Below are positions 1 to 64,000 of a stretch of DNA of 64,000 nucleotides, piece after piece. The stretch is from Acidovorax sp. NCPPB 3576 (lineage in GTDB: Bacteria > Pseudomonadota > Gammaproteobacteria > Burkholderiales > Burkholderiaceae_C), in the NCBI RefSeq assembly GCF_028473605.1, contig NZ_CP097267.1, forward strand, positions 5,200,501 to 5,264,500, in the 5' to 3' direction. The translations under genes were made by a program, and so were the position numbers. Positions within the stretch are counted from its first letter, which is position 1. Each line of letters starts with the position of its first letter. The notes beneath the pieces were generated by a model that worked only from the letters and a program-made list of their open reading frames with translations, was not told the DNA's origin and did not search any database.

Positions 1-570
1 CACACAGGCAAAGACGGCGAACGGCTTGAAGGTGGTGTTGGCGATCATTCCCCCGGCCTTGGTCAGCTCCACGAAGCCGATCACCGAGGCCAGGGCCGTG
101 CCCTTGACGACCTGCACGAGAAAGCCCACCGTGGGCGCGGTGGCGATGCGCACGGCCTGCGGCAGGATCACGTGGCGCATCTGTTCGCCGAACGACAGGG
201 CCAGGCTGCCCGAGGCCTCCCACTGGCCCTTGGGCACGGCGGCCACGCAGCCGCGCCAGATCTCCACCAGGAACGCGCTGGTGTAGAGCGTGAGCGCCAC
301 GGCGGCCGAGGTCCAGGCCGACACGTTCAGCCCCACCAGTGCCAGGCCGAAGTACGACAGGAACAGCTGCATCAGCAGCGGCGTGCCCTGGAAGACCTGC
401 ACGTACAGGCCCACGGCGCGCTCCGCCGCACGGCCGCCGGTGAGGCGCGCCACGAGCAGCAGCCCGCCCACCAGCCCACCGCCGACGAAGGCGATCAGCG
501 AGAGCACGACGGTCCAGCGCGCGGCCAGCAGCAGGTTGCGCAGGATGTCCCAGAAGGTGAAATCGACCAT
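1..570 (-). CDS. Polar amino-acid ABC transporter permease (3' part missing)
   Basis: Inner-membrane subunit of a HisM/GlnP-type amino-acid importer. Reading leftward from the ATG at 570, the frame stays open to the window edge (190 residues), so the C-terminus lies outside. It starts MVDFTFWDILRN, has several hydrophobic helices, and carries an EAA-type loop (WEASGSLALSFGEQMRHV followed by ILPQAVR) that contacts the ATPase. It lies 32 bp downstream of a second permease and belongs to the same transcription unit as the receptor gene at 1312-2121. No ATPase gene is visible; it presumably follows beyond position 1. The amino acid carried cannot be told from the sequence. Confidence 0.88.
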   Translation of the reverse strand, partial: MVDFTFWDILRNLLLAARWTVVLSLIAFVGGGLVGGLLLVARLTGGRAAERAVGLYVQVFQGTPLLMQLFLSYFGLALVGLNVSAWTSAAVALTLYTSAFLVEIWRGCVAAVPKGQWEASGSLALSFGEQMRHVILPQAVRIATAPTVGFLVQVVKGTALASVIGFVELTKAGGMIANTTFKPFAVFACV

Positions 571-602
571 CTCGCGTTCCTAGAAAAGTGCCGGAGCCAT
601 GC

Positions 603-1265
603 TCAGCGGCCGAAGAGAAAGCGCGGGCCCACCCAGTGCAGCAGCCGGCGCAGCGCGATCGAGAGCACGAGGTAGATGCCGGTGGCCACGATGAACGACT
701 CGAACGCGCGGAAGTTGCGGCTCTGGATCAGGTTGGCGGCGTAGCTCAGGTCCTGCACCGAGATCTGGCTGCACACCGCCGAGCCCAGCATCACGATGAC
801 GATCTGGCTCACCATGGCGGGCCACACCTTCTTGAGCGCGGGCGGAAGCACCACGCGCGTGAAGACCTGAACGCGCGACAGCGCCAGGCTCACCGCCGCC
901 TCGATCTGGCCGCGCGGCGTGGCCTGGATGCCGGCGCGGATGATCTCGGTCGAGTAGGCGCCCAGGTTCATCACCATGGCGATGAACGAAGCCGCCTCGG
1001 GCGAGAGCTTGACGCCCGCCGCCGGCAGCCCGAAGAAGATGAAGAACAGCTGCACGATGAAAGGCGTGTTGCGGACCAGCTCCACATAGGCCGCCACCGG
1101 CCAGCGCAGCGCCGCCGGTCCTTCGGCCCTGGCCCAGGCGCAGGCGATGCCCACGGCCATGCCCACCACGGTGGCCACGGCCGTGAGGGCCAGGGTCCAG
1201 GCCACGCCCGTGGCCAGCAACGGCCACTGCGACAGCACGGCCATGAAGTCGAACTCGATGCGCAT
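603..1265 (-). CDS. Polar amino-acid ABC transporter permease
   Basis: A 220-residue inner-membrane permease of the HisM/GlnP family, the usual length. The N-terminus MRIEFDFMAVLSQWP precedes a first helix. The EAA loop reads GQIEAAVSLALSRVQVF and is followed by VVLPPALK, the typical ATPase-contact motif. Paired with the permease at 1-570 it would form the heterodimeric pore. It sits 46 bp after the periplasmic receptor gene, so receptor and two permeases form one minus-strand operon led by a GntR regulator. Confidence 0.9.
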   Translation of the reverse strand: MRIEFDFMAVLSQWPLLATGVAWTLALTAVATVVGMAVGIACAWARAEGPAALRWPVAAYVELVRNTPFIVQLFFIFFGLPAAGVKLSPEAASFIAMVMNLGAYSTEIIRAGIQATPRGQIEAAVSLALSRVQVFTRVVLPPALKKVWPAMVSQIVIVMLGSAVCSQISVQDLSYAANLIQSRNFRAFESFIVATGIYLVLSIALRRLLHWVGPRFLFGR

Positions 1266-1311
1266 GGGCGGCCGATCAGGTCAACGGATCAGGGGATGCG
1301 GACGGCGGGGC

Positions 1312-2121
1312 TCAGACCGGCAGGTCGCCGGCGGGGCGGCCCAGCCACTTCTTGGCCATGGTGTCCAGCTCGCCGCTCTTCTTGGCGCCGGCGATGATTT
1401 CATTGACCTTGGCCATCAGCGCGGCCTCGCCCTTGGGCAGGCCGATGAAGCACGGGCTGTCCTTGAGCAGCAGCTTGTATTCGGCCTGCAGCTGCGGGTT
1501 CTTCTGCATCATGTTGCCCGCCACGGAGGCGCTGGTGGCCACGAACTGCGTCTGCCCGGCCACGAAGGCGGCGATGGTGGCGTTGTTGTCCTCGAAGCGC
1601 TTCACGTCGATGCTGGGCGGTGCGACCTTGGCGAGTTCCTGGTCTTCCATGGCGCCTCGCGTGACGGCCACGCTCTTGCCGGCCAGGTCGCTCCAGGCCT
1701 TGGCCGTGAGGGACTTGGGGCCGAACACGGCCTGGTAGAACGGCGCATAGGCCGAGGTGAAGTCGATGACCTTCTCGCGCTCGGGGTTCTTGCCCAGCGT
1801 GGAGATGACGAGGTCGGCCTTCTTGGTCTGCAGGTAGGCGATGCGGTTGGCGCTGGTCACGGCCACCAGTTCCACCTTCACGCCCAGTTTGGCGGCGATG
1901 AGTTCGGCCATGTCGATGTCCAGGCCCTGGGGCTTGAGATCGGTGCCGACGAAGCCGTAGGGCGGGTAGTCGGTGGGGATGGCGATCTTGATCGTCTTGG
2001 ATTTCAGGATGTCGTCCAGCGCCGTTTGCGCATGCACGGGGGCCACGGCGCAAACGAGGCCGGCGGCGGCCACGAGGCCCAAGGCCAGGCGGCGGGAGAG
2101 AAAGCGGGTGGCGAAGGTCAT
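1312..2121 (-). CDS. Periplasmic amino-acid-binding protein of ABC transporter
   Basis: A 269-residue receptor of the bacterial solute-binding family 3 (PF00497), the type serving polar amino-acid importers. The start MTFATRFLSRRLALGL begins a Sec signal peptide with likely cleavage after VHAQ near residue 32. The mature part opens with DDILKSKTIKIAIPTDYPPYGFVG, diagnostic for the family. The ATG overlaps the stop of the upstream GntR gene (ATGA), so the two are translationally coupled. An upstream in-frame extension exists but would bury the signal peptide and is rejected. Confidence 0.9.
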   Translation of the reverse strand: MTFATRFLSRRLALGLVAAAGLVCAVAPVHAQTALDDILKSKTIKIAIPTDYPPYGFVGTDLKPQGLDIDMAELIAAKLGVKVELVAVTSANRIAYLQTKKADLVISTLGKNPEREKVIDFTSAYAPFYQAVFGPKSLTAKAWSDLAGKSVAVTRGAMEDQELAKVAPPSIDVKRFEDNNATIAAFVAGQTQFVATSASVAGNMMQKNPQLQAEYKLLLKDSPCFIGLPKGEAALMAKVNEIIAGAKKSGELDTMAKKWLGRPAGDLPV

Positions 2122-2891
2122 AGCAAGGCTCCTAGGTAGGTGGATGCGTCGCCCGGGGACGCGGCGGGGGATGGGGAAGCGGTGGACGAATCGGAAGAAG
2201 GCGAAGGGCCTGCGGCACGCCCGGTGCGCACGGGCGCCAGCGCGCTGCGCAGGTGTTCGAGCGGGTCGGCGCTGGCCGGCAGGCGCAGGGCGGACTGCAC
2301 CGAGCCGATGTGCTCGGCCATCAGCGATTCGGCGCGGGCGATATCGCCCGCCTCCAGCGCCTCGACGATGCGCACGTGGTCGTCGCACGATTGCGCCGCG
2401 TCGTGCGACGACTGGTACAGCATGGCGATGAGCGTGGTGCGCGCGGTGAAGTCTCGCAGCGTGTCGGCCAGCAGGCCGTTGCCCAGGCACTCGGCCAGGC
2501 ACACGTGGAAGTCGCCGAGCAAGAAGCTGCGCGCACCCACGTCGGTGCCGGCCAGGGCCGCCTTCTCGCGCTGCAAGTGGGCACGCAGCTTGCGCACTGC
2601 AGCCTTGTCCACCGTCTTCAACTGGTGCAGCAGGCCCAGCTCGATCACGCGGCGCGCCTCGAAGGCCTCGCGCGCTTCGTCCTCGGAGGGCTCGATCACG
2701 TACCAGCCGCGGCGCGCGCTGACGGTGACGATGCCGCGCGTGGACAGCCGCGTGAGCGCCTCGCGCACGATGGTGCGGCTGCAGTCGAACAGCATGGCGA
2801 GCTGCTGCTCCCCCAGGCGCGCGCCGGGGGCGAGCTTCTGGGCCATCACGGCTTCGATGATGCGGTTGCTGATTTCGGTGGCGCTGGTCAT
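2118..2891 (-). CDS. GntR-family transcriptional regulator (FCD subfamily)
   Basis: A 257-residue FadR/FCD-type regulator. Residues ~5-70 hold the winged helix (ISNRIIEAVMAQKLAPGARL, then SRTIVREALTRLSTRGIV). Residues ~80-210 form the helical FCD ligand domain with metal-site-like residues in GDFHVCLAE, DDHVRIVEALEAGD and MAEHI. The last ~40 residues are Ser/Pro-rich. The ATG at 2891 is chosen; the only upstream in-frame start is a TTG at 2921. Its stop overlaps the receptor start, so it probably controls the amino-acid importer, and a palindrome just upstream suggests autoregulation. Confidence 0.88.
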   Translation of the reverse strand: MTSATEISNRIIEAVMAQKLAPGARLGEQQLAMLFDCSRTIVREALTRLSTRGIVTVSARRGWYVIEPSEDEAREAFEARRVIELGLLHQLKTVDKAAVRKLRAHLQREKAALAGTDVGARSFLLGDFHVCLAECLGNGLLADTLRDFTARTTLIAMLYQSSHDAAQSCDDHVRIVEALEAGDIARAESLMAEHIGSVQSALRLPASADPLEHLRSALAPVRTGRAAGPSPSSDSSTASPSPAASPGDASTYLGALL

Positions 2892-2922
2892 TGCCACGGA
2901 ACTACGCAGGTTCCGTGCCAAC

Positions 2923-2932
2923 TGGTATACAA
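2923..2932. promoter_or_regulatory. Candidate GntR/FCD operator
   Basis: TGGTATACAA, a near-perfect palindrome around GTATAC, lies 32 bp upstream of the GntR gene start. FCD-type regulators often bind short TGGTATACCA-like palindromes. Assignment to this regulator is inferred from position only. Confidence 0.4.
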
Positions 2933-2983
2933 GCCAGATGCACCAGTTTGGCGCCTGGCTCGCGCGCCTCGGATCAGCTCAGT

Positions 2984-4486
2984 TCAGAGCACGCCGTCCC
3001 AAGCCTCCAGGGTGGCGGAAGCCGGCGCCGGCCCGCACCAGCCCAGGTCGTCGAAGAACTGCATCCACGGCGTGCCGGGGCCGTGCTCCGGCCAGCCGGG
3101 GTCACCCTGCACCACGAAGTTCGCCCAGGCGCCGTGCATGGCATCGGCCAGGGATTGCGGCGGAGCATTGCCGGTCAGTTCGCGGCCGGTGGACGTTTCC
3201 AGGTGGTTGAAGACGAACGGCAGGTCCATTCCGTGCGCGGCACCCAGTTGGCCGCCGCATTGCGGCGAGCGCCATTCCAGTTCGTACAGGTGCACCGGCA
3301 GCCGTTGCGCGGCGGCCAGGGCTGCGATGCGACGCGCGGGCACGCGGTAGTAGTAGTCGGACTGCATGGCGCACAACATCTCGCCCGCATGATTGCCCCC
3401 CTGGCATGCGGGCAACGCCGCATACGCCTGGCGAGCGGCAGGCGGCAGGCCCGTGTCCCGCATGAAGGCGGTGACGTCATCTTGGGTGATGCGATCGATG
3501 GCGCCGCCCGGCACGTGGTACAGGCGCATTTCCTCGGCATTGCTGCCCACCAGCACCTGCAAGGCCGGGCGCTGCGGCACTGCCCACCGGCGGTGCAATG
3601 CGGCCAGCGGCGCCTGCGGGAGCACTTGCCCGTCGATCACCGGGCGCAGCGGGAACAGGGTGCGACGGCTGAAGCCGTGCCGGTCGCGCAGGGTTTCGTC
3701 TTCGGCCAGACGGTGCACAGCGAACAGCACGTCCGCCAGCGGCGCATTGCCCAGGCCCTGCGGCGTGGGCGGCACGCCCAGCAGTTGCGCCACGGCGGTG
3801 CGCACCACCTCGGCCTCCGCCGCCGTCTGGCAGGCCACGCTGGGGCTTTGCAGGATGGCGCGGTGAAAGAGGCCCTGTGCCGCCTGCATGCCCATCAGGC
3901 AGGCGATGGCGCCCGCGCCGGCCGATTCGCCGAACACCGTCACGCGCTCAGGGTCGCCACCGAAGGCAGTGATGTGGTCCTGCACCCAGCGCAGCGCGGC
4001 CTGCATGTCGAGCAGGCCCCGGTTGGCGGGCGCATCGCCACCGAAGTGCATGAAGCCGTCCACGCCGAGGCGGTATTGCAGCGACACGAACACGATGCCC
4101 TTGCGGGCGAACGACGCGCCGTCATACAGCGGGTCGCTCGCCCCGCCGCGCAGAAAGCCGCCACCGGGAATCCACACCATCACGGGCAGATGGGCACCCG
4201 CACGGGGCTCGGGTGTCCACACGTTCACTGTCAGGCAATCCGGGCCGCCGAGCATGCGGGCCTGCGCGCCGCCGCCGCGCGGCCACTGGGGCGGCACCGG
4301 CGCGAAGGCCGTTGCCTCGCGCAAACCCGACCAGGCGGCGACGGGCTCGGGGGCGGCGAAGCGCAGCGCGCCTTGCGGGGCCTGCGCATAAGGCACGCCG
4401 CGGAACACGGCAACGCCACGGTCAAGGCGCCCCTGCAGCCCACCTCCGTGGGAAAGGTGCACGCACGGCACGGTATCCAAAGTCAT
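2984..4486 (-). CDS. Type-B carboxylesterase
   Basis: A 500-residue alpha/beta hydrolase of the carboxylesterase type B family (PF00135), full length. Nucleophile Ser188 lies in FGESAGAGA; the oxyanion-hole motif PGGGF is at ~107-111. A probable acid is in GSNAEEM and the histidine in AAHGMDLPFVF. No signal peptide is visible, so a cytoplasmic esterase is likely. The start overlaps the stop of the Bug receptor gene (ATGA), placing it in a TetR-Bug-esterase operon. This suggests an ester is imported, or a carboxylate ester is cleaved to feed the transporter. The substrate is unknown. Confidence 0.9.
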   Translation of the reverse strand: MTLDTVPCVHLSHGGGLQGRLDRGVAVFRGVPYAQAPQGALRFAAPEPVAAWSGLREATAFAPVPPQWPRGGGAQARMLGGPDCLTVNVWTPEPRAGAHLPVMVWIPGGGFLRGGASDPLYDGASFARKGIVFVSLQYRLGVDGFMHFGGDAPANRGLLDMQAALRWVQDHITAFGGDPERVTVFGESAGAGAIACLMGMQAAQGLFHRAILQSPSVACQTAAEAEVVRTAVAQLLGVPPTPQGLGNAPLADVLFAVHRLAEDETLRDRHGFSRRTLFPLRPVIDGQVLPQAPLAALHRRWAVPQRPALQVLVGSNAEEMRLYHVPGGAIDRITQDDVTAFMRDTGLPPAARQAYAALPACQGGNHAGEMLCAMQSDYYYRVPARRIAALAAAQRLPVHLYELEWRSPQCGGQLGAAHGMDLPFVFNHLETSTGRELTGNAPPQSLADAMHGAWANFVVQGDPGWPEHGPGTPWMQFFDDLGWCGPAPASATLEAWDGVL

Positions 4487-5478
4487 TCAGTGGCCAATCC
4501 CAGTTTGTCGATCAACGGTTTCCAGACCGAAGTATCGCGTGCCGCCCAGGTGCGCGCATCGCCCGGCACGGAGGGCGCCAGCGTCACGTTCATGGCCTCC
4601 ATCCGCGCGCGGTAGGACGCATCGCCGCTGCGGCATTTCTCGGTCGCGGCATTGAGCGTGCCCAGCAGCGCGGGCGGCGTGCCGGCCCGGGCCACCACGG
4701 CGATCCACGCGGTGCGGGCCAGGTCCTTGGCGGCCGGCAGGGCCTCGCCGATCGAGGGCACATCCGGCAGCAGGGGCGAGCGCTGCGGCGCGAACACCGC
4801 CAGGGGCACGAGCTTGCCCGACCTGGCATGCGGCGCAGCCGTGCCGATGACCAGCGTCATCGCCTGGATCTGCTGGCCCATGAGGGCGGTGAGGCCGGCG
4901 CCCTCGCCCACGAAGGGCACGTGCGTGCCGGACACGCCCATGCGATCGAGCAGTGCCGACGTCAGCAGGTGCGCCGGGCTGCCCTTGCCGGGCGAGCCGA
5001 AGTCGAGCCCGCCGGGATGGGCCCTGGCCTGGTCCGCCAGTTGCGCCAGCCGCGTGATGCCCAGCCCCGCCGGCACGGCCAGCACCAGCGGCGTGCTGCC
5101 CAGCACCGCCACGCTGTCGAAGTCGTGCAGCGGGTCGTAGGGCGGCTGCTTGTAGACGTAAGGCGTGATGGTCATCTGCGACATGCCGATGGTCATCAGC
5201 GTGTAACCGTCGGCCGGCTGCGACTTGAGCGCATTGACGGCCAGGATGCCGTTGGCCCCCGGCTTGTTCTGGACCACCACGGGCTGGCCCATCTCCCGCG
5301 CGGCGCAGTCGGCCCAGGCGCGCGTCATGGCATCGGACGCGCTGCCCGGCGGCTGCTGGGCGATGAGCTGGATCGGCTTGGCGGGATAGGCCGCGGTCTG
5401 GGCGCCCGCCAGAAAGGCCAACGATGCGAGCGCGGCGCCGGCCAGGGCGCGCAGTGCGCCTGTGCGTTGGGGGGTCAT
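4483..5478 (-). CDS. Bug-family tripartite tricarboxylate transporter receptor
   Basis: A 331-residue periplasmic solute receptor of the Bug/TctC family (PF03401), hugely expanded in comamonads and Bordetella. The signal peptide is MTPQRTGALRALAGAALASL with cleavage near AGAQ. The mature start is YPAKPIQLIAQQPPGSASD, the family hallmark, and VVVQNKPGANG follows. The usual TctA/TctB membrane partners are absent here, as for most orphan Bug genes. It lies between a TetR regulator and an esterase and is probably coexpressed with both. The ligand is likely a carboxylate. Confidence 0.9.
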   Translation of the reverse strand: MTPQRTGALRALAGAALASLAFLAGAQTAAYPAKPIQLIAQQPPGSASDAMTRAWADCAAREMGQPVVVQNKPGANGILAVNALKSQPADGYTLMTIGMSQMTITPYVYKQPPYDPLHDFDSVAVLGSTPLVLAVPAGLGITRLAQLADQARAHPGGLDFGSPGKGSPAHLLTSALLDRMGVSGTHVPFVGEGAGLTALMGQQIQAMTLVIGTAAPHARSGKLVPLAVFAPQRSPLLPDVPSIGEALPAAKDLARTAWIAVVARAGTPPALLGTLNAATEKCRSGDASYRARMEAMNVTLAPSVPGDARTWAARDTSVWKPLIDKLGLATE

Positions 5479-5554
5479 GGTGTGTCTCCTTTTGTCGTGA
5501 TAGATGCCGGGTGCACGCGGCGCGGAACGTGCCTGGGCCAAGGCACGGCGCCGG

Positions 5555-6241
5555 TCATGCCGGGCGCGGGGGCCTGGCGCGGGGTCGGGGTTTCGATGCC
5601 GGAGCGCCCGCGCGGGCCCGGCCGTCGCAGCGCTGCGCGATGAGCGTGGCCAGGCAATCGAGCTGCGCAGCGCCAGCCTCGTCGGCCGGGCGGAACATCT
5701 CCAGCAGGCCCAGGCCGCGCAGGGTGGAGAACACCAGCCCCACGAACCCCGCGCGCTCCGGGTCGCCCGCCAGTTCGGGGAACGCCTCGAAGAACCCCGC
5801 ATGCATGCGCGCATTGAGGTCCTGGCGCAGCGCGGCGATGTGCGCCACGACCTCGGGCTGGTTGCGGCTGCCCAGGTAGATGTTCCACGCCGCCATGAAG
5901 CGCGGCTGCGCATAGACGATGTGCCACGCGGCCTGCACGAAATGCTGCGCGCGCTGCAGCGCCGGCAGCGATGCGGCGGGCCACAGCAAGCCCTCGCGGT
6001 CCTGCGCTGCGATCAGCTCGCTGAGCACGCGCATCATCAGCACGGCCTTCGACTCGAAATGGTGCTGCACCGCCCCCGACGTCATTCCCGCCGTGCGGGC
6101 CAGCTCGTGGATCGACATCGCCTCGAAGCTGCGCGACTGGATGACCTCGATGGCGGTGGCGATCAGGTGCTGCTGCGTGGCGGCGCTGCGCTCGGCATGG
6201 GTGCGGCTGGGGGCAGCGCGGCGGGGCGTGCGATGGATCAT
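5555..6241 (-). CDS. TetR-family transcriptional regulator
   Basis: A 228-residue TetR-like repressor. The helix-turn-helix lies at ~25-65 (TAIEVIQSRSFEAMSIHELA, then TSGAVQHHFESKAVLM). The C-terminal ligand domain is followed by an Arg/Pro-rich tail. It begins the minus-strand unit with the Bug receptor and esterase, 76 bp upstream of the receptor. It is divergent from the FAD-linked dehydrogenase at 6377. A clear inverted repeat in the divergent gap (6257-6276) is the likely operator, so it may control both directions. Confidence 0.88.
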   Translation of the reverse strand: MIHRTPRRAAPSRTHAERSAATQQHLIATAIEVIQSRSFEAMSIHELARTAGMTSGAVQHHFESKAVLMMRVLSELIAAQDREGLLWPAASLPALQRAQHFVQAAWHIVYAQPRFMAAWNIYLGSRNQPEVVAHIAALRQDLNARMHAGFFEAFPELAGDPERAGFVGLVFSTLRGLGLLEMFRPADEAGAAQLDCLATLIAQRCDGRARAGAPASKPRPRARPPRPA

Positions 6242-6256
6242 CGGCGGTGGACGTTA

Positions 6257-6276
6257 TACATTTCGAACGTAATGTA
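6257..6276. promoter_or_regulatory. Candidate TetR operator
   Basis: Inverted repeat TACATT-N8-AATGTA with a TTCGAA centre, 16 bp upstream of the TetR gene start in an unusually A/T-rich patch. Spacing and placement fit a TetR-family operator. Which promoter it blocks is inferred. Confidence 0.5.
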
Positions 6277-6376
6277 AATACGCGGCAGCGAGGCCGTCAA
6301 TCCCGGGCAATCCCCTGCCTCGGGGCCCCGCTGCCTACAATGAAAAACCGCACAAATCCAAGCCTGGAGACACGCC

Positions 6377-7801
6377 ATGAATGCCCCCGCCGCCGCCACG
6401 CACCTGCTTCCTGAAATCCACCTGCGCCCCGTGCCTCAGGCATTGCTCGACGCACTCGCCGCCCGCTTCGGCGCGCAGTGCTCCACCGCCCAGGCAGTGC
6501 GCGAGCAGCACGGCCGCGACGAGGGCTCGCTCAAGGCGCCGCCGCCCTCGGCCGTGGTGTTCGCCGAAACCGTGCAGGACGTGGCCGACGCCGTGAAGCT
6601 CGCCGCACAGCACGATGTGCCGGTGATCCCGTATGGCGCGGGTTCCTCGCTCGAAGGCCACTTGCTGGCCGTGCAGGGCGGCATCAGCATCGATGTGAAC
6701 CGCATGAACCGCGTGCTCAGCGTGGATGCCGACGACCTCACCGTGACCGTGCAGCCCGGCATCACGCGCAAGCAGCTCAACGATGCCATCAAGGACACGG
6801 GCCTGTTCTTTCCCATCGACCCCGGCGCGGACGCCAGCATCGGCGGCATGTGCGCCACCCGCGCCAGCGGCACCAACGCCGTGCGCTACGGCACCATGCG
6901 CGAGAACGTGCTGGCCCTGGAAGTGGTGACGGCCGGCGGCGAGGTCATCCGCACCGGCACGCGGGCCAAGAAGAGCGCGGCGGGCTACGACCTGACCCGC
7001 CTCATGGTGGGCAGCGAAGGCACGCTGGGCGTGATCACCGAAATCACCGTGCGCCTGTACCCGCTGCCCGAGGCCGTGTCGGCCGCCATCTGCTCGTTCC
7101 CGAGCATCGAGGCGGCCGTGCGCACCACCATCCAGACCATCCAGCTGGGCGTGCCGATCGCGCGCGTGGAGCTGATCGACGCGCACACCGTGCGCATGGT
7201 CAACGCCCACAGCAAGCTCGGCCTGCGCGAGGAGCCCATGCTGCTCATGGAATTCCACGGCTCGCCGGCCGGTGTAAAGGAGCAGGCCGAGGTGGTGCAG
7301 GAGATCGCGGCCGAATTCGGCGGCAACGCGTTCGAATGGGCCACCACCCCCGAGGAGCGCACCCGCCTGTGGACCGCGCGGCACAACGCCTACTTCGCCG
7401 CGGTGCAAAGCCGCCCCGGCTGCCGCGCCATCAGCACCGACACCTGCGTGCCCATCAGCCGCCTGGCCGACTGCCTGCTCGACTCGGTGACCGAGGCCGA
7501 CGAGAGCGGCATTCCCTACTTCCTCGTCGGCCACGTGGGCGACGGCAACTTCCACTTCGGCTACCTGATCGACCCCGAGAGCGCCGAAGAGCGCCTGAAG
7601 GCCGAGGACCTGAACCACCAGCTCGTCGCCCGCGCGCTGCGCCTGGGCGGCACCTGCACGGGCGAACACGGCGTGGGCCTGCACAAGATGGGCTTCCTGC
7701 TGGACGAGACCGGCGCGGGCGCGGTGGACATGATGCGGGCCATCAAGCGCGCGCTGGACCCGAAGAACATCCTGAACCCGGGCAAGATCTTCGCGATGTG
7801 A
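6377..7801 (+). CDS. FAD-linked 2-hydroxyacid dehydrogenase (D-lactate dehydrogenase type)
   Basis: A 474-residue flavoprotein of the D-lactate dehydrogenase (cytochrome)/glycolate oxidase GlcD group. The FAD_binding_4 domain at ~55-195 includes PYGAGSSLEGH and GADASIGGMCATRASGTNAV. The C-terminal FAD-oxidase domain at ~230-470 holds HVGDGNFHFGY, with putative metal/substrate histidines, and GTCTGEHGVGLHKMG. It is expected to oxidise a D-2-hydroxyacid and pass electrons to the respiratory chain. No separate Fe-S subunit adjoins it, favouring a Dld-like single-subunit enzyme. It is transcribed divergently from a TetR gene. Confidence 0.9.
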   Translation: MNAPAAATHLLPEIHLRPVPQALLDALAARFGAQCSTAQAVREQHGRDEGSLKAPPPSAVVFAETVQDVADAVKLAAQHDVPVIPYGAGSSLEGHLLAVQGGISIDVNRMNRVLSVDADDLTVTVQPGITRKQLNDAIKDTGLFFPIDPGADASIGGMCATRASGTNAVRYGTMRENVLALEVVTAGGEVIRTGTRAKKSAAGYDLTRLMVGSEGTLGVITEITVRLYPLPEAVSAAICSFPSIEAAVRTTIQTIQLGVPIARVELIDAHTVRMVNAHSKLGLREEPMLLMEFHGSPAGVKEQAEVVQEIAAEFGGNAFEWATTPEERTRLWTARHNAYFAAVQSRPGCRAISTDTCVPISRLADCLLDSVTEADESGIPYFLVGHVGDGNFHFGYLIDPESAEERLKAEDLNHQLVARALRLGGTCTGEHGVGLHKMGFLLDETGAGAVDMMRAIKRALDPKNILNPGKIFAM

Positions 7802-7818
7802 CGCGGGCGGCCGAAGCC

Positions 7819-8346
7819 ATGCCTGCGAAACGACTGGCCTTGCGCCGCCGGCGCTGGACCCTCGTTTTTTCCCTGCCGTTCACCGTGCTGATGCTGGTCA
7901 TCTGCATCTATTCGGTCTTTCTCCTGTTCACGGGAAACCCGCTGGTCACCTTCATCGCAGGGCTCTCGGCATTCGGGGCCTTCTGCGTCGGGGGCACGCT
8001 GGGAAAGACGGTGCTCCAGGCCCTCTGCGACCTTCAACCCGCGGTGATCGTCGATTCGAACGGCTTGAACGACGTTCGCGGCGGGACGGGCCTGGTGCCG
8101 TGGCACGAGATCGAGCGGGTGAAGCTCGACCTGGACGAGCAGCGCATCCTGGTGGATGTGGCGGACCATGCGGCGCCCGATCGGCGCAGGTGGATCAGCC
8201 GGGCCCGGCGGCTTCTCTCCGGCGCCGACTACACCGTGGCGCTGGCGGGCCTGAGCTACCACCCCCAGGAACTGGAACGGGCGCTGGCCTGGCACCAACG
8301 GCAGGGCGGAAATCGCCGCGCGGTCCATGGCAAGATCGACGTCTGA
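7819..8346 (+). CDS. Small membrane protein, STM3941-like
   Basis: A 175-residue protein with a basic N-terminus (MPAKRLALRRRRWTLVF), two hydrophobic helices (~14-35 and ~42-65) and a soluble C-terminal half containing VIVDSNGLND and VPWHEIERVKLDL. This two-helix plus PH-like architecture resembles the STM3941 family of unknown function; I rely on memory of the pattern. It starts 17 bp after the dehydrogenase gene and may be cotranscribed with it. The ATG at 7819 is the first that leaves an N-terminal helix intact. Confidence 0.65.
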   Translation: MPAKRLALRRRRWTLVFSLPFTVLMLVICIYSVFLLFTGNPLVTFIAGLSAFGAFCVGGTLGKTVLQALCDLQPAVIVDSNGLNDVRGGTGLVPWHEIERVKLDLDEQRILVDVADHAAPDRRRWISRARRLLSGADYTVALAGLSYHPQELERALAWHQRQGGNRRAVHGKIDV

Positions 8347-8377
8347 TCCCCTTGCGGCGATCGCCGGTTGAACCACG

Positions 8378-8707
8378 ATGTCCAAGATCCTGCTGCTCAT
8401 TGCACTGACCATCCCGCCCTGGCTCGCAGCCAGGCTGGATGCGCCCAGATGGGCCTTGCTGCTTTGCGCCGTGCCCTTCGGCCTGCTCGCGATGCGCATG
8501 GGAGACTCGGACGAGCACCTGTTCGGCGACGCGTCGGAGAAGGTCGGGCGCTTCCTGTTCTTGGCGATGGGCATCGGCGGCGTCGCGCTGGGACTGCTGG
8601 CGTGGAGCCTGCGGGGCACCGCCTCGGCCCTGGGGATGCTCTGGTGGTTTCTGCCGGTCGCCCTGGTGCTTTTGCTCGTGGGCATCGTCCGCGTCCTGTT
8701 CAAGTGA
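8378..8707 (+). CDS. Small hydrophobic membrane protein, unknown
   Basis: A 109-residue protein with about four predicted helices (MSKILLLIALTIPPWLAARL at the start, then LLLCAVPFGLLAM, FLFLAMGIGGVALGLLAW and ALGMLWWFLPVALVLLLVGI). Only one short polar loop (GDSDEHLFGDASEKV) interrupts them. No family is recognised. Its stop overlaps the next start (TGATG), so it is coupled to the gene at 8707. Confidence 0.6.
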   Translation: MSKILLLIALTIPPWLAARLDAPRWALLLCAVPFGLLAMRMGDSDEHLFGDASEKVGRFLFLAMGIGGVALGLLAWSLRGTASALGMLWWFLPVALVLLLVGIVRVLFK

Positions 8708-9171
8708 TGGCCGCTTCGCGGGCGCCCGTTCCAGCGAACCCAAACATGGCACGTTCTCCCGACGGGACCCACCGGGCGGCACTGCGCTTCGAAGGCGAGA
8801 TTCGGTTCGGCCCGGAATACTTTTGCCTGTCGATCGACGGCCGCGGCATCCCGCACCGGATCTTCGGCCAGCCCCTCCTGTGGTCGCCCGACTCCCGCTT
8901 CCTGGCCGCGCAGGAATGGCTGACCACCGACTACGCCACGGGGCCCATCACCTGCGCTGCGCTGATCGATGCGGCCGAATGGAAGATCGCCCGGCTGGAG
9001 GTGCTGGCCAAAGGGTTTGCGCAGGACTTCCAATGGGAGGCGGCCACCTTTCGGTACCAGCAGGCCTTTGCGGCCCGATCCACGGCCCGGTGCGCCCAGG
9101 TGGCACTGGAATCCGTGGAGGGCTGGGCGCCCATCGACGCCGCCCCGCCGCTTCCAGCCGATGGGGCATGA
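8707..9171 (+). CDS. Hypothetical soluble protein
   Basis: A 154-residue protein with no signal peptide or membrane helix. Aromatic-rich stretches such as RFGPEYFCLSIDGRGIPHRI and WSPDSRFLAAQEWLTTDY give an alternating beta-strand feel, reminiscent of a single WD/beta-propeller-like blade or an immunity-type fold. The family is not recognised. The start overlaps the stop of the small membrane protein (TGATG), which fixes the start and implies joint expression. Confidence 0.6.
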   Translation: MAASRAPVPANPNMARSPDGTHRAALRFEGEIRFGPEYFCLSIDGRGIPHRIFGQPLLWSPDSRFLAAQEWLTTDYATGPITCAALIDAAEWKIARLEVLAKGFAQDFQWEAATFRYQQAFAARSTARCAQVALESVEGWAPIDAAPPLPADGA

Positions 9172-9237
9172 CGCCTGGGACCGCCGCGCCTGCAACGCTA
9201 AAGTCCGCGTGATGGCCACCAACCACCAGGAGAATCC

Positions 9238-9612
9238 ATGAAGTGCTTCGTACACCAGGCCGCCGACGCCGTGGGCACCTGCCGGGCATGCAACAAGGGG
9301 ATCTGCCCGGACTGCGTCAAGGACCTGGGACACTCCATCTGCTGCAGCCAGGGCCCTTGCGAGACCAAGGCCCGCACGCTGGATTCGCAGGTCGCGCAAA
9401 GCAGCGTGGTGCTGGCCGCGCAGCGGCGCAACCGGTTCCTCGCCCCGATGTTCTTCATCATCGCCGGGGCGCTGTTCATCGCCTTCGCAGGCAGCGCCAC
9501 CGGACAATGGTTCGGTTACGGCCAAGCCTTCGGTCTGGGTTTCATCGTCTTCGGCATCGTCCTGGGCATCGCCAGCCACCGGTACGCCAGGGACCTCGAA
9601 CGCAAGGCCTGA
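9238..9612 (+). CDS. B-box-type zinc-finger membrane protein
   Basis: A 124-residue protein. Residues 1-35 contain a Cys/His cluster (MKCFVHQAADAVGTCRACNK, CPDCV, HSICC) matching the bacterial B-box zinc-finger pattern. Two helices follow (FLAPMFFIIAGALFIAFAGS and AFGLGFIVFGIVLGIA). The zinc domain should face the cytoplasm. Such proteins are common but uncharacterised in betaproteobacteria. A Shine-Dalgarno-like AGGAGAA precedes the ATG. Confidence 0.75.
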   Translation: MKCFVHQAADAVGTCRACNKGICPDCVKDLGHSICCSQGPCETKARTLDSQVAQSSVVLAAQRRNRFLAPMFFIIAGALFIAFAGSATGQWFGYGQAFGLGFIVFGIVLGIASHRYARDLERKA

Positions 9613-9745
9613 TGCGCAGCGGGCTGCTGCCATCCGCCCCCAAGCACGGATGGCCAAAAGGCGCCCCAAGGCATGAGATGCTCCGCAAAACGCCCAACGC
9701 AGGCTTTTGCGTCCAACCAGCCATTCCAACAAGGGAGACAAACCC

Positions 9746-11143
9746 ATGCCAGACCACCGCGCCGCCGACAGCGGCTTACAGCAAACGCGCAAGGCCACCG
9801 CCAGTGGCTGGATCGGATCGGTGCTGGAGTACTACGACTTCTTCATCTACGCCACCGCCGCATCGCTGATCTTTCCGCAGATCTTCTTTCCCGCAGGCAA
9901 CCCGACGGCGGCCATCGTGGCCTCGCTCGCCACCTACGGCGTGGGCTACGTGGCCCGGCCCATCGGCGCCCTGGTGCTCGGGCACTGGGGCGACACCCAT
10001 GGCCGCAAGCAGGTGCTGGTGCTGTGCATGTTCCTGATGGGGTTTTCCACCCTGGCAGTGGGCCTGCTGCCCACCTATGCGCAGGCCGGCCTGCTGGCCC
10101 CGGCAATGCTGGTGGTGCTGCGCCTGATCCAGGGCTTTGCGGTGGCCGGCGAGATCTCGGGGGCCAGCTCGATGATCCTGGAGCACGCGCCGACCGGGCG
10201 GCGGGGCTTTTATGCGAGTTTTGCGCTGCAGGGCGTGCAGGCGGGGCAGGTGCTGGCGGCGGCGGTGTTCCTGCCGCTGGCGTATTTCTTGCCGGCCGAG
10301 CAGTTCAACACCTGGGGCTGGCGCGTGCCGTTCCTGCTGAGCTTCATCGTCATCCTGGTGGGCTACTACATCCGCCGCGAAGTGCAGGAAACCCCCGTGT
10401 TCACCGCCGAGCGCCGGCAGGGCGCCGTGCCGCGCGCGCCCATCGTGCAGGCCTTCCAGGAGAACGGGCCGAACATGCTGCGCGTGGTGTGCATGGCGCT
10501 CATGAACGTGATCCCGGTGGTGGCGACCGTGTTCGGCGCGGCCTATGCCGTGCAGCCGGGCTATGGCGTGGGCTTCGACAAGAGCGTGTACCTGTGGATT
10601 CCGGTGCTGGGCAACATCGTCGCGGTGCTGGTGATCCCGCACGTGGGCAACCTGTCGGACCGCATCGGCCGGCGCCCGCCGATCATCGTGGGCGCGCTGC
10701 TGTCGGGGCTGCTGGCATTCCTGTACCTGTATGCCATCAGCATCCACCACGTGCCGATGGCGATCGGCATGTCGCTGCTCATGTGGGGCGTGGTGTACCA
10801 GGGCTACAACGCGGTGTTCCCGAGCTTCTACCCCGAGCTGTTCCCGGCCCGCACCCGCGTGACCTCGATGGCCATCTCGCAGAACGTGGGCACCACGCTC
10901 ACGGCCCTGCTGCCCGCGCTGTTCGCCGCCGTGGCGCCGCCCGGCTCCACCAACGTGCCGGCCACCGTGGGCGCGATCGCGTTCGGCGTGACAGCCATCG
11001 CGGCGCTGGCCGCGTGGTCGGCGCGCGAGACCTTCCGCATTCCCACCCAGGACCTGGGCCATCCCGATGCGCAGCCCCTGTCCGAAGCCGCGTACGAACA
11101 GGCCCGCCAGGAGGCCCTGCGCAGCCACGGGCGTGGCCGCTGA
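9746..11143 (+). CDS. MFS transporter, metabolite:H+ symporter (MHS) family
   Basis: A 465-residue, roughly 12-helix transporter. It shows the MHS N-terminal signature SVLEYYDFFIYATAASLIFP, the loop motif GHWGDTHGRKQVL, and LIQGFAVAGEISGASSMILE, typical of ShiA/ProP-like symporters. The ATG at 9746 follows a strong AGGGAGAC ribosome site; the upstream in-frame ATG lacks one. The next two genes encode a shikimate-dehydrogenase-like protein and an aldo/keto reductase. The substrate may therefore be a shikimate/quinate-type or related organic acid, which is inference. Confidence 0.9.
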   Translation: MPDHRAADSGLQQTRKATASGWIGSVLEYYDFFIYATAASLIFPQIFFPAGNPTAAIVASLATYGVGYVARPIGALVLGHWGDTHGRKQVLVLCMFLMGFSTLAVGLLPTYAQAGLLAPAMLVVLRLIQGFAVAGEISGASSMILEHAPTGRRGFYASFALQGVQAGQVLAAAVFLPLAYFLPAEQFNTWGWRVPFLLSFIVILVGYYIRREVQETPVFTAERRQGAVPRAPIVQAFQENGPNMLRVVCMALMNVIPVVATVFGAAYAVQPGYGVGFDKSVYLWIPVLGNIVAVLVIPHVGNLSDRIGRRPPIIVGALLSGLLAFLYLYAISIHHVPMAIGMSLLMWGVVYQGYNAVFPSFYPELFPARTRVTSMAISQNVGTTLTALLPALFAAVAPPGSTNVPATVGAIAFGVTAIAALAAWSARETFRIPTQDLGHPDAQPLSEAAYEQARQEALRSHGRGR

Positions 11144-11177
11144 AAGACCCACGGCAATCGGCCCCTCATCGTTCCCC

Positions 11178-12023
11178 ATGCAGCAGCAAACCATCAACGG
11201 CAGCACCCGCCTGATCGCCCACCTGGGCTACCCGACCGAGGCCTTCAAGGCCCCGATGATCTACAACCCGTGGTTCGCGCAGCAGGGCATCAACGCCCTG
11301 GTGGTGCCCATGGGCGTGCAGGCCGAGGACTACCCCGCCACGCTGCAGGTGCTGCGCCGCATGACCAACTGGCACGGCGCGCTGGTGACCATGCCGCACA
11401 AGGTGAGCACGCTGGCGCTGGTGGATGCGCTCACGCCCACGGCGCGCATCGCCGGGGCCTGCAACGCCATCCTGCGGCTGCCCGACGGGCGGTTGCTGGG
11501 CGACCAGTTCGATGGCGCCGGCTTCGTGCGCGGCGTGCAGCGCAAGGGACTTGCCCTGGCGGGCCGGCGCGCGCTGGTGTCCGGCTGCGGCGGCGTCGGC
11601 TCGGCCATCGCCGCCTCGCTGGCAGCGGCGGAGGTGGCCGAGCTAGCCCTGTTCGACGTGGACGGCCACCGCGCGCAGGCGCTGGCCGACCGGCTGCGGC
11701 AGCACTACCCCGCCCTGCGCACGGTGGCGGGCCGCAACGACCCGGCCGGGTTCGACCTGGTCGTCAACGCGACACCCCTGGGCATGCGCCGGGACGATCC
11801 CCTGCCCTTCGACGTGGCCCGCATCGTCCCCGGCACCTTCGTGGGCGAGGTGGTGATGGCACAGGCCCACACCCCGCTGCTGCAGGCCGCGATGGCCCGG
11901 GGCTGCCCGGTGCAGCAGGGAACCGACATGCTGTTCGAGATGATTCCCGCCTACCTGGAGTTCTTCGGCTGGGGCGGGGCCACGCCCGAGGCGCTGCGTG
12001 CGGTGGCGCGCATCGTGTATTGA
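11178..12023 (+). CDS. Shikimate dehydrogenase-like oxidoreductase
   Basis: A 281-residue AroE-fold protein. The N-terminal substrate domain has the catalytic-Lys motif VTMPHKVS. Residues ~110-120 read GDQFDGAGF, where AroE has NTDGxG. The NAD(P) Rossmann motif is SGCGGVGSAIAASL. The divergent D-Q-F-D motif and the loss of the usual SxS substrate signature indicate a paralogue rather than housekeeping AroE, possibly quinate/shikimate or aminoshikimate-like catabolism. It follows the MHS transporter by 34 bp and probably shares its mRNA. Confidence 0.82.
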   Translation: MQQQTINGSTRLIAHLGYPTEAFKAPMIYNPWFAQQGINALVVPMGVQAEDYPATLQVLRRMTNWHGALVTMPHKVSTLALVDALTPTARIAGACNAILRLPDGRLLGDQFDGAGFVRGVQRKGLALAGRRALVSGCGGVGSAIAASLAAAEVAELALFDVDGHRAQALADRLRQHYPALRTVAGRNDPAGFDLVVNATPLGMRRDDPLPFDVARIVPGTFVGEVVMAQAHTPLLQAAMARGCPVQQGTDMLFEMIPAYLEFFGWGGATPEALRAVARIVY

Positions 12024-12084
12024 CCGGTGCCTGTCCGGCCGCTACCGTCACGCCACCTTCCGCTTCGCACACCAGCGCCATTCG

Positions 12085-13095
12085 ATGCCCACCACCCCCC
12101 GCTCCCTCGGCCCCTTCCAGGTCCACCCCATCGGCCTGGGCTGCATGAACCTCAGCCATGCCTACGGCGTGCCGGCCTCGCGCGAGCAGGCCGAGCGGGT
12201 GCTGCTCACCGCGCTCGACGAGGGCGTGACGCTGTTCGACACCGCGGCGCTCTACGGCTTCGGGGCCAACGAGACGCTGGTGGGCGAGATCCTCGCGCCG
12301 CACCGCCAGCGCATCACGCTGGCGAGCAAGTGCGGCATGCAGGGCGTGGACGCGAACGGCGACGGCCGGCTGGTGCGGGTGATCGATGGCCGCCCGGCGA
12401 CCTTGCGCGCGACCTGCGAGGCGAGCCTGCGCCGGCTGCGCACCGACGTGATCGACCTGTACTACCTGCACCGCTGGGACCGGCGCGTGCCCATCGAAGA
12501 CAGCGTGGGCACGTTGGGCGACCTGGTGCGCGAGGGCAAGATCCGCAGCGTGGGCCTGTCGGAGGTGTCGGCCGCCACGCTGCGCCGCGCGCATGCCGAG
12601 TACCCCATCACCGCGCTGCAGACCGAATATTCGCTGTGCACGCGCAACCCCGAGATCGCCGTGCTGCAGGCCTGCCGCGAGCTGGGCACGGCGTTCGTGG
12701 CGTTCAGCCCGCTGGCGCGGGGCTTTCTGGGCGGCGCGCTGCGCGATGTGTCCACGCTGGCGCCGGGCGACATCCGCCGCACGATGCCCCGCTTCGCGCC
12801 CGAGGCCTACGCGGCCAACCTGCGGCTGCTGGGCGCCTACGAAGCCCTCGCCCGCGAGGCCGGCTGCACGCCCGCGCAGCTGGCCCTGGCCTGGCTGCTG
12901 GCGCAGGGGCCGGAGATCATCCCGATTCCGGGCACCACGAGCGTGGCCCATCTGCGCGACGACCTGGGCGCTGCCAGCGTGCAGTTGCCGCCCCACCTGC
13001 TGGCGCAACTGGATGCGCTCGTCCACGACCGCGCGATGGCGGGTGACCGCTACCCGCCCCAGGCACAGGCGGAGGTGGATACCGAGGTGTTCTGA
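12085..13095 (+). CDS. Aldo/keto reductase
   Basis: A 336-residue (beta/alpha)8 NADPH-dependent oxidoreductase. The tetrad is visible: Asp and Tyr in TLFDTAALYG, Lys in TLASKCG and His in DLYYLHRWD. The C-terminal cofactor segment PIPGTTSVAHLRDDLGA is typical. It lies 61 bp after the shikimate-dehydrogenase-like gene on the same strand. The sequence resembles general stress or phenylacetone-type AKRs; the natural substrate is unknown. Confidence 0.88.
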   Translation: MPTTPRSLGPFQVHPIGLGCMNLSHAYGVPASREQAERVLLTALDEGVTLFDTAALYGFGANETLVGEILAPHRQRITLASKCGMQGVDANGDGRLVRVIDGRPATLRATCEASLRRLRTDVIDLYYLHRWDRRVPIEDSVGTLGDLVREGKIRSVGLSEVSAATLRRAHAEYPITALQTEYSLCTRNPEIAVLQACRELGTAFVAFSPLARGFLGGALRDVSTLAPGDIRRTMPRFAPEAYAANLRLLGAYEALAREAGCTPAQLALAWLLAQGPEIIPIPGTTSVAHLRDDLGAASVQLPPHLLAQLDALVHDRAMAGDRYPPQAQAEVDTEVF

Positions 13096-13108
13096 GCCTG
13101 CTGGCGAA

Positions 13109-13183
13109 TTGCTACTATTTTTACAGCAACACGCCCTAGTGAAATATGCGCTGGAGCCCTAAAAGGCTTGAAACCATTTCAGG
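13109..13183 (+). repeat. Dispersed intergenic repeat, copy A
   Basis: A/T-rich hairpin half (TTGCTACTATTTTTACAGCA) followed by CGCCCTAGTGAAATATGCGC, then CTGGAGCCC and GGCTTGAAACC. The same order recurs in inverted copies at 35583-35647 and 56209-56267. It sits between convergent genes (aldo/keto reductase and exporter), so it could also serve as a terminator or mRNA-end structure. Confidence 0.6.
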
Positions 13184-13211
13184 CGATTGACTGGCCTGCC
13201 ACCCGCCCGCG

Positions 13212-14501
13212 TCAGGCCGCCACCGAACGGGCCGCGCGCGTGCGTGCCGCCACGCCGGCCCCCACCACGCCCGCCGAGGCCACGCCCAGCACCAGCGCCG
13301 CGGCCGATCCATAGAAGATGCCGTGCGCCGCACCGCGGTCCAGCAGCGCGCCGAAGATCGGCGCCGCCACGCAAAAGCCCAGGTCCAGGCCCGAATACAC
13401 CGTGCCATACACCCGGCCCGTGGCCCCGGGAGGCGCGGCCCGCTTGATCAGCATGTCGCGCGAGGGGCCCGCCAGGCCCGTGCCCAGGCCCGCGATGGCG
13501 GCGAACGCCACGGCGCCCATGCCGGGCAGCCAGCCGGTGCCCACCAGCAGCAGCAGCACGCCGGTGGCCAGCAGGCACACGGTGATGATGCCCTCCAGCC
13601 GCGCCACGCGGCCGGCGAGAAAGCCGCCCACCACCATGCCCGCGGCGCCGCACAGCATGTAGCCCGTGACCACCATGGAGGTCACCGCCAGCGGCAGGCC
13701 GTACATCTGCTGCAGCGCGGGGCTGGCGAAGCTCTGGATGGCGCTCAAAGCGCAGGTGGTCCAGAAGAAGAACGAAAAGCACAGCCACACCGAGGGCAGC
13801 TTAAGAAAGGCCATGGGGTGCTCGGCCACGGCTGCAGCGCCTGCGCCGCCGGCAGCGGTGCCGGGCTTGGGCGCGTGGGCCCAGGCGCCCTGGCGGTCAT
13901 CGAGCGCATCGCGCTGCCACACCATGATGGCCAGCACCACCGCCGCCAGCGCGGCCCCGCACAGGCAGGCGGTGCGCCACGATCCGGTGGCCGCGGCGAT
14001 GCCGGCCATGAAGACCGGCGCCGTGGCCCAGCCCAGGTTGCCCGAGATGCCGTGCACCGAGAAGCCGTGGCCCAGGCGCTCGGGCGACACGCGCTTGTTC
14101 AGGATGGTGAAGTCCACCGGATGGAAGGGCGCATTGCCCAGGCCCGCCAGCGCCGCCGCCAGCATCAGCCCCGCGTAGCCCTGCGACGTGCCGGCCACGA
14201 GGCCCGCCACGGCGAAGCTGGAGAGCGCGAAGAACAGGATCGGGCGCGCGCCCACCCGGTCCACCAGGAAGCCCGACAGCGCCTGCCCCACGCCCGAGAT
14301 GACGAAGAACACCGACACCAGCAGCCCCAGCTCGGAGTAGTTGAAGCCGAACTCCGCGATCAGGAACGGAAACAGCGGCGGCAGCAGCATGTGAAAGAAA
14401 TGCGAGGAGCCGTGCGCCAGGCCGATGAGGCCGATGGTGCGGGCGTCCTGGCGCAGCGTGCCCGCGGGTGCTGCGGCAGATGGGGATGCGGTGGAGGTCA
14501 T
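13212..14501 (-). CDS. MFS exporter, FSR (fosmidomycin-resistance) type
   Basis: A 429-residue 12-helix MFS protein. The segments GLAHGSSHFFHMLLPPLFPF and GLGNAPFHPVDFTILN are typical of the FSR drug-efflux family. A Gly/Ala-rich central loop separates the two six-helix halves. It diverges from an AraC-family gene 64 bp away, which is the likely regulator. The exported compound is not deducible. Confidence 0.87.
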   Translation of the reverse strand: MTSTASPSAAAPAGTLRQDARTIGLIGLAHGSSHFFHMLLPPLFPFLIAEFGFNYSELGLLVSVFFVISGVGQALSGFLVDRVGARPILFFALSSFAVAGLVAGTSQGYAGLMLAAALAGLGNAPFHPVDFTILNKRVSPERLGHGFSVHGISGNLGWATAPVFMAGIAAATGSWRTACLCGAALAAVVLAIMVWQRDALDDRQGAWAHAPKPGTAAGGAGAAAVAEHPMAFLKLPSVWLCFSFFFWTTCALSAIQSFASPALQQMYGLPLAVTSMVVTGYMLCGAAGMVVGGFLAGRVARLEGIITVCLLATGVLLLLVGTGWLPGMGAVAFAAIAGLGTGLAGPSRDMLIKRAAPPGATGRVYGTVYSGLDLGFCVAAPIFGALLDRGAAHGIFYGSAAALVLGVASAGVVGAGVAARTRAARSVAA

Positions 14502-14565
14502 GCAGCGATCTTAGGCAGCGGCGCGGCGGCAGGTTGACGATAGACTGCCAACTTCTGTCGCGAAC

Positions 14566-15507
14566 ATGCCAAGCACTCCTTCTTCTGCCCTGCAGCGCAG
14601 CGCCATCAGCGCCTCCCACGCCAGCGCCCCGCCCGGCACGCGGCCGCGCCGCACGGTGTCGTATGTCAGCTCGCTCACGCCCGACCTGTTCGTGCCCAGC
14701 GCCACACGCCCGGTGCGCGCCAAGGCGCGCTGGCTGCCGGCCGACACGCAGGTGCTGCCCCACTGCCACGCCTGGGCCCAGGTGGCGATCTCGACCACGG
14801 GCGTGATCCACCTCACCGTGGCGCAGGGCACCTACATCGTGCCGCCTTCGCGCGCGCTGTGGATTCCCCCGGGCGTGGAACACGCGGTGACCATGGTGCA
14901 GGACGCCGACCTGCGCACGCTGTACCTGCACCAGCCGCGCGGGCGCTGCGGCCCGGGCGGCGTGGTGCGCGAGGCGGACGATCCGGCCTGGCGGCAGTGC
15001 CGGGTACTGGAGGTGTCCGAACTGCTGCGCGCGCTGGTGCGCGAAATGCCCAGCGAACCCGACGGCGCCGGCACCCCGCCCACGCCCGACGCGCTGCGGC
15101 GCGAGCGCCACCTGAGCGCGCTGATCTGCGACGAACTGCGCAGCGCCGCCGCCCTGCGCCTGGGCGTGGACCTGCCGCGCGATAAACGCCTTTTGCACCT
15201 GTGCGAGGCCGTGCTGGCGGACCCCACGCGCCATGAGACGCTGGAAGACTGGGCGCGCGACACCGGCGCCAGCCCGCGCACCGTGGCGCGGCTTTTCAGG
15301 ACGGAACTGGGCAGCACCTTCACGCAGTGGCGCCAGCAGGTGATCCTGGCCAAGGCCGTGGCACTGGCCGCCGAACGCCTGCCCGTGGGCCGGATCGCGG
15401 CCGAGCTGGGCTACAGCGCCAGCGCCTTCAGCGCCATGGTGCGGCGCGCGGTGGGACAGACGCCGGGGCGGTTCCTGGGGCAGCACCAAGGGCCGGGCAT
15501 GGCCTGA
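14566..15507 (+). CDS. AraC-family transcriptional regulator with cupin sensor domain
   Basis: A 313-residue regulator. The N-terminal half has a cupin fold (LPHCHAWAQVAISTTGVIHL, then YIVPPSRALWIPPGVEHAV). The C-terminal two-HTH AraC domain (~210-305) includes TLEDWARDTGASPRTVARLF and GRIAAELGYSASAFSAMVRR. This layout matches AraC regulators that control adjacent MFS exporters, and it is transcribed divergently from one. The ATG at 14566 lies close to the promoter region. Confidence 0.9.
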   Translation: MPSTPSSALQRSAISASHASAPPGTRPRRTVSYVSSLTPDLFVPSATRPVRAKARWLPADTQVLPHCHAWAQVAISTTGVIHLTVAQGTYIVPPSRALWIPPGVEHAVTMVQDADLRTLYLHQPRGRCGPGGVVREADDPAWRQCRVLEVSELLRALVREMPSEPDGAGTPPTPDALRRERHLSALICDELRSAAALRLGVDLPRDKRLLHLCEAVLADPTRHETLEDWARDTGASPRTVARLFRTELGSTFTQWRQQVILAKAVALAAERLPVGRIAAELGYSASAFSAMVRRAVGQTPGRFLGQHQGPGMA

Positions 15508-15574
15508 GCGTGCCCCCGGTGTGCCCCCGCCCCCGGGTCCAAGCGGGGCGCACCGGCGGCGAAAGAGCGGCCCT

Positions 15575-18500
15575 TCAGTGCCTGGGACACACTGGCGAGC
15601 GGCCGAACAACCAGGCCGCCGCAGCGGCCATCAGCGCCGCCAGCAGCCAGCGGGCGCCCAACGACAGCGAGGGCACGGGCTGCACCTGCTGCACCTGCAG
15701 GACCGCCACCGCGGTGTCGTCGGCCGCCACGGTGTCCCCCACGGCGGCCGTGCTGGCGCGCAGGCTCGACGGACCCAGCGCGGCCGGGACGCCCGCCACG
15801 CGGCAAGTCACCACACCACCTGCCGGCACGGCGTCGTCGCTGACCCAGGGGGCCGCGCCTGGGCCCAGCGTGCAGCCCTGCACGGCCAAGCCCGCAGGCA
15901 GGCCGCTGTCGATGGCGCATCGCGTGCCGCTGGCAGCGGGGGTGTTGCCCACGTTGGTGCAGGTGAACGTGCCGGCATAGGTCCCCTGCAGGATCGCCGC
16001 AGGCGGCAGTCCGGCCAGGCTGACCGCCATGTCGATGACGGCCATCCGCGTGGTAGCGGTGGCCCGGTTGTTGGCAGGGTCCGCATCGCCCGGCGCGTTG
16101 GCCGTGGCGGTGACGGCCACTGCGCCATTGGCAGGGGCGGTGTACCGGAAGGCGAATTGCAGAAACTGCCCGTCCGCCAGGGTGGCCGGCATGCCGGTGA
16201 AGGTGGCCGCACAGGTGGCCGGGTCGTACCCGGCCAGGCCCACGCCCGCCGGCAGGCCCGTGAAGGCCACGCCGGCGGGGCAGCTTGCGGGCGTGCCGAT
16301 GGTGACGGCCCAGGTCCAGCCGCTCGCCGCCGTGCCGCCGTTGTTGGAGAACCGGAGCGAGCCCACCACGGTGCTGCCTGGCGTGGCGGACGCCGGCGCG
16401 CTCGCGCCCGCCTGCACATCGTTCGTTCCGATGGCCGTGCTGGCACGCGCCACGTTGTTGGCGGGGTGGTCGTCGGGGTCCTGCGCGGTGGCGATGGCCG
16501 CCACGATGGCGACGGGCCCCGACGCGGGCGCGGTGTAGCGCAACGTCAGCGGTGCGGCGGGATCGGCCCCCCGCACCATTTGGCCCGGCGCCAGCGCGGC
16601 CGGCAGGCCGGCGAGGGTGTAGCGGCCCTGCCCCGCCACGGTGGAGCAGCTGGCCGAGGCGCCGGCCGGCAGATTGCCGAAGGCCAGCGCCGGCGCCGCG
16701 CAGCCCGTGCCCGCCGCAACGGTATAGGTGACCCCTGAAAGCGCCGAGCCGCCCTGGTTGGAGAAGGTGAGCACGCCCTGGACTGTAGCCCCCGGCAGCG
16801 CCGTTCCGGGAACGAACACCTCTGCCTCCGCGTCGCGCACGATCGGATCGATCGTCAGGGTGCCGGTCTGCGGCGCAACGCTGTAGTAGGTCCAAAGGTT
16901 CAGCCCCTTGGAGTCGCCCCAGCCGCCGGCCGGGGCGCAGTCGCTGTTGGCGTTGGTTCCCGGAAGCCACCAGCGGTACAGGCGGGCGCTGGCGCCATAG
17001 GCGAGCGTCGAATCCACGCCCTGCAAGGCCTCGGCGGGGCTCGGTCCGGGCGGCACGGCGCCGGGGCACAGCGTTCCGTTGAGCTGGCCCACCAGGACGC
17101 CGCTGCGGGTGACATAGCCCCGGTCGTCGAAGAAGACGGTGGTGTCGCCGGCGCCCGTGCCGTTCAGCCGGGTGATGGTGGGCCCGCCGCCGAAGGTGGC
17201 CGTGGCCTTGCTGGTGCCGTTGCCGTTGTTTTCCGAATCCAGCATGGGCAGATGGATCTCGCCCGCCCGCGCGGTCGCCCTGAAAAGATAAGGCGTCGCC
17301 TGCGGTGGAAACAGGTTGCCCGCCGCGTCGTTGCCGCTCCACAGCACCGAATATTCGCCCGACCCGGCGATCCCCGTGATGACCGCGTTCGCCGCGTTGG
17401 ACGGGCTGAAATCCGCGCCGTCGCGGCTCACGACGATCTGGTACGAAGTGGCGTCCTTCGTCGTCACCTGGAACGTGCCGCCCGCGCCGGTGGTGGTGCG
17501 CTGCGGGTCGGGCAGGTGGCCGGTGAAGGTGGCGCTCACCAAGGACGGCGTGGGCGGCACGGTGGGAATGTTCAGGGCCGTGAGCACCGCGTCCACCGCG
17601 GCCGCATTCGGGCCTGCGGGCGCGATGTCGCTGAAGAAGATCGGGTACTCCGCCCGCTGCGAGGTCACGCCCTGCGGCAGGTCGGTGACGTAGGAGTCCT
17701 GCCCGCGAATGTCCTTGTAAAGCGGCTGGCCGTTGTCCAGAAAACCCAGGCTGTTGCCGTACAGCACGAACCCGTTCGGGTCCATGCCGGCAAGCGCCTG
17801 GGAGTAGCGGTAGCCGTCGCGCGTCACGTAGTAGTGCCGCGAGAAGATCGGCCGGTTGTTCACGCCCGCAAAGCCTGCCCAGGCATACGTGAAGAGGCGC
17901 CCGTTCAGGTCGGCCAGGGCATCGGCGCGCGCGCGTACCGTCACGTCCCAGGCCGCCACGGTGTTGCTGCTGGGGCGGGGGTTGAAGATGTCGGCGTTCA
18001 GGTTGGTCGGGCCGCTGGGTGTTGCGGTGAACAGCACGCCGTAGATGCCGTTTTCCGGGACCCGATAGGCGCAGGGCGCAAAGCCTCCGGTGGCGGTGGC
18101 GCTGCCGTCGGCGCTGTGCGGGCCCGCCAGTTCTTGCGCCCGCGTCACGATGGCGCCCCGCCCCGGGCCGCCGTAGCTACCGGCAGGAACGGCCGCGGAT
18201 GCGCAGGAGAATGCGGCCACCGCGGGCACGGTCTCATCCCCCGGCGTGCCGAAATCCGTGGGTGCATAGACCAGGATGTCGCCCCCGTCGCTGCGGTTGC
18301 TGGAGCCCAGCAAAACGTATTCGCCCGCCCGGGCATACACGTAGAGGAACGTGCGCCGGTTCACCTTGCCGACGTAGTAATTGCCGGGCTGCAGATCGAG
18401 ATTGGCGCGGCAGCCGCGGTTGGCCGCGTTGGCACAGGTGCCGCCGCTGGTGGGGTAGCTGGCCGGGTACAGCGTGCGGCTGCCTTCTGCACGGACCGCG

Positions 18501-18679
18501 GAGGTGAACAGCAGCGCCGTCAAGATCCACCCCCCTGCCGCCATCCACCATGGGCTGTGGAGCCTCACGGGCGAGCCCGCCTGCCTGGCGCGCGACAAGC
18601 CGCTACTGCCAGCGTGGAAATCGGCCGTCCACTTCGAGCGGCGCGGCGACAGGCAAGGAACGATGGAAGGCAGGGACAT
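15575..18679 (-). CDS. Large secreted DUF11-type surface protein with IPTL-like C-terminal anchor
   Basis: A 1034-residue exported protein. A basic leader is followed by a signal-type helix (MAAGGWILTALLFTSAVRAEG), after which the mature part begins. The N-terminal half has Cys pairs and resembles adhesin-like proteins. The C-terminal ~450 residues carry about three DUF11-type repeats (A.Y.-.F.N.G-type sandwich units ending in DDHPANN, DADPANN and VAADDT). The extreme C-terminus PVPSLSLGARWLLAALMAAA, then WLFGRSPVCPRH, matches the IPTL-CTERM sorting pattern in layout. The ATG at 18679 is preferred over a GTG at 18712. Confidence 0.8.
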   Translation of the reverse strand: MSLPSIVPCLSPRRSKWTADFHAGSSGLSRARQAGSPVRLHSPWWMAAGGWILTALLFTSAVRAEGSRTLYPASYPTSGGTCANAANRGCRANLDLQPGNYYVGKVNRRTFLYVYARAGEYVLLGSSNRSDGGDILVYAPTDFGTPGDETVPAVAAFSCASAAVPAGSYGGPGRGAIVTRAQELAGPHSADGSATATGGFAPCAYRVPENGIYGVLFTATPSGPTNLNADIFNPRPSSNTVAAWDVTVRARADALADLNGRLFTYAWAGFAGVNNRPIFSRHYYVTRDGYRYSQALAGMDPNGFVLYGNSLGFLDNGQPLYKDIRGQDSYVTDLPQGVTSQRAEYPIFFSDIAPAGPNAAAVDAVLTALNIPTVPPTPSLVSATFTGHLPDPQRTTTGAGGTFQVTTKDATSYQIVVSRDGADFSPSNAANAVITGIAGSGEYSVLWSGNDAAGNLFPPQATPYLFRATARAGEIHLPMLDSENNGNGTSKATATFGGGPTITRLNGTGAGDTTVFFDDRGYVTRSGVLVGQLNGTLCPGAVPPGPSPAEALQGVDSTLAYGASARLYRWWLPGTNANSDCAPAGGWGDSKGLNLWTYYSVAPQTGTLTIDPIVRDAEAEVFVPGTALPGATVQGVLTFSNQGGSALSGVTYTVAAGTGCAAPALAFGNLPAGASASCSTVAGQGRYTLAGLPAALAPGQMVRGADPAAPLTLRYTAPASGPVAIVAAIATAQDPDDHPANNVARASTAIGTNDVQAGASAPASATPGSTVVGSLRFSNNGGTAASGWTWAVTIGTPASCPAGVAFTGLPAGVGLAGYDPATCAATFTGMPATLADGQFLQFAFRYTAPANGAVAVTATANAPGDADPANNRATATTRMAVIDMAVSLAGLPPAAILQGTYAGTFTCTNVGNTPAASGTRCAIDSGLPAGLAVQGCTLGPGAAPWVSDDAVPAGGVVTCRVAGVPAALGPSSLRASTAAVGDTVAADDTAVAVLQVQQVQPVPSLSLGARWLLAALMAAAAAWLFGRSPVCPRH

Positions 18680-18851
18680 GGCATAAGGGGAAAAGGCGCG
18701 GCATGGAATCACGCCTGATGGCTGTGAGTGCCCAACAAAAGGTTACAAGTTGTCAGGAAAGGGGTGGTTTTCACACTGCGGAATAGCCAGGCCCAGGGGC
18801 CTCCAGCCCGGCCAGACGGCCCCTGGCAATGCCTGCGGTATCGTCGTGGAG

Positions 18852-19478
18852 ATGAACCAGGCAACCACATTCCACAGCTACGAACCCCGCCAGGGCCACG
18901 GCCTTCCGCACGATCCTTTCAACGCCATCGTGGGGCCGCGCCCCATCGGCTGGATCGCCTCGCGCAGCGCGGCCGGCGTACTCAACCTGGCGCCCTACAG
19001 CTTCTTCAACGCCTTCAACTACACGCCGCCGATCATCGGATTCGCCAGCATCGGCGCCAAGGACACCCTCGCCAACATCGAGGCAACGGGCGAGTTCGTG
19101 TGGAACCTGGCCACCCGCCCGCTGGCCGAGGCCATGAACCAGACCTGCGCCGCCGTGCCGCCCGAGGTGGACGAATTCGCATTGGGCGGCCTCACCCCGG
19201 TGGCCTCGCGGATCGTGTCCGTGCCCCGGGTCGCCGAAAGCCCCGTGGCCATGGAATGCCGCCGCACGCAAATCGTGCAGTTGCAAGGCGCGGACGGCGA
19301 GAAGGTGCCCACCTGGCTGGTGCTGGGCGAGGTGGTGGCGGTGCACATCGACCGCGCGCTGCTCAAGGACGGGGTGTACGACACGGCCCATGCCGGGCAC
19401 ATCCTGCGCGCGGGCGGGCCGGCGGACTATTTCACGGTGGGGCCGGAGCAGTTGTTCAAGATGCATCGGCCGCGCTGA
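18852..19478 (+). CDS. Flavin reductase family protein (FMN-binding split barrel)
   Basis: A 208-residue flavin-reductase-like protein of the DIM6/NTAB type. It shows FNAIVGPRPIGWIASRS, LAPYSFFNAFNYTPPIIGFA and GEFVWNLATRPLAEAMNQT, the FMN-binding core. The C-terminal part HAGHILRAGGPADYFTV is conserved in the family. It stands alone between convergent or divergent neighbours, so its partner oxygenase is not known. The ATG at 18852 is chosen because the family starts near FHSYEPRQGHG. Confidence 0.88.
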   Translation: MNQATTFHSYEPRQGHGLPHDPFNAIVGPRPIGWIASRSAAGVLNLAPYSFFNAFNYTPPIIGFASIGAKDTLANIEATGEFVWNLATRPLAEAMNQTCAAVPPEVDEFALGGLTPVASRIVSVPRVAESPVAMECRRTQIVQLQGADGEKVPTWLVLGEVVAVHIDRALLKDGVYDTAHAGHILRAGGPADYFTVGPEQLFKMHRPR

Positions 19479-19503
19479 GCGGCCACCGGCGCGGGCCGCA
19501 GCC

Positions 19504-21897
19504 TCACTGCAGCCGATAGGCGTTTTCCACCGTGTATCTGCCGCCCTCGACGACTCCGCCTTCGTCCTGTTCTTCGTCGTCCGCGTCGATGTGGCCCGCG
19601 TCCACGTACTCGAAAGGCGCTGGACTGCCCAGAGACGTCAGCACGCCGCCATAGGCTGGCAATGTCTCGTCCTCCTCGTTGCTCTCCGCAGCAGCGCACA
19701 CCAGCGCGCACCCCATTGCCTCGGCCTTGCGCCGGGCGAGTTGCATCAAGGCTTGGTCTGCCGGACCCTCGGCCTGCATGCCCGTGTGGGCATACAGCTT
19801 CTCGACATACAGAACTGGCTGTCCCGCCGCCTCGTCCAGCAGGAGCCGGACCATGCGCCGCGCAGCGATGGTGCCGTCGTGCGCCCGGACCAGCAGCATG
19901 CGGTATTTGCCATCGATCACATAGCCCATCAGGGCCTTGCTGTACTGCGCGTCCTCATCGACGCTCTGGCAACTCGCAATGTCGGTTCCACACAGCAGCA
20001 GATCTTCCGGATGGTCGGTGTCCTCGACGGGGAACGGATGTGCAGATGCCTCCAGCGCCACGGGCTTCTTCCACTGCGCATAGGCCTCAGGGGCCAGCCT
20101 TTCGATCTCGGCCAGATGGGCAGATTCATTCGTTGCGTACCGCAAGGCCTGGAACCGGGCGAGCCCTTCTTGCGACCAGACGACGCTGTCGGCAAACCGC
20201 TCCAGCGCGCTCAGGACCGCCTCTTTTCCATCGTCCTCGTCGAGGTTGGAGCGGATGTTCTGTGCGTGGACGATCAGCGCTTCGGGTTGCCGCCAGGAAG
20301 AGAGAAACGCATTCCAACCGGCCAGGTTTTCAGTGCTTTCGTCCCGGGCTCCGGCCCCCGGCATCGCAAGACGCAGCGCGGGTTCGATCACCGATTGGAT
20401 CGATGCCGGCCTGTTCCGGGATTGCGCCAGATCGGTCAGCATGTCGAGCACAGCGCAAGACTGCGCGTCCTCCCCCGTAGCGCACTGCACCGCGATGGCG
20501 ATGAACCGCAGGTTGTCGAGAAAGCCGCGGCAACGCTGCGACCCCGTGCCACTGGCAGGCAGCGCATGCTCCAGAAGCTGGCGGCGCTCTTCATGAGAAA
20601 GATCGCACTCGCTGTCTGCCAGGAGGGTCAGATCCTTCAGCGCCCGGTGCAGCCAACGACCGTTCTTGAGATCGGACGAGCCCAAGACCTCCAGCAACTG
20701 CGGCGAAGGCCGGGCAGGGCCGTCTGCTTGCGCAAACAGCGGATGCAGCGCGATGGCCAAGCTGCGCATGTGGGGCCTGTGAAACGGTGCTGAAAATTGC
20801 AGATAGCCGTGGGCATCGTCACCGGCATGGGCTGTCAACGCCAGCCGCTCCGTCAGCTGCCGGCGCAGGTGGGGTGCGTGCAATCGTGCCAAAGACTGCA
20901 AAGTGCCCTCCAGTCCCGCCAGTCCCGAGGGCTGCAAGCCGCCGAACATGACCGCGGCTTCGAATGCCCACTGTTGATGCGTCGCGCGCGCCAAGGCGCC
21001 TCGATGGGTGGGATCGCCATCCGCGATACGCTGGAGCACGGGTGGAAGCTGCATTCCGGCCAGTGTCCTCTTCAGCGCCTGCAAGCGAATGGCGGGGTCT
21101 GAATGCGTCATCTCGATGAAACCGCCCCAGACGGGCTTCCAACGCTGGAATTCTTCGCCCGCCAGCCGACGCAGCTCCTCGCGGGTGGCAAGGGGCGCAA
21201 AAAGCTGCAGGGCCTGGGCAAACAACCGCGAATGGCTTGCGGGAGCCAGATCGAGACGATAGAAGCCGCTGCGATGGCGACCGTGGAACTGCAGGTTCTC
21301 TGCATCCCGCGCCTGTTGCGCAAGCGCTACTGCAAGGCGCACCGGCTCCGGCAGAGCGAGGATCTCCGGTATTTCGCTTTTCTCCAAACCAATCTGGTGG
21401 CGCCGGGCCACCGCCGCTGCGACGATCGACAGGGCCTCGACCGTCGCCCCCTCTTTGCTTGCCAGCGAGTACAACGCCGACAGGCCCTGTGGATGTTCCG
21501 CCACGGCCTCGGCCAACGCCCGTCGATCGCTTTCGGCCACCCGGGAATCCACCGCCAGAGCCACGATGTCTGAAAACTGGCGACTGCTCAACGGCACGCG
21601 GTCCAGCAAGGCTTTGCGGGCGCGCTCGAACAGCGCATGGGCCTGCCGCTGCACGGCAGATTCGGAGGCCTGGGCCGCAGCGCCGCAAGAGGAATCCTGC
21701 GCCCCACCCTGCCGCGCAGCCAGCGACTGCCGAGGCGCCATCGCCCCGGCCTCCTGGGGAGCGCCGCGGGACGCGAGCGGGCCGGCCTCCACCGGCGCGC
21801 GCTGCGTGGGTGGGGGCGTACGAGTGGCCTCTTGCCCCGGCCCAGGCGTGGCCTGGGTGGGCAAGGCCGGGTTGCGGGCCGCAACGGGTGTGGTCAT
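19504..21897 (-). CDS. Putative type III effector, 797 residues, unknown activity
   Basis: The first ~95 residues are Pro/Ala/Gln/Ser/Thr-rich and disordered, with few hydrophobics, as in type III secretion leaders. Residues ~95-620 are a long helical region rich in Leu/Ala. A distinct C-terminal domain (~633-765) has CGTD..SCQ, GYVIDGKYRMLLVRAHDG, ARRMVRLLLDE and PVLYVEKLYAH. From memory this resembles a domain in secreted proteins of host-associated bacteria, unnamed to me. The tail is acidic. It is preceded by a PIP-box-like element with a correctly spaced -10. The ATG at 21897 is preferred: the upstream extension is Arg/Cys/Trp-rich and covers that element. It lacks recognisable neighbours of the same pathway. 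The effector role is inference. Confidence 0.7.
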   Translation of the reverse strand: MTTPVAARNPALPTQATPGPGQEATRTPPPTQRAPVEAGPLASRGAPQEAGAMAPRQSLAARQGGAQDSSCGAAAQASESAVQRQAHALFERARKALLDRVPLSSRQFSDIVALAVDSRVAESDRRALAEAVAEHPQGLSALYSLASKEGATVEALSIVAAAVARRHQIGLEKSEIPEILALPEPVRLAVALAQQARDAENLQFHGRHRSGFYRLDLAPASHSRLFAQALQLFAPLATREELRRLAGEEFQRWKPVWGGFIEMTHSDPAIRLQALKRTLAGMQLPPVLQRIADGDPTHRGALARATHQQWAFEAAVMFGGLQPSGLAGLEGTLQSLARLHAPHLRRQLTERLALTAHAGDDAHGYLQFSAPFHRPHMRSLAIALHPLFAQADGPARPSPQLLEVLGSSDLKNGRWLHRALKDLTLLADSECDLSHEERRQLLEHALPASGTGSQRCRGFLDNLRFIAIAVQCATGEDAQSCAVLDMLTDLAQSRNRPASIQSVIEPALRLAMPGAGARDESTENLAGWNAFLSSWRQPEALIVHAQNIRSNLDEDDGKEAVLSALERFADSVVWSQEGLARFQALRYATNESAHLAEIERLAPEAYAQWKKPVALEASAHPFPVEDTDHPEDLLLCGTDIASCQSVDEDAQYSKALMGYVIDGKYRMLLVRAHDGTIAARRMVRLLLDEAAGQPVLYVEKLYAHTGMQAEGPADQALMQLARRKAEAMGCALVCAAAESNEEDETLPAYGGVLTSLGSPAPFEYVDAGHIDADDEEQDEGGVVEGGRYTVENAYRLQ

Positions 21898-21957
21898 GGA
21901 AAGGAAGATTTCTCGGGATGGTTTGCAGCCGCGCCGAACGGCTGGGGAATCGATGGC

Positions 21958-22018
21958 ATCGTGCCGCGATCGCAACCAGACACCGACTGCCGTGCGAAAC
22001 GTTGCACGCCATTGCGAC
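21958..22018 (-). promoter_or_regulatory. PIP-box-like HrpX/HrpB element with -10-like hexamer
   Basis: On the minus strand GTCGC-N15-TTCGC (22018-21994) is one base from the plant-inducible-promoter consensus TTCGB-N15-TTCGB. Exactly 30 bases downstream is CACGAT (21963-21958), matching the YANNNT -10 motif at the established 30-32 bp spacing. The ATG of the putative effector is 60 bp further on. No HrpX gene is visible. Confidence 0.55.
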
Positions 22019-22231
22019 GCCTGGGTGTGCGGCCCCCATCCGCGCGGCGTGGCGGACATGCCCCTGCGGTGCCAAGGACACCGAATCCATCGGCCCAGAG
22101 TTTTCCGAAAAACCTTGGGCCCGCAGCGCTTATGCTGCTGGCGCACGCAGCGATCCTTTTTGAAACCCGGGCGCCCACCGCATGCTGCTGCAGACCCCGG
22201 CGGCAGGGCGCCTTACGCGGAGCGACGACAC

Positions 22232-22450
22232 ATGAACCCCACCCGACTGATCGCCATCGTTTTGATCGTGGCCGGCGCCCTGGGCCTGGCTTACGGCGGC
22301 TTCAGCTATACGAAGGACACCACCGTGGTGAAGGTCGGTCCGCTGGAGATTTCGGCCAAGGAAAAAGAGACCGTCAACATCCCGCTGTGGATGGGCATCG
22401 GCGCCATTGCCGTCGGCGGCCTGCTGCTGGTGCTGAGCGCGAAGAAGTGA
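22232..22450 (+). CDS. Small two-helix membrane protein
   Basis: A 72-residue protein: helix 1 RLIAIVLIVAGALGLAYGGF, a charged central segment (KDTTVVKVGPLEISAKEKET), and helix 2 WMGIGAIAVGGLLLVLSA, ending in KK. The architecture recurs widely in proteobacteria as an uncharacterised transmembrane protein (DUF3185-like in shape, not proven). An AGCGACGACA stretch precedes the ATG. It lies divergent from the effector gene. Confidence 0.7.
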   Translation: MNPTRLIAIVLIVAGALGLAYGGFSYTKDTTVVKVGPLEISAKEKETVNIPLWMGIGAIAVGGLLLVLSAKK

Positions 22451-22515
22451 TGTCCGCCGTGATGCCGGCATCCTGCGCGATGCAGGGCTGACCCGATGGA
22501 CCAGGACTGCGCCCC

Positions 22516-22818
22516 ATGAAGGCCGCCGCCTTGCGCCGCTTCGCCGGGCGCTGCTGGTTCGGCCTGCTGTGCACCGCCCTCGGCCTTGCGCCGGTGCTGC
22601 TGCTTTTGCTGTCGTGGCCATTGCTGCGCCTGCTCGGCTGCGAAGGCAACGAGGGCTCGGGCATGCAGTGCGCATCGGCCCCGGGGCTGTCGGATGCGGC
22701 GTATTCGGTGCTCATGATCGGTGCGTGGGGGTCGATGTTCACGCTGCCCTCGGCGCTGATGCTGTACCTGGCCGGGGTGGTGGTGCGCTGGCTGGCGCGC
22801 CCACCGGCGCAGCGGTAG
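22516..22818 (+). CDS. Small membrane protein, unknown
   Basis: A 100-residue protein with two helices (WFGLLCTALGLAPVLLLLLS and MFTLPSALMLYLAGVVVRWL). They flank a loop with two Cys (LLGCEGNEGSGMQCASAPG) that could form a periplasmic disulfide. No family is recognised. It starts 65 bp after the two-helix protein and may be cotranscribed. Confidence 0.6.
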   Translation: MKAAALRRFAGRCWFGLLCTALGLAPVLLLLLSWPLLRLLGCEGNEGSGMQCASAPGLSDAAYSVLMIGAWGSMFTLPSALMLYLAGVVVRWLARPPAQR

Positions 22819-22895
22819 GGCCGGTGCGCCGGCCGGTGCGATGCACCGCCGAAAGACGCTTCGCTTTCCTTGCGGTTGCCGCGGCCGGTAAGCGT

Positions 22896-23831
22896 TCAGC
22901 GCGTGAAGTCGGCCACCACCTTGCCGATGCGAGGGCCGGTGCGATTGCGTTCGATGGCTGCCGGAATGCCGTTGAAGCCCACGGTATCGCTCAGCTTCGA
23001 GATCAGCGAGCCTTGGGCAATTTCCTGCGCGAACTGCGCCAGGAGCACCGCGTCCGCCTGGTTCACGAACCACAATCCGCGACGGCCGGCAGGTGTGCGT
23101 GCGGCGATGTCGGGCGCGGCCGCGCTGACGATGGCGCCGCCTTCGGCCAGCACGGTCCACGAGCGATCGAGCGCCTCGCCGCCAACGTAGTCCAGCACCA
23201 GGCCGATGCCCTGCGCCACCGACTCGAAACGCTCGCTTCGGTGGTCGATGACGTGGTCCGCGCCCAGGCTTCGGACATAGTCGAGGTGCGCTGCGGAGGC
23301 CGTGGCGAAGACCTCGGCGCCGGCCCGCTTGGCGTACTGCACGGCGTAGCCGCCCAAGCCGCCCGCAGCGCCGTGGATCAGGATGCGCTGGCCTGCCGCG
23401 ATGGGCCCCGCCTGGTGCAGGCTCTGCCAGGCTGCAACGGCCGCCACGGGGATGCCGGCGGCCTGCACATCGTCCAGCCCCACGGGGGTGTGCACCAGGT
23501 TCGCCTCGGCGACCGGCACGAATTCCGTGTACGCGCCGAGCCGGCCCAGCGGGCCCATGACGCGGTCGCCGACCCGAAAGCGCGAGGCCCCCGGCCCGAC
23601 GGCCTCGACGGTGCCGGCCAATTCGATGCCGAGCACCGCAGGCAGGGGAATCGGGAAAGCCTTCTGGACCAGGCCTTCGCGGACTTTCCAGTCGATGCCG
23701 TTCACGCCGGCCGCCCGGACACGGACCAGCACCTGGCCGTCGCCGGCGGAGGGTTTCGGGATCTCGCCGATCCCGGCGGCCGACGCGCCGCCGTAGGCGC
23801 GGATCAGGACCGCGCGTTGGGTCGTTGTCAT
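22896..23831 (-). CDS. NADP-dependent MDR oxidoreductase (quinone-reductase type)
   Basis: A 311-residue zinc-free medium-chain dehydrogenase/reductase. The GroES-like N-terminal domain includes LGIELAGTVEAVGPGASRF. The NADP Rossmann domain has ILIHGAAGGLGGYAVQYAKR and then SLGADHVIDH. There is no catalytic-zinc Cys pattern, so a quinone/enone reductase is likely. It follows the old yellow enzyme gene by 43 bp in the same direction, and both probably reduce electrophilic alkenes or quinones under the divergent LysR regulator. Confidence 0.88.
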   Translation of the reverse strand: MTTTQRAVLIRAYGGASAAGIGEIPKPSAGDGQVLVRVRAAGVNGIDWKVREGLVQKAFPIPLPAVLGIELAGTVEAVGPGASRFRVGDRVMGPLGRLGAYTEFVPVAEANLVHTPVGLDDVQAAGIPVAAVAAWQSLHQAGPIAAGQRILIHGAAGGLGGYAVQYAKRAGAEVFATASAAHLDYVRSLGADHVIDHRSERFESVAQGIGLVLDYVGGEALDRSWTVLAEGGAIVSAAAPDIAARTPAGRRGLWFVNQADAVLLAQFAQEIAQGSLISKLSDTVGFNGIPAAIERNRTGPRIGKVVADFTR

Positions 23832-23874
23832 GGGAGGTTCTCCTGTCCAGATGTCGATGGCGGGGCGCGCCGTT

Positions 23875-24945
23875 TCAGGCGGCTGCGCCGGCCAGGCCCG
23901 GGTAATCGGTGTAGCCCCGGGCATCACCGCCGTAGTAGGTGTTGTGGTCCGGCGCATTCATCGGGGCGTTGGTTTTCAGGCGCTCGACGAAGTCGGGGTT
24001 GGCCAGCACCATCTGTCCGTAGGCTTCCAGATCGGCCAGGCCCGACGCCAGGTCGGTGCCGATCTGCTCGCGGGTGCGCCCCGGCCGGTTCACGATGAGC
24101 GTGCCGCGCCAGAGCTTGCGAATGTCCGCCACCAGGGCTTCGTCGCCCACGTGCATCACATGCACATAAGCCAGGCCCAGCCGGGAGAGTTCGGCGACCA
24201 GATGGCGGTAGAGGGCGGGCCCTTCGGCACCCTCGTCGATGCCCCCCAGCTGCGCGCCAGGCGACAGGCGAATGGCGGTACGGTCCGCACCGATTTCCTC
24301 GGCGATCGCGGTGGCCACTTCGATCGCGAAACGGGCGCGGTTCTCGATCGATCCGCCGTACTGGTCGGTGCGGGTGTTGGCGCTCGGGGCGAAGAACTGC
24401 TGGACCAGATAGCCATTCGCGCCGTGGATTTCGACGCCGTCGGCACCCGCTTCGATCGCCCGGCGAGCGGCCAGGCGAAAGTCCGCCACGGTCTGGCGAA
24501 CCTCGTCGGTGGACAGCGCGCGTGGCTCGGGGATGGGCTGCATGCCCGTCATCGTGAACATCGGCGCGCCGGGTGCGATCGCCGAAGGCGCCACGGCCTG
24601 CCGGTGGTGGGGCGTGTTGTCGGGGTGCGACATGCGGCCCACGTGCATGAGCTGGATGAACAGCCGCGCGCCCTTGGCGTGCACGGCGCCAGTGATGGCC
24701 TGCCAGCCGGCGACATGGGCATCGGTGTAAATGCCGGGGGTGGTGAGGTAGCCTTGGCCGTCGTCGGAAGGCTGCGTGCCTTCGGAGACGATCAGCCCGA
24801 CATCGGCGCGCTGCGCGTAGTAGGTGGCCGCGAGGGCCGTGGGCGTGCCGTCGGGCGCGGCGCGGGAACGGGTCATCGGCGCCATCACGAGGCGGTTCGA
24901 CAGGGTGTAGCGGCCGACGGTGGCAGGGCTGAAAAGGGCGGTCAT
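23875..24945 (-). CDS. Old yellow enzyme family alkene reductase
   Basis: A 356-residue FMN-dependent ene-reductase (NemA/XenB-like). Family marks: LSNRLVMAPMTRSRA at the N-terminus, LIVSEGTQPS, the substrate His/Asn pair in EIHGANGYLVQQFF, and TDQYGGSIENRARF. The C-terminus ends NTYYGGDARGYTDYPGL as usual. The ATG at 24945 matches the family start MTALFSP; a TTG-type extension upstream is not needed. It is divergent from a LysR regulator 92 bp away. A second, distinct paralogue sits at 60422-61546. Confidence 0.92.
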   Translation of the reverse strand: MTALFSPATVGRYTLSNRLVMAPMTRSRAAPDGTPTALAATYYAQRADVGLIVSEGTQPSDDGQGYLTTPGIYTDAHVAGWQAITGAVHAKGARLFIQLMHVGRMSHPDNTPHHRQAVAPSAIAPGAPMFTMTGMQPIPEPRALSTDEVRQTVADFRLAARRAIEAGADGVEIHGANGYLVQQFFAPSANTRTDQYGGSIENRARFAIEVATAIAEEIGADRTAIRLSPGAQLGGIDEGAEGPALYRHLVAELSRLGLAYVHVMHVGDEALVADIRKLWRGTLIVNRPGRTREQIGTDLASGLADLEAYGQMVLANPDFVERLKTNAPMNAPDHNTYYGGDARGYTDYPGLAGAAA

Positions 24946-25037
24946 GGGGTTTCTCCGGTTGCGAAGCTGCATCTTCGATTAACCTACCCATGAGATAAAG
25001 ATGGTTTAGTGAGAATGATTGATCCAATATTGACGCA

Positions 25038-25928
25038 ATGGCCATCGAATACCTGAACGACATGGCGCTTTTCGTGGAGGTGGTGAAAGCCAAGAGTTTT
25101 CGCGCGGCCGGCGATGCGACGGGGGTGCCCAACTCGACCTTGTCGCGCCGGATCGGCACGCTGGAGAAATCGATCGGCCTGCGCCTGCTGCATCGCACGA
25201 CCCGCAGGATCGAGCTGACCGAAGCGGGACAGATCTACTACGAACGCTGCCGGCGCATCGTCGAAGAAGCGCGGATCGCGCATGAGCAGCTGGGCGACAT
25301 GCTCGCCCAGCCCAGCGGGGTGCTGCGTGCGTCGTTGCCGGTGGACTTTGCGACCATCTACATGGCGCCGCTGATCGCGGAATTCGCCCGCCGCTATCCG
25401 GGCATCGCCTTCGATCTGGACCTCACCCCCCGCCGGGTGGACCTGGTGGCCGAGCCCTTCGATGTGGCCATCCGCATGGGCGAGCAACCGGACTCGACGC
25501 TGATCGCGCGCCAGCTGGCCCGCCTGACCACCCACCTGTACGCATCGCCCCGCTATCTGCGGGCAGCGGGCGAGCCCGCAGATCCCATCGCGCTGTCACA
25601 GCATGAGTGCATCGGCTCTCCGAAGCTCGGCCCGTGGGTGCTGCACGCCAACGAGGGGGAGGCCACCGTGGAAGTCGCTATCGGCCAGCGCTTCAAGGTC
25701 AATAGCGTGGGGATGAGCCGCAGCCTGGCCGTGCTGGACCAGGGCATCGCTCTGCTGGCGGAAGGCGTCGTCGCGGACCACGTGGCCGAGGGGCGCCTGC
25801 GCCACGTCCTGCCGGGCTGGCACGGAACGCCCGTCCCGGTCTATGCCTTGACCGAAACGCGGCTCCTGCCGGCAAAAACGCTGCGTTTCATCGAGTTCCT
25901 GCAGGAGCGGCTGGCCACCGGTCCGTGA
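25038..25928 (+). CDS. LysR-family transcriptional regulator
   Basis: A 296-residue LTTR. The winged HTH is at ~5-64 (FVEVVKAKSFRAAGDATGVP, then STLSRRIGTLEKSIGLRLLH). The C-terminal periplasmic-binding-like sensor domain follows, of the CrgA/DsdC-like subgroup. It is transcribed away from the old yellow enzyme/MDR pair, the arrangement usual for LTTRs controlling their divergent neighbour. The A/T-rich 92-bp gap contains ATCTT and AAAGAT half-sites that could be part of the operator. Confidence 0.9.
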   Translation: MAIEYLNDMALFVEVVKAKSFRAAGDATGVPNSTLSRRIGTLEKSIGLRLLHRTTRRIELTEAGQIYYERCRRIVEEARIAHEQLGDMLAQPSGVLRASLPVDFATIYMAPLIAEFARRYPGIAFDLDLTPRRVDLVAEPFDVAIRMGEQPDSTLIARQLARLTTHLYASPRYLRAAGEPADPIALSQHECIGSPKLGPWVLHANEGEATVEVAIGQRFKVNSVGMSRSLAVLDQGIALLAEGVVADHVAEGRLRHVLPGWHGTPVPVYALTETRLLPAKTLRFIEFLQERLATGP

Positions 25929-25989
25929 AGCCGGCCGCAAGGTGCCCGCCCGGCCGCCCTGGCCGCCCTGGCCGCCGCACTCGCGCCAT

Positions 25990-26385
25990 TCAGCCGCCGG
26001 ACGGCCCCTGGTGGAACACCAGGTCCTGCACCGGCTGGCCGCCCACCAAGTGGCTTTCGATGATGCGGTCCATGTTGGCGGGCGTGACGTCGTAGTACCA
26101 GGTGCCGTCGGGCTGCACGCACATCACCGGCCCGCCCTTGCAGGCGGCAAAGCAGCTCACGCGGCTGCGCTTGACGCGCAGCTCGCCGTCGTTCAGGCCC
26201 GCGGCCTTGAACTTGTCGCCCAGGCTGTCGAACAGGGCCTGCGCCTGGCCGTCTTCGGCGCAGCGCGGGCCGGTGCAGATGAGGATGTGGCGGCGGTAGG
26301 CCCCGATCTTGGGTTGGATGGCCACGCGCACCCCTTCGGGCGCTGCGGTCGTGGCGATGGCGGGGGTGGGGTCTTGCTGGCTCAT
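25990..26385 (-). CDS. Thioredoxin-like [2Fe-2S] ferredoxin of the cobalamin operon
   Basis: A 131-residue protein of the (2Fe-2S) ferredoxin/NuoE-like fold. Cysteines at 37, 42, 78, 82 and 89 ([19 protein letters not shown]) include the usual cluster ligands. It is the last gene of the cobalamin operon, overlapping cobJ by ATGA. This suggests it supplies electrons to a redox step of corrin synthesis, for example ring contraction or cobalt reduction; that role is inferred from context. Confidence 0.82.
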
Positions 26386-27386
26386 GCCTCTTCCTCGGTG
26401 GTGGCGACGGCCTCGGCCGCCAGGGGCTGGGCCAGGGTGTCGCGAATGTAATCGGCCGGCAGGCGATGCCGCCGGGCCAGGGCCTCGATGCTTTCGCCGG
26501 CCGCGTGGTCGAGCTGCAGATTCTCCAGCCAGCCGTTGAGGCCGGTGGAGAGCGACCGGCCCGGCCGCTCGCCGGCCAGCGTGGCGCCGCCGCCCTCCAC
26601 GTCGTACTTGTTGGCGTAGCCGCGCGGCGTGACCATGAGCCCGTGCTGCACGATGGTGTTGCTGTTGCCGATCAGCACGGTGCTGAGCATGCCGATATCG
26701 GCATCGCACATGGTGGCCAGCGTGGCGAACTCGATGCGCTCGCGGCGGCGGTAGGCGCTCTTGACGATGGCCACCGGCGTGTCCGGGCGGCGGTGGCGCA
26801 GGAAAAGGCGCTGGGCTTCTTCGATCTGGCGCGTGCGCCGGCCGCTCTTGGGGTTGTAGAGCGCGACCACGAAGTCGGCCAGGGCGGCGGCATCCAGCCG
26901 GCGCGCGATGGTGGGCCAGGGCGTGAGCAGATCGGACAGCGAGATGGCGCAAAAGTCGTGCGTGAGCGGCGCGCCCACGCGGGCCGCGCAGCTGTTGATG
27001 GCCGAGGCGCCGGGCACGATCTCGACCTCGATGCCGCCGGGCTCGACCACGCCGTTCTCGTCGAAGGCGGGGGGCGTCCAGCCGGCCTGGAACAGCACCT
27101 CGAACGTGGGGCCGGCCATGCCGTACACGCCCGCATCGCCCGAGGAGATGAGCGCCACCTTCTTGCCCTCGCGGGCGCGGGCCAGCGATTCGATGGCGCG
27201 GTCCAGCTCCTCGGTCATGGACTTGCGGATGATCTCCTTGCCCTCGATGAGGTCGGCCACCAGCTTGATGTAGGTGACGTAGCCGATGATGGTATCGGCC
27301 TCGGCGATGGCGGCACGCGCGCGCGCCGTCATGTGGTCGGTGCTGCCGGGGCCGATGCCCACGAGCATGATCTTTCCTGCGGACAT
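26382..27386 (-). CDS. cobJ: Precorrin-3B C17-methyltransferase (ring contraction)
   Basis: A 334-residue SAM-dependent tetrapyrrole methylase, CobJ/CbiH type. It shows [46 protein letters not shown] and LYNPKSGRR. It methylates C17 and promotes ring contraction. The family core is ~245 residues; here there is an insert around [17 protein letters not shown] and a ~65-residue C-terminal extension (from ~270) without cysteines. The next gene is an overlapping ferredoxin. CbiM precedes it by 14 bp. Confidence 0.9.
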
Positions 27387-27400
27387 GGTCGCGGGGCTCC

Positions 27401-28063
27401 TCACGCGGCGGCGGCCGGGCCGGGCGACGCGACGCGCTGCAGCGTGCGCTCGTCGATGCAGGCGGCCAGCCAGCGGCGGCCGCGCAGGCGGGCGGCGCCG
27501 AGCGTGATGCCGATGGTGAGCAGCGGCTCCACCGCCACGAGGCTCAGGTACGACGCGGCGAACAGCGCCCAGTCGGCCACGGGCGCCGCATCGCTGCTGA
27601 TGGACAGCCAGAAGCCCACCATGAGCGTCACGCCGGCGTAGTACATGGCATCGAGCTTGAGCACGTTGGCGACGCTGATGCGCTGCATGCGCTTTCCAAG
27701 GCCGTGGTGCACGGCCACCAGCGGCACGGCCAGGCTCAGGAAGTTGATGGCCAGGTGCGCCAGGTCCTGCGGCTCGAACACGAGGGCCTGGGCGAGCAGC
27801 CCCAGCCCGAAGCCGAACAGCGTGGGAATGAAGCCGAACAGCAGGTAGATGGGCATGGCGCCCACGAAATGCAGCTCCGATGGCCCCACGGGCATGTGCC
27901 AGACCTGCATGAGCACGCTGAAGAAAAAAGCCGCCAGCAGCGTGCGCAGCCAGGCGGTGGGGCTTTTGAGCAGGGGCAGCGCGTGCGCGCCCAGCAGCGC
28001 CGTGGCGGCGACGGAGGCAAAGGCGATCTTGTCCTGCGAGAGGATGCCGATTTCGATGTGCAT
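27401..28063 (-). CDS. cbiM: CbiM-like cobalt transport permease
   Basis: A 220-residue membrane protein of the CbiM family (PF01891). The N-terminus [12 protein letters not shown] keeps the Met1-His2 start thought to bind metal. Conserved segments include [20 protein letters not shown] and [19 protein letters not shown]. About six helices are present. It should bring Co2+ into the cell. No CbiN, CbiQ or CbiO gene is nearby, so partners must lie elsewhere, or it works as a solitary CbiM. It follows cobE by 50 bp, the only real gap in the operon. Confidence 0.87.
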
Positions 28064-28113
28064 GGTGTGGACCTTTGGGGTGAAGAAGAGGAAAAAATCG
28101 GAACGAAAAGGGA

Positions 28114-28551
28114 TCAGCCGGCCGCGCGCGCCATGCGCGCGATCGACACGGTGGCGTTGCGGCCGTCCTCGCCGCGCAGCCGGTGCTTTTCCACCAGCAG
28201 GGCGGATGCGTCGTGCGCGGCGCCGGCCGCCAGCAGCGCCGCGGCCTCGCTGACCGACGGGGTGCCCATGTAGCGCAGCACCGTGGCCGAGGGATTGGGC
28301 ACGGGAACGGCCGCCAGTTGCGCAGCGGTGTACCACTGCAGCGGCCAGCCGTGGCGCGCCGCCAATGCAAGAAACGCGGCCTCGTCGGCCTTGGCGGCGA
28401 TGCTGGCGGCAGCAGCCACGTGGCGCAGGTCGGCGGGCACCTGCGCCAGGGCTTGCAGCAGGCAGGCCTGAACGGTGGCCTCGGGCGTGCCGCGGTCGCA
28501 GCCCAGGCCGATGGCCAGCCGCAGTCCATCGGTGCCGAGTGCCACCGTCAT
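28114..28551 (-). CDS. cobE: Cobalamin biosynthesis protein CobE / CbiG C-terminal domain
   Basis: A 145-residue protein matching the CobE/CbiG_C domain: LAIGLGCDRGTPEATVQACL at the start and the conserved SVSEAAALLAAG segment. In enterobacterial CbiG this domain is fused to the N-terminal part; here it is a separate gene overlapping cbiG by ATGA. With CbiG it probably opens the delta-lactone and releases acetaldehyde in the anaerobic route. Confidence 0.85.
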   Translation of the reverse strand: MTVALGTDGLRLAIGLGCDRGTPEATVQACLLQALAQVPADLRHVAAAASIAAKADEAAFLALAARHGWPLQWYTAAQLAAVPVPNPSATVLRYMGTPSVSEAAALLAAGAAHDASALLVEKHRLRGEDGRNATVSIARMARAAG

Positions 28552-29345
28552 GCCGCAGCGCCCTCCAGCGGCGGGCGGTACACCACCAGGCGCTCGTCCA
28601 GGGCCTGCCACTGCTCGGGCGGCACCGGGGCATGGGTGACCCACAGGACGGCCCGGTAGTGCGCCAGATCGACATCGGCCAGGCGGTCGAAGCAGGCGAT
28701 GTTGGCGGGCAGCGGCGTGGGGCGGTTCCACCAGTCGCGGCGGCCGGCCTCCTGCACCACGGCGATGGGCTCGCCGTTGACGACGTGCGCCGACACGCGC
28801 GTGATGTTGATCTTGGGCGCCTCCACGCGCCAGCCCAGGTGGCGCCCGAGGATGTCCACGGGAATGGTCTTGCCCACGTCCGACGCGGTGGTGAGCACCG
28901 GCGTGGCGCCGATCAGGGCGGCGATGCGCTCGCTCCAGTCGTTGGCGCCGCCCACATGGCCCGACAGCACGGGGATCACGAACTGGCCCGCGTCGTCCAC
29001 CACCGTCACGCCGGGGTCTTCGTCCTTCGACTTCAGCACCGGCGCGATGAGCCGCACCACGGCGCCGAGCGAGACGAAGAACACCAGCTGGTCGTAGGCG
29101 GCGAAGAGCGGCGCGATCTCGTCGCGCAGCGCGCCTTCGTAGGCCCGCACGGTGTTGGGCAGGCCCTCGAACGCGCTGGCGAACTTGGCCGCGGTGCACA
29201 CATGGGCCTGGGGCACGTCGCGGGCCAGTTGCGCGGCCTGCGCAGCGCCGTGGCGGGTGATGGCGACGAGGCACACGCGCACGGCCTCCAGCGGCTGCGC
29301 GGGCGCGGACAGCACCACGGCGGGGGTGGCGGCGGGGGAATTCAT
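28548..29345 (-). CDS. cbiG: Cobalamin biosynthesis protein CbiG (N-terminal and central domains)
   Basis: A 265-residue protein with the CbiG N-terminal and central signatures: FVSLGAVVRLIAPVLKSKDE, DPGVTVVDDAG and VIPVLSGHVGGANDWSERIA. CbiG hydrolyses cobalt-precorrin-5A, so its presence supports the cobalt-early pathway. The C-terminal domain is split off as the overlapping cobE gene. It overlaps cobI upstream by ATGA. Confidence 0.88.
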   Translation of the reverse strand: MNSPAATPAVVLSAPAQPLEAVRVCLVAITRHGAAQAAQLARDVPQAHVCTAAKFASAFEGLPNTVRAYEGALRDEIAPLFAAYDQLVFFVSLGAVVRLIAPVLKSKDEDPGVTVVDDAGQFVIPVLSGHVGGANDWSERIAALIGATPVLTTASDVGKTIPVDILGRHLGWRVEAPKINITRVSAHVVNGEPIAVVQEAGRRDWWNRPTPLPANIACFDRLADVDLAHYRAVLWVTHAPVPPEQWQALDERLVVYRPPLEGAAA

Positions 29346-30178
29346 TCGGCAGGCTCCGGTTCGGATAGGAAGGCGCCCACGTCGGTGGGCGAGGATTTCT
29401 TGAGGCAACCCTTGATGCGCTCGCCGCGGATGCGGTGCGGGTTCTTGACCACCATGAGCGAGAGGTAGCTGACCTTGGTGCCGCGCAGCGCCGGCAGGTC
29501 CGGGCCGCTCACGCAGCGCTCGTCGGGCGCGCCCACGCGCTCGATGAACTGCGTGTGCGGCAGCAGCCCCCGCCGCACGAGCCAGTCGATCAGGTCGTCC
29601 ATGAGCGGCTTGACCTTCATGAGCACCAGGGTGTCGAAGTCGGGCAGCAGTCGGTCCACCGCGCCCACGCCGTAGGCAGCGGGGACGATGGCGATGGTGT
29701 CGTCCTGCTCGGCCAGCGGCATGCCGCGCGCGGCGCAGGCGGCGGTGAAGGCGTTCACGCCCGCGATCACCGGCACCTCGATGCGCGCATCCAGCGCCCG
29801 CACGGTGCGCGCCAGGTGGCCGAAGGTGGCGTAGGTGCTGGCATCGCCCTCCACCAGAAACAGCACGTCCTGCCCGGCCAGCAGCCAGGGCAGCACGGCG
29901 GCGGCGGCGCGCGCCCAGGCGCGGACGAGCTTGTCGCCGTCGTGCGTCATGGGAAACAGCAGCGTCTGGTGCATGGCGGGCGGTGGCAGGCCCGCGCGCT
30001 GCACGATATCGAAGGCGTAGCTGGGCGTCTTGGTGCTGCGCGCGGGGTAGGTCCACACGGCATCGGTGCGCTGCAGCTGGGCCCAGGCCGCGCGGGTGAT
30101 AAGGCCGGGGTCGCCGGGGCCGAGCGATACGCCGATGAGGCGGCCCAGGGCGGCGCTGGACGGGGTCGTATCGGTCAT
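29342..30178 (-). CDS. cobI: Precorrin-2 C20-methyltransferase
   Basis: A 278-residue SAM-dependent methylase, CobI/CbiL family. Motifs: GVSLGPGDPGLITRAAWAQL, DVLFLVEGDASTYATFGHLA and VIAGVNAFTAACAARG, then MKVKPLMDDLI. It adds the C20 methyl group to (cobalt-)precorrin-2, committing to corrin rather than sirohaem. The C-terminal ~35 residues beyond HRIRGERIKG are extra. Translationally coupled to cobL and cbiG. Confidence 0.92.
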   Translation of the reverse strand: MTDTTPSSAALGRLIGVSLGPGDPGLITRAAWAQLQRTDAVWTYPARSTKTPSYAFDIVQRAGLPPPAMHQTLLFPMTHDGDKLVRAWARAAAAVLPWLLAGQDVLFLVEGDASTYATFGHLARTVRALDARIEVPVIAGVNAFTAACAARGMPLAEQDDTIAIVPAAYGVGAVDRLLPDFDTLVLMKVKPLMDDLIDWLVRRGLLPHTQFIERVGAPDERCVSGPDLPALRGTKVSYLSLMVVKNPHRIRGERIKGCLKKSSPTDVGAFLSEPEPAE

Positions 30179-31545
30179 GCGCCCTCCTCCACCACCGCTG
30201 CCGGGGCCTCTGTACTAACGGCTTGCGCGCAGACGATCCACACCGGGTTCTCGGCCGCCATGCGGTGCATGTGCAGGATGGGCTTGCTGCGCGCGGCCTG
30301 CAGCTGCAACACGTCCCACGCGGCGCCCGCGGCCTGCAGGGCCTGCGTGGCGGCGGCCAGGTTCTCCAGCGTGACGAAATTCATCACCAGCCAGCCGCCC
30401 GGGCGCAGGCGTTTCAGGCACAGCGCAATCAGCTCGGCCAGCTCGCCCCCCGAGCCGCCGATGAAGACGGCATCCGGGTCGGGCCACGCATCCAGCCCCT
30501 CGGGCGCCTTGCCGTGCACGAGCGTGTGGTTGGAGACCCCGAAGGCCTGCACGTTCTGCCGCGCGATGGCCGCATCGGCCTCGTTCTTCTCGATGGCCCA
30601 CACATGGCCCTGGGGACTGAGGCGCGCGGCCTCCAGCCCCACAGAGCCGCTGCCGGCGCCGATGTCCCACACGCGGCTGTCGGCGCGCAGCTGCATGCGC
30701 GCCAGCGACACGGCGCGCACTTCCTGCTTGGTGATGAGGCCTTTGTCCGGCTGGCGCTGGTGGTAGGCCGCGTCGGGCAGGCCGAAGCGCACCGGCGCGG
30801 GCCGCTGGCGCGTGCGCACCAGCAGCACCACGTTGGGGTCGGCGAAGGCCTGCTGCGCCGCGTCGGCCGGCGCCAGGTCGGCGCACACGCGCTCGTCGGC
30901 CGTGCACAGGCGCTCGGCCACGCTGAGCTGGAACTCGTCCTGCAGCCCTTCAGCCAACAGCAGGCGGGCGATGCGCGCAGGCGTGTTGTCGGGGCTGGTC
31001 AGCACGGCCAGCCGGTCGTGCGCGCGCACGGCCTGCGCCAGGGCATACAGGCCGTGCGACGGCGCCGCGCCTTGCTGCCACTCGCCCGCATCCCTGGCAT
31101 GCACCGAGACGATGCGCGCGTCCTGCCAGGCCAGCCCCAGGCGGGCGCAGGCCAGCTGCAGCGTGGAGACGTTGGGAATCACCTCGATGGCCTCGATGCA
31201 CAGGCGCGAGGCCAGGTAGCTGGCGATGCCGTGGCACAGCGGGTCGCCCGTGGCCAGCACCACGCTGGCCTGCTGCGCATCGCGCGCGGCGGCGATCCAG
31301 CCGGGCACGGCGGACAGCTGCCCCGTGAGGTCGCGCCGCGTGGCGCCGGGGGCGATGTCGTCCTCGAACAGCGCCAGCGCGCGCGTGCCGCCCACCACCA
31401 GGTCGGCGCGGCGCAGCAGGGCCAGCGCGGTGGCGCCCAGGCTGGCCGCGCCGTCGTCGAGCACGCCGATGATGCGGCAGGGTTGGGGGTCGGGCATGGC
31501 GGTCGGGGCGGTGGTCAAGGCGGTCACGGGGTCGGGGGCGTTCAT
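30175..31545 (-). CDS. cobL: Precorrin-6Y C5,15-methyltransferase/decarboxylase (CbiE-CbiT fusion)
   Basis: A 456-residue two-domain enzyme. The CbiE methylase domain (~22-215) includes VVLATGDPLCHGIASYLASR and EVIPNVSTLQLACARLG. The CbiT domain (~250-450) has SRVWDIGAGSGSVGLEAARL and DAVFIGGSGGELAEL. It methylates C5 and C15 and decarboxylates the acetate side chain. The ATG at 31545 overlaps the cbiD stop. An in-frame extension far upstream is ruled out because it crosses cbiD. Confidence 0.92.
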   Translation of the reverse strand: MNAPDPVTALTTAPTAMPDPQPCRIIGVLDDGAASLGATALALLRRADLVVGGTRALALFEDDIAPGATRRDLTGQLSAVPGWIAAARDAQQASVVLATGDPLCHGIASYLASRLCIEAIEVIPNVSTLQLACARLGLAWQDARIVSVHARDAGEWQQGAAPSHGLYALAQAVRAHDRLAVLTSPDNTPARIARLLLAEGLQDEFQLSVAERLCTADERVCADLAPADAAQQAFADPNVVLLVRTRQRPAPVRFGLPDAAYHQRQPDKGLITKQEVRAVSLARMQLRADSRVWDIGAGSGSVGLEAARLSPQGHVWAIEKNEADAAIARQNVQAFGVSNHTLVHGKAPEGLDAWPDPDAVFIGGSGGELAELIALCLKRLRPGGWLVMNFVTLENLAAATQALQAAGAAWDVLQLQAARSKPILHMHRMAAENPVWIVCAQAVSTEAPAAVVEEGA

Positions 31546-32651
31546 GCGGAGCAGGCCTCGGCCATCTTGCGGCCGTCGAAGTCGCAGACGAGCACCTGGA
31601 GTTGGAAGCGGCCCCCGTAGCGGTCGGGTGCCATGAGGGTGTCCACCACCGCGCGGGCCAGCGCATCGTGGAAGGGCGCGGCCAGGCCCAGCGCTTCCAT
31701 GCGCTCGGCGGCGAAGCGCGCGGTCTCGGCGGCGGCGATCTCGGCGCACACGTCGGCCGGCGCGCCGATGCCGGCGGCCAGGCCGGCGAGCAATTGCGTA
31801 TCGACCTCGGCGCGGTTGGCGTGGGTGATGGTCTCGCCCTGGGCGATCTTCGTGAGCTTGCCCACCATGCCGCCGATGACGACCTCGCGCAGCCCCTGGG
31901 CCACGGCCTCGTCGAGCGCGTAGCGCAGGAAGTCGCCCATCTGCACGAAGCAGGCGGCGGGCAGCTGCGCGCGCTCCTTCATGGCGAACTGCTCGGTGCG
32001 CCCGCCGGTGGTGAGCACCGCCACGCCATAGCCCAGCGTGGCCGCCACCTGCACGCCCTGCACCACGCTCGCGCGGTAGGCCGAGGTGGAGTAGGGCTTG
32101 ACGATGCCGGTGGTGCCGAGGATGGAGATGCCGCCCAGGATGCCCAGCCGCGCGTTGAGCGTCTTCTTCGCCATGTCCACGCCCTGCGGCACGGAGATGG
32201 TGACCTCCAGCCCCGCATGGGCAAGCAGCGCCTCGCCCACGGCGCGCACGTTCTCTTCGATGTTCTTGCGCGGCACCGGGTTGATGGCCGGCCCGCCCAC
32301 CGCCAGGCCCAGCCCGGCCATGGTGACGGTGCCCACGCCGAAGCCGCCCGCCAGCCGCACCGCGCCGGCATCGCCGGGCAGCACGCGCACGTCGGCGGTC
32401 AGGTGGGCCTTGTCGGTGCAGTCGGGGTCGTCGCCCGCGTCCTTGATGACCATGGCGTGCGCGGCCTGGCCGTCGCAGCGGCCGTCGTTCACGGCAAAGC
32501 GCACCACGTCGCCGTTGGGCAGCAGGCAGTCCACCGCCTCGGGCACGCTGCCGTGCACCAGTCCCAGCACGGCGGCGCGCGCGGCGGCGGCCGAGCACGC
32601 CCCGGTGGTGAAGCCGGTGCGCGTGCCGCGGCGCACGGTCTTTTCCATCAT
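31542..32651 (-). CDS. cbiD: Cobalt-precorrin-5B C1-methyltransferase
   Basis: A 369-residue CbiD protein, complete. It begins with RTGFTTGACSAAAARAAVLG, the family hallmark, and contains GLGLAVGGPAINPVPRKNI and LGTTGIVKPYSTSAYR, also diagnostic. It methylates C1 in the cobalt-early pathway, where the aerobic route uses CobF; no cobF is present. Starts are tandem ATGATG overlapping the cobH stop. Confidence 0.94.
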   Translation of the reverse strand: MMEKTVRRGTRTGFTTGACSAAAARAAVLGLVHGSVPEAVDCLLPNGDVVRFAVNDGRCDGQAAHAMVIKDAGDDPDCTDKAHLTADVRVLPGDAGAVRLAGGFGVGTVTMAGLGLAVGGPAINPVPRKNIEENVRAVGEALLAHAGLEVTISVPQGVDMAKKTLNARLGILGGISILGTTGIVKPYSTSAYRASVVQGVQVAATLGYGVAVLTTGGRTEQFAMKERAQLPAACFVQMGDFLRYALDEAVAQGLREVVIGGMVGKLTKIAQGETITHANRAEVDTQLLAGLAAGIGAPADVCAEIAAAETARFAAERMEALGLAAPFHDALARAVVDTLMAPDRYGGRFQLQVLVCDFDGRKMAEACSA

Positions 32652-33343
32652 GGCGACGGCGTCCCCGGCATCGTGGCCTTCTGGCGGGCCTCGGCCAGCG
32701 CCAGCAGCGCGTGCAGCGCGGCCACCACCAGCGTGGAGCCGCCCTTGCGGCCGCGGATGACGATCCACGGCACCGCGTCCACGCCGGCCATCAGGTCCTT
32801 GGACTCGGCGGCGGAGACGAAGCCCACCGGCATGCCCACCACGAGCGCCGGGCGCACGCCCTCCTCGCGGATCAGCCGCACCAGTTCGATGAGCGCGGTG
32901 GGCGCGTTGCCGATGCCGACGACGGCCCCCTGCAGCAGCCCCCGCCGGTGCGCCTTGCGCATGGCCTGCACGGCGCGCGTGGTGTCCTCGGCCTGGGCCT
33001 GGGCGATCACGTCGGCGTCGCTGATGAACTGGTGCGTGCGCATGCCGAAGTGCGCCAGGCGCGGCTGCGACAGGCCCGAGCAGATCATCTCCACGTCGGC
33101 CACCACGGGCGCGCCGCCGCGCAGCATGGCGGCGATGCCGGCCTCCACCGCCTGGGGGTGGAAGTCGGTCAGGCCGTTGAACTCGAAGTCGGCGTTGGCG
33201 TGGATCATGCGGCGCACGATGGGCCACTGCTGCGCCGTGTACGGATGCGGGCCGGCCTCGGCGTCGATGATGGCGAAGCTGTCGTGCTCGATGGCCTGGC
33301 CGGCGCGCGTGAGCTGCTCGGTGACGGTGTTGACGGTGCTCAT
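32648..33343 (-). CDS. cobH: Precorrin-8X methylmutase
   Basis: A 231-residue CobH/CbiC enzyme that moves the methyl group from C11 to C12 to give hydrogenobyrinate or its cobalt form. The catalytic His is His48 in RRMIHANADFEF. Other conserved pieces are MICSGLSQPRLAHFG, VVGIGNAPTALIEL and VGMPVGFVSAAESK. It overlaps cbiX and cbiD by four bases each. Confidence 0.94.
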   Translation of the reverse strand: MSTVNTVTEQLTRAGQAIEHDSFAIIDAEAGPHPYTAQQWPIVRRMIHANADFEFNGLTDFHPQAVEAGIAAMLRGGAPVVADVEMICSGLSQPRLAHFGMRTHQFISDADVIAQAQAEDTTRAVQAMRKAHRRGLLQGAVVGIGNAPTALIELVRLIREEGVRPALVVGMPVGFVSAAESKDLMAGVDAVPWIVIRGRKGGSTLVVAALHALLALAEARQKATMPGTPSP

Positions 33344-34392
33344 GCGGCGGCGGTCTCGTGCGGGTGCCCGTGCGCCGGGACGTGGTCATGGCCGTCGCTA
33401 TGGCCATGGTTGTGGTCGAGCGACGAATGCGCGTGGCCGTGCGCCCCATGGGCCGGGTGCGCAGGTGGCGATCCGGGCCGGTGGACCACCACTTCGGCCG
33501 TGGCCAGGGCCACCGCGGGCTCGGGTTGCGCCCCTGGCGCGGGCGCAGGGGCGTGCGTGTGTTCGTGGCTGTGGCCATGCCCCAGGTCGTGCGCGATCTC
33601 GCGGTATTTGCAGCCATCGCACGGCAGCAGGCTGTTCGGCACGCCCTCCAGCAGGTCGGCCACGCGGCGGTCCAGCAGCTCGAAGATCTCGCGCTCCAGG
33701 CCGAAGTGCTGCGACTGGGCGAAGCGCACCTGCGGGTACTGCGCGCGCAGGTGCTCCACCTGCCGGCCGATGCGCTGCATGAGCGTGCCGGTGTACAGGT
33801 AGTACGGCAGCACCACGATCTGCTTCATGCCCAGCAGTGTCTGGCGCTGCACCACGCGCTCCAGGCGCGGCCAGGTGATGCCGGTGAAGGCCAGGTCCAC
33901 CAGTTCGTGGTGGCCGTCCTCCTGCAGCCAGCGCGCCATCTTGGCGACGTCGCCGTTGGCCTGCCGGTCGGACGAGCCCCGCGCCAGCAGCACCACGCCG
34001 GTGGTGGTGGGGTCGGGCATGTCCAGCACGGCCATGCACTCGCGCAGCTTGCGGCGCAGCACGTCCAGGATCGGATCGCAGGCGGTGAGGTGCGGGCCGT
34101 AGCGGAAATCGACGCCCGGGCAGTGCGCGCGCGCATGCTCGATGGCCTCGGGGATCTCCATCTTCACGTGGCCCGCCGCGTTGAGGATGAGCGGCAGCAC
34201 CAGCACGCGCTGGCTGCCCTGCGCGGCCCGCAGCAGGCCGTCGTGCAGGCCGGGCGGCGCGAATTCGATGAAGCACACCTCGATGCGCCAGGCCGGCTGG
34301 CGCGCGCGCCACTGCGCCACGAAGGCGTGGATTTCGTCGTTGCCCTCGGGCTCGCGCGAGCCATGGCCGATCAGCAGGATGGTGGTGTTCAT
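33340..34392 (-). CDS. cbiX: Sirohydrochlorin cobaltochelatase, long form with His-rich tail
   Basis: A 350-residue CbiX of the duplicated long type. The first half has LLIGHGSREPEGN (His10) and NAAGHVKMEIP (His75), the metal-chelation histidines. The second half (VVLLARGSSD onward) retains the fold but not the paired His. After a CxxC (LPCDGCKYRE) comes a ~95-residue tail with about 19 His in HGH/HSHEH-type runs, likely to hold Co2+ or Ni2+. It inserts cobalt early, consistent with CbiD and CbiG. ATGA overlaps link it to cobM and cobH. Confidence 0.9.
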   Translation of the reverse strand: MNTTILLIGHGSREPEGNDEIHAFVAQWRARQPAWRIEVCFIEFAPPGLHDGLLRAAQGSQRVLVLPLILNAAGHVKMEIPEAIEHARAHCPGVDFRYGPHLTACDPILDVLRRKLRECMAVLDMPDPTTTGVVLLARGSSDRQANGDVAKMARWLQEDGHHELVDLAFTGITWPRLERVVQRQTLLGMKQIVVLPYYLYTGTLMQRIGRQVEHLRAQYPQVRFAQSQHFGLEREIFELLDRRVADLLEGVPNSLLPCDGCKYREIAHDLGHGHSHEHTHAPAPAPGAQPEPAVALATAEVVVHRPGSPPAHPAHGAHGHAHSSLDHNHGHSDGHDHVPAHGHPHETAAA

Positions 34393-35210
34393 GGGGCACG
34401 CTCCAAAGGGGGATGGGGTTCGTGGGATGGCTCGCTCGCCTTGCGGAAGCGGTGCGTGAAAGTGGGGTCGTACAGCTTGGACTTGGCCAGCTCCGTCCAC
34501 TGGCGGGCGCCCAGCGTGGGGCTGGCGATCACCATGGCCTGGCTCACCACCTTGGCCTCGCGGCAGCGGTCGCGGATGTCCGCGAGCGTGCCGCGCACGA
34601 TCAGCTCCTCGCCCGGCCAGCTGGCCTTGTGCACCACGAGCACGGGCGCGTCGTCGGCCCAGCCGGCTTCGCGCAGCCCGGCCTGCACCTTGTGCAGCAG
34701 CGTGATCGACAGAAAGATGCACAGCGTGCAGTGGTGGCGGCCCAGCTCGGCCAGCGACTCGCCCGGCGGCATGGGCGTGCGGCCCTCCACGCGCGTGAAG
34801 ATCACGCTTTGCGTGACCTCGGGCAGGGTGAAGCTCTCCACCGCCGCCGCGGCCGACGCCATGGCCGAGGAGACCCCCGGCACCACGCGCAGCGGCACGC
34901 CGGCCGCGTCCAGCGGCTGCACCACCTCGATCAGCGCGCCGTACAGGGCCGGATCGCCCGTCTGCAGGCGGATCACGGTGTCGTGCTTTTGCGCCTGAAG
35001 GATAAGCCACGCCGCCATCTGCGGCAGCGTCATGTCCTTGCTGTCGGCGATGGTGCAGCCGGGCGGCGCCCAGCGCGTGGCCGCCTCGTTGACGAGCGAG
35101 CCCGCGAACAGGATGGCGCCAGCGCGCTCGATCAGCGCACGGCCCTTGACCGTGATCAGCTCGGGATCGCCCGGCCCGGCGCCGACGAACCAGACGGTGC
35201 CCGGCGTCAT
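34389..35210 (-). CDS. cobM: Precorrin-4 C11-methyltransferase
   Basis: A 273-residue methylase of the CobM/CbiF type. Motifs: VWFVGAGPGDPELITVKG, IRLQTGDPALYGALIE and RVVPGVSSAMASAAAAVES. It is the first gene after the cobalamin riboswitch. The ATG at 35210 fits family starts; an in-frame ATG at 35273 would add 21 unrelated residues. A perfect GC hairpin lies 10 bases upstream where the ribosome site should be, so start accessibility may be controlled. Confidence 0.92.
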   Translation of the reverse strand: MTPGTVWFVGAGPGDPELITVKGRALIERAGAILFAGSLVNEAATRWAPPGCTIADSKDMTLPQMAAWLILQAQKHDTVIRLQTGDPALYGALIEVVQPLDAAGVPLRVVPGVSSAMASAAAAVESFTLPEVTQSVIFTRVEGRTPMPPGESLAELGRHHCTLCIFLSITLLHKVQAGLREAGWADDAPVLVVHKASWPGEELIVRGTLADIRDRCREAKVVSQAMVIASPTLGARQWTELAKSKLYDPTFTHRFRKASEPSHEPHPPLERAP

Positions 35211-35219
35211 GGCCGCGGG

Positions 35220-35237
35220 GCTGGCGCACGCGCCAGC
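35220..35237 (-). promoter_or_regulatory. Hairpin upstream of the cobM start, candidate riboswitch expression platform
   Basis: The 18-base inverted repeat GCTGGCGC-GT-GCGCCAGC (minus-strand reading) ends 10 bases before the cobM ATG, and no clear Shine-Dalgarno lies outside it. A second strong hairpin (CCAAGGC-TCAG-GCCTTGG) lies further upstream near 35322-35339. The alternative pairing with the riboswitch is not proven. Confidence 0.4.
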
Positions 35238-35354
35238 ACAGAGAAGATTTGCATGGGGACCACAGGAATGCATTCGCCCGGACCCCTGCCTCCCCGCAGG
35301 TTCCGTGAAATGGACCGCGCGCTCCAAGGCCTGAGCCTTGGGGCGCGCGCCCCC

Positions 35355-35562
35355 CTGTCGGCCGGTCTCCGGGCTGGCGAAAACCCGTGGGCCCTTCCCA
35401 GATGCCGAGGCATCCAGTGGGCACGATTCCACGGGGTGAAGGCGAGGCCTTCTTTCGCTTACCGTTGCGGGGGCAGCCCAGGTTGGGGTGCGGTCCGTGC
35501 CGGACGCGCCCTCCCTGGTTCCCGTTTAACTGCGCGGTCGCAATGACCGCGCGAGCACCAAC
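35355..35562 (-). ncRNA. Cobalamin (B12) riboswitch
   Basis: Minus-strand RNA from 35562 contains the conserved adenosylcobalamin aptamer blocks in order: GTTAAACGGGAA, GCTGCCCCCGCAACGGTAAG (35472-35453 region), CCACTGG and GGGAAGG, and finally CGCCAGCCCGGAGACCGGCC, the 3' closing block. It controls the eleven-gene cobalamin operon starting with cobM 145 bases later. There is no U-run terminator between aptamer and ATG, so translational control is more likely than termination. Confidence 0.93.
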
Positions 35563-35569
35563 GGGCGGG

Positions 35570-35575
35570 AGTATA
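35570..35575 (-). promoter_or_regulatory. Candidate -10 box of the cobalamin operon promoter
   Basis: TATACT on the minus strand, seven bases before the riboswitch aptamer, fits a sigma-70 -10. The matching -35 is weak (CCTGAA-like, inside repeat copy B). Inference from position and sequence. Confidence 0.4.
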
Positions 35576-35582
35576 GATCGAT

Positions 35583-35647
35583 TGCAAGGGTTTCAGGCCG
35601 TATGCCCTAGTGGAACATGCCTTCATAGCTATTATTTCAATAGCAAA
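35583..35647 (-). repeat. Dispersed intergenic repeat, copy B
   Basis: Minus-strand reading: TTTGCTATTGAAATAATAGC, then GGCATGTTCCACTAGGGCAT, then GGCCTGAAACCC. It matches copies A and C in the hairpin and in the 3' GGC.TGAAACC block, but the CCCTAGTGGAA core is inverted. It lies just upstream of the cobalamin riboswitch promoter. The remaining gap to 35850 is GC-rich with no gene that I can support. Confidence 0.6.
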
Positions 35648-35850
35648 CATGGCAGGCCCGGCCGAGGATTCCGAAGAGCTGTGACCGGTGGTAACGCCGT
35701 GGCGCAAAGGCGCTGGCGGGCAGCGCGCGGCCAGAAGATCGGCCCGCGATGCGGGCCGGTTGCGAGTGGCGGCCCGCAGGCCTTCGCCGGCCCTGCGCCG
35801 GCGCAGGGCGAGGACCGGGGCCGGGGCCCAGCCCGCGGCCCCTTCGCGCC

Positions 35851-36927
35851 TTAGCGCGAGAGCGCGTCCGCCGTGGCGGCGTCCACGCGGCCCGTGATCG
35901 GCAGGCCTTTGCTCTTTTGGAAGTTGCGCAGCGCAGTGGCCGTGCGGGCGCCGGCAGCGCCATCGGGCGTGCCCACGTTGTAGCCCAGCGCGTTCAGGCG
36001 CTCCTGGGCCTCGCGCACCGACATGGCGGGAGCGCCACCGGCCGGGGCACCGGCGGGCGCGGGAACGCCGGCACGGGTCTGCGATGGCGCGGCGCCGCCG
36101 TCCACGCCCAGGCGGCCACCGCCGCCCAGGCCCTGGCCCTGCACGCTTTGCGCCTTGTAGTTGCGCAGCGCCACGACCATCTGGTTGTAGGCGTCCATGA
36201 ACGCGGCGGTGAGCACCTTGCCCTGGGCCGTGTTCTGGTAGCCGCCCAGCGAGCCGCCGGCCGAGCCGCCGAACAGGCCGCCGAAGCCGGCGAAATCGCT
36301 CTTGGAGGCACTGCCTTCGGAGGCCGAGATCTGCACGCCGGAGCGGTTGTCCACCAGGGTCAGCATGGCGCTGGCCTCGCGCGTCTTGAGGCCGCCGCCC
36401 AGGGCGCCGATGGCCCGGCCGCTGCCGCCGCCGATGAGCCCGCCCAGCACGCCGCCGATGCCGCCGGCATCGCTGTTGGAGAAGATGATTTCAGGCGACA
36501 GGCCGTAGTCGGAGGCGACCATCTGGCCCTTGCCGAAGTTGCTGCCGCCGCGCATTTCGCCCGATTGCATGATCGCGCGCTCGCGGTCCATGGCCGTCAT
36601 GCCGGAGGCGCTGCGCTCCACCACGATGAAGCAGTTCGATTGCTGGATCAAGAGGCGCAGCAGGTTGGCCGTGGGCGGCAGTCGGTATTCGTTGCGAAGG
36701 ATGGTGTACCAGCCGGCCTGCTGGTTTTCCACCAGCGACACGGTGCCCAGGGGCGATGCGCACTTTTGCAGGTCGCTGCTTTCGTTGGCCGTGGCACCGC
36801 CGGCGGCCGCGCCGGTGGCGACGGTCTTGGACTCGGCACTGCCCATCTTCATGTTGGTGGTTTCGCATCCCGTCAGCAGGACGGCGGCGCAGACGGCGGC
36901 CAGCAGTGGCAAGGTCTTTTTGGACAT
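35851..36927 (-). CDS. CsgG-like outer-membrane lipoprotein with peptidoglycan-binding domain
   Basis: A 358-residue exported lipoprotein. Signal MSKKTLPLLAAVCAAVLLTG is followed by Cys in an LTGC lipobox, cleaved and lipidated there. The central part resembles CsgG/curli-assembly-like proteins (NCFIVVERSASGMTAMDRER, then DYGLSPEIIFS and a Gly-rich stretch). The C-terminal ~60 residues are a PG_binding_1 domain (SVREAQERLNALGYNVGTPD, then TATALRNFQKSKGL). It probably links the outer membrane to peptidoglycan. It is monocistronic; the upstream gap has no obvious operator. Confidence 0.82.
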   Translation of the reverse strand: MSKKTLPLLAAVCAAVLLTGCETTNMKMGSAESKTVATGAAAGGATANESSDLQKCASPLGTVSLVENQQAGWYTILRNEYRLPPTANLLRLLIQQSNCFIVVERSASGMTAMDRERAIMQSGEMRGGSNFGKGQMVASDYGLSPEIIFSNSDAGGIGGVLGGLIGGGSGRAIGALGGGLKTREASAMLTLVDNRSGVQISASEGSASKSDFAGFGGLFGGSAGGSLGGYQNTAQGKVLTAAFMDAYNQMVVALRNYKAQSVQGQGLGGGGRLGVDGGAAPSQTRAGVPAPAGAPAGGAPAMSVREAQERLNALGYNVGTPDGAAGARTATALRNFQKSKGLPITGRVDAATADALSR

Positions 36928-37060
36928 TGGAGTGTTCCTCTCAGGGAAAAGGGTGAAGACGCCACCTGTCGGCAGGAGGGCGCAAGACAAGGGGCCGCGG
37001 CCGCAACGGCCGGCGTGCCAGAGGCGGCGACGGATCATAGCGCCGCGGCTGGGCTGCTGG

Positions 37061-37789
37061 CTACCGCTGGGCGCCCATGCGATAGACCCAGACCGCATGC
37101 CCGCCGTCCGGCTGCAGCCGGGCGTGCGGCACCGCCCCGGGCACCTCGAACGCCAGGCTGACCAGCCAGGTGCCCGGCGCCATTTCCGCCTGCGCCTTGG
37201 CGGCGGCGCGGGCCATGCTTTCGGGGCGCTGGAACAGATACACCAGCGTGCAGCCGCTCCAGTCGGCGCGCCACAGGTCGCCCCGCCGCACCTCGGCCCA
37301 CGGACAGCGCAGCGCGCACAGCAGGCGCAGCGGCCGGCTCCATTCCACGCCCGCCAGCCGCGCCTGCGGATAGGCGCGGCGCAGGGCGATCAAGCCGTCG
37401 CCCAGGCCGCAACCGGCGTCCAGCACCCGCGCGCCCGGCGGCAGCGCCACCGTGCGGGCCAAGCCGAGCAGCGCATCGTGCGGCGTAGGGAACAGGGGCG
37501 CATCGCGCCAGGCGTTGAGCGGGTACACCAGCAGCAGCAGCGCCAGCGGCACCAGCCAGGCCCAGGCGGGTACGCTGGCCGCGCCGGTCAGCGCCAGGGA
37601 CAGCGGAAACCCCGCCGCGATCAGACCCCGGCGCCACCAGCCCGAACCCAGCACGCTGGCGGCCGTGCCGACGGCGCAGGCCACGATCAGCGCGGCCACC
37701 GGCGCCACCCGCCCCTGCAGGCCGAGGTAGGCCAGCCATGCAGCGGCCCAGGCCAGGAGGGCGGGCAAGGGCCAGGGCAGTCGGTGCAT
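37061..37789 (-). CDS. Membrane-anchored class I SAM methyltransferase
   Basis: A 242-residue protein with three or four N-terminal helices (ALLAWAAAWLAYLGL, VAALIVACAVGTAAS, GLIAAGFPLSLALTG, LVPLALLLLVYPL) followed by a cytoplasmic methyltransferase domain. Motif I is VLDAGCGLGDGLIALRR; the acidic strand-2 end is VEWSRPLR. The target is unknown. It is convergent with nothing close and separated by 133 bp from the lipoprotein gene on the same strand. Confidence 0.8.
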   Translation of the reverse strand: MHRLPWPLPALLAWAAAWLAYLGLQGRVAPVAALIVACAVGTAASVLGSGWWRRGLIAAGFPLSLALTGAASVPAWAWLVPLALLLLVYPLNAWRDAPLFPTPHDALLGLARTVALPPGARVLDAGCGLGDGLIALRRAYPQARLAGVEWSRPLRLLCALRCPWAEVRRGDLWRADWSGCTLVYLFQRPESMARAAAKAQAEMAPGTWLVSLAFEVPGAVPHARLQPDGGHAVWVYRMGAQR

Positions 37790-38105
37790 CAGGAAAGAAA
37801 GCAGGCGGTGTGGATGGGGCGCCGGAGGCAGGGCCGAGTTTAGTGACCGGCCGGCGAGGTGCTCGACGCCACTGCGCCGCCACCAGCGGCACCGCGCCCA
37901 CCGCTGGAAACGGAAAACCTTGCGCAGCGGGGTGAACGCATGCGGACTGCGGCATCTTCGCCACACCCGCCCGGGCAGGGTGTAACGCTGGGGCGGGGGT
38001 GCCGGCTTCGTGGACAGCGGCTTTTACAATGTTCTGTTGCCATTGCGCACAGAGCGTTACCAAAACGACCGCGCCCCTTCACCCCTCCCCCATCAAAGGC
38101 TTCTT

Positions 38106-39581
38106 TTGCGCCCGCCCCTCGATTCGTCCCAGCCCACCCCGGGCCCGTCGTCGGAACCACCCCTGGTGGTGGACCTGGACGGCACGCTCATCCTGACGGA
38201 CATGCTGCACGAATCGTCGCTGCAGCTGCTGCGGGACGGGCCGTGGCGCGCGATGGCCCTGCCCGTGTGGCTGGCCCGGGGCAAGGCGGCGCTCAAGCAG
38301 GAGATCGGGCAGCGGGTGCAGATGGACGTGGCCACGCTGCCCTACAACGTGCCGTTCGTGCAGTGGCTGCGCAACCAGCACGCGGCCGGGCGGCGCACCG
38401 TGCTGTGCACGGCCTCCGACCGCTCGGTGGCGCAGGCCATCGCCGCCCACCTGGGGTGCTTCGACCAGGTCATGGCCAGCGATGGGGCCACCAACCTGGC
38501 CGGGGCCGCCAAGGCCGCCGCGCTCGTGCAGGCCTTCGGCGAGCGCGGCTTCGACTACGCGGGCAATTCGCAGGCGGACGTGCCGGTGTGGCAGTCCGCG
38601 CGCTCGGCCATCGTGGTCAATGCCTCGGGGGCCGTCACCCGGCGGGCCGAGGCGCAAGGCAACGTGGCCGAACGTTTCCCCCGCGAGCCCCTCGGCCTCA
38701 GGCCCTGGCGCAAGGCGCTGCGGCTGCACCAGTGGCTCAAGAACCTGCTGCTGTTCGTGCCGCTGGTGGCCGCGCACCGATTGGCCGACGGCGAGGCCTG
38801 GGGCGACCTGCTGGTGGCCTTCCTGGCCTTCAGCCTGTGCGCCTCGTCGGTCTATGTGGCCAACGACCTGCTCGATCTGGAGAGCGACCGCCGGCATCCC
38901 CGCAAGCGCCTGCGGCCCTTCGCCTCGGGCGCGCTGGCGGCCTGGCAGGGCGTGGCCCTGGTGCCGGTGCTCACGGCGGCGAGCTTCTTGCTGGCCTGGC
39001 AGGTGGGACAGGGGTTTTTCGGCTGGCTGCTGGGGTACTTCGCCATCACCTGGGCGTATTCGCTGGCGCTCAAGCGCTGGGTGCTGGTCGATTGCATCGC
39101 GCTGGCGGTGCTCTACACGCTGCGCATCGTGGCGGGGGCCTATGCCATCACGCAGCCGCTGTCGTTCTGGCTGCTGGCGTTCTCGGGCTTTCTCTTCCTG
39201 TCGCTGGCGTTCGTCAAGCGCTATGCCGAGCTGATGGTGCAGCAGGCCGCGGGCAAGACGCAGGCGCATGGCCGCGGCTACCTCACGTCGGATGCGCCCA
39301 TCGTGCAGAACCTGGGCATCGCCGCCGGCTACACGGCCGTGGTGGTGCTGGCGCTTTACCTCAACAGCGAATCGGTGCTGCTGATGTACCGCGCGCCGGA
39401 GATGATCTGGGCCGCCGTGCCCGTGATGGTGTTCTGGGTGAGCTGGATGTGGCTGCGCGCGGTGCGCGGGCAGATGCACGACGACCCGCTGGTCTTCGCC
39501 TTCAAGGACCGCGCCAGCCTGGCCGCGGGCGCCCTGTTCAGCCTGGCGATGGTCGCCGCCGCACTGGGGCTGCCGTGGTAG
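38106..39581 (+). CDS. HAD phosphatase-UbiA prenyltransferase fusion (polyprenyl-phosphate pentose-phosphate transferase type)
   Basis: About 491 residues. The N-terminal HAD domain has VVDLDGTLILTDML and CTASDRSVAQAIA, then SDGATNLAGAAKA. From ~210 there is a nine-helix UbiA domain with WLKNLLLFVPL and the Asp-rich NDLLDLESDRRHPRKRLRP and KRYAEL. In mycobacteria a UbiA member (Rv3806c) joins phosphoribosyl pyrophosphate to decaprenyl phosphate and a phosphatase removes the 5-phosphate. This fusion would combine both. The start is uncertain: TTG 38106 is chosen, GTG 38010 is possible. TACAAT at 38025-38030 may be a -10. Confidence 0.82.
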   Translation: MRPPLDSSQPTPGPSSEPPLVVDLDGTLILTDMLHESSLQLLRDGPWRAMALPVWLARGKAALKQEIGQRVQMDVATLPYNVPFVQWLRNQHAAGRRTVLCTASDRSVAQAIAAHLGCFDQVMASDGATNLAGAAKAAALVQAFGERGFDYAGNSQADVPVWQSARSAIVVNASGAVTRRAEAQGNVAERFPREPLGLRPWRKALRLHQWLKNLLLFVPLVAAHRLADGEAWGDLLVAFLAFSLCASSVYVANDLLDLESDRRHPRKRLRPFASGALAAWQGVALVPVLTAASFLLAWQVGQGFFGWLLGYFAITWAYSLALKRWVLVDCIALAVLYTLRIVAGAYAITQPLSFWLLAFSGFLFLSLAFVKRYAELMVQQAAGKTQAHGRGYLTSDAPIVQNLGIAAGYTAVVVLALYLNSESVLLMYRAPEMIWAAVPVMVFWVSWMWLRAVRGQMHDDPLVFAFKDRASLAAGALFSLAMVAAALGLPW

Positions 39582-40888
39582 CCGTGCGCTCCTGGGGCCG
39601 CCTGAGCGCCGACGACCACGATCTGCGCATCCTGGCCGAGCGGCCGCTGGCGCACCTGCCGCGCGAGCCCGGCCAGCACGGGCTCGCGTTCGGCATGGGC
39701 CGCAGCTACGGCGACGTGTGCCTGAACCCCGGCGGCGCGCTGTGGTCGCTGCGCGGGCTGGACCGCTTCATCGCCTGGGACGAGGCCACCGGCGAGCTGA
39801 CCTGCGAGGCCGGCATGCTGCTGCGCGACATCCAGCGCACGTTCGTTCCGCGCGGCTGGATGCTGCCCGTGACCCCGGGCACCCAGCTGGCGACGGTGGG
39901 CGGCGCCATCGCCAACGACGTGCACGGCAAGAACCACCATGGAAATGGCTCCTTCGGCGACCATGTGCAGGAGCTGCGGCTGCTGCGCACCGACGGGCTG
40001 TCGATCCGCTGCGGCCCGCAGCTGCATCCCGACTGGTTCGCCGCCACGGTGGGCGGCCTGGGCCTGACCGGCGTGGTCACCCAGGCCACGCTGCGGCTGC
40101 GGCGCGTGCCCGGCGCGTGGCTGGACACCGAGACCCTGCCCTACGGGTCGCTGGGCGAGTTCTTCGCACTGGCCGATGCCTCCGAGGCCGGCTGGGAGCA
40201 CACCGTCTCGTGGATCGACTGCCTCTCGGGTGCCCGGGCCGGCGCCACGCGCGGCATCTTCCTGCGCGCCAACGCCGCCGCCCCCGAATTCCAGCACGGC
40301 GCCGCACCGAAAGACCGCCAGCGCACCGTGCCGTTCGCGCCGCCCGTCTCGCTCGTCAACCGCCTGAGCCTGCGCCCCTTCAACGCGGCGTACTACCACC
40401 TGAACCGCCGCCGCGCCGGCCGCGCGCTGCAGCATTACGAGCCGTTTTCCTACCCGCTGGACAACCTGCAGGAATGGAACCGTATCTACGGCCGCCGGGG
40501 CTTCTACCAGTACCAGTGCGTGGTGCCCCGCCCGCACGGCCCCGACGCCGTGGGCGCGCTGCTGCGCGAGATCACCGCGTCGGGCCAGGGCAGCTTCCTG
40601 GGCGTGCTCAAGACCTTCGGCGACCGCGAATCGGTGGGCCTGCTGAGCTTTCCGCAGCCGGGCGTCACGCTGGCGCTCGACTTTCCCAACCTGGGCGACC
40701 GCACGCTGCGGCTGTTCGACCGGCTCGACGCCGTCGTGGCCGAGGCCGGCGGGCGCCTGTACCCGGCCAAGGACGCGCGCATGCCGCGCGCCCTGTTCGA
40801 GGCCGGCTACCCGAAGCTCGCCCAATTCCTTCCGTACCGCGACCCGAACATCCGGTCCGCGATGTCGCGACGCCTGATGGGCGACTGA
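39575..40888 (+). CDS. FAD-dependent DprE1-like oxidoreductase
   Basis: A 437-residue flavoprotein closely patterned on decaprenylphosphoryl-ribose 2'-oxidase. FAD motifs: GMGRSYGDVCLNPGG, PVTPGTQLATVGGAIANDVH and GKNHHGNGSFGDHV, where the His-containing GKNHH block matches the flavin-linked region of DprE1. It should oxidise the C2 hydroxyl of a polyprenyl-phospho-ribose. The start is probably GTG 39575, which overlaps the UbiA stop; GTG 39584 is the alternative. It is adjacent to a DprE2-like gene, as in mycobacteria. Confidence 0.88.
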   Translation: MVAVRSWGRLSADDHDLRILAERPLAHLPREPGQHGLAFGMGRSYGDVCLNPGGALWSLRGLDRFIAWDEATGELTCEAGMLLRDIQRTFVPRGWMLPVTPGTQLATVGGAIANDVHGKNHHGNGSFGDHVQELRLLRTDGLSIRCGPQLHPDWFAATVGGLGLTGVVTQATLRLRRVPGAWLDTETLPYGSLGEFFALADASEAGWEHTVSWIDCLSGARAGATRGIFLRANAAAPEFQHGAAPKDRQRTVPFAPPVSLVNRLSLRPFNAAYYHLNRRRAGRALQHYEPFSYPLDNLQEWNRIYGRRGFYQYQCVVPRPHGPDAVGALLREITASGQGSFLGVLKTFGDRESVGLLSFPQPGVTLALDFPNLGDRTLRLFDRLDAVVAEAGGRLYPAKDARMPRALFEAGYPKLAQFLPYRDPNIRSAMSRRLMGD

Positions 40889-40935
40889 CCTGCGGCTTTT
40901 TCTCCAAGACAAGAACGAACGAACTCACCGCCAAC

Positions 40936-41712
40936 ATGCAGAACAACAACAACGCCAGCAACGCACCGCAGACCCTCGTGATCGTCGGCGCCACCTCGCT
41001 GATCGCGCAGCACTGCGCACGCCAATGGCTGCAGGCCGGCGGCATCGGCCGCGTGGTGCTCGTGGGGCGCGATGCGGCCCGGCTGCAGGGCGTGGCCGAC
41101 GACCTGCAGGTGCGCCAGCCCCAGGCCCGCATCGAGGTGCTGGCCGGCGATGTGACCCAGGCGGCGTCCATCGCCGCGCTGGTGCAGCACCTGGCGGCCC
41201 AGGGCGTGCCGGACACGGTGCTCATCGCCCATGGCAGCCTGCCCGACCAGCCCCAGTGCCAGAGCGATCTGGCCAGCGCCGAGCAGGCCATGGTGGTCAA
41301 CGGCCTGTCGCCCGTGCTGTGCGCGGAGGCGTTCGCCGGCGCGATGCAGGTGGCGGGGCGCGGCACGATCGGCATCATCGGCTCGGTGGCCGGCGACCGG
41401 GGCCGCAAATCCAACTACGTGTACGGCGCCGCCAAGGGACTGGTGGAGCGCTATGCCGAAGGGCTGCAGCACCGCCTGGCGGCCACGAACGTGAAGGTGG
41501 TGCTGGTCAAGCCCGGCCCCACCGACACGCCGATGACGGCGCACCTGAAGGCGCGCGGCGCCAAGCTCGCCAGCGTGGAGCAGGTGGCCCAGGCCGTGGT
41601 GCGCGGCATGGCCCGCGGCACCCCCGTGGTGTATGCCCCGGCGAAATGGGCGCTCATCATGGCCGTGATCCGCAACCTGCCGCGCATGGTCTTCCACAAG
41701 ATGGACATCTGA
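40936..41712 (+). CDS. Short-chain dehydrogenase, DprE2-like
   Basis: A 258-residue SDR. Cofactor motif: IVGATSLIAQHCARQWLQAG. Active-site Ser in IGIIGSVAGDRG and YxxxK in YVYGAAKG are present. The C-terminal hydrophobic piece (WALIMAVIRNLPRMVF) could dock to the membrane as in DprE2. It would reduce the 2'-keto intermediate to the arabinose epimer. It lies 47 bp after the DprE1-like gene; the first residues (MQNNNNASNA) are unusually Asn-rich. Confidence 0.88.
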   Translation: MQNNNNASNAPQTLVIVGATSLIAQHCARQWLQAGGIGRVVLVGRDAARLQGVADDLQVRQPQARIEVLAGDVTQAASIAALVQHLAAQGVPDTVLIAHGSLPDQPQCQSDLASAEQAMVVNGLSPVLCAEAFAGAMQVAGRGTIGIIGSVAGDRGRKSNYVYGAAKGLVERYAEGLQHRLAATNVKVVLVKPGPTDTPMTAHLKARGAKLASVEQVAQAVVRGMARGTPVVYAPAKWALIMAVIRNLPRMVFHKMDI

Positions 41713-41715
41713 TCC

Positions 41716-43440
41716 ATGCCGTGGACCCCTGAACGCCGCCGCCTCTGGGCGGCGGTGGCCCTTGCGGGCTACGCAACGCTCTTTGCGCTGGTGACGGCCG
41801 TGGCGGCCTGGCGCACCTTCACGCCCGTGCCGATCTGGGACATGTGGGGCGCGATGGAGTTCTACGCCGACGTGCGCGATGGCGCCGGCTGGCAGGCCTG
41901 GTGGCGGCTCTTCAACGAGCACCGCATCGTGCTGTCCAAGGCCTTGTTCTGGATGGAATACCGCTGGTTCGGCGGCACCCAGGCGTTCCTGATCGCGGCC
42001 AACTACCTGCTGGTGGCGGGCAGCATCGCCACCTTCTGGGCCTTCCTGAGGGCGCGCCTGGGGCCGATGACCCGCACGGCGTCGGTGGCGGTGCTGTCCC
42101 TGCTGTCCGTCTGGCTGCTGTCGTGGGTGCAGCAGGAAAACCTCACCTGGGCGTTCCAGAGCCAGTTCTTCCTGGCCCAGTGGCTGCCGCTGGCCGGGCT
42201 GTACTGCCTGTACCGCGCCACGCAAGCGCCGCAGGGCACAGGGTGGCACAGCGGGCGCTGGTTCGCTGGCGGCTGCGCCCTGGGCGTGCTGAGCATCGGC
42301 ACCATGGCCAACGGCATCATGGCGCTGCCCATGATGGCGCTTTACGCCGCCGTGGTGCGCATGGAATGGCGCCGCGTCGCATTGCTGGCCGTGCTGGCCG
42401 CCGCGGGCGTTGGCATCTACATGGCGGACTTCGTCGCGCCCACGCCCCGGCCCGGCCTGCTGGCCATGCTCCAGACCCGGCCGCTGGGCCTGCTGCAATA
42501 CACGCTGCAGTACCTGGGCAGCCCGTTCCAGCACCTGGCGGGCAAGATGGAGACGATGTGGATCAGCCAGGCCTTCGGCGTGCTGTTCACCGTGCTGGCG
42601 CTGGCCCGGCTGGTGCCCGCGCTGCGCGCCCCGCGCACGCATGCGCTGGAGCTGTCGCTGCTCACCTTCGTGGCCTTCGTGGCGGGCATCGCCTTCGCCA
42701 CCGCCAGCGGCCGCCTGCAGTTCAGCATGGAAGGCTCGCTGGCCAGCCGCTACACCACGCCCACGATGATGGCCTGGGCGGCACTCGCCGTGCTGTATGC
42801 GCCGCGCATGATGGCCCTGCGCGGCCTGGCCCGCGCCGGGGCCGCCGTGCTGCTGGTGGCGGTGCTGGCGCAGATGCTGTCGGTGCAGATGCGCGAAACC
42901 AAACGCAGCGATGTCCCCCACCTGCGCATGACCGGCGCGCTGGCGCTGGCGATGGGGGTGCACGACGAGCGGCGCATCGGCATGCTGATCTGGGACCGGG
43001 CCCTGGGCGAGCGCATCGTCGCCAAGGCCCGCCAGCAGGGCCACTCGATCTTCGGCCGGCCGCCGCTCGCCGACGCCGCCACGGCCCTGGGCTCGCACAC
43101 CGACGTGCCGCCCGCCCGCTGCACGGCCTTCGTGGACTGGGTGCAGCGCGTGCAGGGCGACCCGCGCTTTGTCTCGGTGAGCGGCGCGCTGCTGCCCTCC
43201 GAAGGCGATGCGCCGCCGCCATCGATGCGCCTCGTCGCGCCCGATGGCACCGTGGTGGGCCTGGGCGTGCCCCACCGCTGGCGCAAGCTGAGCGCGCCCG
43301 GCGGCCCCCATGCGCCCGCACGCTACCTGACCTTCACCGCCTACCTGCAGGCCGCGCCCGAGGCGCTGCCCACCGCCGTGACCCTGACCGCACCCGGCAC
43401 CGACTGCTCGGTGGCCCTGCAGATACCGGCGCCGCAATGA
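41716..43440 (+). CDS. Multi-span GT-C-like glycosyltransferase or membrane protein
   Basis: A 574-residue protein with about eleven predicted helices. The first large loop after helix 1 has [20 protein letters not shown], an acidic periplasmic loop as in GT-C enzymes that use polyprenyl-phosphate sugars. After the last helix (~400) there is a ~170-residue soluble domain with Cys residues. Given the neighbours it may transfer the polyprenyl-linked pentose to an acceptor in the periplasm. The family is not securely named. It starts three bases after the DprE2-like stop. Confidence 0.7.
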
Positions 43441-43472
43441 GCGCCCCGAACCCGACGAGAAAAGCCAACACC

Positions 43473-44411
43473 ATGAAGAACGCCAAAATCATCCTGCCGG
43501 GAGGCGCCGGCCTCGTGGGCCAGAACCTCGTGGCCCACCTGAAGCTGCACGGCTATCACAACCTCGTCGTGCTGGACAAGCACACGAGCAACCTGGCCAT
43601 CCTGCGGCAGGTGCACCCCGACATCGTGGCCGAGGACGCCGACCTGGCCGAGCCCGGCGCGTGGGAGCGCCACTTCGAGGGCGCGGACGTGGTGGTCATG
43701 CTGCAGGCGCAGATCGGCGCGCCGCAGGCCGACCCGTTCGTGCGCAACAACCTCACCTCCACCGGCCGCATCCTCGATCTGATCCAGCGCCACCGCATTG
43801 CGCAGACCGTGCACATCAGCTCCTCGGTGGTCGAGTCGGTCGCCCAGGACCACTACACCGAGACCAAGCGCGCGCAGGAAAAAATGGTGCTGGACAGCGG
43901 CATTCCCTGCGTGGTGCTGCGGCCCACGCTGATGTTCGGCTGGTTCGACCGCAAGCACCTGGGCTGGCTGTCGCGCTTCATGCGCAAGGTGCCGGTGTTC
44001 CCGATTCCGGGCAGCGGCCGCTACATGCGCCAGCCGCTGTACGCGGCGGATTTCTGCCGCATCATCGTGCGCTGCATCGAGGAGCGCCGCGTGGGCGGCG
44101 TGTTCAACATCACGGGCCTGGAGAAGGTGGACTACATCGACATCATTCGCCAGATCAAGGCCGCTACGGGCGCGGGCGCGTGGATCGTGAAGATCCCCTA
44201 CGGCCTTTTCTCCCTGCTGCTCAAGGTGTGGGCGCTGTTCGACAAGGACCCGCCGTTCACCGCCGACCAGCTCAAGGCGCTGGTGGCCCACGACGAGTTC
44301 GAGGTGATCGACTGGCCCGGCATCTTCGGCGTGCGCGCCACGCCCTTCGCCGAGGCCATCCACGAAACCTTCAACCACCCGGAATACAGCCGCGTGGTGC
44401 TGGAGTTCTGA
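43473..44411 (+). CDS. NAD-dependent epimerase/dehydratase
   Basis: A 312-residue extended SDR. NAD motif: [21 protein letters not shown]. The catalytic Tyr/Lys pair appears as [13 protein letters not shown] with SSSVVES before it. C-terminal [20 protein letters not shown] is typical of sugar-nucleotide epimerases. A second possible ATG at 43437 overlaps the previous stop and would add 12 residues; 43473 fits the family better. The stop overlaps the next start. Confidence 0.86.
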
Positions 44412-45757
44412 TGAACGTGCAGACCCCCTCTCCTTCCGCATCCGCCCCCACCACAGCCGCACCGGGCCAGCGCATCGCCGTGCTGGGCGCCGGCCCCATG
44501 GGCCTGGCCGTGGCCTACCAGCTCGCGCGCGACGGCCACCGGCCCGTGGTCTTCGAGGCCGACGACCGCGTGGGCGGCATGACCGCGATGTTCGACTTCG
44601 ACGGCCTGCCCATCGAGCGCTACTACCACTTCCACTGCACCTCCGACCACGCCTTCCTGCAGATGCTCGACGAGCTGGGCCTCAAGGACAAGATGCGCTG
44701 GCGAGAGACGCGCATGGGCTACTGGTTCCAAAAACGCCTGCAGCCCTGGGGCAACCCGGTGGCGCTGCTGCGCTTTCAGGGACTGGGCCTGGTCGCCAAG
44801 TTCCGCTACGGCCTGCACGCGTTCCTGTCCACGAAGCGCACCGACTGGAAGCCGCTGGACGGCGAAGAGGCCACGGGCTGGATCCGCCGCTGGGTGGGCA
44901 AGGAGGCCTACGAGGTGCTGTGGCGGCGCCTGTTCGACTACAAGTTCTACGACCATGCCGGCAACCTGTCGGCCGCGTGGATCTGGAGCCGCATCCGCCG
45001 CATCGGGCGCTCGCGCTACAGCCTCATGCGCGAAAAGCTCGGCCACCTCGATGGCGGCTCGGCCACGCTGCTGGACGGCATGGTGGCCGACATAAAGCGC
45101 CACGGCGGCGAGATCCGCCTGTCCACCCCCGTCACCCGCGTGCGCATGGACGCCACGCGCGTGCAGGGCGTGGAGACCGCCCAGGGCTTCGAGGCCTTCG
45201 ACAAGGTGGTGAGCACCATCCCCCTGCCCTACGTGCCGCGCACCATGCCCGACCTGCCGCCCGCGCTGCTGGCGCAGTACGGCGCGCTGCAGAACATCGC
45301 CGTGGTCTGCGTGATCGCCAAGCTGCGCCAGCCCCTCACCGGCAACTTCTGGCTCAACGTGAACGATCCGGACATGGACATTCCCGGCCTGGTCGAATAC
45401 AGCAACCTGCGCCCGCTGGCGGAGTCGGTGGTGTACGTGCCGTTCTACATGCCCGGCGAGCACCCCAAATTCGCCGAGCCCGACGCGGCCTTCCTCGACA
45501 AGGTGCGCCGCTACCTGAAGGCCATTAACCCGAAGCTGCAGGACAGCGACTTCCTGGCCCTGCGCGCCAGCCGCTACCGCTACGCCCAGCCCATCTGCCC
45601 GCCCAACTACCTGGACAGCCTGCCGCCCGTGCAGCTGCCCGTGCGCGGCCTGTGGGTGGCCGACACGTCCTACTACTACCCCGAGGACCGCGGCATCTCC
45701 GAGAGCATCGGCTTCGGGCGCCAGATGGCCGCGCAGGCGGCCGCGGCACCGGTCTAG
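44411..45757 (+). CDS. FAD-dependent oxidoreductase (amine-oxidase/UDP-galactopyranose-mutase-like)
   Basis: A 448-residue flavoprotein. The dinucleotide motif [20 protein letters not shown] is followed by [20 protein letters not shown]. Central [20 protein letters not shown] and the C-terminal FAD segment [20 protein letters not shown] match sugar-cluster flavoproteins often annotated as protoporphyrinogen-oxidase-like. In this cluster it may act as a mutase or redox enzyme on a sugar; the reaction is unknown. The start overlaps the epimerase stop (TGATG). Confidence 0.82.
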
Positions 45758-45764
45758 GCGCGGC

Positions 45765-46175
45765 ATGCTCGCGCAGTTCCGCTCCCGGCAGTTCGTGGCC
45801 TTCCTGGTGACGGGCGGCGTGGCCGCGCTCGCCAACTTCATCGCGCGCATCGTGCTCAACCAGTGGATGCCGTTTTCCTACGCCGTGGTACTGGCCTACG
45901 GCGTGGGCATGGTCACGGCCTTCCTGCTGGCGCGCGCCTTCGTGTTCCAGGGCAGCCAGCAGTCGGTGCGCAAGTCCGCCGCGTTCTTCGTGCTGGTGAA
46001 CCTCGTGGCGGTGGCGCAGACCTGGGCCGTGAGCCTGCTGCTGGCGCGCCAGGTGCTGCCGGCCCTGGGCGTGACCGCCTTCGTGCCCGAGATCGCCCAT
46101 GCCGTGGGCGTGGCCGTGCCGGTGTTCACGAGCTACCTGGGCCACAAGCGCTGGTCCTTCGCCGACCGCGCATGA
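45765..46175 (+). CDS. GtrA-family membrane protein
   Basis: A 136-residue four-helix GtrA/DPMS3-like protein. The motifs FVAFLVTGGVAALANFIAR and VVLAYGVGMVTAFLLARAFV with the terminal SYLGHKRWSF are typical. Members move or bind polyprenyl-linked sugars; the mycobacterial GtrA protein Rv3789 lies beside dprE1-dprE2 in a similar cassette. Its stop overlaps the next start (ATGA). Confidence 0.9.
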   Translation: MLAQFRSRQFVAFLVTGGVAALANFIARIVLNQWMPFSYAVVLAYGVGMVTAFLLARAFVFQGSQQSVRKSAAFFVLVNLVAVAQTWAVSLLLARQVLPALGVTAFVPEIAHAVGVAVPVFTSYLGHKRWSFADRA

Positions 46176-47116
46176 AGCCCGGCCACGCCGTCGCCGCGGC
46201 CGGGGCCTGCACGGCGGCCTACGTGGCCGCCCTGGTGTGGGCCGACGCGCGCAACCAGGTTTTCGCGCAACTGCCGCAGGTGCTCGCGTGGATGCCCTCG
46301 ATGGCGGCGATCGCCTTCACCTCGTACCTGCTGCGCTACCTGCGCTGGCGCTGGCTGCTGGCGCGCGCGGGGCACGCCGTGCCCTGGGGCGCGGGCTTTC
46401 TGGCCTACCTCTCGGGCTTTGCCTTCACCGCCACGCCGGGCAAGGTGGGCGAGCTGGTGCGTGTGCGCTACTTCGCGCGCGCCGGCGTGCCGGCGGCGCG
46501 CACCGTCTCGGCTTTCGTGTACGAGCGTGCGTTCGACCTGCTGTGCGTGGTGCTGCTGGCGGCGCTGGCCATCCCCGCCCTGCCGCTGTTCGCGGTGCTG
46601 GTGGCGTTCGTGGCGGGCATGATCGGCGCCGTCGTGCTGGTGGCGGCACGGCCCGCATGGCTGCTGCGCGGTGCCGCCCGGCTGCGCCGCCGCGGCTGGC
46701 CGCGACTGTCGCGTGCGGTGCGGGCCCTGGCGCTGGGATTGGCCGGCTGCAGGGCGTGGCTGCACCCGCTGGATTGGGGGCTTTCGCTGGGCCTGGGCCT
46801 GGCCGCATGGGGCCTGGTGGCGCTGTCGTTCGCCTGGCTGCTGTACGGGCTGGGCATCGGCCTGCCCTGGCGCGATGCCGCCTCCCTCTACCCCACCGCC
46901 ATGCTGGCCGGCGCCGCGTCCATGCTGCCGGCCGGCATCGGCACCACCGAGGCCACGCTGGTCGCCCTGCTGGCGCTGCACGCCGTGCCGCTGGGCCTGG
47001 CCACGCTGGCGGCCGTGGGCATCCGCGTGGCCACGCTGTGGTTCGCCGTGCTGTGCGGCTTCGTGGCCATCGGGGTGCTGGAGCACCAGCGCGCGCGGGG
47101 CGAAGCCGCCAGGTGA
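46172..47116 (+). CDS. AglD/LPG-synthase-TM-like flippase (UPF0104)
   Basis: A 314-residue protein with about eight helices, of the lysylphosphatidylglycerol synthase transmembrane family (PF03706). Conserved parts: YLSGFAFTATPGKVGELVRV, AFVYERAFDLLCVV and PAGIGTTEATLVALL. Members lack a catalytic domain and are thought to translocate lipid-linked substrates. It closes the polyprenyl-pentose cluster. The last helices end close to the stop at 47116. Confidence 0.88.
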   Translation: MKPGHAVAAAGACTAAYVAALVWADARNQVFAQLPQVLAWMPSMAAIAFTSYLLRYLRWRWLLARAGHAVPWGAGFLAYLSGFAFTATPGKVGELVRVRYFARAGVPAARTVSAFVYERAFDLLCVVLLAALAIPALPLFAVLVAFVAGMIGAVVLVAARPAWLLRGAARLRRRGWPRLSRAVRALALGLAGCRAWLHPLDWGLSLGLGLAAWGLVALSFAWLLYGLGIGLPWRDAASLYPTAMLAGAASMLPAGIGTTEATLVALLALHAVPLGLATLAAVGIRVATLWFAVLCGFVAIGVLEHQRARGEAAR

Positions 47117-47134
47117 GCGCGCTGGCGCGGTGCG

Positions 47135-49102
47135 TCAGCCGATGGCCGGCTCCATTGCAGGTTCTGCAGGCCGCAGCTTGGCACGGCCTTCCACCAGCGC
47201 TTCGGCCGTGATGGAGGCCTTGTGGCGGTGCGCGGTCGCCGCGTCCGACAGGATCTTCCACAGCGCATCGTTGCCGGGCGACATGTGGTCCAGGATGCCG
47301 CTGGCGATCAGGTCGGCCGGGTTCTGCAGGCCCGACGTCTGCGCGCCCGGTCGCGTGTAGCCCGCCCCCAATTGCTCCAGTTCCGTGTTGGACAACGGCC
47401 GGGCCTCGCCGCCCCGGGCGGTCGATCCGTCGAAGAACTCGGGGTGGAACTGCAAGCCGATCAGCGGTGCCCGCGGCTGGGACGATTCGACCGCCATGAT
47501 GGCCCGCCAGGCGGTTTCGCCCCCTTCCGAGGGAATGGTCCGGCGCAGCGAGGTGCTCAGGTGCGGCCGGCCTTCCGGTGGGTCGATCACGGCCTGGTGG
47601 TGGTACACGGCCGCGCGGATGTCCTGCAGCGCGTTGCCGAAGACGCCGACGCCGTTCTCCGCACCCTCGGTGGCCTGCGCCTGCCCGGCTTCTTCGCCCC
47701 GGTCGTTGTCGAGCGTGCGAACACCGACCTGGTGCCCCACGTGCTGCTGCAGCGCCGCGCCGAAAAACACATTGGTCATCTGAAAGCCCCGGCAGATCGC
47801 CATCAGGGGCACGCCGTGGTGAAAGCACTGGTGCAGCAGGCCCATTTCGAGCACGGATCGGCGGTAGTCCCCGCTCCAGTCCGTCTTCGGCTCCGGTGTC
47901 TGGCCATACAGGTGCGGCGAAACGTCCTCGCCGCCGGGGAGAACAACGGAGTCCACGTGCCGGGCCAGGATCTCGGCCTTGGCCAGGATCTGCGCGATCT
48001 TCGGCAGGGCTTCGGGGTTCGCCAGGGCATCGATCACGAGGCGTTGCGGCAAGGATTGGTCGCTACCCGGTTGCGAGGCCAGTTTTTTGAGGTGCTTGTC
48101 AACCTCGGCATCGACATCCTTCGCCTGCAGCGAGGCGGCCCGCATCTCGACCCGCAGGGGCAAGGTGCCCGCCACGGCCGCGAGCTTGGCCCCCACGCGC
48201 GGGACGGTGATGCCCCGCGACTCATGGGAGACCAGCGTGGCCGTGGTGGGCCGGGTGAGGCCGGCTGTCGCGTCGGACACCGCGTCGATGATGAAGCGCC
48301 CCTTCGTGCCCAGGAACACGGTGTCGGTCAGGTCGGACGGTCCTTTGGTGGCGGACGCTTCGATCCGCGTACCCTCTGCCACCGAGGCGCAGAGGAAGTG
48401 CGTGCCGGGCATCTTCACGCCCGTGAACACGCAATCGCCCGTCAGTTGCGCATCCTCGAAACTGCAGTGGTGCAGCTCGCTGTCTTCGAAGCGAACGCCG
48501 CTCAGTGCCGCGTGGAGAAACATCGTCTCCTCGAATTCGCAGCGCTTGAAAGCGGTGTTGCGCAGCGAGGCGTTCGCCAACGACACGCTTTCGAACCGGC
48601 AGCTTTCGAACCGGCTGCCTTCGATGTGCGTGTCGGCCAGGGAGCTGGCATCGAATCGGCAGCGCTTGAAATCCACGCCCGACAGATCCCACCCCCGCAA
48701 AGCCGGACCACCCTCGGCCAACCGCGCGCCCTCCAGCACATGGGAATGGCCCGCAGCGGCCAACGCCGCCGCGAGCGACGGCTTGCCACTGCCTGCTGTG
48801 CCTGCCGGTTGACTGGCACCGGCCTTCAGGATCTGTTGCAGCAGCGCGGTGTCCGCCGCGCCCACGTCGAGTGGTGCGCTTTGCGGCGCCGCAAGGCCCG
48901 CGTTGACCGGCAGCGCCGACAGCGGCGCGCGCGACCGCAAGGCTTCGGCGCCGAAGGAGCGGGCTTGCCTGGCCGGCAGGTCCGGATGGCCGGATGGCCC
49001 GGCCGCAGCAGGCCCGCCTTTGCTGACAGCCGGCGCGCCATCGCCTCCGGTGGATTCGGATTGCCGGTGCTTCACATCGGCGGCATTCACTGACACTTTC
49101 AT
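47135..49102 (-). CDS. Pentapeptide-repeat and class I glutamine amidotransferase (C26) fusion, putative effector
   Basis: A 655-residue protein. Residues 1-115 are Ser/Ala/Pro/Gly-rich and disordered, like a type III secretion leader. Residues ~134-260 form a pentapeptide-repeat solenoid (A(D/N)LXX-like units: SGVDFKRCRFDASSLADTHI). Residues ~345-600 are a C26/PuuD-like amidotransferase with PGGEDVSPHLYG, nucleophile Cys438 in ICRGFQMTNV, and His553/Glu555 in GLQFHPEFF. The catalytic triad is complete. The ATG at 49102 is preceded by GGGAGG. No PIP box was found upstream. A gamma-glutamyl hydrolase acting on host or bacterial amides is inference. Confidence 0.8.
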   Translation of the reverse strand: MKVSVNAADVKHRQSESTGGDGAPAVSKGGPAAAGPSGHPDLPARQARSFGAEALRSRAPLSALPVNAGLAAPQSAPLDVGAADTALLQQILKAGASQPAGTAGSGKPSLAAALAAAGHSHVLEGARLAEGGPALRGWDLSGVDFKRCRFDASSLADTHIEGSRFESCRFESVSLANASLRNTAFKRCEFEETMFLHAALSGVRFEDSELHHCSFEDAQLTGDCVFTGVKMPGTHFLCASVAEGTRIEASATKGPSDLTDTVFLGTKGRFIIDAVSDATAGLTRPTTATLVSHESRGITVPRVGAKLAAVAGTLPLRVEMRAASLQAKDVDAEVDKHLKKLASQPGSDQSLPQRLVIDALANPEALPKIAQILAKAEILARHVDSVVLPGGEDVSPHLYGQTPEPKTDWSGDYRRSVLEMGLLHQCFHHGVPLMAICRGFQMTNVFFGAALQQHVGHQVGVRTLDNDRGEEAGQAQATEGAENGVGVFGNALQDIRAAVYHHQAVIDPPEGRPHLSTSLRRTIPSEGGETAWRAIMAVESSQPRAPLIGLQFHPEFFDGSTARGGEARPLSNTELEQLGAGYTRPGAQTSGLQNPADLIASGILDHMSPGNDALWKILSDAATAHRHKASITAEALVEGRAKLRPAEPAMEPAIG

Positions 49103-49264
49103 CGCATGTACCTCCCTGTCCGCCGGCCTCCCTGCGCGGCCCAACGCCACCAGTGGAGCCATGCCGACGGGGCGCCGATTCTGAACAGGGACCGCACCCG
49201 TGCAAAGCGCGGATTTCGCATATCGACCAACGCAATGCGCTGGTGCCATGCGGCGGGGAGAGCG

Positions 49265-50185
49265 TCAGCCCCGCAGGCGCTCGATCAGGCCGTTGAGCGC
49301 CTCGATCGAGCCGAACTGGATCGCCAGCTCGCCCATCTCTTCGGTTCGGCTGCCGCGCTTGACGCGCTTTTTGACACGCACTTCGACCTCGGCCATGAGC
49401 AGGTCGGACAGCTCTTCTTCGACCCGCTTGAGGTCGCGCGACTTGGCGTCCTTCTTGGGCTTTTGCGGCACCAGGCTGAACTCTGCGCCGATCTTCTTGA
49501 CCAGGGCCTCGGCCTCGCGCACCGACAGCTTCTTGGCCGCGATCTGGTTGCCCGCCGTGATCTGCGCCGCCCGGTCCAGCGACAGCAGTGCGCGCGCATG
49601 GCCCATGTCGATGTCGCCGGCCATCAGCATCGTCTGCACCGGATCGGCCAGGTTCAGCAGACGCAGCAGGTTGCTGGCGGCGCTGCGCGAGCGGCCCACG
49701 GCCTGCGCGGCCTGCTCGTGCGTGAGACCGAATTCCTTGACCAGGCGCGACAGGCCCTGCGCCTCTTCGAGCGGGTTCAGGTCCTCGCGCTGGATGTTCT
49801 CGATGAGCGCCATGGCGGCGGCCGACTCGTCGGGCACGTCGCGCACCAGCACCGGCACCTCGGCCAGGCCCGCCAGCCGCGCGGCCCGAAAGCGCCGCTC
49901 GCCGGCAATGATCTCGTAGCGGCCCGCGTTGTCGCCCTGCGCCAGCCGGCGCACCAGGATCGGCTGCATGATGCCCTGCGCCTTGATCGATTCGGCCAGT
50001 TCGTACAGCGCGCCTTCGTCCATGCGCGTGCGGGGCTGGTACACGCCGGGCACCATGTCGGCCAGGGCCAGGGTGGTGGGGGTGCCTTCTGGCGGCGGCG
50101 GGGCGGCATCGCCCTTTTCGGCGACCTTGGGGCCCAGCAGTGCTTCCAGGCCGCGGCCGAGGCCCTTGGGTTTCTTGGTGACCAT
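49265..50185 (-). CDS. parB: Chromosome-partitioning protein ParB
   Basis: A 306-residue ParB/Spo0J. The N-terminal MVTKKPKGLGRGLEALLG is typical. The CTP-binding box GERRFRAARLAG and the HTH segment THEQAAQAVGRSRSAASNLL are intact. It binds parS and slides along DNA. It is normally next to parA; here a cupin and a hydrolase separate them. The 162-bp gap to the next gene on the left carries no gene. Confidence 0.95.
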   Translation of the reverse strand: MVTKKPKGLGRGLEALLGPKVAEKGDAAPPPPEGTPTTLALADMVPGVYQPRTRMDEGALYELAESIKAQGIMQPILVRRLAQGDNAGRYEIIAGERRFRAARLAGLAEVPVLVRDVPDESAAAMALIENIQREDLNPLEEAQGLSRLVKEFGLTHEQAAQAVGRSRSAASNLLRLLNLADPVQTMLMAGDIDMGHARALLSLDRAAQITAGNQIAAKKLSVREAEALVKKIGAEFSLVPQKPKKDAKSRDLKRVEEELSDLLMAEVEVRVKKRVKRGSRTEEMGELAIQFGSIEALNGLIERLRG

Positions 50186-50276
50186 GATGGGGTGTGCTTT
50201 CAGTGTCTTTACTCGAAGGAAGGTGGCCGGCGCGGGCAGGGACCTCCAGGCCGCCGGGAGAGATAAGGGAGTGTGG

Positions 50277-50582
50277 TCAGCGGTCGATGATGACCAGGGT
50301 GCCGTGGCTGCCGGGCGCCACGGCGTGCGGCGTGCCCGCGGGAACGATGAAGACCTCGCCGGCCTGCACCACGTGGCGGGCCCCGCCGATCTCCAGGTTC
50401 ATCTGCCCTTGCAGCACCAGCAGGGCTTCGTCGAAATCGTGGACCTCGTCGGGATAGGCCTGCGCATCCATCCGAAGCACCTTCACCTGCGCGCCCGCGG
50501 CCACGCCGCACACCCGCGACCGCCAGGCCTGGGGAGCCGAGCGCGCCAGCGCCAGCAGATCGACGGGGGCGGCCGGCGTCAT
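50277..50582 (-). CDS. Single-domain cupin protein
   Basis: A 101-residue cupin. The metal-site pattern appears as EVHDFDEALLVLQGQMNLEI and later GEVFIVPAGTPHAVAPGS, with His/Asp/Glu/His ligands. It probably binds a small ligand or metal; the function is unknown. The start overlaps the upstream hydrolase stop (ATGA). Confidence 0.82.
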   Translation of the reverse strand: MTPAAPVDLLALARSAPQAWRSRVCGVAAGAQVKVLRMDAQAYPDEVHDFDEALLVLQGQMNLEIGGARHVVQAGEVFIVPAGTPHAVAPGSHGTLVIIDR

Positions 50583-51133
50583 GCCGCCGGCCCCGGCGCC
50601 TGCAAGAGCGACTGCAGCCATGCCATGCCCTCGGCCCAGTCGCCCAGGCCCGACTCGGCATTGATGTGGCCGAGCGCGCCCGCATCGACGAAGCGCGCCC
50701 CCCAGTCGCGGCCCAGCCCCTGCACGCGCTCGAAGCGGCAATACGGGTCGTTGCGGCTGCCCACCAGCACGGCGGGAAACGGCAGCGGCTGGCGCGCGAT
50801 GGGGGCCCAGCCAGGCAGCAGCGGCGCGATGTCGGGGTGCTCCACGTCGCCCGGCGCCACCAGCAGCGCGCCGGCCACGCGGTGCGCGTTGCGCGTGTGC
50901 GCGGCCCACCAGGCGGTGAGGATGCAGCCCAGGCTGTGCGCCACCAGCACCACGGGGCCGTCGGCGTCCACCACCACCTCTTCCAGGCGGGCGGACCAGT
51001 CGCCGCGCAGCGGGTGCATCCAGTCGTGCTGCTCCACGCGCCGGTAGCCGTGCAGGCGTTCCCAGCGGCTTTGCCAGTGGTCTTCCCCGGAGTTCTGCCA
51101 ACCGGGCAGCAGCAGCACGTTGTCTGGTTTCAT
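50579..51133 (-). CDS. RBBP9/YdeN-type alpha/beta hydrolase
   Basis: A 184-residue serine hydrolase of the RBBP9 family (PF06821). The opening LLLPGWQNSGEDHWQSRWE, the nucleophile Ser in LVAHSLGCIL, and a late His in LGHINAESGLG with Asp in RNDPYC fill the triad. No signal peptide. It sits between parA and the cupin gene; the role is unknown. Confidence 0.86.
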   Translation of the reverse strand: MKPDNVLLLPGWQNSGEDHWQSRWERLHGYRRVEQHDWMHPLRGDWSARLEEVVVDADGPVVLVAHSLGCILTAWWAAHTRNAHRVAGALLVAPGDVEHPDIAPLLPGWAPIARQPLPFPAVLVGSRNDPYCRFERVQGLGRDWGARFVDAGALGHINAESGLGDWAEGMAWLQSLLQAPGPAA

Positions 51134-51211
51134 ACTATGTTTTTGATAGCAAAGAGGGCAATGAATCCGCCGGCATGAAGGCGATCTGACTCCAAAACCT
51201 GCAGGGGCTTG
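51131..51211 (-). repeat. Degenerate dispersed repeat, copy D
   Basis: The gap between parA and the hydrolase contains CTATGTTTTTGATAGC (a hairpin) followed by AGAGGGC and a GCAGGGGCTTGCTA block, resembling the hairpin and tail of copies A-C. The match is weaker and the direction is uncertain. Confidence 0.35.
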
Positions 51212-51982
51212 CTACATGCGCTTGACGCGCTTGACCATCTCGCGGGCGAAGTCCAGGAACGCCTGGCTGCCCTTGGCGGACGGGTCGAACACCACGCCGG
51301 GCAGGCCGTAGCTCGGCGCCTCGGCCAGGCGCACGTTGCGCGGGATCACCGTGTTGAACACCTTGTCGCCGAAGTGGTCCTTGAGCTGCTCGCTCACCTG
51401 GCTTTGCAGCGTGATGCGCGGGTCGAACATCACGCGCAGCAGGCCGATGATCTGCAGGTCCTTGTTCAGGTTGGCGTGCACCTGCTTGATGGTGTTGACC
51501 AGGTCGGTCAGCCCCTCCAGCGCGAAATACTCGCACTGCATGGGCACGATGACGCCGTGGGCGCAGCACAGGCCGTTGAGCGTGAGCATGCTCAAGGACG
51601 GCGGGCAGTCGATGAGGATGAAGTCGTAATCCTGGTCCACCTCGGCGAGGGCTGCCTTCAGGCGCCGCTCGCGGTGCTCCAGGGCCACCAGTTCGACCTC
51701 GGCGCCCGCCAGTTCGCGGTTGGCGCCCAGCACGTGGTAGCCGCATTTTTCCGCCAGAACGGCCGCCTCCTTGACCGAGGACGACTCCAGCAGCACGTCG
51801 TACACCGTCAGCTCCAGCGCGCGCTTGTCCACGCCCGAGCCCATGGTGGCATTGCCCTGCGGGTCCAGATCGACCATCAGCACCCGCTGGCCGATCTTGG
51901 CCAGACCCGCGGCCAGGTTGACGGAAGTGGTGGTCTTGCCCACCCCGCCCTTCTGATTGGCAATGCAAAAAATCTTGGCCAT
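51212..51982 (-). CDS. parA: Chromosome-partitioning ATPase ParA
   Basis: A 256-residue ParA/Soj. Deviant Walker A: NQKGGVGKTTTSVNLAAGLA. Walker A-prime: VLMVDLDPQGNATMGSG. Walker B: YDFILIDCPPSLSML. Short chromosomal form without an N-terminal HTH. It works with ParB to segregate the origin region. It lies 22 bp downstream of lysE and upstream of the hydrolase/cupin/parB genes on the same strand. Confidence 0.95.
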   Translation of the reverse strand: MAKIFCIANQKGGVGKTTTSVNLAAGLAKIGQRVLMVDLDPQGNATMGSGVDKRALELTVYDVLLESSSVKEAAVLAEKCGYHVLGANRELAGAEVELVALEHRERRLKAALAEVDQDYDFILIDCPPSLSMLTLNGLCCAHGVIVPMQCEYFALEGLTDLVNTIKQVHANLNKDLQIIGLLRVMFDPRITLQSQVSEQLKDHFGDKVFNTVIPRNVRLAEAPSYGLPGVVFDPSAKGSQAFLDFAREMVKRVKRM

Positions 51983-52004
51983 GACTGCTTTCGTTTCGCG
52001 GAAA

Positions 52005-52619
52005 TTATTTGGTAAGGGCCAGCTTGATGCCGAAGCCGATGAGGAAGACGCCGGCGATCTTTTCCAGCCCGCGCGCCACCTTTGGGTTGGCGCGCATGCG
52101 CTCGGCCAGGCGGTGCGTGAGCAGCACGACGACGAGGCCGTACACGAAGGTCAGCACCGCGATGGTGGCCGCCATGGCGCCGAAGGTAAGCAGCCCCTGG
52201 TGGCGGGCCGGGTCCACGAACAGCGGAAAGAATGCCATGTAGAACACGATGGCCTTGGGATTGAGCAGCGTGATCCACGCCGCCTGCTGAAAGTAATGCC
52301 GGGGCTCGATGGTGAGCACGGGCTGGCTGCCGGGCCGGGCAAGGAGCATCTTGAAGCCCAGCCACGCCAGGTAGGCCGCGCCCAGCCATTGGACGGCATG
52401 GAAGGCCGTGGGATAGGAGGCCAGCAGGGCCGCCACGCCCGCCACCGCGAGCCACATCAGCACCTGGTCACCGGCCATCACGCCCAGCGTGGCGGCCAAT
52501 CCCGCGCGGATGCCGCCCTTGCCGGTGGAGGTGATGAGCGCTAGATTGCCGGGACCGGGAATGGCAAGGAACAACACGATGGCTGCGACGAACGCGCCGT
52601 AATCTGCGATGCCAAACAT
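52005..52619 (-). CDS. LysE/RhtB-family amino-acid exporter
   Basis: A 204-residue six-helix exporter. The signature AIPGPGNLALITSTGKGGIR is near the N-terminus, with AAYLAWLGFKML in the middle. It exports amino acids or derivatives; substrate unknown. It is inserted between rsmG and parA, with 30-bp and 22-bp gaps. Confidence 0.9.
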   Translation of the reverse strand: MFGIADYGAFVAAIVLFLAIPGPGNLALITSTGKGGIRAGLAATLGVMAGDQVLMWLAVAGVAALLASYPTAFHAVQWLGAAYLAWLGFKMLLARPGSQPVLTIEPRHYFQQAAWITLLNPKAIVFYMAFFPLFVDPARHQGLLTFGAMAATIAVLTFVYGLVVVLLTHRLAERMRANPKVARGLEKIAGVFLIGFGIKLALTK

Positions 52620-52649
52620 GGGAGCCCCCCGAAAACTGGAGGAGCGAGT

Positions 52650-53348
52650 TTAAGCGACGGCCGGCGCGCCACCCTCCGGGCGCCGCATCCAGACGATGCA
52701 ACGCTCGGCATCCAGGCCGGGCACGGCCAGAGGTTCCACGTGAAACACTTCCACTTCGGCCGGCAGCGCAGCGATTTCATCGTCGGGCCGCTTGCCCTTC
52801 ATGGCCAGCCACACGGCATGGCGCGCCATGGCGCCGCCCGACCAATGGGTGAAGTCGGGCAGCGAGGCGAAGGCGCGGCAGCTCACCAGGTCATACGGCC
52901 CGGACAGGGTTTCGACCCGGGCGTGAATGCCATGCAGGTTGGGCAGCCGCAGCGTCACGGCCGCCTGCTGGATGAACGCTGCCTTCTTGGCCACCGTGTC
53001 CACGCAGCTCACGTCCAGGCCCGGGCAGCAGATGGCGAACACCACGCCGGGCAGCCCGCCGCCTGAGCCCACGTCCAGCAAGCGCGGCGGCAGCGCAGGG
53101 TTGGCATCCAGGCCGACAGGCACCAGCGCCAACTGGCGACGCAGCGGCGGCACCGCCGCCATGCTGTCCAGCAGGTGGTGGGTGAGCATCTCCTGCGGGT
53201 CGCGCACGGCTGTCAGGTTGTAAACCTTGTTCCACTTTTGCAGCAGCGCCAGAAAATCCAGCAGTTGCGTGATCTGGGCCGTGCTCAGGCCCAGGCCCAG
53301 GGCTTGCGCGCCGTCGGCCAACGTGCCCTGCAAAGCCTCGGTGTTCAT
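52650..53348 (-). CDS. rsmG: 16S rRNA (guanine527-N7)-methyltransferase RsmG
   Basis: A 232-residue RsmG (GidB). It methylates N7 of G527 in 16S rRNA. N-terminal [20 protein letters not shown] is typical; the SAM motif is [20 protein letters not shown], with RAFASLPDF further on. Its start overlaps the mnmG stop by four bases. A parS-like site lies near its 3' end (52732-52747). Confidence 0.94.
52732..52747. other. parS-like centromere site 1
   Basis: GGTTCCACGTGAAACA, whose complement differs at two positions from TGTTTCACGTGAAACA. Within rsmG, 0.75 kb from parA. Confidence 0.75.
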
Positions 53349-55351
53349 GCCGACACCTCCGCCGCCGCGGGTGCGGTGCTGAATCCTTTGAAACCGCCCT
53401 TCTTCAAATGCACCATCAGCAGCGAGATCGCAGCAGGTGTCACGCCTGAAATGCGCGAGGCCTGCCCCAGGGTTTCGGGACGGTGCTTTTGCAGCTTCTG
53501 GCGAACCTCGATCGAGAGGGCCGGCACCTGCAGATAGTCCAGCTCGGCGGGTAGGCGCAGCGTTTCGAAGTGCGCCGCGCGCTGCACCTCGTCCTTCTGA
53601 CGGTCGATGTAGCCGGAGTATTTGGCGGCAATCTCCACCTGCTCGACCACCGGCCCCGCCAATTCGCCGAGTGTTTCACGTGAAACGTCCGGCGACGCGA
53701 GGCGGCCACCGTCCATGCCCATGAGCGTGGGGTAGTCCACCTCGGGGCGGCGCAGCAGGTCGAACAGGTTGTATTCATGCTCGATGGATTTGCCCAGCAC
53801 CCGGGCCGACTCCTCGGCGGGCAGGCTGCGGGGGTTCACCCACGTGGTCTTGAGGCGCTCTGTTTCACGTGAAACCGCATCGCGCTTGCGGCTGAAGGCA
53901 TCCCAGCGCGCGTCGTCCACCAGGCCCAGCTGACGACCGGCCTCGGTCAGGCGCATGTCCGCGTTGTCCTCGCGCAGCTGCAGGCGGAACTCGGCCCGGC
54001 TGGTGAACATGCGGTAGGGCTCGGTCACGCCCTTGGTGATGAGGTCGTCCACCATCACGCCCAGGTAAGCCTCATCGCGGCGCGGCAGCCAGGCGCCGCC
54101 GAAATCATTGGCCTCGCCCTTGAACTGGCGGCAGTGCAGCGCGGCGTTGATGCCCGCGAACAACCCCTGCGCCGCAGCCTCTTCGTAGCCCGTGGTGCCG
54201 TTGATCTGACCGGCGAAGAACAGGCCCTGCACCTGCCGCGTCTCGAACGTGCTCTTGAGCGAGCGCGGGTCAAAGTAGTCGTATTCGATCGCGTAGCCGG
54301 GGCGCAGGATGTGCGCGTTCTCCAGCCCCGCCATGCTGCGCACCAGGTCGTACTGAATGTCGAAAGGCAGGCTGGTGCTGATGCCGTTGGGGTAGAACTC
54401 GTGCGTGGTCAGGCCCTCGGGCTCCAGGAAGATCTGGTGGCTGTCCTTGTCGGCAAACCGGTTGATCTTGTCTTCCACGCTCGGGCAGTAGCGCGGGCCG
54501 ACGCCCTCGATCTTGCCGGTGAACATGGGGCTGCGGTCGAAGCCGCTGCGGATGATGTCGTGCGTGCGCTCGTTGGTGTGGGTCATCCAGCACGGCACCT
54601 GGCGCGGGTGCATGGCCGCCCCGCCGTGCGCGTGGGCCATGAAGCTGAACACCGGCACCGTGCCCTCGTTCACGCCGCCGGGCATGCCGTCGCCGGGCTG
54701 CTCCTCGCATTTCGAAAAATCGATGCTGCGGCCGTCGATGCGCGGCGGCGTGCCGGTCTTCAGGCGCCCCTGCGGCAGCTTCAATTCCTTCAGGCGGGCC
54801 GACAGGCTGGCGGCCGGCGGGTCGCCCGCCCGGCCGGCGGCGTAGTTGTTCAGGCCCACGTGGATCTTGCCGTCCAGGAAGGTGCCGGCCGTGAGCACCA
54901 CCGTGCGGCTGCGAAACCGCAGGCCCACCTGCGTGACGGCGCCCACCACCCGGTCGCCCTCGACCATCAGATCGTCCACGGCCTGCTGGAACAGCCACAG
55001 GTTGGGCTGGTTCTCCAGCATGCGGCGGATGGCGGCCTTGTACAGAATGCGGTCGGCCTGCGCGCGCGTGGCCCGCACGGCCGGACCTTTGGAGCTGTTG
55101 AGGATGCGGAACTGGATGCCGCCCTCGTCCGTGGCCAGCGCCATCGCGCCGCCCAGCGCATCCACCTCTTTCACCAGGTGGCCCTTGCCGATGCCGCCGA
55201 TGGAGGGGTTGCAGCTCATCTGCCCCAGCGTCTCGATGTTGTGCGTGAGCAGCAAGGTGCGCTGGCCCATGCGCGCAGCGGCCAGCGCGGCCTCGGTGCC
55301 GGCGTGGCCGCCACCGACGACGATGACATCAAATTCCTGGGGGTACAACAT
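53345..55351 (-). CDS. mnmG: tRNA uridine 5-carboxymethylaminomethyl modification enzyme MnmG
   Basis: A 668-residue MnmG (GidA). With MnmE it forms cmnm5U34 on tRNA. The N-terminal FAD motif is [20 protein letters not shown], followed by [20 protein letters not shown]. The catalytic Cys is in [19 protein letters not shown], and [14 protein letters not shown] is also family-specific. The ATG at 55351 matches the family; longer frames are rejected. The coding region holds parS-like sites at 53672 and 53861. It is followed directly by rsmG. Confidence 0.96.
53672..53687. other. parS-like centromere site 2
   Basis: TGTTTCACGTGAAACG, one mismatch to the universal 16-bp parS, inside mnmG. Confidence 0.85.
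53861..53876. other. parS-like centromere site 3
   Basis: TGTTTCACGTGAAACC, one mismatch to parS, inside mnmG, 189 bp from site 2. Confidence 0.85.
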
Positions 55352-55504
55352 GGGACTGCTCCGGGGCCCCGTGGGGCCGTTCATCGACTCGAACGCCGCC
55401 GCAGGGCGCGGGGCGTGTCCGCCAGCACCGGCGCGAAGGGCCGGCCCTGCCGGGCTGGAAAACCCGTGATTTTCCCACTTCGGGCCCGCCCCTGCCACCC
55501 GTGC

Positions 55505-55520
55505 TGTTTCACGTGGAACC
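55505..55520. other. parS-like centromere site 4
   Basis: TGTTTCACGTGGAACC, two mismatches, in the 235-bp divergent gap between mnmG and the FMN reductase. The rest of that gap holds nothing else that I recognise. Confidence 0.75.
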
Positions 55521-55586
55521 GGGCGCTCGGGACACGGCGGGTTTCTTGCAGGTTTCCTGCCCGGGCGATGTGCTTCAATCGCGGCC

Positions 55587-56183
55587 ATGCAAAAACTCCT
55601 CGTCTTCGCGGGCAGTACCCGCCAGCAATCGTTCAATCGCCGCCTCGCCCGGGCCACCGCCGACATCGCGCGCGATGCCGGGGCCGATGTGACCCTGCTC
55701 GAACTGTCGGACTTCGACATCCCCATGTACAACGCCGATCTGGAAGCCACCGGCACCCCGCCCGACGTGCTGCGCCTGAAGGCCGCGCTGGATGCCCACC
55801 CGGGCTGGATCATCTGCTCGCCCGAGTACAACGGCAGCTACACCGCGCTGCTCAAGAACACCATCGACTGGGCCTCCAGCCCCGTAGCCGGCCACCCGGT
55901 GTGGAGCGACGGCACCCGCCCTTTTCGCGGCAAGGTGGTGGGCATGCTGAGCGCCTCCAATGGCGGCCTGGGCGGCCTGCGCTCGCAGAGCCACCTGGCG
56001 CCCCTGCTCATCAACCTGGAGTGCTGGGTGGCGCCGCAGGCCTTCGCCTTGGGCCTGGCCGCCAGCGCACTGGACGACCAGGGCACCCTGGCGCACGAAC
56101 CCCACCGCCAGCGCGTGCGGGCCGTGGTGGACCAGGTGCTATGGGCGGCCGACCGGCTGGGCACTCCGGGCCTGGCCGCTTGA
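55587..56183 (+). CDS. NADPH-dependent FMN reductase family protein
   Basis: A 198-residue flavodoxin-fold quinone or chromate-type reductase (PF03358). Motifs: [40 protein letters not shown] and [14 protein letters not shown]. It probably reduces quinones or azo/chromate compounds as a two-electron carrier. Transcribed divergently from mnmG, with a parS site in the shared gap. Confidence 0.9.
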
Positions 56184-56208
56184 GGCGGCAACCCGCCCAG
56201 GGGTACGA

Positions 56209-56267
56209 GCCAAAAACGGCTCTACCGCAATATCCACTAGGGCATAACGCTATTAATTTAATAGCAA
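56209..56267 (-). repeat. Dispersed intergenic repeat, copy C
   Basis: Minus-strand reading: TTGCTATTAAATTAATAGC, a perfect A/T-rich stem, then TTATGCCCTAGTGGATATTG, then GGTAGAGCC and TTTTTGGC. It aligns along its whole length with copy A. It sits between two plus-strand genes, directly before the YkgJ-like gene. Confidence 0.65.
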
Positions 56268-56271
56268 GCCA

Positions 56272-56580
56272 ATGGAAAGTACCGGTGTGATCCCTTGCCG
56301 CGAAGGCTGCGGCGCGTGCTGCACGGCGCCCTCCATCACCAGCCCGATCCCCGGCATGCCCCAGGGCAAGCCGGCTGGCGTGCGCTGCATCCAGCTGGAC
56401 GACGCGCAGCGCTGCCGCATCTTCGGCCACCCGGAGCGCCCGGCCGTGTGCGGCTCGCTGCAGCCCGAGCCGGCCATGTGCGGGCCGGACCGGGCCCATG
56501 CCCTGCACTACCTGGGCCAACTGGAGGCGGTCACGCGCCCGGCGTCCCCGCCTTCAGCGGCGTCGGCCGCTTCCGGCTAG
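56272..56580 (+). CDS. YkgJ-family cysteine-cluster protein
   Basis: A 102-residue protein of the zinc/iron-chelating CxxCxxCC family (PF03692). The N-terminus has [20 protein letters not shown]. Further Cys are in GVRCIQL, RCRIF, AVCGSL and AMCGPD. It probably binds a metal ion or cluster; the function is unknown. The ATG is 5 bp after repeat copy C, with the AGCAAGCC stretch before it. Confidence 0.85.
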
Positions 56581-56619
56581 CATGCAGAGCTTGTCCAACA
56601 CCACACCTTCGGGTCATCC

Positions 56620-57228
56620 ATGAAGCTCTACTACAGCCCCGGCGCCTGTTCCCTTTCCCCCCACATCGCCCTGCACGAAGCCGGCCTGGCCTTCACCCCC
56701 GTGCTGGCCAGCACCAAGAGCCACAAGCTGCAGGACGGCACCGACTACTACACGATCAACCCGCTGGGCTACGTTCCCCTGCTGGAGCTGGACGACGGCA
56801 CCCGCCTGCGCGAAGGCCCGGCCATCGTGCAATACATCGCCGACCAGGCCCCCCTCAAGAACCTGGCCCCCGCCAACGGCACCCTGGCACGCTACCGCCT
56901 GCAGGAATGGCTGACCTTCATCGGCACCGAACTGCACAAGGGCTTCAGCCCCCTGTTCGGCACGTCCACGCCCGAGGAATACAAGGCCACCGTGCGCGAG
57001 AAGCTCCTGTCGCGCCTGCAATGGGTGGACAGCCAGCTCGACGGCAAGGAATGGCTCATGGGCGAGCATTTTTCGGTGGCTGACGGCTACCTGTTCACCG
57101 TGGTGGGTTGGGGCAAGGTGGTGGGCCTGGACACGTCCCACCTGACCCACCTGTCGGCGCACCACGCCCGCGTGGGCGCCCGCCCAGCAGTGCAGACCGC
57201 GCTCAGGGCCGAAGGCCTGCTCAAGTAA
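56620..57228 (+). CDS. Glutathione S-transferase (beta class)
   Basis: A 202-residue GST. N-terminal thioredoxin-like domain: MKLYYSPGACSLSPHIALHE, which includes the beta-class Cys10 (in PGACSLSPH), and then YVPLLELDDGTRLREGPAIV with the cis-Pro and glutathione-binding Glu. The C-terminal helical domain holds MGEHFSVADGYLFTVVGW. It conjugates glutathione to electrophiles. It follows the YkgJ gene by 39 bp. Confidence 0.92.
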   Translation: MKLYYSPGACSLSPHIALHEAGLAFTPVLASTKSHKLQDGTDYYTINPLGYVPLLELDDGTRLREGPAIVQYIADQAPLKNLAPANGTLARYRLQEWLTFIGTELHKGFSPLFGTSTPEEYKATVREKLLSRLQWVDSQLDGKEWLMGEHFSVADGYLFTVVGWGKVVGLDTSHLTHLSAHHARVGARPAVQTALRAEGLLK

Positions 57229-57263
57229 GCCCAAACCGCTGGATGGGGCGGGCGAGGCGCGGC

Positions 57264-58148
57264 TCAGGCCCGCCCTTTCCAGGGCACGAGCCGTGCCTCG
57301 GCCCAGCGCACGGCCAGGTCGAAGGCCCAGGCGACCAGGCCGATCACCGCGATGCCCATCACCACCAGGTCGGTGCGCAGGAAGTTCGAGGCGTTGAGCA
57401 CCATCTGCCCCACGCCCACGGTGGCGGCCACCATCTCGGCCGCGACCAGCGTCGTCCAGCCGAAACCCAGGGCGATGCGCAGGCCCACCAATATCTCCGG
57501 CAGCGCCGCCGGCACCACCACATGCCACACCACCTGCAGGCGGCTTGCGCCCAGCGAGGCCGCGGCATTGAGCTGCTCGGTGCTGGCACTGCGCACGCCG
57601 GCCTTGGCGGCCAGGGCGATGGGCGCAAAGCACGCCAGGTAGATCAGCAGCACCTTGGACGCCTCGTCGATGCCCAGCCAGATCACGATGAGCGGCAGGT
57701 AGGCCAGGGGCGGCAGGGGCCGGTAGAACTCGATCGGCGGGTCGAACACGCCGCGCGCGATGCGGCTCACCCCCATGGCGATGCCCACGGGTACGGCTGT
57801 CACCGCAGCCAGGGCGAAGGCGCCGAACACGCGCATCGCGCTCCACTGCAGGTGCACCCACAGCGGCTCGCCGCCCTGGATCTGGCCGCGCCAGGCATCG
57901 GCGAACGCGCGCGCCACGGCGCTCGGCGAAGGCAGGAACAGCGGCGGCACCCAGCGCCAGTGCGTGGCGGCCCACCACAGGGCCAGCAGCGCCAGGACGC
58001 ACACCGCGCTCAAGGCCCGGCTGCTGCCCGCTCCGGGCCGAAGAAACGGTGCCACGGGGCGCAGGGCCGACGGGTCCAGCGCCGTGTCCCGGTGGGGCGC
58101 CCGCAGCGCTGCATTCTCGTTCTCTTGCGGGGCCGGCAGGCCGCTCAT
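57264..58148 (-). CDS. tauC: Taurine/sulfonate-type ABC transporter permease
   Basis: A 294-residue permease of the SsuC/TauC type. Six helices; the EAA loop is [20 protein letters not shown]. The N-terminal cytoplasmic stretch (~45 residues) is unusually long. It overlaps the ATPase gene by ATGA and forms the pore of the tauABC-type importer. It is convergent with the glutathione transferase gene. Confidence 0.84.
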
Positions 58149-59038
58149 GCGCCGGTCCCCATGGCATCAGGCACGCTTTGCGGCCCCACCCAATCCAGTA
58201 CGCGCTCACGCCAGGCGATGAAGTCTGGGCTGGATTTCACCGCGCGCGCCGCCTGGCCGCCCAGGTGGGCGCGGTTGAACGCCAGGGCCTGCTCGCGCAC
58301 GATGCGGCCCGGGCGTGGCGACATCACCACCAGGCGCGAGGCGAGGAACAGCGCCTCCTCCACGTCATGGGTGATGAAGAAAATGGTCTTGCCCGTGCGC
58401 TGCCACAGCCGCAGCACCAGCTCCTGCAGGGATTCGCGCGTGAAGGCGTCGAGCGCGCCCAGCGGCTCGTCCATCAGCATCACGTCCGGATCGCTGGCCA
58501 GCACACGCGCGATGCCCACGCGCTGCTGCATGCCGCCCGACAACTGCCACACGGGCGCCTGGGCAAAGGCCTCCAAACCCACCAGGGCCAGCGTCTCGGC
58601 CGCCACCGTCCGGCGCGTTTCACGTGGAACACCGCGCAGCCGCAGGCCCAGCGCCACGTTGTCGATCACGTTGAGCCAGGGCATCAGCGCATGCTTTTGG
58701 AACACCACCCCGCGCTCGGCCCCCGGCCCGCGCACCACGCGCCCGCCCAGCGCGATGTGCCCCGCCGAGGCCGGCGTGAAGCCCGCGATGCAGTTGAGCA
58801 GCGTGGTCTTGCCACAGCCCGAGGCGCCCAGCGCGACGACGAATTCGCCCGCGGCGATGTCCAGGTCCACCCCGGCAAGCGCCAGCACCGGCTCGACCCC
58901 GCGCGCGCCGTCCCAGCGCGCATCGGCATAGCGCACGCTCAGCCCGCGGATGACCAGGTCGCCCGCACTGTGGGCCACCGGCGGCGTGGCGGATGCAGCC
59001 GCAGGGTCTTCGCCCCCAGCAGGCAGGCTATTTCGCAC
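58145..59038 (-). CDS. tauB: Taurine/sulfonate-type ABC transporter ATP-binding protein
   Basis: A 297-residue ATPase. Walker [21 protein letters not shown]. Signature: [20 protein letters not shown]. Walker [21 protein letters not shown], then H-loop [11 protein letters not shown]. The start is GTG 59038, inside the 3' end of the receptor gene (11-base overlap). Its coding region carries the fifth parS-like site. No taurine dioxygenase tauD is nearby, so the substrate could be another sulfonate. Confidence 0.86.
58616..58631. other. parS-like centromere site 5
   Basis: CGTTTCACGTGGAACA, two mismatches, inside the ABC ATPase gene, about 8.4 kb from parB. Confidence 0.65.
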
Positions 59039-60062
59039 GCTGCACCCAGGTGGGGTTCACGCCCACCGAATAGTCGGGCAGCACGGCCTGGATGGTGCCC
59101 TGCTCCTTCAGAAAAGCCGCCGTGGCCGCCAGCGACTGCGCCGCCACCGATTGCGCACCGCCGCCCAGCCATTTCGGCGAGGCCTGCTCGGCCGGCGGCA
59201 CGAAGGCATACAGCGCGAGGCTGGCAGGCACCGAGGGCGCCTCGGCGCCGGTCCACTTCGCCACCCCCTTCACCTGGGGCGAATCGGCCGTCCAGGCGGC
59301 CTTCTGCGCCGTATAGGCGCGGTCGGCATCGGCCAACACCTGCACGAACTGGGTGAGGAAGGCATCGTGCTCGCGCGCGAACGGCTTGGACACGGCCAGC
59401 GCGTCGAACGTGGCCTTGCCGGTCTGCGCGGCGATCTGGCCCGAGGTGGCGATCACCGTGCCGCTTTGCTTGGCCTTGGCCAGCACCGGGTCCCACACGA
59501 ACGTGGCATCGATGTCGCCGCGCTCCCAGGCCGCCAGGATCTCGGGCGGGCGCAGGTTCACGATCTTCACGCCCTTGGGGTCCACGCCCGCTGCCTGCAG
59601 CGCCACCAGCGCATGGAAGTGCGTGGTCGAGACGAACGGCAGGCCGATCTTCTTGCCCTTCAAGTCCGCCAGCTGCTTCACGCCCGAGCCGTTGCGGGCC
59701 ACCAGGGCCTCGGCCTCGTGGATGTCGTCCAGGATCCAGAACACCTCGATGGGCACGCCCTGCGACAGCGCCGCGGCGAACGGCGAAGACCCCGCCTCGC
59801 CGATGTGGATCGCGCCCGAGGCCAGCGCGCGCACCACCTCGGCCCCGCTGCCCAGCTTGCGGTAGGTGACCTGGTAGCCCGTGCGCTTTTCGACCTCCCG
59901 GGTCTCCTGCGCATAGCGCCACGGCACCACCATGTCCTGGTAGCCGATCACCACCTCCCTCTTGCCCTGCGCCCCGGCCGCCGCGCAGAACAAGGTGGCG
60001 CCCAGCAGGACGGAAAGGCCGCGCACGGCGGCCCTGCGGGCGGTGGAGAAAGGGGAATGCAT
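59028..60062 (-). CDS. tauA: Taurine-binding periplasmic protein TauA-like
   Basis: A 344-residue receptor. Signal [20 protein letters not shown] with cleavage near AAGAQG. The mature part starts [19 protein letters not shown], then [20 protein letters not shown] and [20 protein letters not shown], matching E. coli TauA. It should bind taurine or an alkanesulfonate and pass it to the adjoining permease. It leads the three-gene operon. Confidence 0.88.
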
Positions 60063-60421
60063 GGCGGAATGTCCTCAGAGAAAAAGGGGGTGGGGTTGCC
60101 TGGAACGGGTGGCCCCGGGACACAGCGTGCAGGCAGGGGCCATGGGTGCGCCCCTGCGCAAAATTCTAGGAACCGGCCCCGGCGCCGCATGCGCCCGTTT
60201 CGCGCATCGATATCCGGAAAACGCATCAGCTCCGCAGCCGCGCTCCGGGTGCACCAAGCCCGCCGCCGCTAGCACAGACGGCAAATCCTTGGGGTCGCCA
60301 GTGCACTGCAGCAATCGGGAAATGGCGGTAAGTTCGTGTCCCTGGCTTGAGACGGGCCCGGCCCGACGCCACCCCGAGCCCAGGCCCTTTTTTCTTTTCC
60401 TTCAAAGAAAGCACCCTCGTC
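60063..60421. other. Divergent intergenic region (359 bp)
   Basis: Gap between tauA (leftward) and the old yellow enzyme (rightward). I see no gene, repeat or clear operator. It must hold both promoters; the A/T-rich patch CCTTTTTTCTTTTCCTTC at the right end precedes the plus-strand gene. Confidence 0.6.
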
Positions 60422-61546
60422 ATGACGACTCTCTTCGATCCGGTCCAGGCCGGCGATCTGCACCTGGCCAACCGCATTGCCATGGCGCCGCTCACGCGCA
60501 ACCGCTCGCCCGACGCCATTCCGAAGGACATCACGGCCACCTACTATGCCCAGCGCGCCACCGCCGGCCTGCTCATCACCGAGGCCACCGCCATCAGCCA
60601 CCAGGGCCAGGGCTACGCCGACGTGCCCGGCCTGTACGGCACCGAGCAGCTCGAGGGCTGGAAGCGCGTGACCGAGGCCGTGCATGCACGCGGCGGCAAG
60701 ATCGTCACCCAGCTGTGGCACGTGGGCCGCATCTCGCACAACGACCTGCAGCCGGACGGCGGCAAGCCCGTGGCACCATCGGCCATCACCGCCCAATCCA
60801 AGACCTACCTGGTGGACCGCACGACGGGCAAGGGCCAGTTCGTACCCACCTCCGAGCCGCGCGCGCTGGATGCGGGCGAGCTGCCCGGCATCGTGCACGC
60901 GTACGCCGCCGCCGCGCGCAATGCGGTCGAGACAGCGGGCTTCGACGGTGTGGAGATCCATGGCGCCAACGGCTACCTGCTGGACCAGTTCCTCAAGACC
61001 GGCGCCAACCAGCGCACCGACGACTACGGCGGCAGCATCGAAAACCGCGCCCGCCTGCTGCTGGAGGCCACGCGCGCCGCGGTGGACGCCATCGGCGGCG
61101 GCAAGGTGGGCATCCGCCTGTCGCCCGTGACGCCGGCCAACGACATCGCCGATGCCGACCCGCAGCCCCTGTTCGACTACGTGATCCGCCAGCTCGCTCC
61201 GCTGGGCCTGGCCTACATCCACGTGATCGAAGGCGCCACCGGCGGCCCGCGCGAAGTGCAAGGACGCCCCTTCGACTACGCCGCGCTCAAGGCCGCCTAC
61301 CGCGAAGCCGGCGGCAAGGGCGCGTGGATGGTGAACAACGCCTACGACGGCGCCCTCGCCAGCCAGGCGGTGGCCAGCGGCGATGCCAACATCGTCGCCT
61401 TCGGCAAGGCCTTCATCTCCAACCCGGACCTGGTCGAGCGCCTGCGCCAGAACGCGCCGCTCAACGCATGGGACCAGAGCACGTTCTACGGCGGCGGCGA
61501 AAAGGGCTACACCGACTACCCCACGCTGGCCGAAAAGGCCGCCTGA
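60422..61546 (+). CDS. Old yellow enzyme family ene-reductase (second paralogue)
   Basis: A 374-residue FMN ene-reductase. Family motifs: LANRIAMAPLTRNRSPDAIP, the His/Asn pair in EIHGANGYLLDQFLKTGANQ, and TDDYGGSIENRARL. C-terminal TFYGGGEKGYTDYPTL is typical. It reduces activated C=C bonds with NAD(P)H. It differs clearly from the paralogue at 23875 but shares length and motifs. A rho-independent terminator follows, so it is probably monocistronic. Confidence 0.92.
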   Translation: MTTLFDPVQAGDLHLANRIAMAPLTRNRSPDAIPKDITATYYAQRATAGLLITEATAISHQGQGYADVPGLYGTEQLEGWKRVTEAVHARGGKIVTQLWHVGRISHNDLQPDGGKPVAPSAITAQSKTYLVDRTTGKGQFVPTSEPRALDAGELPGIVHAYAAAARNAVETAGFDGVEIHGANGYLLDQFLKTGANQRTDDYGGSIENRARLLLEATRAAVDAIGGGKVGIRLSPVTPANDIADADPQPLFDYVIRQLAPLGLAYIHVIEGATGGPREVQGRPFDYAALKAAYREAGGKGAWMVNNAYDGALASQAVASGDANIVAFGKAFISNPDLVERLRQNAPLNAWDQSTFYGGGEKGYTDYPTLAEKAA

Positions 61547-61619
61547 CGCGCATCACCGGCTGCGGGCGGCGCCGGATGGCGCGCCTGCGTGCCGCAGCGT
61601 AAAGTGCCCGCTGGCCCCG

Positions 61620-61656
61620 GCCCGCCACAGCCCCGAAGGCCCGGCGGGCTTTTTTT
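61620..61656 (+). terminator. Rho-independent terminator
   Basis: Stem GCCCGCC / GGCGGGC (61620-61626 with 61643-61649) followed directly by seven T residues. It ends transcription of the old yellow enzyme gene. Confidence 0.85.
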
Positions 61657-61686
61657 CGTCCCCCACTTTTTCACGGCACCTTCCCC

Positions 61687-61992
61687 ATGGTCACCTGCTA
61701 CCTGCGCTACGTCATCGATCCCCGCCAGCTCGCCGAATTCGAGCACTACGGCAAGCTCTGGATCCCGCTGGTGGAAAAATTCGGCGGCCAGCACCACGGC
61801 TATTTCCTGCCGTCGGAAGGGGCGAACAACATCGCGCTGGCGCTGTTCACCTTTCCCTCGCTGGCGGCTTACGAAACCTACCGCGCGCAGTCGATGCAGG
61901 ACCCGGAATGCCTCGCCGCCTTCCGCTACGCACAGGAAACGCGCTGCATCCTGAGCTACGAGCGCAGCTTCTTCCGGCCCGTTTTCGAATGA
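61687..61992 (+). CDS. NIPSNAP family protein
   Basis: A 101-residue alpha/beta-barrel protein of the NIPSNAP/dimeric barrel family. It has YLRYVIDPRQLAEFEHYGKL, a central GGQHHGYFLPSEGANNIALA and C-terminal YERSFFRPV. Bacterial members are small, often next to catabolic genes; the function is unknown. It is convergent with the sensor kinase gene and lies after a terminator, so it needs its own promoter. Confidence 0.88.
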   Translation: MVTCYLRYVIDPRQLAEFEHYGKLWIPLVEKFGGQHHGYFLPSEGANNIALALFTFPSLAAYETYRAQSMQDPECLAAFRYAQETRCILSYERSFFRPVFE

Positions 61993-62023
61993 GCCAGGGG
62001 CGCCGGGCGACCCGGGGCACCTG

Positions 62024-63460
62024 TCACCCGGCAAACACCAGCCGCACGCGCAGCCCTTCGCCCTGCGGGCCCGGCTCCAGCGCCAGGCGCACGCCCAGCA
62101 GCTCGGCGTAGCGCGCCACGATGGCGAGCCCCAGGCCAGCGCCCTGCCCCAGGCGCTCGCCCTCGCGGCCCTGGGCCCAGCGCTGCAGCAGGTCGGTGCG
62201 CTGCGCGGCCGACAGGCCCGGGCCGTTGTCCACCACGGCCAGCACGGTGGCTTCGCGGCCATCGGCCGTGGCCTCGCGCGAGATTTCCACGGTCACGCGG
62301 GGCCGCGTGCCGGCCCCCGGGCGGCCGTAGCGCAGGGCGTTGTCGATCAGGTTGCCCAGCACCCCTTCGATGAGCAGCGGCTGGCCCTGCACGGCCACGG
62401 GCTGGTCCAGGCCGGTGGCGCCCAGGTCCACGCCCGCCGCATCGGCGCGCGGCAAAAAACGCAGCACGGCGTCGCGCGCCAGCTCGTCCAGGGCCACGGG
62501 CTGGCGGGGCATGGCGCCGCGGGCCTCGTCGGCCAGGGCCAGCGCGAGCAGCTGGTCCACCAGGTGGCTGGCGCGGGCCTCGCTGTCGGCAATGCCGGCC
62601 AGTTGCTCGCGCCACACGGCGGGGTCCTTGTGGGCCAGGCCGTAGCCCGCCAGGGCGCGGATGCCCGCCAGCGGGGTGCGCAGTTCGTGCGCCACGTTGC
62701 CGGCGAACTCGCGCTGGGCGCGCACGCCCTGGGCCACGCGCGCCAGCAGGTCGTTCACCGCGGCGCCCAGGTGCTGCACGTCGCGGGTGGATGCCTCCAC
62801 GGGCACGGGGGCCAGGTCGCGCGCGTCGCGCCGGTCCAGCGCCTGCTGGAACGCGGCCAGGGGCTGCAGATCGCGCTGGATGGCGCGGCGCAGCCACACG
62901 GCCAGCGCCACCAGCAGCAGCAGTTGCGACACGCCCGAGTACAGCAGCACGCTGCGCAGCATGGCGCTGCGGCTGTGCACGGTCTGCGCGGTGACGACCT
63001 CGAACGGCAGGGGCTCGCGCACATCGAGCCGCACCGCGCGCAGCGCCCGGCCATGGAACTGGATGTCGGAGAACCGGTAGGCCTCGTCGCCGCGCGGCGG
63101 CGGCACGGGCAGGCCGCCGGCATTGCCCGCCAGCATGGAGCCATCGGGTCGCAGCACCGCGAAGTACACCGTCTCCACCTGATCGAACAGCACGGCCTTG
63201 ACCTCGCGCGAGGTGAGCGCGAAATCGAGCGCATCGCCCTTGGCGCGCACGTTGGCGGCCACCGCATAGGCATCGTCGAGCAGCGAGCGGTCGAACGCGC
63301 GCTGGGTGAACGCATTGGCCAGCAGCACCGAGCCGGCCGTGCCCACCAGCCACGTCAGGCCCAGCGGCACCAGCACGTGGCGCAGCAGCCGCGCCTGCAG
63401 CGAGCGGGGCTCGCGCTGCGCGGGTGCCGGCGGGGGCGAGGGGGGTGCGGCGGCGTTCAT
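62024..63460 (-). CDS. Two-component sensor histidine kinase
   Basis: A 478-residue QseC/TctE-like kinase. TM1 is ~28-50 (HVLVPLGLTWLVGTAGSVLL), followed by a periplasmic sensor region; TM2 is ~175-195 (VSQLLLLVALAVWL). HAMP-like region, then HisKA with the phospho-acceptor His in NVAHELRTPLAGIRAL. HATPase: N-box NLIDNALRYG, G1 VDNGPGLS, G2 GAGLGLAIVARY. The start overlaps the response-regulator stop (ATGA). The signal is unknown. The Pro/Ala-rich N-terminus is cytoplasmic. Confidence 0.92.
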   Translation of the reverse strand: MNAAAPPSPPPAPAQREPRSLQARLLRHVLVPLGLTWLVGTAGSVLLANAFTQRAFDRSLLDDAYAVAANVRAKGDALDFALTSREVKAVLFDQVETVYFAVLRPDGSMLAGNAGGLPVPPPRGDEAYRFSDIQFHGRALRAVRLDVREPLPFEVVTAQTVHSRSAMLRSVLLYSGVSQLLLLVALAVWLRRAIQRDLQPLAAFQQALDRRDARDLAPVPVEASTRDVQHLGAAVNDLLARVAQGVRAQREFAGNVAHELRTPLAGIRALAGYGLAHKDPAVWREQLAGIADSEARASHLVDQLLALALADEARGAMPRQPVALDELARDAVLRFLPRADAAGVDLGATGLDQPVAVQGQPLLIEGVLGNLIDNALRYGRPGAGTRPRVTVEISREATADGREATVLAVVDNGPGLSAAQRTDLLQRWAQGREGERLGQGAGLGLAIVARYAELLGVRLALEPGPQGEGLRVRLVFAG

Positions 63461-64000
63461 GGCGCGCCGGGCCCGCCCGCCTCGGGCTCCACCATGTAGC
63501 CCAGTCCGCGCAGCGTGCGGATGCCCGCCCCGCTGCCCTGCAGCTTCTTGCGCAGGCGGGAGATGAACGCCTCCAGCGCGTTGTCGCCCAGGGCCTCGTC
63601 GAAGTCGGAGAGCTTGTCGGACAGGGTGCGCTTGCTCACCACGCGCCCGGGCGGCGTCATCAGCTCCCACAGCACCTCGAATTCGCGCGCGGGCAGTTCG
63701 ACGGGTGCAGCGTGCAAGGTGAAGCGGCGCGCCCGGCGGTCCAGCACCAGGGCGCCGACGGCGGCGCGGTCGTCCGCGCCCAGCGTGCGCCGGGCCAGGG
63801 CGCGCAGGCGGGCCTCCACCTCGGCCAGATCGAAGGGCTTGCCCAGGTAGTCGTCGGCGCCGGCATCCAGGCCGGCGATGCGCTCCTCGGTGCGGTCGCG
63901 CGCGGTGAGCACCAGCACCGGCGTGCGGTCGCCCCGGGCGCGTGCCGCGCGCAGCACCGTGAGGCCGCTGGCCACTGCGCTGGTGAGGGCACTGCCCGGC
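63457..64000 (-). CDS. OmpR/PhoB-type response regulator (5' end missing)
   Basis: The visible 180 residues are the C-terminal part of a response regulator; the phospho-acceptor Asp lies outside the window. The receiver shows VLVLTARDRTEERIAGLDAG and the conserved Lys in GADDYLGKPF. The winged-helix Trans_reg_C domain has FEVLWELMTPPGRVVSKRTL and IRTLRGLGYMVEPE. Upstream of GLTVLRAARARG the frame reads PGSALTSAVAS, longer than the usual short loop. It forms a coupled pair with the kinase. Confidence 0.9.
   Translation of the reverse strand, partial: PGSALTSAVASGLTVLRAARARGDRTPVLVLTARDRTEERIAGLDAGADDYLGKPFDLAEVEARLRALARRTLGADDRAAVGALVLDRRARRFTLHAAPVELPAREFEVLWELMTPPGRVVSKRTLSDKLSDFDEALGDNALEAFISRLRKKLQGSGAGIRTLRGLGYMVEPEAGGPGAP

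Follow-up and report, generated by a model that had tools for sequence, protein, structure and literature searches.

Cluster layout

What sugar do the products of a mycobacterial-looking gene cluster in Acidovorax sp. NCPPB 3576 attach to a lipid, and where is that sugar used? The cluster consists of eight tightly packed genes (g1–g8) at positions 38106–47116 on the + strand of the window, the 64,000-nucleotide stretch of contig NZ_CP097267.1 analysed here. The unit very probably builds lipid-attached D-arabinose for decoration of the cell surface. Its most unusual point, passed over in the first-pass annotation, is an SDR and flavoprotein pair (g5 and g6), which is conserved as an extra to the pathway and is linked to a GtrA subfamily of its own.

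Reading frames, neighbour spacing and domain matches confirm the eight genes at the place given by the first-pass annotation, on the + strand. Neighbours overlap or nearly abut, with 4-base overlaps between g1 and g2 and between g7 and g8, and g1–g8 are probably transcribed together. A scan for promoter-like sites (0 found, 0.3 expected) and terminator-like sites (3 found, 3.2 expected) is uninformative. A recent arrival judged from composition was rejected: the GC content of 0.68–0.73 (2-kb steps, 38–48 kb) falls inside the range over the window (0.66–0.76), and composition therefore says nothing on arrival. The site is empty in all three same-genus genomes that lack the cassette, showing that the cassette is gained or lost as a block within the genus. 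Among its members, the leaf isolate Acidovorax sp. Leaf160 (locus L006) has the cassette.

Enzymes for the lipid-linked arabinose

g1 (38106–39581) is a fusion of a HAD phosphatase (PF12710) and a UbiA domain (PF01040) of the polyprenyl-phosphate phosphoribosyltransferase type. The TTG start codon at 38106 is unproven, and the reading frame stays open farther upstream. The protein matches NF006088 with 687 bits and the DPPRS structure (PDB 8j8j) with an E value of 1e-26. Ten of the 11 residues of Rv3806c in contact with PRPP and Mg, as given in the available part of PMC10994848, are kept in g1 (R22, K28, Y70, N73, D77, K87, R90, Y138, K143, and Y157), with Q135 replaced by T; the UbiA domain thus carries the contact residues of a DPPRS/PPPRS. 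The HAD domain at residues 21–161 contains the nucleophile motif DLDGT at residues 23–27, giving a fused PRP with the nucleophile Asp. The first-pass annotation took this fusion as mycobacterial in type, but its domain make-up is that described for Citrobacter ORF15 and not that of the mycobacterial enzyme.

g2 (39578–40888) is a DprE1-type FAD oxidase with a FAD_binding_4 domain, homologous to DprE1 over most of the enzyme (PDB 4aut, E value of 2e-69 over residues 22–423). The motif GKNHHGNGSFGDH, quoted earlier as evidence of conserved DprE1 motifs, is indeed present. His116 and Lys118 in HGKNHH and Lys398 in AKDAR (the Lys418 position of DprE1), which we take to be functional DprE1 residues, are invariant across the alignment of 93 rows, a number that counts the query and its near copies. 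g3 (40936–41712) is a DprE2-type SDR reductase, in which the YGAAK sequence (YxxxK) and the upstream Ser are present and which is homologous to the solved DprE2 (PDB 21gq_C, E value of 1e-27). Both score under the NCBIfam equivalog cut-offs (327 versus 500 bits for g2 in NF053785, and 159 versus 250 bits for g3 in NF053786), and are therefore called homologs, not NCBI equivalogs. Comparison of sequences and structures with mycobacterial DPPRS, DprE1, and DprE2 establishes the families of g1–g3.

The position of Cys387 in DprE1 should be considered separately, since sensitivity to benzothiazinones had been proposed as a check. Benzothiazinones bind Cys387 covalently, and according to the available part of PMC4608729 enzymes with Ser or Ala in its place are resistant. 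The corresponding residue in g2 is Ala, and the aligned rows, again with the query and near copies, have 87 Ala, 3 Ser, 3 Thr, and no Cys. g2 thus lacks the cysteine of a benzothiazinone-sensitive DprE1, and the proposed check is unsound and would mislead. This observation is a caution that benzothiazinones are unsuited as a probe for such proteobacterial DprE1 enzymes.

Candidate transferase and flippases

g4 (41716–43440) matches no Pfam or NCBIfam family and has no second copy elsewhere in its own genome. Its structure model shows a GT-C fold, its structural matches include ArnT, EmbB, and AftA, and sequence and model comparison together place it in the GT-C family, in agreement with the GT-C protein noted previously. 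The model also carries a C-terminal β-sandwich, which may bind glycans.

Two flippase candidates follow farther downstream, in line with the GtrA gene and the flippase noted previously. g7 (45765–46175) is a GtrA protein (PF04138) that falls in a distinct subfamily in the tree; it scores only 27 bits to NF037976 (gtrA_1), versus 186 bits for the one GtrA of the other type that was tested. g8 (46172–47116) is an LPG_synthase_TM membrane protein (PF03706, 134 bits), and only part of the related loci carry it.

Identity of the g5–g6 pair

g5 (43473–44411) is an NAD-dependent epimerase-like SDR. The match to Epimerase PF01370 (74 bits) bears out the epimerase of the first-pass annotation, and the motifs GGAGLVG and YTETK are present. 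In an alignment of 34 rows including the query, at least 95% share the Y and K of YTETK. Its weak family matches are mostly to sugar-nucleotide epimerases and dehydratases.

g6 (44411–45757) is an FAD-dependent oxidoreductase of the amine-oxidase fold (PF01593; NF005560, 569 bits). It had been described as UGM-like, which holds only loosely, as to fold class. However, GLF, the mark of UDP-galactopyranose mutase, is not among its five Pfam families, and its fold is nearer phytoene desaturase and protoporphyrinogen oxidase (PPO) than UGM (PPO 31.7, UGM 29.2), with amine oxidases close behind and all belonging to one broad fold class. The name UGM was dropped on these grounds. Our literature search found no paper on PRK07233/NF005560, and no description of the g5–g6 pair among the open main texts that it listed.

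Conservation of the g5–g6 pair

Of 398 genomes sampled from the phylum, 53 encode a DprE1 homolog, and the pathway class has been published. The polyprenyl-phospho-arabinose type of pathway proposed at first for this cassette stands for g1–g3, whereas its presentation as a mycobacterial oddity in a betaproteobacterium is not supported and was rejected; the lipid-linked arabinose pathway as such is already known and widespread.

The pair is rarer. g6 occurs in 9 of the 398 genomes, eight of which also have DprE1 (Fisher 5e-7); without two genus members having both, the numbers are six of seven (Fisher 2e-5). The pair without DprE1 is represented among these genomes by a single case, a 32% homolog. 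Near 20 of 80 fetched DprE1 loci g6 is present, and 18 of the 20 repeat the order g1-g2-g3-g5-g6-g7 on one strand (one of these contigs begins after g1), so that the order is beyond chance. The same order recurs in all four plasmid records examined, out of eight with g6. The clear signature of HAD-UbiA, DprE1, DprE2, SDR, FAD, and GtrA genes extends from rhizobial plasmids to Burkholderiales.

The type of GtrA follows the pair closely. The g7 type is found in 33/33 loci with the pair and in 1/38 without it, the other 37/38 having the other type; this count leaves out 22 of the 60 pair-less loci, in which no GtrA was found. The best DprE1 tree requires a minimum of 13 label changes. With all rows included and undecided ones treated as pair-less, the number is 17, of which six are forced by well-supported branches; near copies from the genus of the window (L113, L115, L116, and L131) and two loci with no DprE1 in the stretch (L106 and L112) were left out of the trees. 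Comparison of the loci thus shows a conserved g5-g6-g7 module.

The association with the transferase is partial. Of the 28 pair loci counted here (28 rather than 33, as the window and four plasmid loci are excluded), 18 have a g4-type GT-C, versus none of 40 readable loci without the pair. The remaining 20 of the 60 pair-less loci had <5 kb readable beyond DprE1, and two of them (L005 and L042), whose contigs end ~2.1 kb past DprE1, do carry a g4-type GT-C. In two of the 10 pair loci without a g4 match (L021 and L111), proteins cluster more loosely with g4. GtrA type and g4-type GT-C together offer a way of sorting Araf-type clusters by likely product.

Five genomes match g1 without matching DprE1, and neither a g5 nor a g6 match is found in any of the five stretches. 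One of them (L174) has a g7-type GtrA together with HAD-UbiA, which counts against a strict link between this GtrA type and g5–g6. Some pair loci lie near polysaccharide-type genes, namely a gene for a Wzy_C protein (L053), glycosyltransferase genes (several in L107, one in L021), and pseudaminic acid genes (L163).

Proposed pathway and alternatives

In the pathway that we infer, from the reactions and their order to the substrate of g5–g6 and the acceptor, the UbiA domain of g1 would transfer phosphoribose from PRPP to polyprenyl phosphate, and the HAD domain would strip the 5-phosphate. g2 and g3 would invert C2 via a 2-keto intermediate to give polyprenyl-P-D-arabinofuranose. g5 and g6, as a second SDR/flavin pair, may convert the arabinose to another sugar, altering the lipid-linked pentose before export, most likely by C3 inversion or another oxidation or reduction. 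The donor would be flipped by g7, possibly helped by g8, and g4 would transfer the sugar, a polysaccharide being a likelier acceptor than pilin. We lean, if only slightly, toward this scheme of a lipid-linked pentofuranose donor made in the cytoplasm, modified by g5–g6, flipped, and used outside on a surface glycan.

The nature of the modified sugar is more tentative. g5–g6 could convert polyprenyl-P-arabinofuranose to a pentofuranose outside the published set of Rib, Xyl, and Ara, such as lyxofuranose or a keto or deoxy pentofuranose. Lyxofuranose would result from a C3 inversion added to the C2 inversion of DprE1/E2; it occurs in no solved carbohydrate structure (PMC11127046). Among the papers listed by our literature searches, none contained lyxofuranose and none was of use on Acidovorax surface sugars. 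While the basic pathway is known, the extension by g5–g6 predicts a sugar donor for which no description was found, and, if true, such a pentofuranose donor with its own flippase and transferase types would be spread across alpha-, beta-, and gammaproteobacteria.

The absence of g6 from 45 of the 53 DprE1 genomes indicates that g1–g3 work without g5–g6, and the g7-type GtrA need not be specific for the g5–g6 product, since it is also seen with HAD-UbiA and no DprE1. The donor might accordingly be plain polyprenyl-P-D-Araf, with g5–g6 serving another part of the glycan, for example the acceptor sugar. We consider this rather unlikely: the pair sits inside the cluster, is DprE1-free in the 398 genomes solely as the 32% homolog, and goes with a separate GtrA type and a partly separate GT-C type. 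A very improbable variant keeps plain Araf on a modified carrier. g6 would saturate or isomerise the α unit of the isoprenoid chain with g5 as its redox partner, and the g7-type GtrA and g4-type GT-C would accept the modified carrier. Against it, the fold class of g6 is very broad, with UGM and amine oxidases close behind PPO, the weak matches of g5 point mostly to sugar-nucleotide enzymes, and we know of no precedent for such a pairing.

The last step alone would differ if the acceptor were a protein such as type IV pilin, which has a published counterpart in the pilin D-Araf system of Pseudomonas paraeruginosa with its ubiA-type gene (available part of PMC12369383). This acceptor seems unlikely, given the C-terminal β-sandwich modelled for g4, the C-terminal glycan-binding module of the prototype ORF12, and the polysaccharide-type genes near the pair in the relatives L053, L107, L021, and L163.

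Comparison with known systems

Three-component pentofuranose systems, as described by Kelly et al. 2024 (PMC11127046), consist of a PPPRS-PRP, a flippase, and a GT-C, joined by homologs of DprE1/E2 in those that use Araf. In the assay published there (section 7), farnesyl-P-ribose has m/z 435. The cluster has all three components in g1, the flippase candidates g7 and g8, and g4. By description, it resembles the Citrobacter youngae O1/O2 prototype in the HAD + UbiA fusion for polyprenyl-P-ribose, a flippase (here a candidate), the GT-C with its β-rich C-terminal domain, and the use of epimerases to define the pentose. It differs in having GtrA and LPG_synthase_TM proteins instead of a MATE flippase, and in the additional conserved g5–g6 pair; the supplement of PMC11127046, cited there for more elaborate systems that have several candidates for the epimerase or the GT-C, may hold some such cases. 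With respect to CAZy GT136 (ORF12), the modelled GT-C fold is all that g4 shows.

The mycobacterial DPA pathway (Rv3806c, Rv3807c, DprE1/DprE2, Rv3789, and Emb/Aft) is predicted to share the chemistry of g1–g3, and its EmbB and AftA recur among the g4 fold matches. Contrarily, the phosphatase here is fused and of the HAD class, Cys387 of DprE1 is Ala, and g5–g6 are present. As described in PMC11127046 and the available part of PMC12369383, the Gram-negative P. paraeruginosa PSPA7_6245-6251/TfpW system likewise combines a UbiA-type gene with associated D-Araf genes, but has a separate phosphatase and a pilin acceptor. In Azorhizobium noeCHOP, noeC, noeH, and noeO resemble mycobacterial D-arabinose precursor genes, and the acceptor, unlike that proposed here, is described as the Nod factor, which is arabinosylated (available part of PMC2443382).

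Gene organization and the core pathway

Eight genes are arranged head to tail on the forward strand of the window (38106-47116), from g1 (HAD-UbiA; 38106-39581) to g8 (LPG_synthase_TM protein; 46172-47116). Since adjacent genes overlap or are separated by at most 47 bases, this spacing suggests a single transcript. g1 matches the NCBIfam HAD-UbiA family with 687 bits and the solved M. tuberculosis DPPRS with E 1e-26, and keeps 10 of the 11 PRPP/Mg-binding residues named in PMC10994848. g2 (39578-40888) and g3 (40936-41712) match the solved DprE1 (E 2e-69) and DprE2 (E 1e-27), respectively, with conserved catalytic motifs, and both score below the NCBI equivalog cut-offs. In PMC11127046, the prototype HAD-UbiA protein converts PRPP to polyprenyl-P-ribose and also performs dephosphorylation, and DprE1/E2 homologs are present in candidate systems for Araf-containing glycans. 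From these precedents, g1-g3 would be expected by homology to provide lipid-linked D-arabinofuranose. The core pathway is an already known kind of system, and DprE1 is found in 53 of 398 sampled genomes of the phylum (own genome included; not chosen by DprE1). Its presence in a betaproteobacterium is therefore no cause for surprise.

Benzothiazinone sensitivity had been proposed as a test of the pathway. Cys387, the residue bound by benzothiazinones in M. tuberculosis, is replaced with Ala in g2. The 93 aligned rows at this position, which include the query and near copies, consist of 87 Ala, 3 Ser, and 3 Thr, with no Cys. Because Ser or Ala at this position is reported to give resistance (PMC4608729), the drug test would be uninformative on the presence of the pathway.

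Association of g5 and g6 with the pathway

The pair consists of g5 (NAD-epimerase-like SDR; 43473-44411) and g6 (FAD amine-oxidase-fold protein; 44411-45757). At a threshold of E 1e-60, g6 was found in 9 of the 398 genomes, eight of which also have DprE1 (Fisher 5e-7); omitting two genus members with both leaves six of seven (Fisher 2e-5). In the ninth genome, without DprE1, the g6 match is a 32% homolog. These counts tie the pair to the DprE1 pathway, though most DprE1 genomes (45/53) lack it.

The type of GtrA also follows the pair. The g7 type (45765-46175 in the window) occurs in all 33 loci with g5-g6, window included, whereas among loci lacking the pair a GtrA was found in 38, and 37 of these have another type (22 more such loci, with no GtrA found, are outside the 38). 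NCBIfam gtrA_1 gives 186 bits for one scanned member of the other type versus 27 bits for g7, and very long branches separate the two groups in the tree. Among 28 pair-bearing loci, 18 have a GT-C of the g4 type (41716-43440 in the window), against 0 of 40 readable loci that lack g5-g6. This pattern is as expected if g5-g6 alter the donor handled by the flippase and the transferase. Two points count against this reading: g5-g7 adjoin one another and might travel together as a block, and L067 (close to a contig end) and L174 have g7-type GtrA and no pair. Support from the best DprE1 tree is weak: its definite-state rows require 13 or more switches of the g5-g6 label, but the well-supported branches hold just three independent pairs (sign test p 0.25).

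The g5-g6-g7 module is conserved, with its own GT-C type in part of the loci, and the cassette (g1-g8) is a variant of a known system, new by this module. No description of the module was found in the literature searched, to which the supplement of PMC11127046, cited there for elaborate multi-epimerase systems, did not belong.

Cassette presence within the genus

The genome of the window is a single contig of 5.41 Mb. Upstream of the cassette lies an opposite-strand gene with a weak methyltransferase match; downstream, also on the opposite strand, are a pentapeptide/C26 protein and two further genes that by sequence appear to be parB, then parA. g6 is present in 14 of 17 genus genomes, own included, and the other three also lack DprE1. 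In these three, the site is empty, since the methyltransferase and parB matches are only 83 to 266 bases apart. The site was inspected in part of the 14 genomes with g6: in G013 the gap holds the cassette alone, and in G006 it also holds the C26 protein, matching the arrangement in the window. About 12 kb of other DNA separates cassette and parB in G007, and the two are on separate contigs in G001. The cassette is gained or lost as a whole unit in the genus.

The pentapeptide/C26 gene (47135-49249, reverse strand) encodes 704 residues with a pentapeptide-repeat region and a peptidase C26/glutamine amidotransferase-type domain. Its product shows 66-70% identity in L115 and L116, where other matched genes show 84-99%, and no match in L117; the protein is fast-changing.

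Acceptor

Pilin is a precedent acceptor (PMC12369383). Among relatives with the pair, a Wzy_C protein lies near the L053 cluster, glycosyltransferases near L021 and L107, and pseudaminic acid genes among the neighbours of L163; a Wzz-family protein is present in L080, where DprE1 occurs but g5-g6 do not. Together with these neighbours, the beta domain at the C-terminus of g4 makes a polysaccharide the more likely acceptor.

Other architectures in related loci

In a second architecture (L007, L017, L020, L023, L054, L055, and similar), a UbiA of about 294 residues is oriented divergently to GtrA-DprE1-DprE2. Some of these loci have a small adjoining gene; the single one scanned (L007) is DUF212, a divergent PAP2 family, and is likely a phosphatase. 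In L021 (12071-17341), three large tandem proteins lie between DprE2 and g5. The first two group with g4. Scans of the first and the third found no Pfam match; several transferases may share one donor here. A g8-like protein (31-39% identity) is directly upstream of the HAD-UbiA gene, not at the cluster end, in L071, L076, L078, and L080. In L174 (genome G194), HAD-UbiA adjoins a g7-type GtrA (43% identity), with no DprE1, g5, or g6 match within the stretch. In L177 (genome G227), HAD-UbiA is directly followed by a DprE2-like SDR (35%), with no DprE1 match within the stretch, and this may be a one-enzyme epimerase system. The sole phage-collection record matched by g1 at E 1e-10, MT837543.1 (5057-5746; unannotated, human faeces), contains a UbiA-type relative with 34% identity over 46% of the query.
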